A stretch of DNA of 42,897 bases from assembly GCA_013288235.1 (NCBI GenBank), contig JABDCF010000019.1, positions 1 through 42,897 of the forward strand, in the 5' to 3' direction. Source of the DNA: Bacteroidota bacterium (lineage in GTDB: Bacteria > Bacteroidota > Bacteroidia > Sphingobacteriales > Sphingobacteriaceae). Within the stretch, counting starts at the first letter, position 1; the number at the start of each line of letters is the position of its first letter. Below, one piece after another: positions 1-42,897 of the stretch. A program made the translations under genes and the position numbers. The notes below the pieces were generated by a model, which searched no databases, was not told the DNA's origin, and worked only from the letters and a program-made list of their open reading frames with translations.

Positions 1-1
1 G

Positions 2-241
2 ACAGACGAAGACACAAAGACTGTTTATTATGTAAAAGATAATGGGGCCGGGTTCGATATGGCTTACTCTGCTAAATTATTTGGCGTTTTCCAGCGCCTG
101 CACTCACAGGAAGAATTTGAAGGATCGGGGGTGGGTTTGGCGTTGGTAAAACGGATAATTGAAAAACACAAGGGAGGAATATGGGCGGAAGGACATGAAA
201 ACGAAGGCGCAGTATTTTACTTCAGCCTGCCTAAAAATTAA
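2..241 (+). CDS. Sensor histidine kinase, C-terminal end only (cut by window edge)
   Basis: The reading frame is open from base 2 and ends at 241, so only about 79 residues of a larger kinase are visible. They form the end of a HATPase_c domain: a G1-type box (DNGAGFD), then FGVFQRLH, then a G2-type box ([12 protein letters not shown]). This would bind ATP to phosphorylate a conserved His upstream of the window. The [15 protein letters not shown] style resembles kinases of the cyanobacterial phytochrome type, but the sensory part is not visible. An internal ATG at 59 is not the start, because the G1 box precedes it. A single-domain response regulator follows after 5 bp, the usual partner arrangement for such kinases. 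Confidence 0.9.
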
Positions 242-246
242 ATATT

Positions 247-684
247 ATGGATAATGACAAAGTAGAAGTTTTATTGGTAGAAGACAACCTGCATGATGCC
301 GAGATGACCATCAGGGCCTTAAAAAAGGTTAACCTGGCCAATATGCTCATCCATGTAAAGGATGGCGCCGAGGCCCTTGATTTCATTTTTACAAAGGGTA
401 CCTTCGCAGGCCGGCAAATGGAAAATAAACCAAAAGTTATTTTACTGGATATTAAAATGCCCAAAGTAGATGGTATTGAAGTATTGAAGCAGATAAAATC
501 CAACGATGACACAAAAACCATCCCCGTAGTGATCATGACCTCCTCAAAAGAAGAACAGGATGTTATTACAAGCTACAACCTGGGTGTAAATAGTTACGTG
601 GTAAAACCGGTTGATTTCGAGAGTTTTGCTAAGGCGGTATCTGAACTTGGCCTGTATTGGTTAATTACTAATCAGTCAGCTTGA
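247..684 (+). CDS. Single-domain response regulator (Rcp1-like receiver)
   Basis: A stand-alone receiver of 145 residues with no output domain. The acidic pocket is VEDN near the N-terminus, the phosphoacceptor is Asp68 in LLDIKMP, the switch residue lies in VVIMTSS, and the conserved Lys is Lys120 in VVKPVDF. The long segment before Asp68 is typical of Rcp1-type regulators that work with phytochrome-like kinases. It starts 5 bp after the upstream kinase gene, and its TGA stop shares one base with the ATG of the next kinase (TGATG), so the three genes are probably co-transcribed and translationally coupled. The likely role is to relay phosphate between the kinases or to bind another protein; the partner is unknown. 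Confidence 0.93.
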
Positions 685-3014
685 TGATTTATAATGCAAT
701 GGCCCGCAGTTTAAGAATAATACATATCGAAGACGTTCAGAGCGATGCTGAACTGGTTGACCGGACCTTAAAAAGGTCCGGGATAGCCTTTGAAAAAATT
801 GTTGTTGATACCAGGGCTGATTATGTAAAAGCCCTGGGTGAATTTAATGCCGATATCATCCTTTCCGACCATTCGCTGCCCGCCTTTAATTCCCTTGAAG
901 CCTTAAATATATTGAAGCAAAGCGACACTGATATTCCATTCATCCTGATAACTTCAACAGTGTCGGAAGAATTCGCGGTGAACGTGATGAAAGAAGGGGC
1001 ATCGGATTATGTATTGAAAGATAGATTGCAACGTTTGCCCAGCGCTATTATTAACGCAATTGAAAAGTTTCAATCGGATAATGAAAGGCAAATTTATCTT
1101 AATGAAGTAGTTGCCAGCGAAGCGTTGTTTACGAAGGCAGAGTTGCTTGCCCAATTTGGTACATGGCGATTAAATATCAAAACAAAAACCATCAATTGGT
1201 CTGCCGGTACTTACCCGTTGCTGGGATACACAAATGATGAGGTTGACCCTACCATCGATAAATTTTTGAAAAATATATTTCCGGGTGATGCCCCCCTTGT
1301 AAGGCAGGTTTTTGATAATCCCGGCGAATTGAACACCACAGGGATTGATTTTAGGGTAATTAATAAAGATGGGAGCATAAAGTATATTCATTCACAATTT
1401 GAGCCGGAGCTAAACGAAAAAGGCAACCCTGCTTATCTTATTGGATTTAACCAGGATGTAACCGATTCAAAGCTTTCGCAGATAGAGATACAGCGGAACC
1501 TTGAAGAATTAAAAGCGGCCGGAGATCGTCAAACCGCTATTTTAAATGCTTTACCGCCTAATATTGTATTGCTTAACGAGGCGGGCAAAATTGTAGCCGT
1601 AAATGAGTCGTGGCGAAAATTTACACTTGAAAATAACCTCGGTGTACCAAAATATGGCATCGATTATAGTTATATAGCTATATCCGAAAAAGCTACCGGG
1701 GTTGATGAACTATCTGGCAAAAAAATAGCAAATGGCATAAGGGAAGTAATTGCAGGTATAATAAATGAGTTTTCATTGGAATATTCCTGCTATTCGAAAA
1801 ATAAAAAGGTATGGTTCCAGATAATTGTTGCACCGCTAACCGATAAAACAAAAAAAGGCGCTGTTGTGCTTCATGTAGATATTACCGCCAGGAAACAGGC
1901 CGAAGAGTTAATGCTGCAATCGGAAGCTAACCTTAAAACTATTTTCGAAAACACGGATATAGCCTATGTATTGTGCAATACCGAAAGTAAAATAGTTTCA
2001 TTTAATACCAAAGCAACTGAACTTTGCCTGGAGCAGTTCAATAAAAAATTAAAAATAGGCGGGAATGCTTTTAGCTACTTCCCCAAAAACAGGGTACCTA
2101 ATTTAAAAGAAGCAATTCAAAAGGTGTTACAAAACGAAATGATCACCTATGAAACAAGCTACATTTGCAATGAAGGGTTTGTTAAATGGTACGAAGTGCG
2201 ATGGGCCGGGGTAGCTAATGAAAATAAGGCCAACATTGGGTTTATACTCGCTTTTAAGGATATTACCGAACGAAAAGTTGCCGATATTGAACGCGATAAA
2301 ATGACAGCTGACCTTGTGCAACGGTATAAGGACCTTGAACAGTTTACCTACATTGTTTCGCATAATTTAAGGGCGCCGGTAGCCAATATAATAGGTTTGT
2401 CCAATATGCTGAATAGCTTTGACCTTGATATTAGGGAAAGTAAGGATGTATCATCTGCGCTTGAAAAATCTATTAACATCCTTGACCAGGTAATAATGGA
2501 CCTTAACCATATTTTACAGGTACGCAGCAATATTAACGAGCAAAGCGAAAATGTTTCGTTGTTGCTCCTGGTTAGTGATATAACAATAAGCCTTAATAAT
2601 TTAATTCAGAAAGAAAACGCAACCATAAATACTAATTTTAGTGCTGTAGATAATATCGTTACGGTAAAAAGCTATATGTACAGCATATTTTATAACCTTA
2701 TTATAAACAGTATAAAATACCGGCAGCCAGGGATCGACCCGGTTATATCCATATTTACCAGGAAAGATGCGCAAAAAATAGAGGTATTTATTAAAGATAA
2801 CGGCAAGGGTATCAATGAGCGTAACTTTAAAAACCTGTTTGGCCTTTATAAGCGATTCGATTCAAACGTGGAGGGGAAAGGCATGGGGCTTTTTATGGTA
2901 AAAATGCAGGTCGAAAACCTTGGCGGCAACATAAGCGTGCAAAGTCAACCAGGTTCGGGTACAACATTTAAATTGGAGTTTCCAAAATCCCAACATACAA
3001 AGCAGGCTTTTTAA
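684..3014 (+). CDS. Receiver-PAS-PAS-PAS sensor histidine kinase
   Basis: About 776 residues with the receiver at the N-terminus: Asp62 in LSDHSLP is the expected phosphoacceptor. Three PAS-like regions follow at roughly residues 145-265, 285-400 and 415-535, each ending in a PAC-like stretch (GFNQDVTDS, HVDITARK, FKDITERK). Next is a HisKA domain with His560 in IVSHNLRAPV and a HATPase with N, G1 (DNGKGIN) and G2 (GKGMGLFMVK) boxes. There is no transmembrane segment, so it is a cytoplasmic sensor whose input may come from the receiver and PAS domains. I chose ATG 684 because it overlaps the stop of the preceding receiver gene; ATG 699 is an alternative. The gene ends 38 bp before the convergent DUF4249 gene. 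Confidence 0.92.
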   Translation: MIYNAMARSLRIIHIEDVQSDAELVDRTLKRSGIAFEKIVVDTRADYVKALGEFNADIILSDHSLPAFNSLEALNILKQSDTDIPFILITSTVSEEFAVNVMKEGASDYVLKDRLQRLPSAIINAIEKFQSDNERQIYLNEVVASEALFTKAELLAQFGTWRLNIKTKTINWSAGTYPLLGYTNDEVDPTIDKFLKNIFPGDAPLVRQVFDNPGELNTTGIDFRVINKDGSIKYIHSQFEPELNEKGNPAYLIGFNQDVTDSKLSQIEIQRNLEELKAAGDRQTAILNALPPNIVLLNEAGKIVAVNESWRKFTLENNLGVPKYGIDYSYIAISEKATGVDELSGKKIANGIREVIAGIINEFSLEYSCYSKNKKVWFQIIVAPLTDKTKKGAVVLHVDITARKQAEELMLQSEANLKTIFENTDIAYVLCNTESKIVSFNTKATELCLEQFNKKLKIGGNAFSYFPKNRVPNLKEAIQKVLQNEMITYETSYICNEGFVKWYEVRWAGVANENKANIGFILAFKDITERKVADIERDKMTADLVQRYKDLEQFTYIVSHNLRAPVANIIGLSNMLNSFDLDIRESKDVSSALEKSINILDQVIMDLNHILQVRSNINEQSENVSLLLLVSDITISLNNLIQKENATINTNFSAVDNIVTVKSYMYSIFYNLIINSIKYRQPGIDPVISIFTRKDAQKIEVFIKDNGKGINERNFKNLFGLYKRFDSNVEGKGMGLFMVKMQVENLGGNISVQSQPGSGTTFKLEFPKSQHTKQAF

Positions 3015-3052
3015 TGGGGTGCTTTCGTGCGCCGCCTGCAACAACAAAAAGC

Positions 3053-3856
3053 TCATCTAACAATAATGGTTTCGCGTTGTGTAGTATGTGTACTAAAATA
3101 GCCCAGGCAAACAGGTGTAATATTAGTTGGCGGATTTGACGGTGCAACCTCGCCTCCGGGACTGTTGAACTGCTGCTGCATCAGCGTAAACCAATAGGTA
3201 TAAACAGCTTTATCTATACATTGCATTTCAACTGTAGCAGTATCGCCCGGGTGAATATCCGTATCATTTTCAACCAGGTCGAAATCTACATAACGGCCAT
3301 CACTAAAAGCATCATTAAGAACAAAAATGTCCTTTACCTGCACACTGTTAACGCTTAAAATGAAGCGGTATTGGTTTGCTATACCTGGCGGGTCCTGGTA
3401 ATGTACTGTAATTTCGCGCAAGTTATTAGTGCTTTTAAAGGCGTTCTTTTTAAAGGTTAGCGAATCAAGCGGTACCAGTGCAGGCATTACTGAACTCGCG
3501 GTATAAGTAGTGCCATTTGTTGTCGCCGTCATGGTATAAGTATTTCCGGCGACACCTGCAAATGCAGTGCTGTAATAGCTGCCCGCAGGGCCTTCGGTAA
3601 AAGGGTAAGTGTTACCCTGGTTATCAGTTACCGAAACTGTTGCGCCGGTAACAGGCGGATAGGTATTGGTGTTTGTAAACGGCACATTCTTGCTAAGCTG
3701 TATAAACTGGCGCCCGTTTGCGTTAGTTACATTTGCTTCAATTACCAGTTGGCCCGCTACATTGCCAAGTTTAAGATCTATCACTTTGGTGCATGACAAG
3801 GCTGTTATTGATATTAGCAATGCAACTAAGTAAAATTTATATTTTTTCGTTCCCAT
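3053..3856 (-). CDS. DUF4249 family outer-membrane lipoprotein
   Basis: About 267 residues from ATG 3856. The N-terminus (MGTKKYKF, then LLISITALSC) is a lipoprotein signal with lipobox Cys, followed by an all-beta protein that begins with the family-typical pattern of a conserved acidic residue and LVIEANVTN. The open frame extends upstream into the receptor gene, but the lipoprotein signal fixes the start at 3856, 4 bp after the receptor stop. DUF4249 proteins in Bacteroidota commonly sit directly after a TonB-dependent receptor and are thought to act as its surface partner in substrate capture; the substrate is unknown. Family membership is clear, the role is inferred from the pairing. Confidence 0.88.
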   Translation of the reverse strand: MGTKKYKFYLVALLISITALSCTKVIDLKLGNVAGQLVIEANVTNANGRQFIQLSKNVPFTNTNTYPPVTGATVSVTDNQGNTYPFTEGPAGSYYSTAFAGVAGNTYTMTATTNGTTYTASSVMPALVPLDSLTFKKNAFKSTNNLREITVHYQDPPGIANQYRFILSVNSVQVKDIFVLNDAFSDGRYVDFDLVENDTDIHPGDTATVEMQCIDKAVYTYWFTLMQQQFNSPGGEVAPSNPPTNITPVCLGYFSTHTTQRETIIVR

Positions 3857-3860
3857 GCCG

Positions 3861-6185
3861 TTAAAATTTAAAATTCCAGGTAACTGAAGGTATCCTTGTA
3901 GCAAAAATACTTGTCTCTACGGCTTCCGTCGTGTTCGGAACTGTTTTGCTGTCGCGAAAAGTAATTGTATAAGGGTCTCTGTGCGCATAAACGTTATAGA
4001 TGCTGAATGTCCAGCTTGAATGGTATTTTTTATGCTCCTTGCCCTCAAGCGTAGCGCCGATGTCAAGCCTGTTTGTTGATGGCAACCGGTAACCATTACG
4101 CCCCGAATAAGAAAAAGTCGTTAATCCGCCGATTTCGTATTTACCTGTAGGATAAGTAACTGCATTGCCGGTGCCGTAAACAAAATCACTCGAAAAACTC
4201 CAGCGTTTGTTTAGCTGATAAATGCCGACTACTGAAAGATCGTGCGTACGGTCTTGCGTAGCCGGAAAATATTGGTCGTTATTTATGGCGGCAAATTTTA
4301 GTTCCGTACGCGATAGGGTATAACCGATCCATCCGTTAAAACGACCGTATTTTTTCTTGAAAAACAATTCCAGGCCATAAGCACGCCCCGTTCCATAAGT
4401 CAGCAACGATTCCACATCCGGATTAACAATAAGCTGGGCCCCATCCTTATAATCTATCTGGTTTTGGAGCCATTTATAATAAACCTCGGCCGAAAACTCG
4501 TAAGTATTATCCTTAAAGTTTTCAAAAAAACCGGTTGATACCTGGTCGGCTATTTCGGGTTTAATGTTGTTGCTGCTCATTACATACAGATCGGTGGGGG
4601 TGGAGCTGGTGGAATTATTAAGCAAATGTATATTTTGCGTATTGCGATTGTATGAAGCCTTGATGGAGCTTACATCGCTCAATAAATAGCTTGCCGAAAT
4701 ACGCGGCTCAAGGTTAAAATAATCCTTTACAAGCTGCCCCGAAGAATAAGTTGCCGATGTTAAAGTATTGCCGGCGGCATCATAGGTTTTGAATGTGCCC
4801 GGCCCTAATAAAAACATACCGCTAAGCCGCAAACCGTAAAGCAGGGTAAGTTTACTATTAACCCGCCAGTCGTCGCTCACGTAAGCGGCATTTTCATAGC
4901 CGTAACGCTGCTCCACGCTTACATCGTTAAAGCTTGATGTTGAGTTAGTTGTGATATCACCCGGTGCAATGGTATGATGCAAGACGTTTAAGCCAAACTT
5001 AAGGGTATGGTTACTCGTCATTGAATATTGAAGGTCTTCCTTGAAATTAACATCAGTTATTTGCGAGGTTGCTTTGAAGTAATTATCGCTTTCAAAATCT
5101 TCAATCGCATAATTGTAGTTGCTGAAAACTATCGAGGTATTTGAAAACAGCCGGTTATTAAATAAATGATTAAACCTTACAGTGCCGGTTGAGTTGCCCC
5201 AGTTGGTACCGAAAGTATTTTTTAAGGCCAGAACGTCTTTTCCAAAATATCCCGAAATATAAATGGCATTGTTATCGTCAAAGTGATAATTTGCTTTCGC
5301 ATTGAGGTCGTAAAAATAAATGGAACTGCCTTTTATGGTAGAATCGGATGATGCCTTCAAAAAAAGATCGATATAAGTACGCCTGGCGCTGATCATAAAT
5401 GACCCCTTGTCCTTTACAATCGGTCCTTCAATCTTTATCCGCGAGGAGATAAGCCCCAGGCCGCCCTGCACCGTATAATCTTTGTTATTGCCGTCATTCA
5501 TTTTCACATCAAGAACTGATGATAGCCGTCCGCCATATTCGGCAGGCATTCCCCCTTTGTATATGGTTACATCTTTTATTGCATCGGAATTAAAGGTAGA
5601 AAAAAAGCCAAAAAAGTGCGACGCATTATAAACCGTGGCCTCATCAAGTAAAATAAGATTCTGGTCTGAGGCTCCGCCGCGGACATAAAAGCCCGTATTG
5701 CCTTCGCCGGCCGCTTTAATACCCGGCAATAAGGTTATAGTTTTTAATATATCTTTTTCCCCTAAAAGCACCGGCACTTCGTTGATTTGTGCCATATTTA
5801 GCTTTTCTTCGCCCATTTGGGGCGATGCCACATTATCATTATTCGGCTTATTCGAACTTATAACCACCTCGGTTAATTCGTTCTTCGCATGCAGGCTTAT
5901 ATCAATTGCGTGGCTTTTATCAAGCACAACCTCCTGTTCAACAGGTTGGTAACCGATGTAGGTATAAACCAATGTGTACGTGCCACTGGCTACAGAAATG
6001 GAATAAAAGCCATAGGCATTGGTTATGGTGCCGTTTTGCGGTTGCTCTTTTATTTTTACTGTCGCGCCAATAAGTTTTTCGCCGGTTGCAGCATCTTCAA
6101 TAGTACCGTTTATGGTAAACTTTTTTTGAGCAAAAACGGGGAGGGTGGCCAATGAAAGTAAAATGAAAAGTAAAGCTTTGGCCAT
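3861..6185 (-). CDS. TonB-dependent receptor with carboxypeptidase-like N-terminal domain
   Basis: About 774 residues. In order: signal peptide (MAKALLFILLSLATLPVFAQ), a carboxypeptidase-like regulatory domain at about residues 22-105 (GATVKIKEQPQNGT, then YGFYSISVASGTY), a plug domain at about 120-230 containing GFYVRGGASDQNLILLDEA, and an outer-membrane beta-barrel ending in Phe (SVTWNFKF), the usual barrel-assembly signal. It should import an unknown ligand using TonB energy. It lacks a SusD partner; its neighbour is a DUF4249 lipoprotein. The frame opens from TTG 6203, but that codon lies inside a promoter motif, and ATG 6185 begins a clean signal peptide, so I chose 6185. Confidence 0.95.
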   Translation of the reverse strand: MAKALLFILLSLATLPVFAQKKFTINGTIEDAATGEKLIGATVKIKEQPQNGTITNAYGFYSISVASGTYTLVYTYIGYQPVEQEVVLDKSHAIDISLHAKNELTEVVISSNKPNNDNVASPQMGEEKLNMAQINEVPVLLGEKDILKTITLLPGIKAAGEGNTGFYVRGGASDQNLILLDEATVYNASHFFGFFSTFNSDAIKDVTIYKGGMPAEYGGRLSSVLDVKMNDGNNKDYTVQGGLGLISSRIKIEGPIVKDKGSFMISARRTYIDLFLKASSDSTIKGSSIYFYDLNAKANYHFDDNNAIYISGYFGKDVLALKNTFGTNWGNSTGTVRFNHLFNNRLFSNTSIVFSNYNYAIEDFESDNYFKATSQITDVNFKEDLQYSMTSNHTLKFGLNVLHHTIAPGDITTNSTSSFNDVSVEQRYGYENAAYVSDDWRVNSKLTLLYGLRLSGMFLLGPGTFKTYDAAGNTLTSATYSSGQLVKDYFNLEPRISASYLLSDVSSIKASYNRNTQNIHLLNNSTSSTPTDLYVMSSNNIKPEIADQVSTGFFENFKDNTYEFSAEVYYKWLQNQIDYKDGAQLIVNPDVESLLTYGTGRAYGLELFFKKKYGRFNGWIGYTLSRTELKFAAINNDQYFPATQDRTHDLSVVGIYQLNKRWSFSSDFVYGTGNAVTYPTGKYEIGGLTTFSYSGRNGYRLPSTNRLDIGATLEGKEHKKYHSSWTFSIYNVYAHRDPYTITFRDSKTVPNTTEAVETSIFATRIPSVTWNFKF

Positions 6186-6200
6186 TGGTAAAATTTGATG

Positions 6201-6208
6201 CAAAAGTA
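6201..6208 (-). promoter_or_regulatory. Bacteroidota -7 element (TACTTTTG) for the TonB receptor operon
   Basis: Read on the minus strand the sequence is TACTTTTG, an exact match to TAnnTTTG, with 15 bases before ATG 6185. No clear -33 TTTG was identified. The placement supports choosing the ATG at 6185 over the upstream TTG at 6203, which falls in the motif. Confidence 0.55.
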
Positions 6209-6298
6209 TCCTTAATTTTTACACATTACTGAGAATAATGTAAATGGCGAAAAAATAATTGAATTGCTTTTGTTTGATTAATAAATTACCTTTCAGCT

Positions 6299-7438
6299 AT
6301 GAAGAAATACATACTATTGATCGGCCTGTTAGCCTTAAATATCACTTTGATATTCGCCCAAATGCCGGTATCAAAAAACATCGATATAAAGTCAATAATA
6401 CCCGCTGATGATGAAGTCGGATTATTGAATGGTTTGGATACTTTGCTTAGTCACGCGGCAAATGGCACAGTACTAATAGGCGAAATCAACCCTGGGGACG
6501 CCAGGCTTAGCCGCGATATTTTAAACACGTTAAAGGGAATTAAAAGCAACGAAAAGGAAAAAATATCTAACTATTTTAAACCGCAGTTAATTAATCTATA
6601 TAAAACCTGCGACAGCCAATATATGGCCGAAGTTGCTTTTATCAATGAAAATTCACTAAGGGCCGTAATCGATCTTATAGCCAATGAAAATAATGGGCAT
6701 TTCACTTTCTCAATCCCGCTTTATTATTTTACCCATAACTGGAAGGCCACCACAATAGGCAATATTACTTACCATTATCCTGATAGTATGAACCCTAAAC
6801 GGGCGAAGATATTCGACCGAAAAAATACCTTGATCGCTACAAAGCTTGGCTTGCAGCCAGAAAAGTTTGATTTTTATTTATGTAATAACTACCAGGATAT
6901 ATTACACCTGCATGGTTTTGAATATGACAGCGAATCGGCAGGCGTTGTAACCGACGGGTACGGGCCGGGGGATAGCACTATCTTTTCAATTATGCACAAC
7001 GAGGATTTCTCGCATGATATCTTTCATTACTATGCTGCTAAAATAAGAAAGAACAGTCGGAATTCGGCAGCTGAAGAAGGTATAGCTTACAGCTGGGGGA
7101 ATGCTTATTATACCGATGAACACGGCGAGATGATAACCCAGCGACAAATGGTTGTTAAATTTAAAGCGTATTTGCAAAAATACCACCAAAGCGATCTATT
7201 CGAATTGTTTAGCAAAGGGCCATTTATCTTCGGTGATGAAACAAAAGTACGGTCGTTGTTAGCAAGCCTTATTTGCGATGAAGTTGAACGCAAGGGCGGC
7301 ATTGCAGCAATTAAAGAACTGATAGATTGCGGCAGGGGAGATGATAATTATTTTAAGATAGTTGCCAAATATACGGGCATTAACGCTGCAAACTTTGATG
7401 TAAGGGTAAAGGAATTATTAGAAAAGTACAATGGTTAA
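6299..7438 (+). CDS. Secreted protein with gluzincin-like HDxxH...EEG signature, function unknown
   Basis: 379 residues starting with a signal peptide (MKKYILLIGLLALNITLIFAQ). I do not recognise the family from overall sequence. The striking part is HDIFH at residues 239-243 followed by AAEEGIAYSWG at about 257-267. This spacing and the E-G-x-A pattern resemble zinc peptidases of the HExxH/gluzincin fold, with Asp replacing the catalytic Glu. A region near residues 125-215 contains FSIPLYYF and a conserved-looking DFYLCNNYQDILHLHGFEY. It would act in the periplasm or outside the cell. It may be an inactive or altered metallopeptidase; this is inference from a motif. Its 3' end overlaps the next gene by 8 bp, so they are probably co-expressed. 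Confidence 0.85.
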   Translation: MKKYILLIGLLALNITLIFAQMPVSKNIDIKSIIPADDEVGLLNGLDTLLSHAANGTVLIGEINPGDARLSRDILNTLKGIKSNEKEKISNYFKPQLINLYKTCDSQYMAEVAFINENSLRAVIDLIANENNGHFTFSIPLYYFTHNWKATTIGNITYHYPDSMNPKRAKIFDRKNTLIATKLGLQPEKFDFYLCNNYQDILHLHGFEYDSESAGVVTDGYGPGDSTIFSIMHNEDFSHDIFHYYAAKIRKNSRNSAAEEGIAYSWGNAYYTDEHGEMITQRQMVVKFKAYLQKYHQSDLFELFSKGPFIFGDETKVRSLLASLICDEVERKGGIAAIKELIDCGRGDDNYFKIVAKYTGINAANFDVRVKELLEKYNG

Positions 7439-7874
7439 AATCCGTAAGGCCACAACATCAGACTGTGAGGAGATATGGGATATAATAAGGGATGTAATTT
7501 CAAGAGGGGATACTTATGTATTTTCGCCCAACTCTTCAAAAGAAAAAATGCTGGGGTTCTGGATGTCGGCCGATAAACATACATATGTGGCCTTAGTTGA
7601 TGGTAAAATATCAGGCACATTTTTTATCAAAGACAATGAGCCTGACCTTGGGTCGCACATTGCCAATGCAGGGTATATGACGGCACCTACCGCATTTGGA
7701 AAAGGTATAGGGAAAACAATGTGCGAGTTTTCTATGCGGGAAGCAAAACGGCTGGGCTATAAAGCCATGCAGTTTAATATCGTTATTAAAACTAACGAGA
7801 ATGCCGTTTCACTATGGAAAAAATTGGGTTTTGAAATAATTGGAGAGATACCAGATGCCTTTCAGCATCAGTAA
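7431..7874 (+). CDS. GNAT family N-acetyltransferase, ended early by an in-frame TAA
   Basis: 147 residues. The GNAT acetyl-CoA binding motif is visible as TAFGKGIGKTMCE at about residues 84-96, followed by the NENAVSLWKKLGFEIIGEIPDAF segment that closes most GNAT domains. Relatives usually continue after this Phe for 15-20 residues with a pattern like G(F/Y)xxAYxMY. Here the frame stops at TAA 7872-7874, but the same frame resumes as NGFTNAYIMYKKI and stops at 7914-7916. So the missing last strand is present in the DNA just behind the stop. This could be a recent nonsense mutation, stop readthrough or a sequencing error. The start overlaps the upstream gene by 8 bp. The substrate is unknown. 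Confidence 0.85.
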   Translation: MVKIRKATTSDCEEIWDIIRDVISRGDTYVFSPNSSKEKMLGFWMSADKHTYVALVDGKISGTFFIKDNEPDLGSHIANAGYMTAPTAFGKGIGKTMCEFSMREAKRLGYKAMQFNIVIKTNENAVSLWKKLGFEIIGEIPDAFQHQ

Positions 7875-7984
7875 AATGGTTTTACAAATGCGTATATAAT
7901 GTATAAAAAAATATAACCCCGATTAAACTTTCCTTGACAATCACCGTCATACACTCATTATAAACAATTAACAACCAGTTTATT

Positions 7985-8368
7985 ATGAAAAAGCTCCTCG
8001 CATTATTATCCTTTATTGCCTTGTTCAATATGGCAGCAAAAGCACAGCTGACAGAAAAATCGCCTGAACAACGTGCAGCACACATAACAAAAGCTTTGTC
8101 AAAAAGATTAAACCTCACCGCAGCCCAGGCTACGCAGGTAAACACAGCCTTTTTAAGCCAGGCAACCAGGATGGACAGTTTGAAAACCAACTTGTCGCAA
8201 GATAAAAAACTAAATAGCCTAACCCGCAGAAGCATAGTGCTGGCTACTGAAAAACAGGTGCTTTCCGTTTTAAATGACGACCAGAAGAAACAATTTATGG
8301 CCTGGGAACAAATGAAAAAAGATAAACACAAGCAAATGAAGGCACAGGCTGTGCAGCCTCAAAGCTGA
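7985..8368 (+). CDS. Small exported protein, Spy/CpxP- or DUF4890-like
   Basis: 127 residues with a signal peptide (MKKLLALLSFIALFNMAAKA) and then an all-helical, lysine-rich body. It contains an LTAAQATQV segment and a LNDDQKKQF segment, the LTxxQ-type repeats found in Spy/CpxP-like periplasmic proteins and in similar small proteins of Bacteroidota. The likely place is the periplasm; a chaperone or envelope-stress role is only a family-level guess. The last 10 bases overlap the end of the convergent TIM-barrel gene (8359-8368). Confidence 0.8.
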   Translation: MKKLLALLSFIALFNMAAKAQLTEKSPEQRAAHITKALSKRLNLTAAQATQVNTAFLSQATRMDSLKTNLSQDKKLNSLTRRSIVLATEKQVLSVLNDDQKKQFMAWEQMKKDKHKQMKAQAVQPQS

Positions 8369-9300
8369 TCAACAACTGCCTTCATTTTGTTTAACGCTGT
8401 TTTTGCCACAACCAATGCATCTTGTTGATAATATGCTTTGTTAAACAATTCGGCAGAAAGTACCAGCGGGTGGTTATTCCTGCTTAGGATTTGCAGGGTA
8501 CGTTTTAACGGGGCAACGCCATCGCCCGGGTATATCCTGTCGGCATCTGTAATGGTTTGGTAAGGAAAGTTTGCCGGGTAATCATTCATGTGCAATATAT
8601 CAACTGTAATTGGATCCATTAAATGTAAAGTATCCAGTTTCGTTTGACCTTTGTATAAATGAAAAATATCCAAAAGTATTTTTGCCGAAGGGTGTCCGCT
8701 TTGCATGGCGCTGTATAAAACTTCGCTCACGTTGCTTACGTTTTTCATAAAGCCCCACATTTCAAGCTGCGGTACAACGCCGCTTTTGTCGCCAAGTTCA
8801 AGCACAACACGGTAACGTTCGGCAATTGTGTTCAAATCGGGCGCACCCGAGTCAGGCGACCCTTTGCCGGTTGCCGCTATCCGTTTGCAGCCAAGTTCGG
8901 CAAGTACGCCCATTTCGCGTTTCATGTTTTCAATGCCTGCCTTTCGCGCGGTTTTATCGTCAACTATCCATTCGTTAAAGCTAATACTGTCCTCAACCGT
9001 TAAACCCAGGCCGTCGAGATGTCTTTTGGCTTCTTTGATGGTGCCACCGCCGGTCAAGTATTCCTGTAATGAATCTACCCATATCTCAACAGAACGAAAG
9101 CCTGCTGCTGAGGCAGTTTCCAATTCTTTAACAAAACCAAGCTTATGGCCGCGGATAGTTGCCATGTTAAGGCAAAAGGTAAACTGCGGCTTTTTCAAAG
9201 ACTTTGCTACAGCGTCTTCTGTCCTAAATGCCAAAGCTGCTCCCGAAGAAACTCCGATTAATTGCAATGCTTTGCGACGGTTAATTGTTGATTTTGACAT
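8359..9300 (-). CDS. Tat-exported sugar phosphate isomerase/epimerase family protein (TIM barrel)
   Basis: 313 residues. The N-terminus has a twin-arginine signal (NRRKALQLIGVSSGAALAF), so the folded protein is exported. The rest is a xylose isomerase-like TIM barrel, shown by VEIWVDS, QLEMWGF, LLDIFHLYKG, ILHMNDYPA and VLSAELFN, where Glu, Asp/His and Glu side chains would hold a divalent metal. Proteins of this type act as epimerases or isomerases on sugars or keto-sugars; the substrate here cannot be read from sequence. A DUF1080 (3-keto-disaccharide hydrolase-like) gene lies about 1.7 kb away, which hints at keto-glycoside breakdown, but the two are not in one operon. Confidence 0.9.
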   Translation of the reverse strand: MSKSTINRRKALQLIGVSSGAALAFRTEDAVAKSLKKPQFTFCLNMATIRGHKLGFVKELETASAAGFRSVEIWVDSLQEYLTGGGTIKEAKRHLDGLGLTVEDSISFNEWIVDDKTARKAGIENMKREMGVLAELGCKRIAATGKGSPDSGAPDLNTIAERYRVVLELGDKSGVVPQLEMWGFMKNVSNVSEVLYSAMQSGHPSAKILLDIFHLYKGQTKLDTLHLMDPITVDILHMNDYPANFPYQTITDADRIYPGDGVAPLKRTLQILSRNNHPLVLSAELFNKAYYQQDALVVAKTALNKMKAVVDQL

Positions 9301-9378
9301 ATTTGATCATGAAACGGCCTGATAGGAAATTATATTAACAGGGTGAATATACATATTCCTTATCTCGTGCCGCTTTCA

Positions 9379-9415
9379 ATTCGTGACATTCGAATAAATT
9401 TGTGAAAGTTCGTGC
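9379..9415. repeat. Short TTCGTG-type repeat stretch
   Basis: The spacer between the TIM-barrel gene and the acetyltransferase holds imperfect repeats of a TTCGTGA-like unit (ATTCGTGACATTCG, then TTTGTGAAAGTTCGTG). It looks like the short AT-rich repeats seen at other spacers of this window, but no second copy of this particular unit was seen here. Confidence 0.3.
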
Positions 9416-9420
9416 TTCTT

Positions 9421-9870
9421 TCATTTTAGCTGGTAAACAAACCAAAGAACATCGGCTTCGGCCTCACCGCCGGTTGCCCGGTATAATTTCATTGCCGGCT
9501 TATTATCACTTGTAGTGCCAACATACATTTCCTTCATTCCTTTACTTATACCAATTTCTTTTAAAAAACCGATCAGCGCTTTTGCGACACCCTTTTTTCT
9601 GTATCCCGGTTTAATAGCAATCTCATACAAAAACATTTCCTTTATCTCTGCTTTATACATCTCTAACTCATAGGCAGTTAAGCCACCTACCAGCAAGTCA
9701 TCCTGTAAAGCAACAAGCACATGAAAACTATCTTTTAAAAGCAACGCCTCCACGTATTTATCTGATGGGATCAATGGATCTGCAACATCATCATCCACTT
9801 GAAAAAACCAGAATAGTTGCTTTGCCAGTTCAAAATCAGCAGGCCCAAGTTTTTTAATGGTGAAGTGCAT
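9421..9870 (-). CDS. GNAT acetyltransferase, AAC(3)-I-like
   Basis: About 149 residues from ATG 9870 (an upstream in-frame start at 9906 would overlap the PhyH-like gene by 23 bp). The protein reads MHFTIKKLGP, then LVGGLTAYELEMY, then YEIAIKPGYRKKGVAKALI with the acetyl-CoA loop. The layout closely follows aminoglycoside 3-N-acetyltransferases of the AAC(3)-I type, including GALAAY-like, YDLAV-like and late VLWFVYQL segments. That similarity is from memory of the family; whether it acts on aminoglycosides is not shown. It lies 13 bp downstream of the PhyH-like gene, so the two probably share a transcript. Confidence 0.85.
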   Translation of the reverse strand: MHFTIKKLGPADFELAKQLFWFFQVDDDVADPLIPSDKYVEALLLKDSFHVLVALQDDLLVGGLTAYELEMYKAEIKEMFLYEIAIKPGYRKKGVAKALIGFLKEIGISKGMKEMYVGTTSDNKPAMKLYRATGGEAEADVLWFVYQLK

Positions 9871-9883
9871 CTGTTGTTCGCTT

Positions 9884-10909
9884 TTATACCCACTCCCTGT
9901 CGTCATTTTTGTCGGCAGGCGCGTAATTTATATATTGTACAAATCTCGGCAGGGTTGCGGTGTTTGGACTGCTGCCATGAGGGAGTGCCTGGTGCCATAT
10001 AATAAAGTCGCCGGCATTGGCTGCTATTGGCTTAGGGCCTAAAGCGTACAAGTTTTGCATGCGTGGGTTTGTGTCCTCGGGCAAACTGTTAAGCCAATGC
10101 TCAACCTTGTGCTGAAAACCCGGCACCAGCGTAAAAGCGCCTTGGTTTTCGGCGGTGTCGGCCAGGTATAATATGCCCTGGGTGCCGAAGGGGATAGGCG
10201 TTTTTATGCTCACATCCCAATGCAGTCTTGGGCCTTGGAATTGAGTTTTAAGCGTTTCCGGTGGGTTGAACCCAACCCTGTCGGTATTTACCCAAATGTC
10301 TGCACGCTGCCATAATTGCTCAAAGGCGCGCTGTATTTTTGGCGACCTGCGGTTTTGTTCAAGCAACGGGTGCTGAAAAAGCTGCACCATGATCCCTTGT
10401 TTTGAAGGATGATCATTATACCATGTGGAGCTATCATAACGATCTATTTCCAGGTGCTTACAAATAGCTTCAACCGTTTGGCCGGCATCTTCATTATTTA
10501 TTGCATTTCTCACTATAATATAACCGTTTTGCTCCCAAAAATCAAGGTCATCACTGGTCAGCACGTCATCCAGTTCATTGGTGTCGCCCTTAGCATTATC
10601 ACCAGTAAATAACCTGTTGAACTTGCTTACCTTTTCTGCATCGGGTAAACCGCTAACATCTATTATCCAGTTTTCAAATTCTTCAAACGAAGGCGTTTCC
10701 TGATACACATACACCATGGTTTGTTCCAGCCCAAGCCCAAGTACAGTGAGTAAAGTGGTATCCGTTGTCCATTCTTCCTGCATTGATCCTTGCGCAAGCT
10801 TGCCATCCCTTTTTAAAATTGATTTATTCCAGTAACGCTTTAGGTGCATTACCTGTAGTTTACCGGTTTCGGTGGATGGTGGCAGTTGTTCTGTTACGGT
10901 CGCTGACAT
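9884..10909 (-). CDS. Phytanoyl-CoA dioxygenase (PhyH) family protein
   Basis: 341 residues. The Fe(II)/2-oxoglutarate site is visible: His230 and Asp232 in LHWDV, a distal His311 in LPHGSSPN and Arg322 in LPRFVQYI, which would bind 2-oxoglutarate. It should hydroxylate or otherwise oxidise a small molecule in the cytoplasm; no signal peptide is present. The N-terminal 100 residues before DDLDFWEQNGYIIV are an extension without recognisable domain. It is transcribed away from the DUF1080 gene, sharing a 124-bp AT-rich spacer, and is followed 13 bp later by the AAC(3)-I-like gene. The substrate is unknown. Confidence 0.9.
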   Translation of the reverse strand: MSATVTEQLPPSTETGKLQVMHLKRYWNKSILKRDGKLAQGSMQEEWTTDTTLLTVLGLGLEQTMVYVYQETPSFEEFENWIIDVSGLPDAEKVSKFNRLFTGDNAKGDTNELDDVLTSDDLDFWEQNGYIIVRNAINNEDAGQTVEAICKHLEIDRYDSSTWYNDHPSKQGIMVQLFQHPLLEQNRRSPKIQRAFEQLWQRADIWVNTDRVGFNPPETLKTQFQGPRLHWDVSIKTPIPFGTQGILYLADTAENQGAFTLVPGFQHKVEHWLNSLPEDTNPRMQNLYALGPKPIAANAGDFIIWHQALPHGSSPNTATLPRFVQYINYAPADKNDDREWV

Positions 10910-11033
10910 TGGATGCAGTTTTTAAGCCTTTTTGTTTAGATATGCCATAAAAGTAATTAAAGTAAAACTTATGTATGAAATTGAACAATATATTTTATGC
11001 ATTTTTGATAAAAAGAAATATTAAACAGAGACT

Positions 11034-12020
11034 ATGAAGAACTCACCCAATTGCCGTAATAAGTTATTTTCTAATTTTTTTCGGACTCAAATTATTTTGT
11101 TGCTGATCATTTTTTCGACGATAAAGACTTCAGCTATCCAAACTGAGCAAACAAAAGATCCAGATGTGATCGGGCGTTGGGATATTACCATGAATAAAGA
11201 TGGCAAAAGCCAGCCATCATGGTTAGAAGTGCAAAAGTCAGGTACGCATACCCTAATCGGCCGTTTTTGCTATGCTTTTGGCAGCGCGCGGCCAATTTCG
11301 GAAGTTAAAGTTAACGATGGTAAATACAGTTTTTCCATCCCACCGCAATGGGAGCAGGGAAACCGGAATATGGACTTTGAATTTGAAGTAAGCGGCAACG
11401 ATATAAAAGGCACAATGGCTTATACCGATGGCAATAGCTATAATTTTACCGGTGTGCGTGCCCCTTTGATGGCCAGGACCAAACCACCGGTTTGGGGGGC
11501 GCCAGTCAGGCTATTTAATGGCAAAAACCTTAGTGGCTGGCATACCGATGGCAAAAATCAGTGGATAGTGCAGGATGGTATTTTAAAAAGCCCCCATTCG
11601 GGTTCCAATCTGCTTACGGATAAAACTTTTGCCGATTTTAAGCTACATGTTGAATTCAGGTATTCGCAGGGGAGCAACAGCGGGGTTTACCTGCGCGGCC
11701 GGTACGAATGCCAGATCATTGATACCAAAAGCGGGCCGCCGGAGCCAATAAATAACCAATTCAGTTCTATCTATGGCTTTTTGCCCCCCAATAAAATGAT
11801 GGCCAAAAACCCCGGCGAGTGGCAAACTTATGATATTACCCTCGTGGGCAGGTTAGTAACCGTTGTAGCTAACGGGAGAACAGTAATATGCAACGCCGAA
11901 ATCCCCGGTATCACAGGCGGGGCCATCGACAGCAAAGAAGGCGAACCCGGACCAATACTGTTCCAGGGTGACCATGGGCCTATTGATTTCAGGAATATTG
12001 TGATTACGCCTGCAAAATAG
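11034..12020 (+). CDS. DUF1080 (3-keto-disaccharide hydrolase-like) secreted protein
   Basis: 328 residues with a basic N-terminus and hydrophobic segment (residues 15-36) that act as signal peptide or anchor. Residues about 45-145 form a small beta domain (VIGRWDITMNKDG, LIGRFCYAFGSARP). Residues about 155-328 are the DUF1080 jelly-roll: LFNGKNLSGWH, WIVQDGILKSP, LHVEFRYSQGSNSGVYLRG, then the closing GPIDFRNIVI. DUF1080 proteins are lectin-like and some hydrolyse 3-keto-glycosides. The extra N-terminal beta domain is common in family members that act alone. The promoter region is shared with the divergent PhyH-like gene. Confidence 0.92.
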   Translation: MKNSPNCRNKLFSNFFRTQIILLLIIFSTIKTSAIQTEQTKDPDVIGRWDITMNKDGKSQPSWLEVQKSGTHTLIGRFCYAFGSARPISEVKVNDGKYSFSIPPQWEQGNRNMDFEFEVSGNDIKGTMAYTDGNSYNFTGVRAPLMARTKPPVWGAPVRLFNGKNLSGWHTDGKNQWIVQDGILKSPHSGSNLLTDKTFADFKLHVEFRYSQGSNSGVYLRGRYECQIIDTKSGPPEPINNQFSSIYGFLPPNKMMAKNPGEWQTYDITLVGRLVTVVANGRTVICNAEIPGITGGAIDSKEGEPGPILFQGDHGPIDFRNIVITPAK

Positions 12021-12259
12021 TTAATGTCTTGTTTCAATTATAGACCTGATTTTCTGTTTTTTTAATTCTTGCATATTAATATTTCGTAACAGGTTCCGTA
12101 CATATACCTTGATGAATTAACACACAGTTCAAATGGTTTAACATATAATTTAATTATAATATAATAGACTAAAAAAACTATATTATTTGAGGAAAAAGAG
12201 GGGAAGTATATATTATTGTTTTGTACATTTAAATGATTTGATAACCGAAGATCCTCATC

Positions 12260-12604
12260 TTGAACAATTTGGAAGATACTATAGTCAGATATTTAGGGCA
12301 AACAGAAATATTGTTAAAACAAACTTCTGGAGGCCTTAGGGCTTATGTTACGCCCCTGGTATTTCAATTAAACAAGCTAAAAAAAGTTTCACCAGAGTTA
12401 CTCAACGATTCCAGGGGGCAATCCATTTTCACGTTAATCGACTTATATTTAATTTCATTAAGCAAAGTAGAAATTAATGAAGATGAGCTATTTGTACAAC
12501 TACTGTTGTTTAATATTGAAAGTGTGTTGATTATAAGGAAACAGGAAAAATTGGAACATATATACAGTCATACTTCATTCAAATTCAATTTTGGAAAAAA
12601 TTAA
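12260..12604 (+). CDS. Hypothetical small helical protein (TTG start, doubtful)
   Basis: 114 codons open from TTG 12260; there is no ATG in the frame and a stop lies just upstream at 12242. The predicted protein is rich in Leu, Ile and Lys and would be mainly helical (ETEILL-like and LFVQLLLFNIESVLII segments). I recognise no family. It is flanked by AT-rich DNA with no clear operon partner. It could be a real small gene with an unusual start, the tail of a decayed gene, or a chance frame. Confidence 0.4.
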   Translation: MNNLEDTIVRYLGQTEILLKQTSGGLRAYVTPLVFQLNKLKKVSPELLNDSRGQSIFTLIDLYLISLSKVEINEDELFVQLLLFNIESVLIIRKQEKLEHIYSHTSFKFNFGKN

Positions 12605-12805
12605 TTGTAAATAGTTTCATCTTCGACTTTAAGTTACACAGCAAAATTTATTCTCCTGGAAAACATCTTCATCTTTGGGCGTTCGGCAACAAATGCAGGA
12701 GGAAGAAAAATATTAAATTTCCAACAAAAAACCCCGTTTTTCTGTAACCTCACCATTTTATTTACTACCTGATTATCAGGAACATAATATCAAAAATACT
12801 AAAAA

Positions 12806-12827
12806 GTGTGAACCCTGTGTAAACCCT
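12806..12827. repeat. Tandem 11-bp repeat
   Basis: GTGTGAACCCT is followed directly by GTGTAAACCCT. The period of 11 bp would place both copies on one face of the helix, as in a two-site protein-binding element. It lies about 175 bp upstream of the metallophosphoesterase start. Function is unknown. Confidence 0.4.
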
Positions 12828-12988
12828 CTTTTTGTTCTATCATATTGGGTGTAGTTTTTTCCGGGCGAGTCAGTCTGTGTTTGTCCCGGTTATTTACAAT
12901 ATCGGTTTCCATTTCACCCATTTAAAATGTTTTTTACACACAATCGTCATCCAAGCAGATGCCGTTCTGAATAATTAGCGGCTTAACG

Positions 12989-12996
12989 TACTTTTG
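12989..12996 (+). promoter_or_regulatory. Bacteroidota -7 element (TACTTTTG) next to ATG 13002
   Basis: Exact TAnnTTTG match with only 5 bases between its last G and the ATG. If used, transcription would begin at or within a few bases of the start codon, giving a nearly leaderless mRNA. No convincing -33 TTTG is visible. Confidence 0.5.
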
Positions 12997-13001
12997 TAAA
13001 A

Positions 13002-14180
13002 ATGATAAAAAGACTTCCGTTTATTTTACTGGCATGGATACTTGCCGATATATACTTCTTCAGGGCTGTTGAAACACTAACAAACAACGAATTTATTTTA
13101 TGGGCATACTGGCTGGTTGATCTGCTAATCGCTGCTGGTTTTATATCCCTGATAGTGCGGCGCAGCACTAACCGGCCGCCGGGGAACAGCATAGCCTTGC
13201 TAATGGGTTTAACCCTATTGGTTTTTGTGCCCAAGATATTGGCATTGCCTGTTTTGCTACTGGAGGATATTACTCGTTTGTTCCGGCATTTCCCGCCGCC
13301 TGCTGTTTGGGTAAGCCAAATGGCCGTATGTATCGCTGCGTTTGTATTTGTTAGTTTATTATATGGAATGACGGGTGGACGGCACCGCTATAAAGTCCAT
13401 AGGCTCACTTTAAAGTTTGATGACCTGCCCGATGCGTTTGACGGTTTTACAATAACGCAGTTGTCCGACATCCATGCGGGCAGCTTCACCAGTCGCAAGG
13501 GCGTTGAAAAGGGCATAACGTTGGTTAACAAGCAAAACAGCGACCTGTTGCTATTCACCGGCGACCTGGTGAACAATAAGGCCAGTGAAATGGCGCCATG
13601 GATGGAAACTTTTGGGAAACTTAAAGCGCCTTTTGGTAAATACTCGGTTTTGGGCAACCATGATTATGGCGACTATACCAGTTGGGAAAGCGATACCGCG
13701 AAAGCCCAAAACCTAGTGCGCCTAAAAGAAGTGCATAAAGAGCTCGGCTTTAAATTATTGTTGAATAATGCTGTTCAAATAAAGAAAGACAGCGCGGCCA
13801 TCGCGCTGATAGGGGTTGAAAATTGGGGAAAAGGCGGTTTTCATAAATACGGAAGCTTAACCAAGGCCGCTGCAAATGTTGCCGATGACGAGTTTAAGAT
13901 ACTAATGTCGCACGACCCCTCACACTGGGAAGCTAAAACCCTTGAAAACAGCAAGCACATCAACCTTGCACTGGCCGGGCATACACACGGCATGCAGTTC
14001 GGTATAGAATTATTTGGCTTTCAATGGAGCCCCGTTAAATATGTTTACCCGCAATGGGCAGGCCTTTATCAGCGGGACGGGAAATACCTGTATGTTAACC
14101 GGGGTTTTGGCTTTTTAGGGTTTAAAGGGAGGCTTGGTATATGGCCAGAGATAACGGTGATTACGTTGAAGAAAAGATGA
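13002..14180 (+). CDS. Membrane-anchored metallophosphoesterase
   Basis: 392 residues. The first ~125 hold about four transmembrane helices (for example FILLAWILADIYFF and the AVCIAAFVFVSLLY segment). The calcineurin-like domain follows with all five metal motifs: SDIH (Asp156, His158), FTGDLV, LGNHD, MSHDP and GHTHG (His327, His329). It would hydrolyse a phosphoester or diester using two metals; the catalytic side may face cytoplasm or periplasm. The domain layout matches YkuE/YaeI-like enzymes, some of which act on lipid phosphates; the substrate is not shown. It stands alone, followed by a 179-bp spacer and a convergent gene. Confidence 0.93.
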   Translation: MIKRLPFILLAWILADIYFFRAVETLTNNEFILWAYWLVDLLIAAGFISLIVRRSTNRPPGNSIALLMGLTLLVFVPKILALPVLLLEDITRLFRHFPPPAVWVSQMAVCIAAFVFVSLLYGMTGGRHRYKVHRLTLKFDDLPDAFDGFTITQLSDIHAGSFTSRKGVEKGITLVNKQNSDLLLFTGDLVNNKASEMAPWMETFGKLKAPFGKYSVLGNHDYGDYTSWESDTAKAQNLVRLKEVHKELGFKLLLNNAVQIKKDSAAIALIGVENWGKGGFHKYGSLTKAAANVADDEFKILMSHDPSHWEAKTLENSKHINLALAGHTHGMQFGIELFGFQWSPVKYVYPQWAGLYQRDGKYLYVNRGFGFLGFKGRLGIWPEITVITLKKR

Positions 14181-14238
14181 GGCTTAAAAAGTAACCATCA
14201 CTGTAAGCTATTTTTTAAATATCAAATTTGCAAGGTTT

Positions 14239-14313
14239 ATGAATATTGATGGCGGAGTGGAATCTGTGGTTATTACCGATAATTACGGGCACAAACGGAT
14301 TATACCATTGTAA
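14239..14313 (+). other. Possible micro-ORF (24 codons) coupled to a second of 16 codons
   Basis: ATG 14239 opens MNIDGGVESVVITDNYGH plus six residues and ends in TAA. The final A of that stop is also the first base of an ATG (TAATG) for a 16-codon frame, MKAKKLLFFYARNIKL, ending at 14363. Upstream the frame is open to 14188. It may be the relic of a gene end or chance; no family recognised. Confidence 0.2.
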
Positions 14314-14359
14314 TGAAAGCAAAGAAATTGTTGTTTTTTTATGCGCGGAATATTAAACT

Positions 14360-15847
14360 TTAAGCATCTACACTTAAGTTTTTCCCTGTCTTATCGCCGG
14401 TATCTTTCTTAGCATCAGCGGAATCACAAGCATAACCAAATAAACACCTGTCTTTTATCATTTCAGCTACTTCGGCAGGCACATATTTTTCCCAGCCTTC
14501 CTCGCCTTGCTTTATCATTTGCAGTACGATGTCGGTTTGTATATGCAGGTTATTTTCGTTGTAATGCCTGATGTCTTCAATTTTATTATTGGCTATCAGG
14601 TAGCGGTAAAGGTCGATAAGGTGTGGCGGCGGCGAAAACTTAAGGCAGTTCAATATTACCCCATCGCGCAGGGTAGGGTAGATAAACAGTTTTACCTTGC
14701 GACTGAATAAAGTAGCAAATGACTCCAGGATGCCCCCCGGAAGGTCCTTGTAATGTTCTTCTGAAAAGATATATTCCAGGTTAGGGTACCCCAAAACCAT
14801 CGCCAGCTTTAATTTAGTGATCTTTGACAGATAGGCCACCAGTTTATAATATTCGTGAAAGTTAGAGATAAGTACGGTTTGCCCTAATGAACAAAGAATA
14901 TCAACCCGGTCGAGGAAATCTTTTTCGTCAATTTCGGCACTTTCATCGGCGTTCCGTTCCTTCAGCGACTGCAGCGTGAGTTCCGCAATCACAATAACAT
15001 TGTTTTTGTCGACATCAGGCTCCTGCATAAACTGTTTAACGCCGGTTTTAAGCATATCCAGGTGTACATTGATGATTGGACGGAACCTGCCGCGTATTAC
15101 AACTGCGTGTTTTTTGTGCAATACTTCTGATGGCTGCTGGTTTTTACCATCAGGGCCGAAAACGGCAGCATCCGAAAATCCATATTTTACCAGGTGCAGG
15201 CTCATCAACCGGTTATCTACCTTACTAAAATTAGGGCCTTCAAAGCGGATCATATCAATTTGGATACGGTCTTTTGACAGCTCATCCATCAGCGAAAGCA
15301 AAAATACAGGCGGATATTCATTGTAATAAAAGCAGGCATACATCAGGTTAACCCCTAATATGCCTACAGCCTGCTGCTGCAAATTATTATCGTTATCCAA
15401 TAATTTTACATGCAACACCACATCATTAAAGGCTCCATTTGGCTCCAGTTGGAAACGTACGCCCATCCAGCCATGTCCATCGTTAGTTTTTTGGTAATTA
15501 AGGGCTGAAACCGTATCAGAAAAAGCAAAGAAAGTTGTTGTACTGCCACGCTGTTCGGCAAGCCGCTCGATCAGCAGGCCATACTCATGATCCAACATTG
15601 ATATCAGCCGTTGCTCGCTTACATACCGGCGTACCTGTTGTATGCCATAAATTGCATCAGAAAAAGTCATGTCATAAGCCGACATGGTTTTGGCTATAGT
15701 GCCCGACGACGCACCCGCTTTAAAAAAATTGGCGGCAACATCCTGGCCTGCGCCAATTTCAGCAAATGAGCCGTAAATTTTAGGGTCAAGATTTATTGCA
15801 AGCGCCTTTTGTTTTGTTCCAATATTTGTATTGTTAATGGTAGTCAT
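14360..15847 (-). CDS. Conserved cytoplasmic protein of unknown function (often misnamed in databases)
   Basis: 495 residues without signal peptide or membrane segment. It begins with the strongly conserved block LDPKIYGSFAEIGAGQDVAA and then GTIAKTMSAYDMTFSDAIYG. I recall this family from Bacteroidota and cyanobacteria, where it carries inconsistent names such as TonB-dependent receptor or nicotinate-nucleotide adenylyltransferase; nothing in this sequence supports either activity. The middle contains MIRFEGPNFSKVDNRLMSLHLVKYG and LISNFHEYYKLVAYLS, and the C-terminus has CLFGYACDSADAKKD. It is monocistronic between a convergent metallophosphoesterase and a minus-strand DsrE-like gene. A housekeeping role is likely from conservation, but its activity is unknown to me. 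Confidence 0.88.
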   Translation of the reverse strand: MTTINNTNIGTKQKALAINLDPKIYGSFAEIGAGQDVAANFFKAGASSGTIAKTMSAYDMTFSDAIYGIQQVRRYVSEQRLISMLDHEYGLLIERLAEQRGSTTTFFAFSDTVSALNYQKTNDGHGWMGVRFQLEPNGAFNDVVLHVKLLDNDNNLQQQAVGILGVNLMYACFYYNEYPPVFLLSLMDELSKDRIQIDMIRFEGPNFSKVDNRLMSLHLVKYGFSDAAVFGPDGKNQQPSEVLHKKHAVVIRGRFRPIINVHLDMLKTGVKQFMQEPDVDKNNVIVIAELTLQSLKERNADESAEIDEKDFLDRVDILCSLGQTVLISNFHEYYKLVAYLSKITKLKLAMVLGYPNLEYIFSEEHYKDLPGGILESFATLFSRKVKLFIYPTLRDGVILNCLKFSPPPHLIDLYRYLIANNKIEDIRHYNENNLHIQTDIVLQMIKQGEEGWEKYVPAEVAEMIKDRCLFGYACDSADAKKDTGDKTGKNLSVDA

Positions 15848-16005
15848 GCGCCTTTATTTATAGTTAACTGTAGCCGTTATTGTCACCCGGTAAGACGGCA
15901 CAAAAATACGGTTTTTTTGAGAACGGTACAGGAAGATTTGAAAAAGGCGGCTAACGAAAGTATCAACATTTATGGGAAATGTTGGCATATCTAATCGAAG
16001 CCTTT

Positions 16006-16689
16006 TTACCCTGCAAAACAATAAGCGCAACCGTGCTCCTGCGCACGGCCAACTGCCCATACGCCGGCGGGTACTGTTTGTATGCCCGGCAACACGCCAG
16101 CCAGTAATTCTTTTTCTATATCAGCCGCGTTCAGCTTCATTTGGGCGGCTATTTTACTGCTGTATGCATGTATGGCCATAGCACATACGCAAACCATTAC
16201 ACCGCGTTTTTGCAGCTTATCTATCGCCCAGTCGTCCATTGAAAGGTCGCCAGACTTGGGATGCCAGTAGATATTACGTAACGAAGGCACTTTTGTGGCG
16301 GCATCATCAACCTTAACCATTTCACCCAATTTATATTTTGCCCATAAAGCGTCAGGCATGGCCATAACAATAGCTTCATGGCGTAATACCAGCACTACGC
16401 CAAGATCATTATCAGGTGTGCCGGTTTCGTTGTTTGTTTTTAAAAACACCCAACTCCAGGCCAATGGAAATGAGTCGTGCGGGCGGGTGGCATCATATAC
16501 AATCCGGTGTTTGCCTTTTACCTGGTCAAACCATTGGTCGGCAGTGTTGCCTGCGGTTTGTGGTGCAACTGTTTTTGAAAATGCCTTTACAGGCGCGGCT
16601 ACGCTTGCCAGGCCGAGCGCAGCGATGCCGCCTGCAAGTTTTTGCAAAAACCCCCGGCGGGCCGTTGTGGTTTTGGTATTATCTTCCAT
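16006..16689 (-). CDS. Tat-exported DsrE/DsrF-like protein with C-terminal CxxC
   Basis: 227 residues with a twin-arginine signal (ARRGFLQKLAGG, then a hydrophobic stretch to about residue 40). The mature part fits a DsrE/DsrF-like fold: a strand VVLVLRHEAIVMAM, a helix region, KRGVMVCVCAMAIHAYSS, and AGVLPGIQTVPAGVWAVGRAQ. It carries two Cys clusters, CVC at the expected DsrE position and CAYC four residues from the end. Such proteins can carry sulfur or bind metal; neither is shown here. Export in folded form suggests a cofactor or early folding. No operon partner is evident; the DinB gene is 111 bp away on the same strand. Confidence 0.82.
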   Translation of the reverse strand: MEDNTKTTTARRGFLQKLAGGIAALGLASVAAPVKAFSKTVAPQTAGNTADQWFDQVKGKHRIVYDATRPHDSFPLAWSWVFLKTNNETGTPDNDLGVVLVLRHEAIVMAMPDALWAKYKLGEMVKVDDAATKVPSLRNIYWHPKSGDLSMDDWAIDKLQKRGVMVCVCAMAIHAYSSKIAAQMKLNAADIEKELLAGVLPGIQTVPAGVWAVGRAQEHGCAYCFAG

Positions 16690-16800
16690 TGTATAAAGTT
16701 CTAAAATATGAAGGTCGTATATTTTTATTATATAATATCCAATCTTTTATAGAACTTTTAAAGATACTTGCCATTTTTAAAACGCGGGGGCAAGAAGATA

Positions 16801-17316
16801 CTATTTCGCCTGGTTAATAATTTCGCGAATGCTTGCCAGGTGATGGTCATCATGCTCAGCAACAAAATAGGCAAGATCGATAATGCGCATGGCGATTTTG
16901 AGCCGCGGATGCAAAGCAACATTGAGCAATTGCTCATCAGTTAAACCTAATAGTTTATTCACAAATTGCTGCCTTTGTTGCCTGAAATTCTGCTGTAACG
17001 TCTTAATTTCTGTCGCATCATGATTGGCAGTATGTGTTTTTTGATTGGTCAGATCGGCCTGCCGTAATTCGGATAACCCATTTGCTAAATCATCAAGCCT
17101 GCCAAACCACAATGGTTCAAGGTCTGATAGGTGCCCGATCTCTTCTTTTATCGCCCATTTCTCATTCAGCTTTAGTGTTAGTAAAGCCGGTTCCAAATGA
17201 CCGGTAATTTCTTCAACCCTCGCTGGTGTTCCGCTAAGGCGTTCAATAATTGAGGGTAAAATACCATTGTCTTCAATTAGAGGGAATTTTCTATAAAACC
17301 ATTTTGTTTTTTGCAT
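16801..17316 (-). CDS. DinB family protein
   Basis: 171 residues forming a four-helix bundle. The three-His metal site is visible as His63-like in KEEIGHLSDLE and as AEHDDHHLASI near the C-terminus. DinB-like proteins use such sites in thiol transferases and related enzymes, most with unknown substrates. It starts at ATG 17316, upstream of which is AT-rich spacer DNA. It is not in an obvious operon; transcription runs away from the SnoaL-like gene at 17548. Confidence 0.87.
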   Translation of the reverse strand: MQKTKWFYRKFPLIEDNGILPSIIERLSGTPARVEEITGHLEPALLTLKLNEKWAIKEEIGHLSDLEPLWFGRLDDLANGLSELRQADLTNQKTHTANHDATEIKTLQQNFRQQRQQFVNKLLGLTDEQLLNVALHPRLKIAMRIIDLAYFVAEHDDHHLASIREIINQAK

Positions 17317-17514
17317 GATAATTAAGAATTTGCAAATTTTGTTAATGTGATATTAAAAAGAATATTCCATGGTAAAATGGCTATCAAAATTAAAAATCAA
17401 ACATGCGCAAAAAGCATCAACAAACATCCGAAAGTATTTATGACCTTTAACAGACAATCGCAGACTATTGATTGGTAGTTCCGAATTATACAATTTTCGC
17501 TTTTATAACAGTTT

Positions 17515-17522
17515 TATTTTTG
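17515..17522 (+). promoter_or_regulatory. Bacteroidota -7 element (TATTTTTG) for the SnoaL-like gene
   Basis: Exact TAnnTTTG match, 25 bases before ATG 17548. A TTTC at 17495-17498 is a weak candidate for the -33 element, slightly too close. Confidence 0.45.
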
Positions 17523-17547
17523 CATAACAACATTAATAATACTTGTT

Positions 17548-18027
17548 ATGAAAAGGATAAACATTTTTACAGTAGTTCAAATAACCGGGATGCTGTTTTT
17601 AGGTTACAATTGCAATGCGCAGCAATCGAAAGTAAACCCGAGCCTTGAAGAAGCTAAAAAAGAGATTGCAGCAAGTAACACCATTTATTTCCAGGCTTTC
17701 GCAAAGGGCGATCCGTCTATATTTATTAACAGGTATGCAAAAGATTGCTGGATAATGCCCCCAAATGCACCGGTATTGCGCGGTGCAGGTGCACCCCTCG
17801 AGTTTTTTAAAACCGCCTATAATAAATTCGGCCTGCGAAATGGTAAATTCATTACACTTGATGTGTTTGGTGATGGAAAAGAGTTTGTTACCGAAGTGGG
17901 TATTTGGCAGTCGTTTGATGTGCATAATGTGATGTTTGATAACGGTAAATTCCTGGTATTGTGGAAGAAAACGACTGATGGATGGAAAATGTACAGGGAT
18001 TCGTTCAGCAGCGACCACAATAAATAA
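17548..18027 (+). CDS. Exported SnoaL-like/DUF4440 protein
   Basis: 159 residues with a signal peptide ending near CNAQ. The body is an NTF2/SnoaL-like cone: an N-terminal helix (EEAKKEIAASNTIYFQAFAKGD), the VLRGAGAPLEFFKTAY loop, and strands ending in LVLWKKTTDGWKMYRDSFSSD. Such proteins hold a hydrophobic pocket; the ligand or reaction is unknown. An AraC regulator starts 47 bp downstream and a cytoplasmic relative of the same fold lies at 19771. It may form a transcript with the AraC gene. Confidence 0.87.
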   Translation: MKRINIFTVVQITGMLFLGYNCNAQQSKVNPSLEEAKKEIAASNTIYFQAFAKGDPSIFINRYAKDCWIMPPNAPVLRGAGAPLEFFKTAYNKFGLRNGKFITLDVFGDGKEFVTEVGIWQSFDVHNVMFDNGKFLVLWKKTTDGWKMYRDSFSSDHNK

Positions 18028-18073
18028 TACCTGAAAAATTGATTTATCAACATAGGAACCTTAACTTCACGCT

Positions 18074-18886
18074 ATGGAATTTAAGCAATTTACGCCGTCT
18101 GATACCTTAAAGCCATACGTTAAGCATTATTATATCTTCAAATCCGATTCAGCCGCCGGGTTTGAAGACACCGTTTTTCCAAGCGGTGATATGGAAATGA
18201 TATTTAACCTTGGTGAGGGGATTTGGGAGGCGTCAATTAGCGATAAATTTTACAAAACCCCTCCGATAGAATTATGGGGCCAGGTTACTAAACCACTGGC
18301 AATAAAGTCAAGCGGCAGGCATACCATGCTTGGTATTAAATTTTTTACGCACTCGGCCGCTTATTTTCTTAACGATGAGATCGGCGTTTTTAACGACCAG
18401 GTCTCAGACCTTGCCACTATTATTGGCAACCCGGCAAAAGCTTTACATGAACAGCTTTTAGAAACACCGGATGAGGCAAAAAGAATAAACCTTGTGGAAA
18501 CTTTCTTGCTGAAAAGATTGATAGCTAATGAGAAAAAATCCTTCAGGATTGATAAGGTGGGCCATATTTTAACGAGTATCAAAAAAGATCCGTTTGAAAA
18601 CAACCTCGGCGCCATAGCATCCAAATATGGTATCACGCCACGTTACCTGCATAAATTAATTTATCAGCATACCGGCCTTTCGCCAACGATATTCAATAAA
18701 ATAAGCAGATTCCAGTTCAGCCTAAAGCTAATTGCCAAAAATGACCAGCCTTTTACTGCAATAGCTTACAACAGCGGTTATTTTGACCAGTCGCATTTTA
18801 TCCGCGATTTTAAATCTTTTACCGGGGTTACCCCCTCGGCATACCTGGAGACTTCGTCTGCTGTAAATTTATTATTAGCCCAATAA
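18074..18886 (+). CDS. AraC family transcriptional regulator (DUF6597-type N-terminus)
   Basis: 270 residues. The N-terminal part (FTPSDTLKPYVKHYYIFKS, then VFPSGDMEMIFNLG) matches the DUF6597-like sensor half common in Bacteroidota AraC proteins. The C-terminal ~100 residues carry two helix-turn-helix motifs: LGAIASKYGITPRYLHKLIYQ and FTAIAYNSGYFDQSHFIRDF. It should bind DNA in response to an unknown signal. It lies between the SnoaL-like gene and the ICL/PEPM-like gene, which are plausible targets. Its C-terminus ends typically, with no truncation. Confidence 0.93.
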   Translation: MEFKQFTPSDTLKPYVKHYYIFKSDSAAGFEDTVFPSGDMEMIFNLGEGIWEASISDKFYKTPPIELWGQVTKPLAIKSSGRHTMLGIKFFTHSAAYFLNDEIGVFNDQVSDLATIIGNPAKALHEQLLETPDEAKRINLVETFLLKRLIANEKKSFRIDKVGHILTSIKKDPFENNLGAIASKYGITPRYLHKLIYQHTGLSPTIFNKISRFQFSLKLIAKNDQPFTAIAYNSGYFDQSHFIRDFKSFTGVTPSAYLETSSAVNLLLAQ

Positions 18887-18933
18887 ATTTAAAACTGTTC
18901 CTCTCCGTACAATTCCATCATTTTGCCGTGCAA

Positions 18934-18941
18934 TACCTTTG
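18934..18941 (+). promoter_or_regulatory. Bacteroidota -7 element (TACCTTTG) for the ICL/PEPM-like gene
   Basis: Exact TAnnTTTG match, 30 bases before ATG 18972, giving a normal leader length. It suggests that this gene starts a transcript separate from the AraC gene before it. Confidence 0.5.
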
Positions 18942-18971
18942 TTATAATTAATCATTAAACAAAGTAATCGT

Positions 18972-19742
18972 ATGAACCTTTTTGAAACATTTAAACAACT
19001 GCACCAGGGGGAAAGCCCATTGCTGTTAGCCAACATCTGGGATGTAAACAGCGCGAAAATATTTGAAACAAGCGGTTACAAGGCCATTGGCGTTTCCAGC
19101 CAGGCAGTATCGGATGCCTTTGGCTATGAGGATGGTGAGAACCTGCCATTTGAAGTACTGCTCCAATTGGCTAAAAGGGTGGCAGAAGTGGTTAGCATTC
19201 CGTTTTCGGTTGACATGGAAGGCGGGTACAGTCGTACCATTGATGGTATCATTAAAAATATAGACCATTTGCACGATGCCGGCGTTGTTGGAATAAACCT
19301 GGAAGATACCGTTCCGGGCGCTGCCAGACAATTTAAACCCGTGGCTGAATTTCAAAAGATACTTTCGGCGGTAGCCGATCATATCAGCCGTAACAATTTG
19401 CAGGTGTTTGTAAATATCAGGACTGATGGCTTCCTTTTGGGAATGCCAAATGCCCTTGCCGACACGCTTAGCCGCATAAGAAGTTACGAAAACGCTGGGG
19501 CCGACGGCATATTTGTCCCTTGTATCGTTAACAGCGGCGACATCAGCGAAGTGGTTAATGCTACCAGGCTCCCGGTTAATGTTATGTGTATGTCAGCCCT
19601 CCCCGGTTTTGACGAATTAGCCTCATTGGGCGTTAAGAGGATCAGCATGGGGCCATTCCTTTTTAACAAGGCAAATGAACATATCGGAAACATGGCAAAA
19701 GCAATAATAACCGATAAAAATTTCTCATCCATCCTTTCATAA
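18972..19742 (+). CDS. Isocitrate lyase/PEP mutase family enzyme
   Basis: 256 residues, a TIM barrel of the ICL/PEP mutase superfamily: LLLANIWDVNSAKIFE, AIGVSSQAVSDAFGYED, VDMEGGYS with Asp81 and Glu83, and INLEDTVPG. These acidic residues would hold Mg2+ for cleavage or rearrangement of a C-C or C-P bond in a 2-oxo acid. It lacks the CG-type catalytic loop of true isocitrate lyases at this length, so a lyase or hydrolase on a small oxo acid is likelier. A small SnoaL-like gene follows 28 bp later and is probably co-transcribed. Confidence 0.9.
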   Translation: MNLFETFKQLHQGESPLLLANIWDVNSAKIFETSGYKAIGVSSQAVSDAFGYEDGENLPFEVLLQLAKRVAEVVSIPFSVDMEGGYSRTIDGIIKNIDHLHDAGVVGINLEDTVPGAARQFKPVAEFQKILSAVADHISRNNLQVFVNIRTDGFLLGMPNALADTLSRIRSYENAGADGIFVPCIVNSGDISEVVNATRLPVNVMCMSALPGFDELASLGVKRISMGPFLFNKANEHIGNMAKAIITDKNFSSILS

Positions 19743-19770
19743 ATAAAAATTCACCAATAAAATAAAAAAG

Positions 19771-20151
19771 ATGAAGCTACCAACAAGGGCGGAAGACGCC
19801 CACGCAACACTTGCAGCAGCCTTTAATACAGGTGATGTTGCTACGGTAATGAGCATGTACGATGTAAGCGGCATTATCGTACCTGAACCTAATAAACCTG
19901 TATCGGGCAGGGATAAATTTGAGGAATCGATAAAAGCGATCCTGTCTATCAAAGGCCAAATGGAGATAAAAACCGTGTATTGCCTGCAAACCGGTGATAT
20001 AGCCCTGGGCCGTTCAGAATGGAGTATTACCGATGGCAAAGAAGTCAAAATCAGCGCTAAAGGTATCGAAGTGATGAAACAACAGGCTGATGGCGGCTGG
20101 AAAATTATAATTGACCAGGCATTTGGCGCCGAAGCAAACCTAACTGCTTAA
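19771..20151 (+). CDS. Cytoplasmic SnoaL-like/DUF4440 protein
   Basis: 126 residues with no signal peptide, in the NTF2/SnoaL-like fold: EDAHATLAAAFNTGDVATVM, VPEPNKPVSGRDKFEESIK and the closing strand QADGGWKIIIDQAFG. It is the intracellular counterpart of the exported protein at 17548. It follows the ICL/PEPM-like gene at 28 bp, so the two probably form an operon. Function cannot be named; such proteins range from isomerases to polyketide cyclases and structural binders. Confidence 0.87.
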   Translation: MKLPTRAEDAHATLAAAFNTGDVATVMSMYDVSGIIVPEPNKPVSGRDKFEESIKAILSIKGQMEIKTVYCLQTGDIALGRSEWSITDGKEVKISAKGIEVMKQQADGGWKIIIDQAFGAEANLTA

Positions 20152-20172
20152 AAGCCCCATATAGTAACGATA

Positions 20173-20210
20173 AGCTCTGCCGACGACTGTTGACAGGGCT
20201 TGTTTATTTA
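20173..20210 (+). terminator. Possible terminator after the SnoaL-like gene
   Basis: AGCTCTG (20173) can pair with CAGGGCT (20194) over a 14-base loop, followed by TGTTTATTTA. The T-run is interrupted, so this is a weak candidate. Confidence 0.35.
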
Positions 20211-20269
20211 CCCTCATTTTCCAGGAATATTTTATAAGCAATTTTAGTATTAGATATTTTTTAAATATT

Positions 20270-20277
20270 TAGCTTTG
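20270..20277 (+). promoter_or_regulatory. Bacteroidota -7 element (TAGCTTTG) next to ATG 20285
   Basis: Exact TAnnTTTG match ending 7 bases before the ATG of the membrane protein. As with the genes at 13002, 35256 and 32479, the spacing would give a nearly leaderless mRNA. Confidence 0.45.
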
Positions 20278-20284
20278 GGACTTT

Positions 20285-21328
20285 ATGAGTGAAAACGATC
20301 AGCAAAACAATGATAAACCAGCGAAAAAAAACACAGCCGGTTCAAAGGGGCGTCCTCGAGGTGGGCAAAAACTTTTGGGCGAGGTAAATGCTGCTGATAA
20401 ACCGGAAGAAGAGCTGAAAACAAAAAGACCAAAGCAGAAAGCAGCTTCAGGAATAAATAAAGCATCTAACGAAGTTGCCCATGGATATTCAAAATTCAAA
20501 ATAGAATCCCCGAAATCCGAAACCGACCTCTCAAAATCCGAAATCAAACCGCAGACATCCGAAATCGAACATCCGAAATCCGAAATCCCCATGGAAGTAC
20601 ACCACCATCCCGACCTGGAACATAAGCCGAAGCCCATTAAAGAATACCTGCTGGAGGGTTTTATGATATTTATTGCCGTGATGATGGGCTTTGTGGCTGA
20701 GAATATAAGGGAAGCCATAGATAATAGCGACCAGGCAAAGCACCTTACAGAGCAATTGGTACACGACTTGCGTGCCGATACTGCGCAATTAAACTATATA
20801 AACAGTAACGAAGGCCTGATAGTTAAATATAATGATACTCTATTTAACATGCTACAGCAGCCCATGGCGAAAATAGATACCAGGCATTTACAAAAAATGG
20901 TGGCCAATTCACATAGTATGTGGCTTTTTCACCCGTCGGCGGGCGCAATAGCCGCTATTAAAAATCAGTTGCACCTGAAACAGTTCACCAACTCGGAGCT
21001 GATAAATTATTTTTCGAAGTATGAACGGCACATCGAACTGTTGCACATAGCACAGGATATCAACCTGCAATACCAGCGTACCTACCTCGACCCTTTTACA
21101 ACGCAGCATTTTACGCCTGCAAACCTGGTTGCCGCCTTTGATAATGCTGGCCACCCGACAGCACAAATGCGCAACCTAACCCAGCCTGACCTGGATCAAC
21201 TGGCTACGGATATGGTAATGATCAGGCTTATCACCAGGGAAATGGTGACTGATAACAGGATGGTGAAAGCAGATGCTGTGGACTTGCTGCAATACGTTAA
21301 AAAGCAGTATGGGGTGGATGGGGAGTAG
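20285..21328 (+). CDS. Single-pass membrane protein of unknown function with a repeat-derived segment
   Basis: 347 residues. Residues 1-100 are charged and disordered, and residues about 76-101 (ESPKSETDLSKSEI, then SEIEHPKSEIP) are encoded by a dispersed ATCCGAAATC-type repeat. One transmembrane helix follows (LEGFMIFIAVMMGFVAENI, about residues 122-140). The rest is a helical domain with HLTEQLVHDLRADTAQLNYI and YFSKYERHIELLHIAQDI, probably outside the membrane on the far side. I recall proteins of this layout in Bacteroidota but know no function. Start ATG 20285 is supported by the nearby promoter motif; an ATG at residue 102 (after the repeat) would give a shorter protein with all conserved parts. 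Downstream is a hairpin with T-run. Confidence 0.85.
   Translation: MSENDQQNNDKPAKKNTAGSKGRPRGGQKLLGEVNAADKPEEELKTKRPKQKAASGINKASNEVAHGYSKFKIESPKSETDLSKSEIKPQTSEIEHPKSEIPMEVHHHPDLEHKPKPIKEYLLEGFMIFIAVMMGFVAENIREAIDNSDQAKHLTEQLVHDLRADTAQLNYINSNEGLIVKYNDTLFNMLQQPMAKIDTRHLQKMVANSHSMWLFHPSAGAIAAIKNQLHLKQFTNSELINYFSKYERHIELLHIAQDINLQYQRTYLDPFTTQHFTPANLVAAFDNAGHPTAQMRNLTQPDLDQLATDMVMIRLITREMVTDNRMVKADAVDLLQYVKKQYGVDGE
20511..20587. repeat. ATCCGAAATC-type dispersed repeat inside a coding region
   Basis: Five or more copies of CCGAAATC or CCGAAA occur here, in frame, giving the repeated peptide KSEI. A 19-bp stretch at 20557-20575 (ATCCGAAATCGAACATCCG) occurs again, inverted, at 35088-35106 in the spacer before the PASTA gene. 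The unit also recurs at 35205-35237. Confidence 0.75.
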
Positions 21329-21393
21329 CGGGGAGGTTGATTGGATTAAAACTCCTGTCGTTTAGCTTATATACATATAACATATATATGTGT

Positions 21394-21452
21394 GGAAGCT
21401 GGAAGCTTCCGCCATGCCGCACTACGGGTTACGCTTCGCTAAACCCGCGGCA
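21394..21452 (+). terminator. Hairpin element with T-run after the membrane-protein gene
   Basis: GGAAGC pairs with GCTTCC at 21394-21410. A second, larger imperfect hairpin spans 21415-21452: TGCCG pairs with CGGCA outside and CGGGTT with AACCCG inside. It is followed by TTGTTTTTTAAT and another T-run near 21470. It can terminate plus-strand transcription. Its GC-rich form differs from the surrounding AT-rich spacer, so it may be a dispersed hairpin repeat. The rest of the 275-bp spacer holds an alternating AT tract at about 21368-21390. Confidence 0.45.
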
Positions 21453-21603
21453 GCGTTGTTTTTTAATATTTTTTTTGCCAAAAGCCTGTACAACTTAAAA
21501 GGATTTATTATTTTAGCTCATCATAAATCTTTTTCACTATTTACCTGAAACGGCTTGCCCACGAATGTCAATGAACAGGTAAATCCAATTAAAAACACAG
21601 AAA

Positions 21604-22872
21604 ATGTCACATCAAGTAATTACAGATGACCGGGTACTTACTTTGCCCGGTTTAAATACACCCGGCCACAAGGTGGAGGGTGTTCAGTTTGCAGGTTATT
21701 CATTAGTTAGGGGTAATGTGAACCCTGACGGGCCGGATGCAGGGTTATTCTATTGGTTTGCAGGCACAGATGACTATGCCGACCGTCCAACAGTTATTTG
21801 GACTAACGGCGGCCCTGGATCGAGCAGTTTCTGGGGGTTTTTTCTTGAAAACGGCCCCTACGAGGTGTCAATTGCCGAAGGCCCTGAGCCGGTTATGACC
21901 GTTACGGCCCGCAAACATGCCTGGAACCAATATGTTAATTACATGATATTTGAACACCCCCTAAGTGTTACCATATCGTTTGCTAAAGACGAGCAGGTGC
22001 CTAAGACAGTAGAGCAGGGGATGGAGGAATATTACCAGGCATTGCTTAATTTCCTGGCCAAACATCCTGAAATAGCTAAAAATCCAATTATCCTTGCCGG
22101 GGAGTCATATGCGGGTACTTATCTGCCACCCCTTGCCAAGTTAATTGTGGCTGGGAATGCCAAAGCTGGCCATACCACGATTGATTTGCGCGGGACAGTG
22201 CTGCTTGACGCCTGGGTTGACCCATGGGTGCAAATGGCCTCGGATACGACTTATGCGTTCAATCATGGCATTATCTCCGCCCAACAAAAGGAAATACTTG
22301 ATAAGAATGTAAGTCTGCCTGTAATTAACGATGAGATACAAAAGTTGAGCGGTGTTTATATGGCCAATATAGCGCAGGCAATGGACCCTTCATTTGACCC
22401 GGTTATGAAATACCTCAATGATGACGGCTTCCGCAAAGCCGTACATGCGCCCCTTGTGGGGCCGGGTACGACCGTAACCCAAAACTGGTCGGCTGTGGTA
22501 TCCAAAAACTATACCCCGCAGGTTAACGATAGTTATGCACATATAGTCAGAGAATTGCTGGAGGATGCGGAGCATGAGGGTAAATTTAAACAGCGTATCC
22601 TGGTCATTTCGGGCCTTAATGATGCCAAGGACTGCAATTTCCTGGGCACGGGCGAATGGCTCAACAAACTGGATGGTATTGCTGCCGCCGAGTTTAAGCT
22701 GGCAGGCACAACACAATGGCTGCATCCCGTAACCAAAGAAGTGATCGGCTTCGAGCAAAAGGGAAGCCTGCTAAGCTGGCTAAAGGTACTCAATGCAGGC
22801 CACCTTGCTGTGCTCGACCAGCCGCTGCTGATACAGTATATTTTGAGTTCGGTGGATTTGGGTGAAAAATAA
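21604..22872 (+). CDS. Serine carboxypeptidase (peptidase family S10) without signal peptide
   Basis: 422 residues of the S10 alpha/beta-hydrolase family. The oxyanion segment is TNGGPGSSSFWGFF, the nucleophile is Ser168 in GESYAGTYLPP, the acid is Asp340 in SGLNDAKDCNFLG, and the base is His400 in LNAGHLAVLDQP. It would remove C-terminal residues from peptides. S10 enzymes are usually secreted or vacuolar, but this one starts MSHQVITDDRVLTL with no signal, so it may be cytoplasmic or exported by another route. Length fits the family. Between Asp340 and the CN pair there are three residues where yeast carboxypeptidase Y has two. It is flanked by non-related genes. Confidence 0.92.
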   Translation: MSHQVITDDRVLTLPGLNTPGHKVEGVQFAGYSLVRGNVNPDGPDAGLFYWFAGTDDYADRPTVIWTNGGPGSSSFWGFFLENGPYEVSIAEGPEPVMTVTARKHAWNQYVNYMIFEHPLSVTISFAKDEQVPKTVEQGMEEYYQALLNFLAKHPEIAKNPIILAGESYAGTYLPPLAKLIVAGNAKAGHTTIDLRGTVLLDAWVDPWVQMASDTTYAFNHGIISAQQKEILDKNVSLPVINDEIQKLSGVYMANIAQAMDPSFDPVMKYLNDDGFRKAVHAPLVGPGTTVTQNWSAVVSKNYTPQVNDSYAHIVRELLEDAEHEGKFKQRILVISGLNDAKDCNFLGTGEWLNKLDGIAAAEFKLAGTTQWLHPVTKEVIGFEQKGSLLSWLKVLNAGHLAVLDQPLLIQYILSSVDLGEK

Positions 22873-22919
22873 TTTTGGACAGAATAATTTTCTGCTGTAA
22901 GCTCTCAATACTGGTTTTT

Positions 22920-23840
22920 TTAGTTAAATGAACGCCTGAACTCCAAAGGCGAGAGGTTGGTTTTTGTCTTGAATAATTTGCTGAAAGATTGCGGATGTTC
23001 AAAACCTAATTCGTACGCAATTTCGCTTACTGATAAGCCTGTGATGGATAGTTTTTCCTTTGCCTTTTCTATCAGTTTATCATGTATATGTTGCTGGGTA
23101 CTCTGGCCTGTTAAAGTTTTAAGCGATCCGCTTAAATAATTGGGCGACACATTTAAAGCTTCTGCAATGGATTGAACAGTAGGCAGCCCTTTTTTCGACA
23201 ATGTATCGCCGTTAAAATACGCTGCAAGTATATCTTCCAGGCGATCAAGAAGCAGATGATTGGCTATTTTTCGGGTGATGAACTGACGATGATAAAATCT
23301 TTCCGAATAATTGAACAATAATTCCAATTGCGCAATAATGATGTCCTGGCTGAATTTATCGATGTTAGAACGGTATTCCTGCTCAATGCTTTGCATCATG
23401 CCTGTTATCGTTATTTCCTCCTTTTCGGAGAGATATAATGCTTCGTTTACCGAATAATCAAAATATTCATATTTTTTTATTGTTTTGGCCAATGAGGTAT
23501 TCCACAAAAAATCGGGATGGATGAGTAACAGCCATCCCGAATGTTTTAGTTCCTTCTCCTTATCAAATTCTATCCCAAAAATCTGGCCTGGCGACATGAA
23601 AAACATAATACCCTCATCAAAATCATATTCCTGCTGCCCGTATTTCATTCTGGCATTAAAATTCCTTTTAAGCGAGATCGAATAAAAATCAAACACCAGG
23701 CTTATTGATCTGGCATCGGGCAAACGTTTAATCGATTCAAAATTTACTACCGTGATTAATGGATGCTCCGGTTTTGGAAGCCCCATAAGCCGGTGGTACT
23801 CGCTTATCGTCTTAATCCGGTGAGGTTGCTTGTTTGTCAT
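22920..23840 (-). CDS. AraC family transcriptional regulator
   Basis: 306 residues. The N-terminal half is a cupin-like sensor (FYSISLKRNFNARMKYG, FDEGIMFFMSPGQIFGIE). The C-terminal ~100 residues carry the two helix-turn-helix motifs (VQSIAEALNVSPNYLSGSL and VSEIAYELGFEHPQSFSKLF). It is a paralogue of the regulator at 27473: both share YxRQFITR, the GLP spacer and the VSEIAYxLGF recognition helix. The gene lies 12 bp downstream of the NmrA-like gene on the same strand, so it is probably the last gene of that transcript and may control it. Confidence 0.93.
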   Translation of the reverse strand: MTNKQPHRIKTISEYHRLMGLPKPEHPLITVVNFESIKRLPDARSISLVFDFYSISLKRNFNARMKYGQQEYDFDEGIMFFMSPGQIFGIEFDKEKELKHSGWLLLIHPDFLWNTSLAKTIKKYEYFDYSVNEALYLSEKEEITITGMMQSIEQEYRSNIDKFSQDIIIAQLELLFNYSERFYHRQFITRKIANHLLLDRLEDILAAYFNGDTLSKKGLPTVQSIAEALNVSPNYLSGSLKTLTGQSTQQHIHDKLIEKAKEKLSITGLSVSEIAYELGFEHPQSFSKLFKTKTNLSPLEFRRSFN

Positions 23841-23852
23841 ACCACAATATAC

Positions 23853-24758
23853 TTATTTTTGGTTAAAGACAGCTGCAAATTCTTTTGCAAAATCTGTCAG
23901 CTTTACTTTGCCCAAAATCGTCGGCTTGTTGCGGTTATAATCTTCATATAATACACCGGTAGCCCGGCTTGCATTCATTTCCACCAAACCTTTGGCAATA
24001 TTGGGGTTCATTCCTGCTGCTATCATCCCATTTAGCATTTGCTCATCAGGAATGGCCAGCCATTTTAAATCCAGTTTGCCGATAGCTTCGCCTAAAATAC
24101 CTGCCACTTCATTTGGCGAAACTACGTCGCTTGCTATATAACGAACTATTCTGCCGTCAAAAGGTTTTTCCATTTCTTCGGCTATAACAGCCGCAATATC
24201 AAAAGGTGAAACCCAGGGGTCTTTAACATCACCTCCGTAATTGGAAACTATGGCCCCTTGTGTTTTTATGGTTGGTATAAACGCAAGCATATTGTAGTAA
24301 AAACCAACAGGATGCATAAATTTAATAGAAACATCGTCAGGCAGTTCCCTCAAAATATTTTCTACATTGTAATGAAAAGCAAGAATGCCGTTGCCTTTGT
24401 CGGTATGTGCGCCAATGCTGCTGAGATGCACCACTCGCTTTACGCCCGACTGTTGAATGGCTTGTTTGTAATTACGGCCAATATTGGTAATAGCAGCCAT
24501 GAGGTCGAGGTCAGGATCGAAGAAACTGTTTGCGCCATGCGTTTCCATCACATAAACTATATCTGCCCCTTCGAAAGTGGCTGATAAAAAATCAGCGTCC
24601 TCCATTGTGCCGATTGCGGCGCTGGCGCCCAATGCTTCAATGGCTGCTTGTTTTTCGGCCTTGCTGCTGATAACCGTAACCGCATGCCCTTTTTGCACTA
24701 ACTCCTCTGTCAGTGGCCTGCTAATGTGTCCTAATGAACCTGTTACTATGATTTTCAT
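23853..24758 (-). CDS. NmrA-like NAD(P)-binding protein
   Basis: About 301 residues from ATG 24758. The protein begins MKIIVTGSLGHISRPLTEEL, a Rossmann motif of the NmrA/atypical SDR type, followed by IGTMEDADFLSATFEGADIV and KRVVHLSSIGAHTDKG. No YxxxK catalytic pair is evident, as in NmrA-type proteins that act as redox sensors or as quinone or azo-reductase-like enzymes. The open frame extends to 24785, but the added residues are not typical. It has its own upstream region behind the terminator at 24918-24946 and is followed by the AraC gene. Confidence 0.88.
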   Translation of the reverse strand: MKIIVTGSLGHISRPLTEELVQKGHAVTVISSKAEKQAAIEALGASAAIGTMEDADFLSATFEGADIVYVMETHGANSFFDPDLDLMAAITNIGRNYKQAIQQSGVKRVVHLSSIGAHTDKGNGILAFHYNVENILRELPDDVSIKFMHPVGFYYNMLAFIPTIKTQGAIVSNYGGDVKDPWVSPFDIAAVIAEEMEKPFDGRIVRYIASDVVSPNEVAGILGEAIGKLDLKWLAIPDEQMLNGMIAAGMNPNIAKGLVEMNASRATGVLYEDYNRNKPTILGKVKLTDFAKEFAAVFNQK

Positions 24759-24917
24759 GTTTTTAATGTTTTTTTGATATTGCAAAGGTGCGTACCAAAA
24801 AATAAGCCGATGTAGCCGAATCTACTATTGTTGTAGTCAAAATATGGGGTAATTTACAGTAAGCGCCAGAATATACAAGCAATTGGTGCTTTTCCGATTA
24901 ATTCTCCAGGTAACCAA

Positions 24918-24946
24918 ATAAAAAAAGGGTGTTTTCACCCCTTTTA
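24918..24946 (-). terminator. Intrinsic terminator after the SDR-cupin-AKR operon
   Basis: On the minus strand AAAAGGGGTG, loop AAAA, CACCC, then a run of T. It lies 26 bp after the stop of the aldo/keto reductase gene and separates that operon from the NmrA-like gene. Confidence 0.8.
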
Positions 24947-24971
24947 CATTTTCAGTTTAAAGTCAGTATAG

Positions 24972-25970
<999 letters not shown>

Positions 25971-25975
25971 TTAGT

Positions 25976-26383
25976 TTATTTGTTATCAAAGTTATTATAT
26001 GCTTCGTCGCTTACTTGTTCCATCCAATCCACCTGCGAACCGTTAAGCTTTTCCTGTATGGCAATATGGGTCATCGCTGTAGTAGCAGTTCCGCCGTGCC
26101 AGTGTTTTTCGTCCGGCAAAAAATATACAACATCGCCCGGCCTTATCTCGTGCTTTTCGCCGCCCTCGCGCTGCACCCATCCGCATCCTGCTGTAACTAT
26201 CAGCGTTTGGCCCAATGGATGTGTGTGCCAGGCGGTGCGGGCGCCAGGTTCAAAAGTAACCAGCGCCATTGCCACGCGTGACGGTTCCGGCGGATTAATA
26301 AGCGGATCGATACGTACCGTTCCGGTAAAATACGCTTCGGAACCTTTGCTTGAAGGTTGCGAGCCTATGCGTTTAATTTCCAT
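25976..26383 (-). CDS. Cupin domain protein
   Basis: 135 residues forming a single cupin. Motif 1 is [19 protein letters not shown], with two His and Gln at the usual Glu place, and motif 2 is DEKHWHGG. The HTHPLGQ form is a well-known subgroup often found next to carboxymuconolactone decarboxylases and SDR or AKR genes. It should bind a metal and either catalyse a small reaction or sense a ligand. It lies between SDR (41 bp upstream) and AKR (20 bp downstream) and is surely co-transcribed with them. Confidence 0.9.
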
Positions 26384-26424
26384 GATCTTGTTTTTGATAG
26401 AATAAAGATCTTAATTATTATTGG

Positions 26425-27270
26425 TTAAACATTTTCCTTATAAGCAAGAGAGACTGATAGCTCACGATAAGCATCGATCTGTTGCTGAAGTATATCTATC
26501 GCCTGCTCTGCTGTGCCTATAGCATCTGCACCGGCAATAAACCGGCGGGGCGGCTGCTCCTTAGCTGAAATGACGATCAAAGCCTGCGCCAGTTTGGCCG
26601 GGTCGCCGGATTGCCGGCCGTTCTGGCTCTTCCAAAATGCAATTTGATTTGTCCTGCGCACATTATAGGCTTCAATATGCAGTTCCGCGTAATCCGTTGA
26701 TTCGTCGGTAAGAAGTTCGGTACGGAAGAAGCCCGGATTAACGATGATGGTATGGATACCAAAGGGTTCCACTTCGGCTTGTAATGCCTGCATCCAGCCT
26801 TCAATTGCAAATTTTGATGCGCAGTAAGCGGCACAAAACTCAAAGCCAATTAAGCCGCCACTTGACGATATAGTGATAACCTGGCCCGAGCGTTGGGTAC
26901 GCATCACCGGCAGCACGGCCCGGGTGACATTCATCGGGCCTAACAGGCTTACATTTAGCTGCATTGCTATTTGCTCCTGCGTCAATTCTTCAAAATAGCC
27001 TGCATAAAAACTTGCGGCGTTATTAACCAGCACATCTATACTTCCAAATTGTTGAACCGCAGTTTCCACTGCCAATTTTGCATCGGCGTAGCTGGTAACG
27101 TCCAGTTTCACAACCAACAGGTCCCTGGATTCTCCAAGGGCATGTGCCACTTTTTCAACATTACGGCCAGTAGCTACCACTTTGTGACCGGCAGCAAGGG
27201 CTGCCTTAGCTATATCAACACCCATTCCGCGCCCCGCGCCTGTGATGAACCAAACTTTTTGATCGCTCAT
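26425..27270 (-). CDS. Short-chain dehydrogenase/reductase (SDR)
   Basis: 281 residues, classical SDR: TGAGRGMG at residues 10-17, NNAA in VLVNNAASFY, catalytic Ser in ITISSSGG, and YCASK giving the Tyr and Lys pair. NADPH is favoured by an Arg after the second strand (ATGRNVEK). It is the first gene of the SDR-cupin-AKR unit and starts 203 bp away from the divergent AraC gene at 27473. The shared spacer holds a repeated ATTACT motif, a candidate site for that regulator. Confidence 0.94.
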   Translation of the reverse strand: MSDQKVWFITGAGRGMGVDIAKAALAAGHKVVATGRNVEKVAHALGESRDLLVVKLDVTSYADAKLAVETAVQQFGSIDVLVNNAASFYAGYFEELTQEQIAMQLNVSLLGPMNVTRAVLPVMRTQRSGQVITISSSGGLIGFEFCAAYCASKFAIEGWMQALQAEVEPFGIHTIIVNPGFFRTELLTDESTDYAELHIEAYNVRRTNQIAFWKSQNGRQSGDPAKLAQALIVISAKEQPPRRFIAGADAIGTAEQAIDILQQQIDAYRELSVSLAYKENV

Positions 27271-27383
27271 TTTATTTGTGATTTGTTATTTTAATTTGTT
27301 TAAGCCCAGCGGCATTTTGCCTCACTGCTCTGCAAAACAAAAGTCAGGCCTATTTTTTTATTGATTGTTATACGGATTACGGT

Positions 27384-27420
27384 ATTACTTACCATTATTA
27401 CTGATACATAATTACTGATA
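27384..27420. promoter_or_regulatory. Triple ATTACT direct repeat, candidate AraC operator
   Basis: ATTACT occurs at 27384, 27397 and 27411, at spacings of 13 and 14 bp; the last two extend to ATTACTGATA. Direct repeats of about this size are typical of AraC-family binding sites. The block lies between the divergent SDR operon and AraC genes, and 23 bp upstream of the -7 motif of the AraC gene. Confidence 0.5.
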
Positions 27421-27442
27421 GGATAGAAAGCTAATGAAGCAG

Positions 27443-27450
27443 TATCTTTG
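27443..27450 (+). promoter_or_regulatory. Bacteroidota -7 element (TATCTTTG) for the AraC gene
   Basis: Exact TAnnTTTG match, 22 bases before ATG 27473. The -33 TTTG is not visible; the ATTACT repeats occupy that area, which suits an activator-dependent or autorepressed promoter. Confidence 0.5.
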
Positions 27451-27472
27451 AATAAGAAAAAAATAAAATGTT

Positions 27473-28369
27473 ATGGACGAAATCATGAGGTTTGATAGCG
27501 TTAGTCAATATAACGCTTATAACAGCAATGAAACGCGGCATCCGCTTGCAGGTGTAATTGATTTTTCAAAGGCAGGACAAAGACAAAATGCCCGGATAAA
27601 CTTTGGGTTTTATACAGTGTTCCTGAAGGAAATTAAATGCGGTGATTTACGCTATGGATGCAATTATTATGATTACGAGGAAGGCACATTGGTTTTCGTA
27701 GCGCCGGGCCAGGTGATTGGCATTGAAAGTAATGGTGAATATTATAAACCACAGGGGTATGCATTAGTGTTCCATCCGGACCTGATCCGCGGCACTGCGC
27801 TTAGTAAACATATGAATGATTATACTTTCTTTTCTTATGAAGTACATGAGGCGCTTCATTTATCAGAACGTGAGCGGCAAATAGTTTTGGACTGTTTTGC
27901 AAAAATTGAATTTGAGCTGAACCACGCCATCGATAAACATAGCAAAACGCTCATCGCCTCCAATATCGAACTGTTTCTTAATTATTGCGCACGTTTTTAC
28001 GACCGTCAGTTCATCACCCGCGACAGCGCGCATAAAGGTATTTTAGAAAGATTTGAAGGGCTGCTTAATGATTATTTCGAGTCTGATAAGCCTCAAACAT
28101 TGGGTCTTCCTTCTGTAGCTTATTGCGCCGTGCAATTGAATTTATCGGCCAATTATTTTGGCGACCTGATAAAAAAAGAAACTGGCAGATCGGCACAAGA
28201 ATACATACAATCCAAATTGATGGATATTGCCAAAGAGCAAATATTTGATAGAAGGAAATCGGTTAGCGAAATTGCTTATGGCTTAGGATTTAAATACCCC
28301 CAGCATTTTACGCGTTTATTTAAGCAACGTGTAGGGTACTCGCCTAATGAATACCGGATGCTTAATTGA
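27473..28369 (+). CDS. AraC family transcriptional regulator, paralogue of 22920-23840
   Basis: 298 residues. The sensor half contains FYTVFLKEIKCGDLRYG and EGTLVFVAPGQVIGIE, closely parallel to the regulator at 22920. The DNA-binding part has SVAYCAVQLNLSANYFGDLI and VSEIAYGLGFKYPQHFTRLF. It is divergent from the SDR-cupin-AKR operon, the classical place for a local regulator. Start ATG 27473 is chosen because the N-terminus aligns with the paralogue; an internal ATG at codon 5 is possible. The gene is followed by a convergent xylanase gene. Confidence 0.93.
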   Translation: MDEIMRFDSVSQYNAYNSNETRHPLAGVIDFSKAGQRQNARINFGFYTVFLKEIKCGDLRYGCNYYDYEEGTLVFVAPGQVIGIESNGEYYKPQGYALVFHPDLIRGTALSKHMNDYTFFSYEVHEALHLSERERQIVLDCFAKIEFELNHAIDKHSKTLIASNIELFLNYCARFYDRQFITRDSAHKGILERFEGLLNDYFESDKPQTLGLPSVAYCAVQLNLSANYFGDLIKKETGRSAQEYIQSKLMDIAKEQIFDRRKSVSEIAYGLGFKYPQHFTRLFKQRVGYSPNEYRMLN

Positions 28370-28478
28370 TCCCTTTTCATAAAACTATAAACCGTCAACA
28401 CGGCCCCAATTTATCATTCCTGATTATATCGTTGGCCATGATGACAGTCTTTAGAATACTTTAAACCCGATTCGTTAC

Positions 28479-30155
28479 TTATAATCCTTTCAAACCCTGG
28501 AGAACGCTTGTATAATCCGGTTTCTTCACTATGTTTTTGTCAAACAGCAGCGGAAATTCCGGCACTGTCGGTGTATTTAACCAACTTTCATTATCTGTTA
28601 ACCCCCACACGGTTATGCCAAACCGCTGTGCGGCAGGCACGTTTTTCAAGTACGATTGCACAACATATTTATACATCGCGGCCTGTGACGCAAGTGTTGC
28701 AGCATCAGGGGTAAAAGTGCTTGATTTTGCAAGATTTACAGCGATGTCCAATTCTGATACCCTAACCAGTAAGCCGGTTTGTGCCAACTTTATAAATGCG
28801 TTATCAATACTTGATTGCGTGGTTTGCAGGTTAATATGCATCTGTGTACCAATACCATCAATCTTTGCGCCTTGCGCCCGCAATTGACCTACATAAGAGA
28901 TAAGAGAGTCAAGTTTGAAGTCATATTCCAGGTTATACTCATTTATAAAAAGCAACGCGTTGGGGTCTGCCGCTTTAGCATATTGAAACGCTTTAAGACC
29001 ATAATTACGCCCTAAGTATTGCGACCATAAAAACTCGGTACTGATATCTGCTGCCGGTATGGTATAATTGGACGCATCGCGTAAAGCACCTGTCCCATCA
29101 GACATTGGTTCATTAACCACATCCCAGGCTTTTATTTTTCCTTTGTAATGGGTAACAGTTGTCGTAATAAATTTTTTGAGTGCTGTGTCAATTACTGCGG
29201 CAGTTTGGGCGGGAGTTGGCGGGGTTATGGATCCGCTGGATGGGTCAGTCACTGATACATTATCAATAACATAAACACCCGCAGCCGGAAAGTTGAACCT
29301 TAAAATTGGCATCGGTTCAGTTATAGTAACGTTCCAGGTATAAGTTGCCCAGCCCGGAGTGGTTGTCAGGTCATCCTGCTGATAGGCTGTATTTTGCATC
29401 ACAAGCCTTACTGTACCCGCAGCAGCGGACTTAATGGATGCTGTAACCGTATAAGTTTTATTCGGGGTAACCGTAAAAGCGGTCCCGATAGATTGTATAT
29501 CATAAGCATTGGCCCCCGGCGTAGTAACGGTAACCTGCATTGCCCTTGAGCCGCCATCATTGTCATCTGTTACGGCGCTAAAAGAGCCTACTGCCGTGCC
29601 GCCAACAAGATTTGTCCATCCTGTGAAGGTGGATCCTGCACCAGCCTCAAAGTCGCCATATTGCATTAAATTTACCAATGGGCCATTCTGCTTATTTAAA
29701 GCACTTATAAGCCCGTTTAAATAGGTAGCGTTTTGCTGCATATACCAGCACAGGTTATGTCCAAATACCTGCAGGCCGTTGTTTGCACAAATGGTATACA
29801 AAGCATCTGCTGTGGTATAATTAAAGCTACCATCATTTTGCACGATAGAGCCGTATTTCAATTCGTTGCCGAAAGTTACATAGTTGGCTTCTTTTTTAAC
29901 TGTGGCTACGTAAGCAGCATTGGTTGACATGGTGCCGTAGAGAACTGCAAACCCAAAATTAGGGAAAGCGGAACTTGTTTGAGCGGTACCCCTAAGTGTC
30001 GCAGTATCTGAAATAGCATTGCCTGTCGGATTCCCGGTATTTGTAGTAACATTATCCTGGCTTTTAGCGGGGTTATCCTTTTTGCAGGAATAAATCAGCA
30101 TAGCGAGGGTGATGTAAATAATTAAATAACTTCGTTTTTTTAAATAATTTTTCAT
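28479..30155 (-). CDS. GH10 endo-1,4-beta-xylanase lipoprotein with inserted carbohydrate-binding module
   Basis: 558 residues. Lipoprotein signal with lipobox Cys24 (LAMLIYSC). The GH10 barrel starts about residue 60 and includes FGHNLCWYMQQ. It is then interrupted at about residues 165-305 by a beta-sandwich module (LMQYGDFEAGAGSTFTGW, VYVIDNVSV) of the CBM4/CBM22 style, and resumes near residue 320. The catalytic acid/base is Glu349 in AWDVVNEPM and the nucleophile Glu468 in RVSELDIAV. The insertion in the catalytic domain is known from Bacteroidetes xylanases of the Xyn10C type. It would act on xylan at the cell surface. Upstream it has a long leader-like region with terminator and palindromes. 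Confidence 0.95.
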   Translation of the reverse strand: MKNYLKKRSYLIIYITLAMLIYSCKKDNPAKSQDNVTTNTGNPTGNAISDTATLRGTAQTSSAFPNFGFAVLYGTMSTNAAYVATVKKEANYVTFGNELKYGSIVQNDGSFNYTTADALYTICANNGLQVFGHNLCWYMQQNATYLNGLISALNKQNGPLVNLMQYGDFEAGAGSTFTGWTNLVGGTAVGSFSAVTDDNDGGSRAMQVTVTTPGANAYDIQSIGTAFTVTPNKTYTVTASIKSAAAGTVRLVMQNTAYQQDDLTTTPGWATYTWNVTITEPMPILRFNFPAAGVYVIDNVSVTDPSSGSITPPTPAQTAAVIDTALKKFITTTVTHYKGKIKAWDVVNEPMSDGTGALRDASNYTIPAADISTEFLWSQYLGRNYGLKAFQYAKAADPNALLFINEYNLEYDFKLDSLISYVGQLRAQGAKIDGIGTQMHINLQTTQSSIDNAFIKLAQTGLLVRVSELDIAVNLAKSSTFTPDAATLASQAAMYKYVVQSYLKNVPAAQRFGITVWGLTDNESWLNTPTVPEFPLLFDKNIVKKPDYTSVLQGLKGL

Positions 30156-30229
30156 TTTGAATATTTGTTAGTTAGTTCAACTTTTTGATTCTTATCTATT
30201 CTAATTCTATCTCATTTTATCGGGTTTGC

Positions 30230-30256
30230 AAAAAAAACGCCACCCTTGCGGCAGCG
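30230..30256 (-). terminator. Terminator-like hairpin ahead of the xylanase gene
   Basis: On the minus strand CGCTGCC pairs (with two G-U pairs) with GGTGGCG over a five-base loop, followed by eight T. It ends 75 bp upstream of the xylanase start. It may end transcripts coming from the GIY-YIG side or act as an attenuator within a xylanase leader. Confidence 0.5.
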
Positions 30257-30549
30257 CTTTTGCTTTAAATCAACTTATTGAGAAATCAAATAAATTCTAA
30301 ATTTTCCACGTATATTTTCCATGGAGTGTTTACACCATAATTTTGAAGTACAATCCCGCCAAACTACCCGGATGTCCCCAGGAACTCAACCGGGCGATAA
30401 AATCCAATTAAACAATTAGCATTAGCCATCATTTCGGCAGATATCAATTGGAGCATATAACCCAAAAGCAGTTATTATTCCTTAAAAAATCAACCCGACC
30501 AGGTTTAATTGGTTTAACAGGATAAAGATAAAAACAATATTTACTATAA

Positions 30550-30559
30550 CAATCGATTG
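30550..30559. promoter_or_regulatory. CAATCGATTG palindrome, copy 1
   Basis: Perfect 10-bp palindrome with a central CG, as in LacI-family operator sites. It lies 395 bp upstream of the xylanase start and 88 bp from the second copy. No LacI-type gene is in the window. Confidence 0.4.
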
Positions 30560-30646
30560 CAGTATATTGTTTTACTATTAATGAATGATTTTTTAATTTT
30601 AAAGCCCCATAATGGATAGGCCAAATGCCTTTTTTTTAAATAAATT

Positions 30647-30660
30647 AGCAATCGATTGCT
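30647..30660. promoter_or_regulatory. AGCAATCGATTGCT palindrome, copy 2
   Basis: Perfect 14-bp palindrome containing the same core as the copy at 30550. Two copies in one spacer make a chance origin less likely and fit a two-site repressor. Confidence 0.45.
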
Positions 30661-30746
30661 TAGTTTTAAAGCAGTACTGTGTTTGATTATACACAAAAGT
30701 AATTGCGATGGTTGGACGCTATTAAATATTCCGGATTTAAACGGCA

Positions 30747-31028
30747 TCAAAACAAGTGCTTTGAAGCGAATGCCCTTCCTGAACCTGATTTAAGGTAATT
30801 TTCAAATTCATAGGCCTTATATCTATCGGGGAACGAACAGCACCATACCAGTTTTAATGGAAGATGCGGCTTAGTTGCGGGGACGTATCCTTTTTTATGG
30901 CGGGCATATCTTTCTTTAAGGTTTACGGTACATCCAACGTAGTGCTTGCCGTTGCTAAGTTCAAGGATGTAAACATAAATACCACACGAGACCGTTAATT
31001 GTGGCTCAAAATAAGAAAAGCCCGACAA
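30747..31028 (-). CDS. GIY-YIG nuclease domain protein (TTG or damaged start)
   Basis: Up to 93 residues. The UvrC-like GIY-YIG domain is complete: GIYVYIL, then HYVGCTVNLKERYARH, and the Glu in YEFENYLKSG followed by GRAFAS. The family usually starts with Met just before the first Tyr, but here the frame has no ATG; the only common start is TTG 31028, which sits inside the stem of the terminator at 31016-31051. So translation may start at TTG, at a non-standard codon, or the gene may have lost its start. Stand-alone proteins of this kind are abundant in Bacteroidota; their role is unclear. The upstream neighbour is tRNA-Ser. Confidence 0.75.
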   Translation of the reverse strand: MSGFSYFEPQLTVSCGIYVYILELSNGKHYVGCTVNLKERYARHKKGYVPATKPHLPLKLVWCCSFPDRYKAYEFENYLKSGSGRAFASKHLF

Positions 31029-31051
31029 AATTTACGTTTTATCGGGCTTTT
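31016..31051 (-). terminator. Terminator between tRNA-Ser and the GIY-YIG gene
   Basis: A 15-bp inverted repeat with one mismatch (31016-31030 against 31037-31051), core AAAAGCCCGA / TCGGGCTTTT, loop of six bases and T-runs on both sides. It should end the tRNA transcript and could work in both directions. It overlaps the first codon of the GIY-YIG gene. Confidence 0.75.
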
Positions 31052-31120
31052 AGTTTTATTCTCCGTTTCCGCAAGGTTCAGTTGATCTTCATCCTCTGAA
31101 ATTCGTTACGGCGAGCGGGC

Positions 31121-31178
31121 CTCCTTCGCAGCTTCTGGCGGACTTTGTCCGCCGAAGCCCGCTTCGGCGGCCGAAGGC
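31121..31178. repeat. GC-rich nested hairpin element abutting tRNA-Ser
   Basis: The stretch contains two perfect hairpins: GGCGGAC-TTT-GTCCGCC (31137-31153) and a 10-bp stem with a CC loop (31149-31170, inner part GAAGC/GCTTC). CTCCTTCG at 31121 can pair with CGAAGG and GGAG near 31172-31182, closing the element and reaching into the tRNA acceptor end. It is far richer in GC than its surroundings and resembles REP-like dispersed elements. Confidence 0.6.
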
Positions 31179-31264
31179 GGAGAGCTAGGGATTCGAACCC
31201 CAGGAACCGGTAAAGGTTCAACAGTTTTCAAGACTGCCGCAATCGACCACTCTGCCAGCTCTCC
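31178..31264 (-). tRNA. tRNA-Ser (anticodon UGA)
   Basis: 87 bases on the minus strand. GGAGAGC at the 5' end pairs with GCTCTCC at the 3' end. The anticodon arm is GCAGT-CTTGAAA-ACTGT with anticodon TGA, there is a long variable arm (GAACC...GGTTC) as in class II tRNAs, and the T loop is TTCGAAT. The discriminator is G. The encoded 3' bases after it are CCT, not CCA, so CCA is added by enzyme. Confidence 0.95.
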
Positions 31265-31376
31265 GGGGTCAAAAGTACAAAACCGGGCTGAATTGGCAAA
31301 CTTGATTTGAGTTTTTTTAAAATTGGTTAAGTATTTGATTAAGAGGATTGTTTATTGGGTTTGTTGGGTTTATTGG

Positions 31377-31504
31377 GTGAGTGGTTGATTTTAACATTGA
31401 TTTAACATGTCAGTTTTTGACCGCGAACGCTTTAGATTTTTATCATTTTGATAAGAAAAACCCCTAATCGACAACCCACCTAATCAACTCAATCAACCAC
31501 TCAC
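31377..31504. repeat. Inverted pair GTGAGTGGTTGATT with AATCAACC-type repeats
   Basis: GTGAGTGGTTGATT at 31377-31390 has its exact reverse complement at 31491-31504. Around them are short tandem units: TTGGGTT before the first arm and AATCAACC, repeated four times, around and after the second arm up to about 31525, running into the end of the YihY gene. The structure is similar in style to the ATCCGAAATC blocks near ddl. Confidence 0.6.
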
Positions 31505-31516
31505 TTAATCAACCAA

Positions 31517-32479
31517 TCAACCAATTCTCCTGAACGCATTGAACATCGGTTTTACAATTTTGATGTTGCGCTTCGAAAAATCAATACTGGCGTTTAGCTC
31601 AAAGCCTATCAATAATATAAGGCAGTTTAAATACAGCCACAACATCAGTATGATGAGTGTGCCCAATGAGCCGTAAACCTTGTTGTACGATGAGAAATGA
31701 TTGATATAATAATTAAAACCCATCGAAGTAAGCACCGCAAGGCTGGTAGCCATTATAGAACCAGTGCTTAGAAATTTCCATTTTTCTTTATTCGCCGGGC
31801 CGTAGCGGTACAACAGGGAGATGGAGAAAAAAAATATCGCTATCACAATTACCCAGCGTGAAAATCCAATTAAGTAAACCCAGAAATGGCCCTTACGGTC
31901 GATGTGTGATTGTAAATAACTGATGATCGATTCGCTCCCGATCATAACCGTTATAGCCGTTAGCAGCGCAATACTTATCAATATGGTTAGCGCTATAGCT
32001 ATCAGGCGCCTTGTCCACCATTGCCTTTTTTCAACAACCAATGATGACCGGTTAAACGCTCGCATTAAATTGATTATTCCATTTGTAGCAAAATACAGGG
32101 CGGTCACAAAACCCAGGGACAATAATTTAACGTTATGGATCTTTACAATATATTCAATGGTCGATTGGAATGCCATATAGGCGTTATAAGGCAAAACGGT
32201 TGAAAGCAAATTAAGTAACTGTCCCTGGAAATTATGAATGGGTATAAACGGGATAAGTGTAAATAAAAATATTGTTGCCGGGAAAAACGCCAGCATAAAG
32301 TTGAACGCCAACGATGAAGCCCGGTTAAATAAAGTACGCTCCTGTATCTCGTGCGCAAAAAAAGCAGCCACATCGTAAAAGGGGAGTGGGTAAAAACCTG
32401 GTAAAATATAGGTTTTTGACCATGCGATAAACCTGCGGTAAAATTTAAAGCGCAGTAAAAAACGATGCGTCCACTTCAT
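31517..32479 (-). CDS. YihY/virulence factor BrkB family membrane protein
   Basis: 320 residues with about six transmembrane helices. The family pattern is clear: ERTLFNRASSLAFNFMLAFFPATIF, LLSLGFVTALYFATNGIINLMRAFN, then LLYRYGPANKEKW and VYGSLGTLIILMLWLYLNCLILLIGFELNA. The family is inner membrane; its function is not settled despite the RNase BN label in old annotations. It is the last gene of the envelope cluster, 11 bp after the thioesterase, yet it also has its own TAnnTTTG motif that uses the thioesterase stop codon. The final bases before the stop lie within AATCAACC repeats. Confidence 0.93.
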   Translation of the reverse strand: MKWTHRFLLRFKFYRRFIAWSKTYILPGFYPLPFYDVAAFFAHEIQERTLFNRASSLAFNFMLAFFPATIFLFTLIPFIPIHNFQGQLLNLLSTVLPYNAYMAFQSTIEYIVKIHNVKLLSLGFVTALYFATNGIINLMRAFNRSSLVVEKRQWWTRRLIAIALTILISIALLTAITVMIGSESIISYLQSHIDRKGHFWVYLIGFSRWVIVIAIFFFSISLLYRYGPANKEKWKFLSTGSIMATSLAVLTSMGFNYYINHFSSYNKVYGSLGTLIILMLWLYLNCLILLIGFELNASIDFSKRNIKIVKPMFNAFRRIG

Positions 32480-32485
32480 TTAACC

Positions 32486-32493
32486 CAAAGCTA
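32486..32493 (-). promoter_or_regulatory. Bacteroidota -7 element (TAGCTTTG) overlapping a stop codon
   Basis: On the minus strand TAGCTTTG begins with the TAG stop codon of the thioesterase gene and ends 6 bases before ATG 32479 of the YihY gene. If active, it gives a separate, almost leaderless YihY mRNA. Confidence 0.4.
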
Positions 32494-32898
32494 CTCAAAA
32501 AAAGGTTTCAACCTGTCCAAAAAATCCTGTGGAGGCAAGCATGGGCGGTTGGTTTTCATGCTTACAAATACAAGCAGGGTTTCGCCGGTATTTATCAGTT
32601 CCTGTTTCTCGTTAAAAAGCTCGTACCTGAAAAATATCCTCACGCCGGGCAATTTGTCCATTATCACATTTATGGTAATTTCCTCGTCGTACAGTGCCGG
32701 TTTAAGGTATTTACAATGCAGTTCCATCACAGGCATTTTAATGCCTGATTCTTCCATACCGCTATAGGTGAGGCCCAGGCTGCGCAGCATTTCTACGCGG
32801 CCAACTTCGTAAAATTCGGCATAGTTACCATAGTACATATAGCCCATCTGGTCGGTTTCACCGTAGCGTACCCTTAACTTGGTTGAGTGCTGAAACAT
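32491..32898 (-). CDS. Acyl-CoA thioesterase, YbgC/4HBT hotdog family
   Basis: 135 residues, single hotdog domain. The catalytic segment RYGETDQMGYMYYGNYAEFYEVGR has the Asp of the 4-hydroxybenzoyl-CoA thioesterase type, followed by VMELHCKYLKPALYDEEI. It would hydrolyse acyl-CoA or acyl-ACP, often in connection with the envelope. The start shares one base with the end of mltG (32898), which indicates translational coupling. In E. coli ybgC lies with the tol-pal genes; here the partner is the MltG gene. Confidence 0.92.
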   Translation of the reverse strand: MFQHSTKLRVRYGETDQMGYMYYGNYAEFYEVGRVEMLRSLGLTYSGMEESGIKMPVMELHCKYLKPALYDEEITINVIMDKLPGVRIFFRYELFNEKQELINTGETLLVFVSMKTNRPCLPPQDFLDRLKPFFE

Positions 32899-33950
32899 TA
32901 CCGTTTTATATTTCTTTCGTTAAGGGCCTGCTGGTATTTATGTGCATTGATCTCGTGATCGGCTGCATTGGTGGCAAAATTATGGTAGCCCGAGAAATCT
33001 TCTTTGGCGCACATATAGATGTAGTCGTTTTTTTGATAATTGAGCACAGCATTAACGGCATTAACAGATGGCATCATTATTGGCCCAGGCGGCAAACCAG
33101 TGTGCAGGTAAGTGTTATAAGGCGAATTGATGGATAAATACTTTTTAAGAACACGATGAATCGTGAAATCATTTTCTGCAAAAATTACAGTGGGGTCCGA
33201 TTCCAGCTTCATGCCCTTTTTAAGACGGTTTAAATACAGGCCGGCAATAGTTGGCATTTCATCATCATGCAACGCTTCGCCATCAACTATGGAGGCTAAA
33301 ATGGATACCTGTATTGGGCTGAGATCTATAGCCGCAGCTTTAGCTTTGCGTTCTGGCGTCCAGAATTTTTCGTAATTGGCATACATGCGCTTAAAAAACT
33401 TTTCGGGCGATGTATTCCAGTATATCTGGTAAGTGTTCGGCAAAAACATGGTGTATACATTATCCGGCGTAAAGCCATATTGCTGCAAATAAGATGTAGA
33501 GTCCAGCAGCTGAAGGATAGCAATTGAATCGGGCTCTATCTTTTTCGAAACGAAGCCGGCAAATTGCTCTTTCAGCCTTAAATTATGAAACGACAGCGTA
33601 ACCGGTTCCTGTGTGCCGGAGGCCAGCATGTTTATTAGCTTTCGGTTGCTCATGCCTTCGTGCAGACGGTACCTGCCAGGCTTGACACGGGTTACATAAT
33701 TCATGTTTTGCGCCGACCAATAAAACGTGGCGTTGTCTTTCACCATACCATCTTTTTTAATGGTATCAAAAACATCGTTAAAAGTTGCCCCGGTGCGTAT
33801 GTATAAATATTCTTTATTGCCGGTGACATTAGGGCCGAAGTATTTGAGGTAATAATTAAGCCCTGTGAACCCAAGCGCTATGATCAGTATGATCACCATG
33901 ACAACTATAAACTTTTTTAAGGTGCTGCCTGATGCTTTTTTTTTAGTCAT
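32898..33950 (-). CDS. mltG: Endolytic transglycosylase MltG
   Basis: 350 residues with an N-terminal transmembrane helix (FIVVMVIILIIALGFTGLNYY) and a periplasmic YceG-like domain. The catalytic region is ASIVDGEALHDDEMPTIAG, where the Glu of the (E/D)xE motif is the likely catalytic residue, followed by LYLNRLKKGMKLESDPTVIF. MltG cuts growing glycan strands and so sets their length. It follows the rhodanese gene by 12 bp and overlaps the thioesterase gene by one base. The nearby PASTA and Ddl genes fit a peptidoglycan role. Confidence 0.95.
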   Translation of the reverse strand: MTKKKASGSTLKKFIVVMVIILIIALGFTGLNYYLKYFGPNVTGNKEYLYIRTGATFNDVFDTIKKDGMVKDNATFYWSAQNMNYVTRVKPGRYRLHEGMSNRKLINMLASGTQEPVTLSFHNLRLKEQFAGFVSKKIEPDSIAILQLLDSTSYLQQYGFTPDNVYTMFLPNTYQIYWNTSPEKFFKRMYANYEKFWTPERKAKAAAIDLSPIQVSILASIVDGEALHDDEMPTIAGLYLNRLKKGMKLESDPTVIFAENDFTIHRVLKKYLSINSPYNTYLHTGLPPGPIMMPSVNAVNAVLNYQKNDYIYMCAKEDFSGYHNFATNAADHEINAHKYQQALNERNIKR

Positions 33951-33962
33951 TTTTAAAAAGTG

Positions 33963-34262
33963 TTATTTTAATTTTTGCACTGCCAGCAGCCCACCCATTA
34001 AATTCCGTGGCCGCTGGTAACCTTTTTCTGTTAGTATTTTACAAGCCGTTTCGCTTCGTAAGCCAATTTTACATATAACAATGATCTCATCAGTTTTGTT
34101 ATAACCAGAGCCATCAATGTTTTCATTAAATTTTGATAAAGGGATGTTTTTACCCCCGACATTAAAAGTGTGATATTCAATTTCTTCACGGACATCGATC
34201 AAATTTAGCTTTTCACCTCCGTTTAACCTTGTTAACAGTTCGTGTGCATCAATTGCCGCCAT
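33963..34262 (-). CDS. Rhodanese-like domain protein
   Basis: 99 residues, a single rhodanese domain: LIDVREEIEYHTFNVGG at the N-terminus, active-site loop CKIGLRS with the nucleophilic Cys, and NLMGGLLAV at the C-terminus. It would transfer sulfane sulfur or act as a binding module. Its start overlaps the end of the PASTA gene by 14 bp, so both are read from one mRNA. A link to cell-wall genes is not explained by known biochemistry. Confidence 0.93.
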   Translation of the reverse strand: MAAIDAHELLTRLNGGEKLNLIDVREEIEYHTFNVGGKNIPLSKFNENIDGSGYNKTDEIIVICKIGLRSETACKILTEKGYQRPRNLMGGLLAVQKLK

Positions 34263-35034
34263 CCGCTTTTTTACCCTGTGTAACTGTTAAGTTAATACGT
34301 GTCCCCAGGCTAACCTTGCTTACCGAATCGGTTTTCATTGGTGATTGTGACACAACAGTAAGGCTCGTTGAATCAGAAATAGTTCCCTGGTATGTAATGG
34401 TTCCAAGCGTTAATCCTGATCCTTTTATAGAAAATTTTACAGCATCCAGGTCCTGGTTGGTAAAGTCGGGGATATCTACTTCACTGGCGCCTTCGCCGTT
34501 TCCGAGCACAAGGTCGAGCTTTGAGCCTTTTGGGATTTTTGTACCGGGCCGAATGGCTTGCCCGGCAAACTTTACTTCCAATACACGGTCGCGGGCTATA
34601 TCTGCTTTGTAGGTGGTGTCGCCAACTTTTAAGCCATAATTAGCAATGGTAGCAATCGCTTCACGGTAAGTATAGGGCGTAAGATCAGGCAGGGACACAG
34701 GTGGCGCAAGACGGGTGACCACGGTTAAATAAATGGTACGGTTTTCTTTTACATTGGTCCCGGGATCAGGGTCTTGTTCAACTACTGCACCTGGTGGCTG
34801 GTCGAGTACATAAACAGAGTCTATTTTATACTGGAACCCCTGGTCGCCTAATAAACTAATGGCCTTTTCAACAGTCAACCCTTTTAATTGAGGTACCTGT
34901 ATCCCTTCGCCGTGCCGGGTATAAAAGCTTAAGCTAAAAGAAATGATAAGAACAAGTAAAAACACCGATCCTACTGCTAACAGCAGGTTAATGCGGAAGG
35001 GTTTTGTTTTTAAATAAGCCCAAAATTTATTCAT
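34249..35034 (-). CDS. Membrane-anchored PASTA domain protein (no kinase)
   Basis: 261 residues. A transmembrane helix at about residues 14-35 (INLLLAVGSVFLLVLIISF) is followed by three PASTA domains at about 40-108, 110-180 and 185-255; the first reads VPQLKGLTVEKAISLLGDQG. In Gram-positive bacteria PASTA units belong to Ser/Thr kinases and penicillin-binding proteins and bind peptidoglycan fragments. Here they stand alone, which is common in Bacteroidota. It leads the minus-strand cluster with rhodanese, MltG, thioesterase and YihY and is divergent from ddl. Confidence 0.94.
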   Translation of the reverse strand: MNKFWAYLKTKPFRINLLLAVGSVFLLVLIISFSLSFYTRHGEGIQVPQLKGLTVEKAISLLGDQGFQYKIDSVYVLDQPPGAVVEQDPDPGTNVKENRTIYLTVVTRLAPPVSLPDLTPYTYREAIATIANYGLKVGDTTYKADIARDRVLEVKFAGQAIRPGTKIPKGSKLDLVLGNGEGASEVDIPDFTNQDLDAVKFSIKGSGLTLGTITYQGTISDSTSLTVVSQSPMKTDSVSKVSLGTRINLTVTQGKKADGGN

Positions 35035-35058
35035 TTATATTTCACTGTAAATAGACAT

Positions 35059-35066
35059 CAAACATA
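35059..35066 (-). promoter_or_regulatory. Bacteroidota -7 element (TATGTTTG) for the PASTA-led operon
   Basis: Exact TAnnTTTG on the minus strand, 24 bases before ATG 35034. The sequence directly upstream is the left ATCCGAAATC-type repeat block; no -33 TTTG is seen. Confidence 0.5.
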
Positions 35067-35077
35067 GGAATTTTTTA

Positions 35078-35237
35078 TTTCGGAATGCGGATGTTCGATT
35101 TCGGATTTGAAATTATTTCGGAATTGGTTATTTTGGTAGGGGAAGACTTAAAAAAGGATCAGAATAAATAGCGCAAATCAAAAAAGTCTAATTAAACAAT
35201 AAAAAAATCCGAAATCCGAAATCCAATATCCGAAATC
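35078..35237. repeat. Inverted blocks of the ATCCGAAATC repeat between ddl and the PASTA gene
   Basis: The left block (about 35078-35122) carries the unit as GATTTCGGATTT and similar; the right block (35201-35237) carries AAATCCGAAATC three times in the opposite direction. GATTTCGGATTT at 35097-35108 is the exact reverse complement of 35205-35216. Between the blocks are about 80 bp of AT-rich DNA. The blocks directly adjoin both divergent -7 motifs. Confidence 0.7.
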
Positions 35238-35241
35238 AGAT

Positions 35242-35249
35242 TATCTTTG
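35242..35249 (+). promoter_or_regulatory. Bacteroidota -7 element (TATCTTTG) next to the ddl start
   Basis: Exact TAnnTTTG ending 6 bases before ATG 35256. The spacing suggests a leaderless or near-leaderless ddl mRNA. The TTG at 35247 that opens the frame lies in this motif, so ATG 35256 is the start. Confidence 0.5.
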
Positions 35250-35255
35250 AAAACT

Positions 35256-36236
35256 ATGAGCACCAAAAATATTGCCCTTCTGGCCGGCGGGTTTTCCGGC
35301 GAATATGATGTATCTATCAACAGCGCTGAAAATATTGCCGCCAATTTAAGCGCTGATAAATATAAAGTTTATACCATATTGGTTAACCGTGATCGCTGGT
35401 TTTATGAAGCGGAAAACGACAGCTTTGACGTTGATAAAAATGATTTTAGCCTTACAATGAACGGCGAAAAAGTAAAGTTCGACTTTGCATTCATCACCAT
35501 TCATGGTACACCCGGCGAGGATGGTAAGATGCAGGGCTACCTGGATATGCTGGCCATCCCTTACAATACCTGCGATGCTACTACCTCGGCCATTACTATG
35601 AACAAAGCCTATACCAAAGCTATCGTTGAAAGCATCCATGGCCTGCATACCGCCCGTTCGCTGCGCTTGTTTGAGAGGGATATGCACGATGTTGCCATTA
35701 TTGCGGCAAGCCTAAAGTTTCCGCTTTTTATAAAACCAAATAACGGGGGAAGTAGCGTAGGGATGAGCAAGGTGCATAATGTTGCGGGTTTGCCCGAGGC
35801 TTTACAGCGGGCTTTTAAAGAGGATAACCAAATATTGATTGAGGAATTTATAAAAGGCCGGGAATTTAGTATTGGCGTTGCAAGGCTTCAGGGTAATATA
35901 AAAGTGTTGCCCGCTACCGAGATCATTAGTACAAAAGAGTTTTTTGATTATGAGGCCAAATACTCCCCTGGTATGTCCGAGGAAATAACACCGGCTGATT
36001 TGCCGCAATACAAAATGGAAGAAATTGCCGGAATTGTAACGGAAATTTATCTTCGCCTTAATTGTAAAGGCATGGTACGGGTAGATTTTATTTTACTTAA
36101 AGATACTAATGATTTTTACTTCATCGAGGTGAATACCACACCGGGACAATCGGCTGCCAGCCTAATACCGCAGCAGGTAAGGGCTGCTGGGATGAATTTG
36201 ATGGCGTTTTATGGGGAGTTAATAGAGGGACATTAA
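35256..36236 (+). CDS. ddl: D-alanine--D-alanine ligase
   Basis: About 326 residues from ATG 35256. ATP-grasp enzyme that joins two D-Ala for peptidoglycan precursors, in the cytoplasm. The N-terminal domain begins NIALLAGGFSGEYDVSINSA, the ATP-binding loop is KPNNGGSSVGMSKV, and the active-site end is FIEVNTTPGQSAASLIPQQ. Length and all motifs are normal for Ddl. It is transcribed away from the PASTA-led envelope operon, so the two form a divergent cell-wall locus. Confidence 0.96.
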   Translation: MSTKNIALLAGGFSGEYDVSINSAENIAANLSADKYKVYTILVNRDRWFYEAENDSFDVDKNDFSLTMNGEKVKFDFAFITIHGTPGEDGKMQGYLDMLAIPYNTCDATTSAITMNKAYTKAIVESIHGLHTARSLRLFERDMHDVAIIAASLKFPLFIKPNNGGSSVGMSKVHNVAGLPEALQRAFKEDNQILIEEFIKGREFSIGVARLQGNIKVLPATEIISTKEFFDYEAKYSPGMSEEITPADLPQYKMEEIAGIVTEIYLRLNCKGMVRVDFILLKDTNDFYFIEVNTTPGQSAASLIPQQVRAAGMNLMAFYGELIEGH

Positions 36237-36374
36237 TCACTAATAGGTAGGCATTGGTTATGTTGTTATTGTACTTTATCAGCGTGTGTCTGAAATGATT
36301 GGCTAAATATTTGGTTTTACGGATTTATTTGCTTTGATTAGTAAAACCTGAATAACCGCTGATAAACGACCATC

Positions 36375-37526
36375 ATGATAAAACTACGTACTGCTTGCTA
36401 TTTAGTAGTCTTGTCCTTATTATGCTGCAGGAAGCCATACGGCCCCCCGGCGATAAATTCGCCCGGGAGTTACCTCGTTGTCGAAGGAGTGATCAATCCC
36501 GGCAGCGATTCAACCATCATTAAACTTAGTAAAACCGTTAAGCTGAGTTCGGCAACGCCGTTAAACCCTGCTTTGGGAGCCACGGTTACCGTGGAAAGTA
36601 ACCAGGGTAGCAGTTGTCCTTTGATTGATGTTAACAATGACGGAAACTATAGCGCTGCCGCACTAAACCTTCCTGGGTCGCAACAGTACCGCCTCAAAAT
36701 TAATACCAGCGACGGACGACAATATGTATCGGACTTTGTACCTGTAAAGTTAACCCCAGCTATAGATAGCGTGGGTTATGTTCTAACAAACAACAATGTA
36801 CAACTTTATGTGAATGCGCATGACCCTGCTAACAATACCCATTATTACCGCTGGGACTATGAGGAAACATGGATATTTCATTCAAAATATTTTTCGGACC
36901 TTGTCGTTAATACAAATACCGCCAGTATTGCGTTTCGTACGCCGGCCCAGCAAATATATACTTGCTTTGGAAATGATGCATCTTCAAACATCGACTTGGG
37001 GTCGACAGCTAATTTAAGCCAGGATGTAGTGTACCAGGCGCCTTTGACCAAAATACCGTTTACGTCCGAAAAATTTGAAGAAAAATATTCTATCCTGGTG
37101 CAGCAATATGCATTAACCGGCGATGCTTATACCTTTTATCAAAACCTGAAAAAAAACACGGAGCAGCTCGGAAGTATTTTTGATGCCCAGCCTTCGCAGA
37201 TAAACGGAAACATACATTGCCTTACTAATCCTAACGAGCCGGTAATTGGTTATATTTCTGCCACAAATGTACAATCGAAAAGGATATTTCTTTTAAATAG
37301 TATACTCCCGCCGCTCACTATGGCTACTTATCCGTATGATTGTGAACAGGATACCCTTCCAATTAACGGTGATCTGACAACGTTGCTTGGCCCCCCATAC
37401 GTTTTCATACCAATCAATTTAGCGTATAATAAAAAGGGTGTCTTTGTCGGCTATTTGTACAGTAGGCCGCTTTGCGTTGATTGCACATTAAGGGGTACAA
37501 TAACACAGCCATCATTCTGGAAATAA
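36375..37526 (+). CDS. DUF4249 family lipoprotein, without adjacent TonB receptor
   Basis: 383 residues with lipoprotein signal (MIKLRTACYLVVLSLLCC). The mature part has the family start LVVEGVINPGSDSTIIKLSKTV, with the GATVTVES segment, and later DAYTFYQNLKKNTEQLGSIFDAQPS, and ends with a Cys-containing tail (RPLCVDCTLRGTITQPSFW). It is about 100 residues longer than the DUF4249 protein at 3053, whose C-terminus lacks that part. No TonB receptor gene lies next to it; the upstream gene is ddl and the downstream gene is a sialate O-acetylesterase with its own spacer. It may serve a receptor encoded elsewhere. Confidence 0.88.
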   Translation: MIKLRTACYLVVLSLLCCRKPYGPPAINSPGSYLVVEGVINPGSDSTIIKLSKTVKLSSATPLNPALGATVTVESNQGSSCPLIDVNNDGNYSAAALNLPGSQQYRLKINTSDGRQYVSDFVPVKLTPAIDSVGYVLTNNNVQLYVNAHDPANNTHYYRWDYEETWIFHSKYFSDLVVNTNTASIAFRTPAQQIYTCFGNDASSNIDLGSTANLSQDVVYQAPLTKIPFTSEKFEEKYSILVQQYALTGDAYTFYQNLKKNTEQLGSIFDAQPSQINGNIHCLTNPNEPVIGYISATNVQSKRIFLLNSILPPLTMATYPYDCEQDTLPINGDLTTLLGPPYVFIPINLAYNKKGVFVGYLYSRPLCVDCTLRGTITQPSFWK

Positions 37527-37699
37527 TGCCGAGCCCTGTTAAACAGGTAGCGATAATTAATTTAGCAGGAAATAATGCAGATTTTACCCCTTTCCGTAAC
37601 AATTAAAAACCATCTCCACTTTTTTTACCGCCTTACCCTAATTTCTTATAAATTTAGGCCTTTATTATAAACTACCCCGTTTACATAAAACTAATTGAA

Positions 37700-39664
37700 A
37701 TGAGAGCCCCGTTTTTTGCCTTGCTTTTTGCCTGCCTTTTTTTTACTGTTAATGCCCAGCTAACTACTGCTAAACTTTTTGACGACCATATGGTATTGCA
37801 ACGTAACCAGCCGGTTCCGGTATGGGGCTGGTGCGCTAAAAAGGCTGAAGTTAAGGTTGAGTTTAACGGACAAGCAGTGAGCGCCAGGGCAGATGGCCAG
37901 GGTTATTGGAAGGCAATATTAAAACCCATGCCCGAAGGCGGCCCATACGTGATGAAAATATCGTCGGACAATAACCACCTAACATATAGCGATGTGATGC
38001 TTGGCGAGGTTTGGATATGCTCGGGTCAGTCCAATATGGAGTTCCAGTTAAAAAATGCGCTGGGTTATAAGGATGAACAAAAAGTTGCGGCGCAGCAAAC
38101 TATCCGCCAGTTTCATGTGCCTGATACTATAAGTTTGACACCCGAAAAAGACCTGCGCCATGGGCAATGGGTAAAAGCGGATACCAATACTGTTGGTGAT
38201 TTTACCGCCGTGGGTTATTTTTTTGCAAAAAAATTAAGCCAAACGTTGCATGTCACGGTAGGTTTGATCCATAGCAGTTGGGGCGGTACTCAAGTAGAGG
38301 ACTGGATAAGCAAGGATGCCATGTTAGCGTCACCAGAATTAGGCGCCGCGGCAAAAACCTTACCCGCTAACTGGGACGACATGAAAGTTAGGGTTGATAA
38401 ACAATTAAAGGCCTATGTTTACCGCAACCAACCCGTAGTAAATTATACGCCCGAAGAACTTGCCGGCGAACCAGCTTCGTTCTTTGCCTCATGGCAAAAC
38501 GGTAATGCTCCGGGCGCATGGGAGTGGATGGGCAAGCTATATTCATACAGGGGCCAGGGCTTTATGCAAAAAACCATAAAACTTGATAGTTCATATTCAA
38601 AACATACATCAATTTTGCGTTTGGGGACAACGGATGCCGACCTTGATATTTATATCAACGGAAAACAGGTTCAGAAAGGGACATTAACGGGCACTTACCA
38701 GGTTGACTTGCCGGCCGGGACATGGAAAGGCGGCGATAATAGTCTGCTGATCAACTTAATGTCGAAACAAAAAAATCCTTCCTGGTTTGGTATTGGCCTC
38801 AATGCCTTTGGGAACGATCTTTATGTGCGTTTCGCAGATACTACCGTGAATTTAGCCGATGGAAACTGGCGTGTAATGCCGGATTTAAGCAAACCTTACC
38901 ATTTTGATTTTTTGCCAAATAATTCGGGCGTAATGCTTTATAACTCGATGATCAATCCTTTGATACCTTTTGCTATTGCGGGCGTATTATGGTACCAGGG
39001 CGAATCAAATGTCGACAGATCGTATCAATACAAAACTTCATTTCCGCTGATGATTACCGATTGGCGTAGTAGGTGGAAACAAAATTTCCCGTTTTTATTC
39101 GTTCAAATATCTTCTTTCGGGGGCTTCCAAAACAGTAATATCGGCAGCGGCTGGGCCGAATTGAGGGAGGCACAAAACGCAGCGCTGCAACTGCCTAACA
39201 CAGGGTTGGCAGTGACCACCGATATTGGCGATCCTTTTAATATTCATCCCAAAGATAAACTTGATGTTGGCTATAGATTGGCTAACAAGGCGTTGAGTTC
39301 GGTTTATCATATGAATGGCTTTCCCGAGAGCCCGTTGTTCAGTTCGGCTGATTTTAGTGGCGGGGCCGCTATTGTAAGCTTTGCCCATGCCGAAAATGGC
39401 CTGATGGCAAAGGATAAATATGGTTACGTGCGCGGTTTTGAAGTTGCCGGGGCTGATCATAAATTTTACTATGCACAAGCTGCTATTACAGATGATAATA
39501 AAGTAAAAATATGGTGCCCGCAGGTGGCACAACCCGTCGCCGTGCGCTACGCATGGACGGATGCGCCTATTGACGCAAACCTTTTCAGCAAGGATGGCAT
39601 ACCTGTTAGTGCTTTCAGAACGGACAACTGGAGGGGGATTACAGAAGGTAAGGGGTTTGAGTAA
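37700..39664 (+). CDS. Sialate O-acetylesterase (SASA family)
   Basis: 654 residues with a signal peptide (MRAPFFALLFACLFFTVNAQ). An N-terminal beta domain (KLFDDHMVLQRNQPVPVWGW) precedes the SGNH-like esterase domain with ICSGQSNMEF as nucleophile block. A jelly-roll module is inserted at about residues 260-395, and the esterase resumes with GVLWYQGESNVDRSYQYK. It removes acetyl groups from sugars such as sialic acid or decorated polysaccharides, in the periplasm. No sialic acid catabolic genes are nearby, so the target may be plant polysaccharide acetyl groups. A strong hairpin sits at the stop codon. Confidence 0.94.
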   Translation: MRAPFFALLFACLFFTVNAQLTTAKLFDDHMVLQRNQPVPVWGWCAKKAEVKVEFNGQAVSARADGQGYWKAILKPMPEGGPYVMKISSDNNHLTYSDVMLGEVWICSGQSNMEFQLKNALGYKDEQKVAAQQTIRQFHVPDTISLTPEKDLRHGQWVKADTNTVGDFTAVGYFFAKKLSQTLHVTVGLIHSSWGGTQVEDWISKDAMLASPELGAAAKTLPANWDDMKVRVDKQLKAYVYRNQPVVNYTPEELAGEPASFFASWQNGNAPGAWEWMGKLYSYRGQGFMQKTIKLDSSYSKHTSILRLGTTDADLDIYINGKQVQKGTLTGTYQVDLPAGTWKGGDNSLLINLMSKQKNPSWFGIGLNAFGNDLYVRFADTTVNLADGNWRVMPDLSKPYHFDFLPNNSGVMLYNSMINPLIPFAIAGVLWYQGESNVDRSYQYKTSFPLMITDWRSRWKQNFPFLFVQISSFGGFQNSNIGSGWAELREAQNAALQLPNTGLAVTTDIGDPFNIHPKDKLDVGYRLANKALSSVYHMNGFPESPLFSSADFSGGAAIVSFAHAENGLMAKDKYGYVRGFEVAGADHKFYYAQAAITDDNKVKIWCPQVAQPVAVRYAWTDAPIDANLFSKDGIPVSAFRTDNWRGITEGKGFE

Positions 39665-39706
39665 AATCAAATAAGCATTTCCAAGGGAGCAGCTTATTTG
39701 ATTTTA
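39662..39706 (+). terminator. Perfect 15-bp hairpin starting at the stop codon of the SASA gene
   Basis: TAAAATCAAATAAGC at 39662-39676, whose first three bases are the stop codon, is the exact reverse complement of 39692-39706. The loop has 15 bases. There is no long T-run, but the stem itself ends in TTTTA. It lies between convergent genes. Confidence 0.55.
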
Positions 39707-39722
39707 CAGGGAAAGAAATAAT

Positions 39723-39750
39723 GGCAGGTGGTTGTATCTACACCACCTGC
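39723..39750 (-). terminator. Hairpin across the stop codon of the oxidoreductase gene
   Basis: GCAGGTGGT pairs with ACCACCTGC around a loop that contains the TAG stop (39738-39740) of the minus-strand gene. It may serve as its transcript end; there is no clear T-run. Confidence 0.4.
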
Positions 39751-40667
39751 AAAACTATTTTCCCTCTTACATGCCCCTCTTCACTTAGTTTTTCCGCTGC
39801 TGCGGCTTCTTCAAGCGGCATTATTTTTGAAATAGCCGGCTTTACTTTACCCTCATCTATCAACCGGGCTATTTGTTTAAGGTCTTCGGGATATGACTGC
39901 GCACCAAACCCTTCAATATGGATATTTTTTGCTTTGGCCTCTTCTTCATTTTCAGGTTTTAGGGTTGTTATAAGCCTTCCGCCATTTTTAAGCACCGTTA
40001 ACGAACGGGTTTGTGTATCGCCGCCTATCGTATCAAAAACAAGGTCGAGGTTGTTTAACCTGTCCTCAAACTTTTCGTTTTTATAGTCTATCACCTCATC
40101 TGCACCTAATTGTTTTACAAAGTCGAGGTTATTTTCTGATGCGGTTCCTATTACGTATGCACCTTTCCATTTTGCAAATTGTACAGCAAAGGTCCCAACG
40201 CCGCCCGAAGCAGCATGGATCAATACTTTTTGTCCGGCCTGCAATTGGCCAAATTGAAATAGTCCTTGCCATGCGGTTAACCCGGCCAGCGGAACGGCTG
40301 CCGATTGTGTATGGCTTATACTTTTTGGTTTAAAGCTTACCTGGTTGGCTTTTACTACAATGTATTCAGCAAATGCGCCATTCCTGGTCGGGTCGGGGCG
40401 GCTGTAAACTTCATCGCCTTTTTTAAAATTATCAATATCGTTGCCTGTTTTCTCAACAACGCCCGAAACATCCCACCCGGGCGTTAACGGCAGATTACTC
40501 GGATACTTTCCTCTACGAGCCCCTTTAATTATTTTCCAGTCGACAGGGTTTACGCTTGTTGCGTAAACTTTAATAAGCAATTCATCATTTGCGGGGACGG
40601 GAACAGGTACGTCTTCTAATTTTAATACATCGGGACTGCCGAATTCGTGAAATCTTATCGCTTTCAT
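39738..40667 (-). CDS. NADP-dependent zinc-free alcohol dehydrogenase/quinone oxidoreductase
   Basis: 309 residues of the MDR superfamily. The N-terminus MKAIRFHEFGSPDVLKLEDV and SVNPVDWKIIKG are typical of quinone oxidoreductase-like members, and the cofactor motif is HAASGGVGTFAVQFAKWKG. There are no Cys/His zinc ligands at the usual places. It would reduce quinones or activated alkenes with NADPH in the cytoplasm. It is convergent with the SASA gene and divergent from the HdeD-like gene. Confidence 0.95.
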   Translation of the reverse strand: MKAIRFHEFGSPDVLKLEDVPVPVPANDELLIKVYATSVNPVDWKIIKGARRGKYPSNLPLTPGWDVSGVVEKTGNDIDNFKKGDEVYSRPDPTRNGAFAEYIVVKANQVSFKPKSISHTQSAAVPLAGLTAWQGLFQFGQLQAGQKVLIHAASGGVGTFAVQFAKWKGAYVIGTASENNLDFVKQLGADEVIDYKNEKFEDRLNNLDLVFDTIGGDTQTRSLTVLKNGGRLITTLKPENEEEAKAKNIHIEGFGAQSYPEDLKQIARLIDEGKVKPAISKIMPLEEAAAAEKLSEEGHVRGKIVLQVV

Positions 40668-40687
40668 GGGTTTTTATTTAAGATGAT

Positions 40688-40695
40688 CAAAAATA
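40688..40695 (-). promoter_or_regulatory. Bacteroidota -7 element (TATTTTTG) for the oxidoreductase gene
   Basis: On the minus strand TATTTTTG, exact TAnnTTTG, 20 bases before ATG 40667. Confidence 0.5.
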
Positions 40696-40810
40696 GGAAA
40701 CATAAACCATGCCCGAAATAGCCTAAAGAACGGCTTTTGAGCTTCTAATTATTATTTGTGGCAGCCTAAAACTTTTTTTAACCGCTAAGGTTACCTGTAA
40801 AAAGAATTTT

Positions 40811-41329
40811 ATGGAACTAACGATAGAACGTACCCAAAGGCACTGGTGGGTATTTGTAATAAGAGGGCTTTTATTTATCGGGCTTGGCATTTATATGATC
40901 TGCGAGCCTGTGGGAAGTTTTGCGGCGCTGGGCTTTTTATTCGGCCTCATTATTTTCCTGGTAGGGGTTGGTGAATTGCTGCGGGTAAGCCGCGAACGCA
41001 CGGTAGGTAACAGAGAATGGCATTTGGGTTTGGGTATTTTTGACATAATACTGGGCGTTTTACTAATGGGCCATGTTACCACCAGTATGGCTATAATCCG
41101 TATTATTTTAGGCCTTTGGTTTATATTTAAAGGCATATCGTTATTTAGTTTTTGGCGTCATGGCCACCGATCATTTATGATTATTGCCGGAGCCATTCTT
41201 ATTTTTGTTTTTGGCCTGCTCATATTATTTAACCCCACATTTGGCGATATGACCATTATACTGTGGGCAGCAATAGCCTTTATTATTACCGGGATATTTA
41301 ATACCTGGCTCGGGTACAGCCTGAAATAG
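40811..41329 (+). CDS. HdeD-like (DUF308) membrane protein
   Basis: 172 residues with six transmembrane helices, the DUF308/HdeD layout: WWVFVIRGLLFIGLGIYMI, LGFLFGLIIFLVGVGELL, WHLGLGIFDIILGVLLMG, and the second half IILGLWFIFKGISLFSFWRH. E. coli HdeD is linked to acid resistance at high cell density; the role in Bacteroidota is not known. It is a single gene, divergent from the oxidoreductase. Confidence 0.93.
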   Translation: MELTIERTQRHWWVFVIRGLLFIGLGIYMICEPVGSFAALGFLFGLIIFLVGVGELLRVSRERTVGNREWHLGLGIFDIILGVLLMGHVTTSMAIIRIILGLWFIFKGISLFSFWRHGHRSFMIIAGAILIFVFGLLILFNPTFGDMTIILWAAIAFIITGIFNTWLGYSLK

Positions 41330-41451
41330 GTTTTTAATAGTAAAAACATCAATACGGGTTTTATTTTCGCAGGCTGAATGTAGCCAGTGTCCCATTCGTA
41401 TGATTAAGACATCGGGATATAACTATAGTACGCAAACATCAAGTAAAAGAA

Positions 41452-41479
41452 AAAAAGCCACCCCTTTGGGTGGCTTTTT
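41452..41479 (-). terminator. Intrinsic terminator after the S9 peptidase gene
   Basis: AAAAAGCCACCC pairs with GGGTGGCTTTTT around a CTTT loop, with T-runs on both sides. It lies 20 bp past the stop of the minus-strand S9 peptidase gene and may also stop read-through from the HdeD-like gene. Confidence 0.85.
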
Positions 41480-41498
41480 AATTAATGTTTTTGATTTA

Positions 41499-42897
41499 TT
41501 ACATCCCGCTATTATTGCGTGGATCCGGTTTTGCTTTTAATACATACTCTTTGGGTGGTGTGCCACCCAATAGGTTTTTAACAAAGTAATCCCAGCGCCG
41601 TCGCATCATGTAAGGCGAATATGCGCCGTAGCCATGCTGGCTGTTGGGGAATATCACCAGGTCATAATCCTTATTGGCGCGTTCAAGCGCTTCAACAACC
41701 AATAGCGTGTTTTCAGGTGGTACATTGTTGTCCATCATGCCATGGGCAAGCATTAGTTTACCTTTCAGGTTTTTTGCATAGGTTTCGTTAGCTTGTGCTT
41801 CGTAGTTTGAGTTGGCAGCCAATCCGTCATAACGTTCGCCCCAGTCGTCCTCATAATTGCGGTTATCGTGGTTTCCTGATTCAGAGATGCCCACTTTAAA
41901 GAAATCAGGGTAACGGAACATAGCACATGCAGTTGCAAAGCCACCACCCGAATGTCCCCAGATACCTACACGGGTAGTATCGATATAAGCAAACCGTTGG
42001 GCAAGCTGGCGTATGCCACTAACCTGGTCGGGCAGGGTATTATCGCCCATGTTGCCATAGTTCATATCATGGTAGCTTTTTTGGCGCCATGGGTTGCTTG
42101 TGCCTTCAATTTGTACTACTATAAAGCCCAGCTCAGCCAATGCCTGGTTATCGCCCCTGGAAGCCGCGAACGACCAGTTGCCGCCAACACTGCCACCCTG
42201 CGGACCTGGATATATATAATCTATAATAGGGTATTTTTTATTAGGGTCGAGGTTGGTAGGCGTGTACATCAGCCCGTAGATATCAGTAACCCCATCATGT
42301 GCCTTTACCGAAAAGGTAGTAAGGGGTTTCCAGCCTGTGGCCGCAAGGCGCGAAACATCAGTTTTATCTACATTGGTAATCAGCTTGCCATCCATATTAC
42401 GGAATACGGTAATTGCAGGTACATCAGGTTTTGAATAGCTGTCGATAAAATAATCCTCGGATGGCGATAAGGTAACTACGTGGTTGCCATCTTCCGGCGT
42501 AAGCTGGGTGAGGTGTTTACCGTCAAAGCTTACTTTATAAAAACGGCTGAAATAAGGGTTTTCAGGCTCGGTGCCATCGGCAATAAAATAAAGCTCGCGT
42601 TTTTTCTCGTCTACTTTAAGCAGCTTTGTAACCACATAATTTCCTTCAGTGATCTGGTTTTTAACCTTTCCGTTCAAAGCATCATATAAATACAGGTGCC
42701 CATAGTTATCACGCTCCGAGAACCAGATGATCTCATTTGTTTTTGCAAGATAGCGCCAGTTGATGCTGCCCCATCCCGATTCAAATTGGGTAGGTACTTT
42801 TTCTTCAAAAACTTCGCGCACGGCGCCTGTTGATGCGTCGGCTATGCGGAATTTTTCATCCTTGTGGTCGCGGGAAGTAGATACAAAGGCAAGTTGC
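41499..42897 (-). CDS. S9 family (DPP-IV-type) prolyl oligopeptidase, N-terminus beyond the window
   Basis: About 466 C-terminal residues are visible; the frame stays open to the window edge, so the GTG at 42821 is not the start. The visible part holds the end of the beta-propeller (EEKVPTQFESGWGSINW, IWFSERDNYGHLYLYD) and the whole alpha/beta-hydrolase domain. The nucleophile Ser is in GIWGHSGGGFATA, Asp is in MMDNNVPPENT and His in FPNSQHGYG. Members cut dipeptides after Pro or Ala in the periplasm. The nucleophile box is GHSGGG instead of the GWSYGG of DPP-IV, typical for a bacterial subgroup. A terminator follows the gene. Confidence 0.95.
   Translation of the reverse strand, partial: QLAFVSTSRDHKDEKFRIADASTGAVREVFEEKVPTQFESGWGSINWRYLAKTNEIIWFSERDNYGHLYLYDALNGKVKNQITEGNYVVTKLLKVDEKKRELYFIADGTEPENPYFSRFYKVSFDGKHLTQLTPEDGNHVVTLSPSEDYFIDSYSKPDVPAITVFRNMDGKLITNVDKTDVSRLAATGWKPLTTFSVKAHDGVTDIYGLMYTPTNLDPNKKYPIIDYIYPGPQGGSVGGNWSFAASRGDNQALAELGFIVVQIEGTSNPWRQKSYHDMNYGNMGDNTLPDQVSGIRQLAQRFAYIDTTRVGIWGHSGGGFATACAMFRYPDFFKVGISESGNHDNRNYEDDWGERYDGLAANSNYEAQANETYAKNLKGKLMLAHGMMDNNVPPENTLLVVEALERANKDYDLVIFPNSQHGYGAYSPYMMRRRWDYFVKNLLGGTPPKEYVLKAKPDPRNNSGM

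Follow-up and report, generated by a model that had tools for sequence, protein, structure and literature searches.

The KSEI-rich segment near the N-terminus of a 347-residue membrane protein, encoded in the stretch of Sphingobacteriaceae DNA analysed in this work (42,897 nucleotides, hereafter the window), very probably derives from a stop-free heptamer element dispersed in the intergenic spacers of Mucilaginibacter-type bacteria, a copy of which has turned into translated DNA. The idea that a noncoding repeat had been captured as a disordered linker was put forward in the initial annotation and is supported by the comparative analysis: the element is mostly intergenic, the tail that harbors it is disordered, and the segment retains the element's own codons. 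The capture also appears to be one case of many and not a peculiarity of this protein. The features on which the analysis relies are the following:

20270..20277, plus strand: TAGCTTTG, 7 bp before the upstream ATG, presumably Bacteroidota -7-like (from the comparison of start contexts).
20285..21328, plus strand: open reading frame of the host gene, a membrane protein of 347 amino acids with a disordered tail (1-102) and a core (103-347) starting MEVHHHP.
20510-20588, plus strand: CCGAAAT heptamer array of about 11 degenerate units (TRF and pattern search), translated as PKSETDLSKSEIKPQTSEIEHPKSEI.
20557..20587, plus strand: last 31 bp of the array, the 31-mer ATCCGAAATCGAACATCCGAAATCCGAAATC, of which exact copies lie between genes on contigs C8 and C205 of the same genome.
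20591..20593, plus strand: internal ATG (Met103), the start codon of the family members without the tail.
35077..35106, minus strand: inverted intergenic heptamer arm holding the 19-bp identity at 35088-35106 (pattern search and TRF).
35205..35237, plus strand: second intergenic arm (TRF), separated by 18 bp from the downstream D-Ala-D-Ala ligase gene at 35256 (gene by Pfam).

The array contains four exact ATCCGAAATC units on the plus strand (20536, 20557, 20571, and 20578) and a one-mismatch unit at 20515, and TRF detects a period of 7 over 20510-20588 and one of 21 over 20534-20587. When up to one mismatch is allowed, the unit occurs 11 times in the window against 2.7 expected, and none of 100 shuffles gets to 11. 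The array is in frame with the open reading frame and gives KSE(T/I) repeats at residues ~76-101; the initial annotation, which had placed the repeat inside a coding region and read it as KSEI, was right in this respect, as it was about the inverted 19-bp identity with the spacer at 35088-35106, which is exact (ATCCGAAATCGAACATCCG), the longest identities in 20 first-order Markov controls being 10-12 bp. It had also been argued that the unit length allows translation without stops. A pure CCGAAAT array is open in all six frames, but 50% of heptamers are likewise, so that a stop-free unit length is ruled out as a special property. Another tandem array, of the AATCAACC type and with period 8/25 (TRF), is present in the window at 31466-31525.

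The genome to which the window belongs is a 4.37 Mb draft (224 contigs, 71% complete), of which 843 kb were sampled (40 stretches plus the window), with genes called by our own simple codon-score script, which is not an annotation. This sample harbors 16 arrays of at least two CCGAAATC units, 15 of them intergenic and one coding, and a single array of the reversed pattern. The AAATC end is the one closer to a gene edge in 14 of the 15 intergenic arrays, at a median of 4 bp vs 130 bp for the other end, and this edge is a stop codon in 13 of them. By BLAST, the window array matches nine intergenic regions of the sampled genome (best E 1.5e-8), and two of the 12 exact 17-mers found in the own genome fall within genes, namely those of the window protein and of EPSP synthase (L011, identified by Pfam with E 8e-85). 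As far as other genomes are concerned, the 24-bp core of the element was retrieved from 77 of the 149 genomes of the genus, in none of which its reversed control occurs, and, in a family-wide draw, from 17 of 251 genomes, all 17 belonging to the window's genus; taking one 24-mer locus per genome, 27 out of 30 are intergenic and three coding. A related 19-mer, AAATCCGAAATCCGAAATC, is found in 59 of 120 genomes of the genus (reversed control: six matches, all in G116). The unit count that had been recommended on a genome-wide scale is therefore that of a dispersed, mostly noncoding repeat, and the element resembles the LSSR-type heptanucleotide repeats both in its tandem 7-bp unit (TRF period 7 and 21) and in its mainly intergenic location (15/16 arrays, 27/30 loci). 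From the excess of intergenic copies we infer that the copying would have proceeded from spacer to gene.

The 31-mer that closes the array recurs exactly in coding position in a paralogue (L059, the same gene as L019/L033), in IspD (L183), and in RadA (L195 and L207, the latter the same gene as L210), and in intergenic position elsewhere (L184, L185, and L187). It is read as KSEIEHPKSEI in the window protein and in RadA and as NPKSNIRNPKS in IspD, and one LeuRS (L113) carries the reverse-strand FRISDFGF plus KSEIENPKSE; by sequence, the EPSP synthase of the own genome, RadA, LeuRS, and IspD thus all contain the element, which is read in several frames and from either strand. Since identical DNA is found both between genes and in unrelated proteins, in different frames, the comparison shows the DNA, and not the peptide, to be the shared unit. 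The codons point in the same direction. In six genes, picked by motif, 130 of 135 same-residue codon pairs are identical within the segment, compared with 167 of 236 over the 33 codons that open the core, and in the family tails (31 genes, several species) SEI is written TCC GAA ATC in 16 of 28 cases and TCC GAA ATH in 25 of 28, while TCCGAAATC is used by none of the 49 SEI found elsewhere among the sampled genes of the own genome; in these sampled genes TCC accounts for 9% of the Ser and ATC for 22% of the Ile codons. Orthologues with KSEI from unrelated codons, which had been indicated as the observation able to overturn the capture, are therefore not what these tails contain. One tail (L050) writes KSEI with TCG and ATT codons, and two others (L043 and L044) keep VIEHP/VTEHP with partly different codons, which suggests that part of the KSEI segment may be old and homologous and not newly captured.

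These data also bear on the idea that the repeat originated at the protein level, that is, through selection for a KSEI-type charged linker, its likeness to spacer DNA being secondary. The stronger period 21 of the window copy (0.72 vs 0.58 for period 7), unlike the 12 pooled intergenic arrays (0.63 vs 0.68), speaks in its favor; however, three other coding copies have no excess of period 21, the exact and irregular 31-mer is common to spacers, the codons TCC/ATC are uncommon, and further proteins carry the same DNA in different frames and on either strand, so that we regard this origin as highly improbable. An array built in place by local slippage, independently of the spacers, would be in agreement with the heptamers of many families present in the own genome and with a proposal reported by MacGregor 2015 (in the portion of the text considered here), according to which 7 nt favor polymerase slippage; it is nonetheless very improbable, given that the irregular unit GAACATC recurs verbatim across unrelated loci and species and that one loop bears different families in different species.

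On the basis of its predicted structure, the host is a helical membrane protein to which no family beyond that is assigned. In the AlphaFold2 model, pLDDT falls below 50 at residues 1-23, 25-39, and 41-97, and the helices of the core lie between 118 and 342; Pfam returned no match at E<=0.1 for the host protein and none for the cores of three relatives, a PDB fold search of the host returned none at E<=0.001 (best 0.08), and no plasmid matched the protein. Matches to it occur in 19 of the 251 genomes of the family, and its relatives include named Mucilaginibacter genomes. The close relatives share a core of ~245 residues that starts with MEVHHHP and leads into a membrane helix; this motif is invariant in all 15 rows of alignment A1 and varied in more distant relatives. 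Upstream of the core Met, 0-5 open codons are present in five members (L020, L021, L040, L023, and L024), 57-107 in most of the others, and 22 and 41 in two. The array is thus embedded in a tail that is disordered and variable in length, upstream of the Met where shorter relatives begin. The comparison of orthologues that had been suggested as a check confirmed that the segment is absent or variable in orthologues and paralogues, several of which start at the Met that follows it, and shows that the array occupies a tail or loop which is disordered in this protein and, in its relatives, either short or empty. Most orthologue tails are devoid of KSEI; hence, a tail can exist without it. The tails of paralogues in G116, G014, and L055 contain CCGAAAT (KSEI), AAGTCNG-type (KSEV/KSES), CTCAC-type (TTHNSPLTT), and CAAACTG-type (LQTANSKLQTE) repeats, as well as the palindrome CCCGATAGCTATCGGG (PDSYRD), of which the own-genome sample has seven intergenic and no coding copies. 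On contig C3 of G116, tandem paralogues of the window protein form a run at ~55-66 kb (L032, L036-L039, and L041), each with a different repeat-rich tail, and several of them overlap the end of their neighbor.

The position of the array immediately upstream of such a Met raises the possibility that the real start is Met103 and that the array is an ordinary, untranslated 5' spacer, open by chance. This would be in agreement with the shorter relatives, which begin there, with the invariance of MEVHHHP in A1, and with the intergenic copies, which often stop a few bp from a gene edge. We consider it improbable. From the most upstream Met, the tails of 16 orthologues have no in-frame stop in 1200 codons, against 51 and 105 stops in the other two frames (1184 codons each, 156/2368 in all), a count that represents support and not an unbiased test, the frame having been picked as the open one. 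Moreover, 11 of the 16 have a TAnnTTTG box, Bacteroidota -7-like and recognized by eye, shortly upstream of the more distal ATG, the upstream Met overlaps the end of the preceding gene in several tandem paralogues, and a start at Met103 gives no account of RadA, LeuRS, FolC, and AroA, where the array is internal. The tail and its array thus seem to be translated. Among six pairs, the dN/dS of the tail is only mildly below 1, which counts against the main explanation: the two closest pairs give 0.42 and 0.56, two more give 0.43 and 0.39, and two are saturated. That of the core is ~0.05 in the two closest pairs. In these closest pairs the silent sites of the tail have diverged less than those of the core (pS 0.26 vs 0.72 for L051/L053 and 0.32 vs 0.49 for L016/L049), whereas in more distant pairs they do not.

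If the segment is a captured spacer element, as we suggest, then such elements might be copied into, or expand through, DNA that is free from selective constraint. Between genes they would fill the spacer up to a stop or start codon, and inside genes they would enter a permissive loop or terminus, the survivors being the in-frame, stop-free copies; captured copies might later decay by substitution or yield to another family. In the window gene the array would mark the point where a fast-evolving N-terminal tail meets the ancestral start Met, and its effect on the protein is most likely near-neutral, i.e., a longer hydrophilic disordered tail before the membrane helix. Either an insertion into an existing tail or an upstream migration of the start codon over the 5' spacer would fit, the two being inseparable because a mere 2-3 bp lie between the end of the array and the ancestral-looking ATG.

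The two intergenic arms at 35077-35106 and 35205-35237 are able to pair (fold z -3.0, with none of 200 shuffles as good), and one LeuRS copy also folds as an inverted pair (z -3.8); the coding array of the window has no fold beyond chance (z +1.0). Among the 24-mer matches listed for the genus, close copies looked by eye to be in (-,+) order. As a rule, inverted pairs are not supported by the own-genome sample, in which the one pair of arrays within 400 bp has both members in the same orientation. As regards the terminal inverted repeats of a MITE-like mobile element, inverted pairs were seen at two examined places, and the majority of the 16 arrays stand alone, no other array of at least two units lying within 400 bp.

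The same or similar spacer repeats occur in the flexible loops of several housekeeping enzymes, on account of which new protein segments seem to have arisen from spacer DNA repeatedly. When the 710 called genes were compared by BLAST with 571 intergenic regions, 14 genes matched, and four of them matched at least two regions: the window gene (nine), FolC (eight), a DinB-like gene (five, a palindrome at the N-terminus), and LeuRS (two). The remaining 10 match one region each, some of these matches being long and resembling duplicated genes and others short and weak; reversed genes gave three with one match each. RadA, LeuRS, FolC, and AroA are housekeeping enzymes, presumably essential, and heptamer arrays of other families and palindromes were found in their loops in many, though not all, of the species read. 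Of the matching genomes, the best 50 of 61 were considered for LeuRS, the best 30 of 60 plus L195 (31 sequences) for RadA, and the best 30 of 61 each for FolC and AroA.

The RadA loop that follows MRAERL is varied and 16-55 residues long in all 31 sequences of the window's genus, vs 10 residues in 30 out of 30 sequences of a related genus (g14) by the same measure. Of these 31 loops, classed by their DNA, 11 carry CCGAAATC, 12 a GC-rich palindrome, and two another heptamer, and six had no assignment. On the RadA tree, the 23 loops with heptamer or palindrome require at least six changes (shuffled mean 8.0; 31 of 300 shuffles as low); the tree is weakly supported, and we therefore claim turnover and no rate. 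RadA had no match in the own genome, perhaps owing to its incomplete assembly. The AroA stretch before GPAGTAMRF spans 36-67 residues in 29 of 30 sequences of the window's genus (L301 was left out, its anchor not being found) vs 28-39 in 30 of g14, and a CCGAAATC unit at no more than one mismatch is present in eight of the 29; a heptamer-like appearance was also noted in some AroA loops of g14, so that the window's genus is not strictly alone in this habit. The LeuRS loop sits in the editing domain (Pfam). In the own genome it contains units of ATTTACG and CTAATCTCC, in L107, L113, and L168 both arms of CCGAAATC, and in other genomes CTCTCC/GGAGAGG palindrome pairs and further heptamers; in the two PDB alignments displayed, the structures have a loop of their own at this site, about six residues shorter. 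Lastly, after FASE/FASD the FolC loop reads KSEVGSQKSEV, VKGERQKAKG, EIQNSKFKIQK, and others in the 30 genomes, some (e.g., L131, L155, L157, and L159) being without an obvious array; several FolC, AroA, and LeuRS loops have no array recognizable by eye.

The closest known precedent is represented by the Rickettsia palindromic elements (RPE; Ogata 2000, 2002, cited in PMC10969869), described in the portion of that source considered here as ~150-bp palindromic sequences inserted in frame and translated. The likeness resides in dispersed repeats lying in frame in unrelated protein-coding genes, here the window protein, AroA, RadA, IspD, and LeuRS, as judged from sequence. However, our element is not a ~150-bp palindrome, being an array of a 7-bp unit, with arms single or in inverted pairs, from a different phylum, and one loop bears different families in different species; because the coding array lacks a palindromic fold beyond chance, we did not file it as an RPE. 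The TAACTGA repeats of Beggiatoaceae, Cyanobacteria, and some Bacteroidetes (PMC4679880, which also cites long simple sequence repeats) are likewise 7-bp units, mostly intergenic, near gene ends, and in some cases within ORFs and translated. Their unit differs from CCGAAAT and has stops in one orientation, whereas CCGAAAT is stop-free in six frames; and their reverse copies are translated, in the part of that paper considered, mostly at protein ends, whereas CCGAAAT is also internal to conserved enzymes. The mitochondria of nematomorphs have coding palindromes (PMC6649704), which are perfect inverted repeats of organelles that are similarly tolerated in coding sequence and gained and lost between species, but the portion of the paper considered does not describe them as copies of intergenic elements. 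Within the titles and abstracts searched (subscription papers and preprints being outside), no such case is described in Bacteroidota; what appears to be new here is heptamer arrays as captured DNA and different repeat families in one loop. The system offers a case in which the passage of noncoding DNA into protein can be counted over a densely sampled phylogeny, the RadA, AroA, FolC, and LeuRS loops being comparable over dozens of species for the rate, source, and cost of spacer uptake; it also cautions against taking N-terminal tails and loops of these genomes for functional domains when they may be captured spacers.

A more general hypothesis, which we advance as doubtful, is that, in this genus, an active copying process overwrites unconstrained DNA with spacer elements up to the constrained edge; one machinery would then fill the loops of essential enzymes as well as the spacers between genes, with families turning over in the loops and the DUF559 nuclease found in the LeuRS of four species as the autonomous form of one of them.

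Some further observations concern the same genomes. The leuS of four genomes of the genus (L160-L163) embeds an in-frame DUF559 nuclease domain, identified by Pfam in L161 (PF04480, E 5e-31) and by similarity in the other three, flanked by a translated palindromic spacer, PHPNPPRKGGL-type ... KVSPTGGDLEGA. In 11 of the 50 LeuRS genomes (L164 and L167-L176; alignment block 847-1003), the segment before KMSKS consists of unrelated sequences of varied length, as if the domain ahead of KMSKS had been swapped. The DinB-like protein (L062:2815-3372) has an N-terminus, KVSPTGGDLEGA, that is the translated copy of the intergenic palindrome GGGGGAGATTTAGAGGGGG, present in five intergenic copies plus this one in the 843 kb, and a polysaccharide flippase (L065:15941-17323) ends with RSEVGSPKSEVESFK, an AAGTCGG-type heptamer array at the C-terminus.
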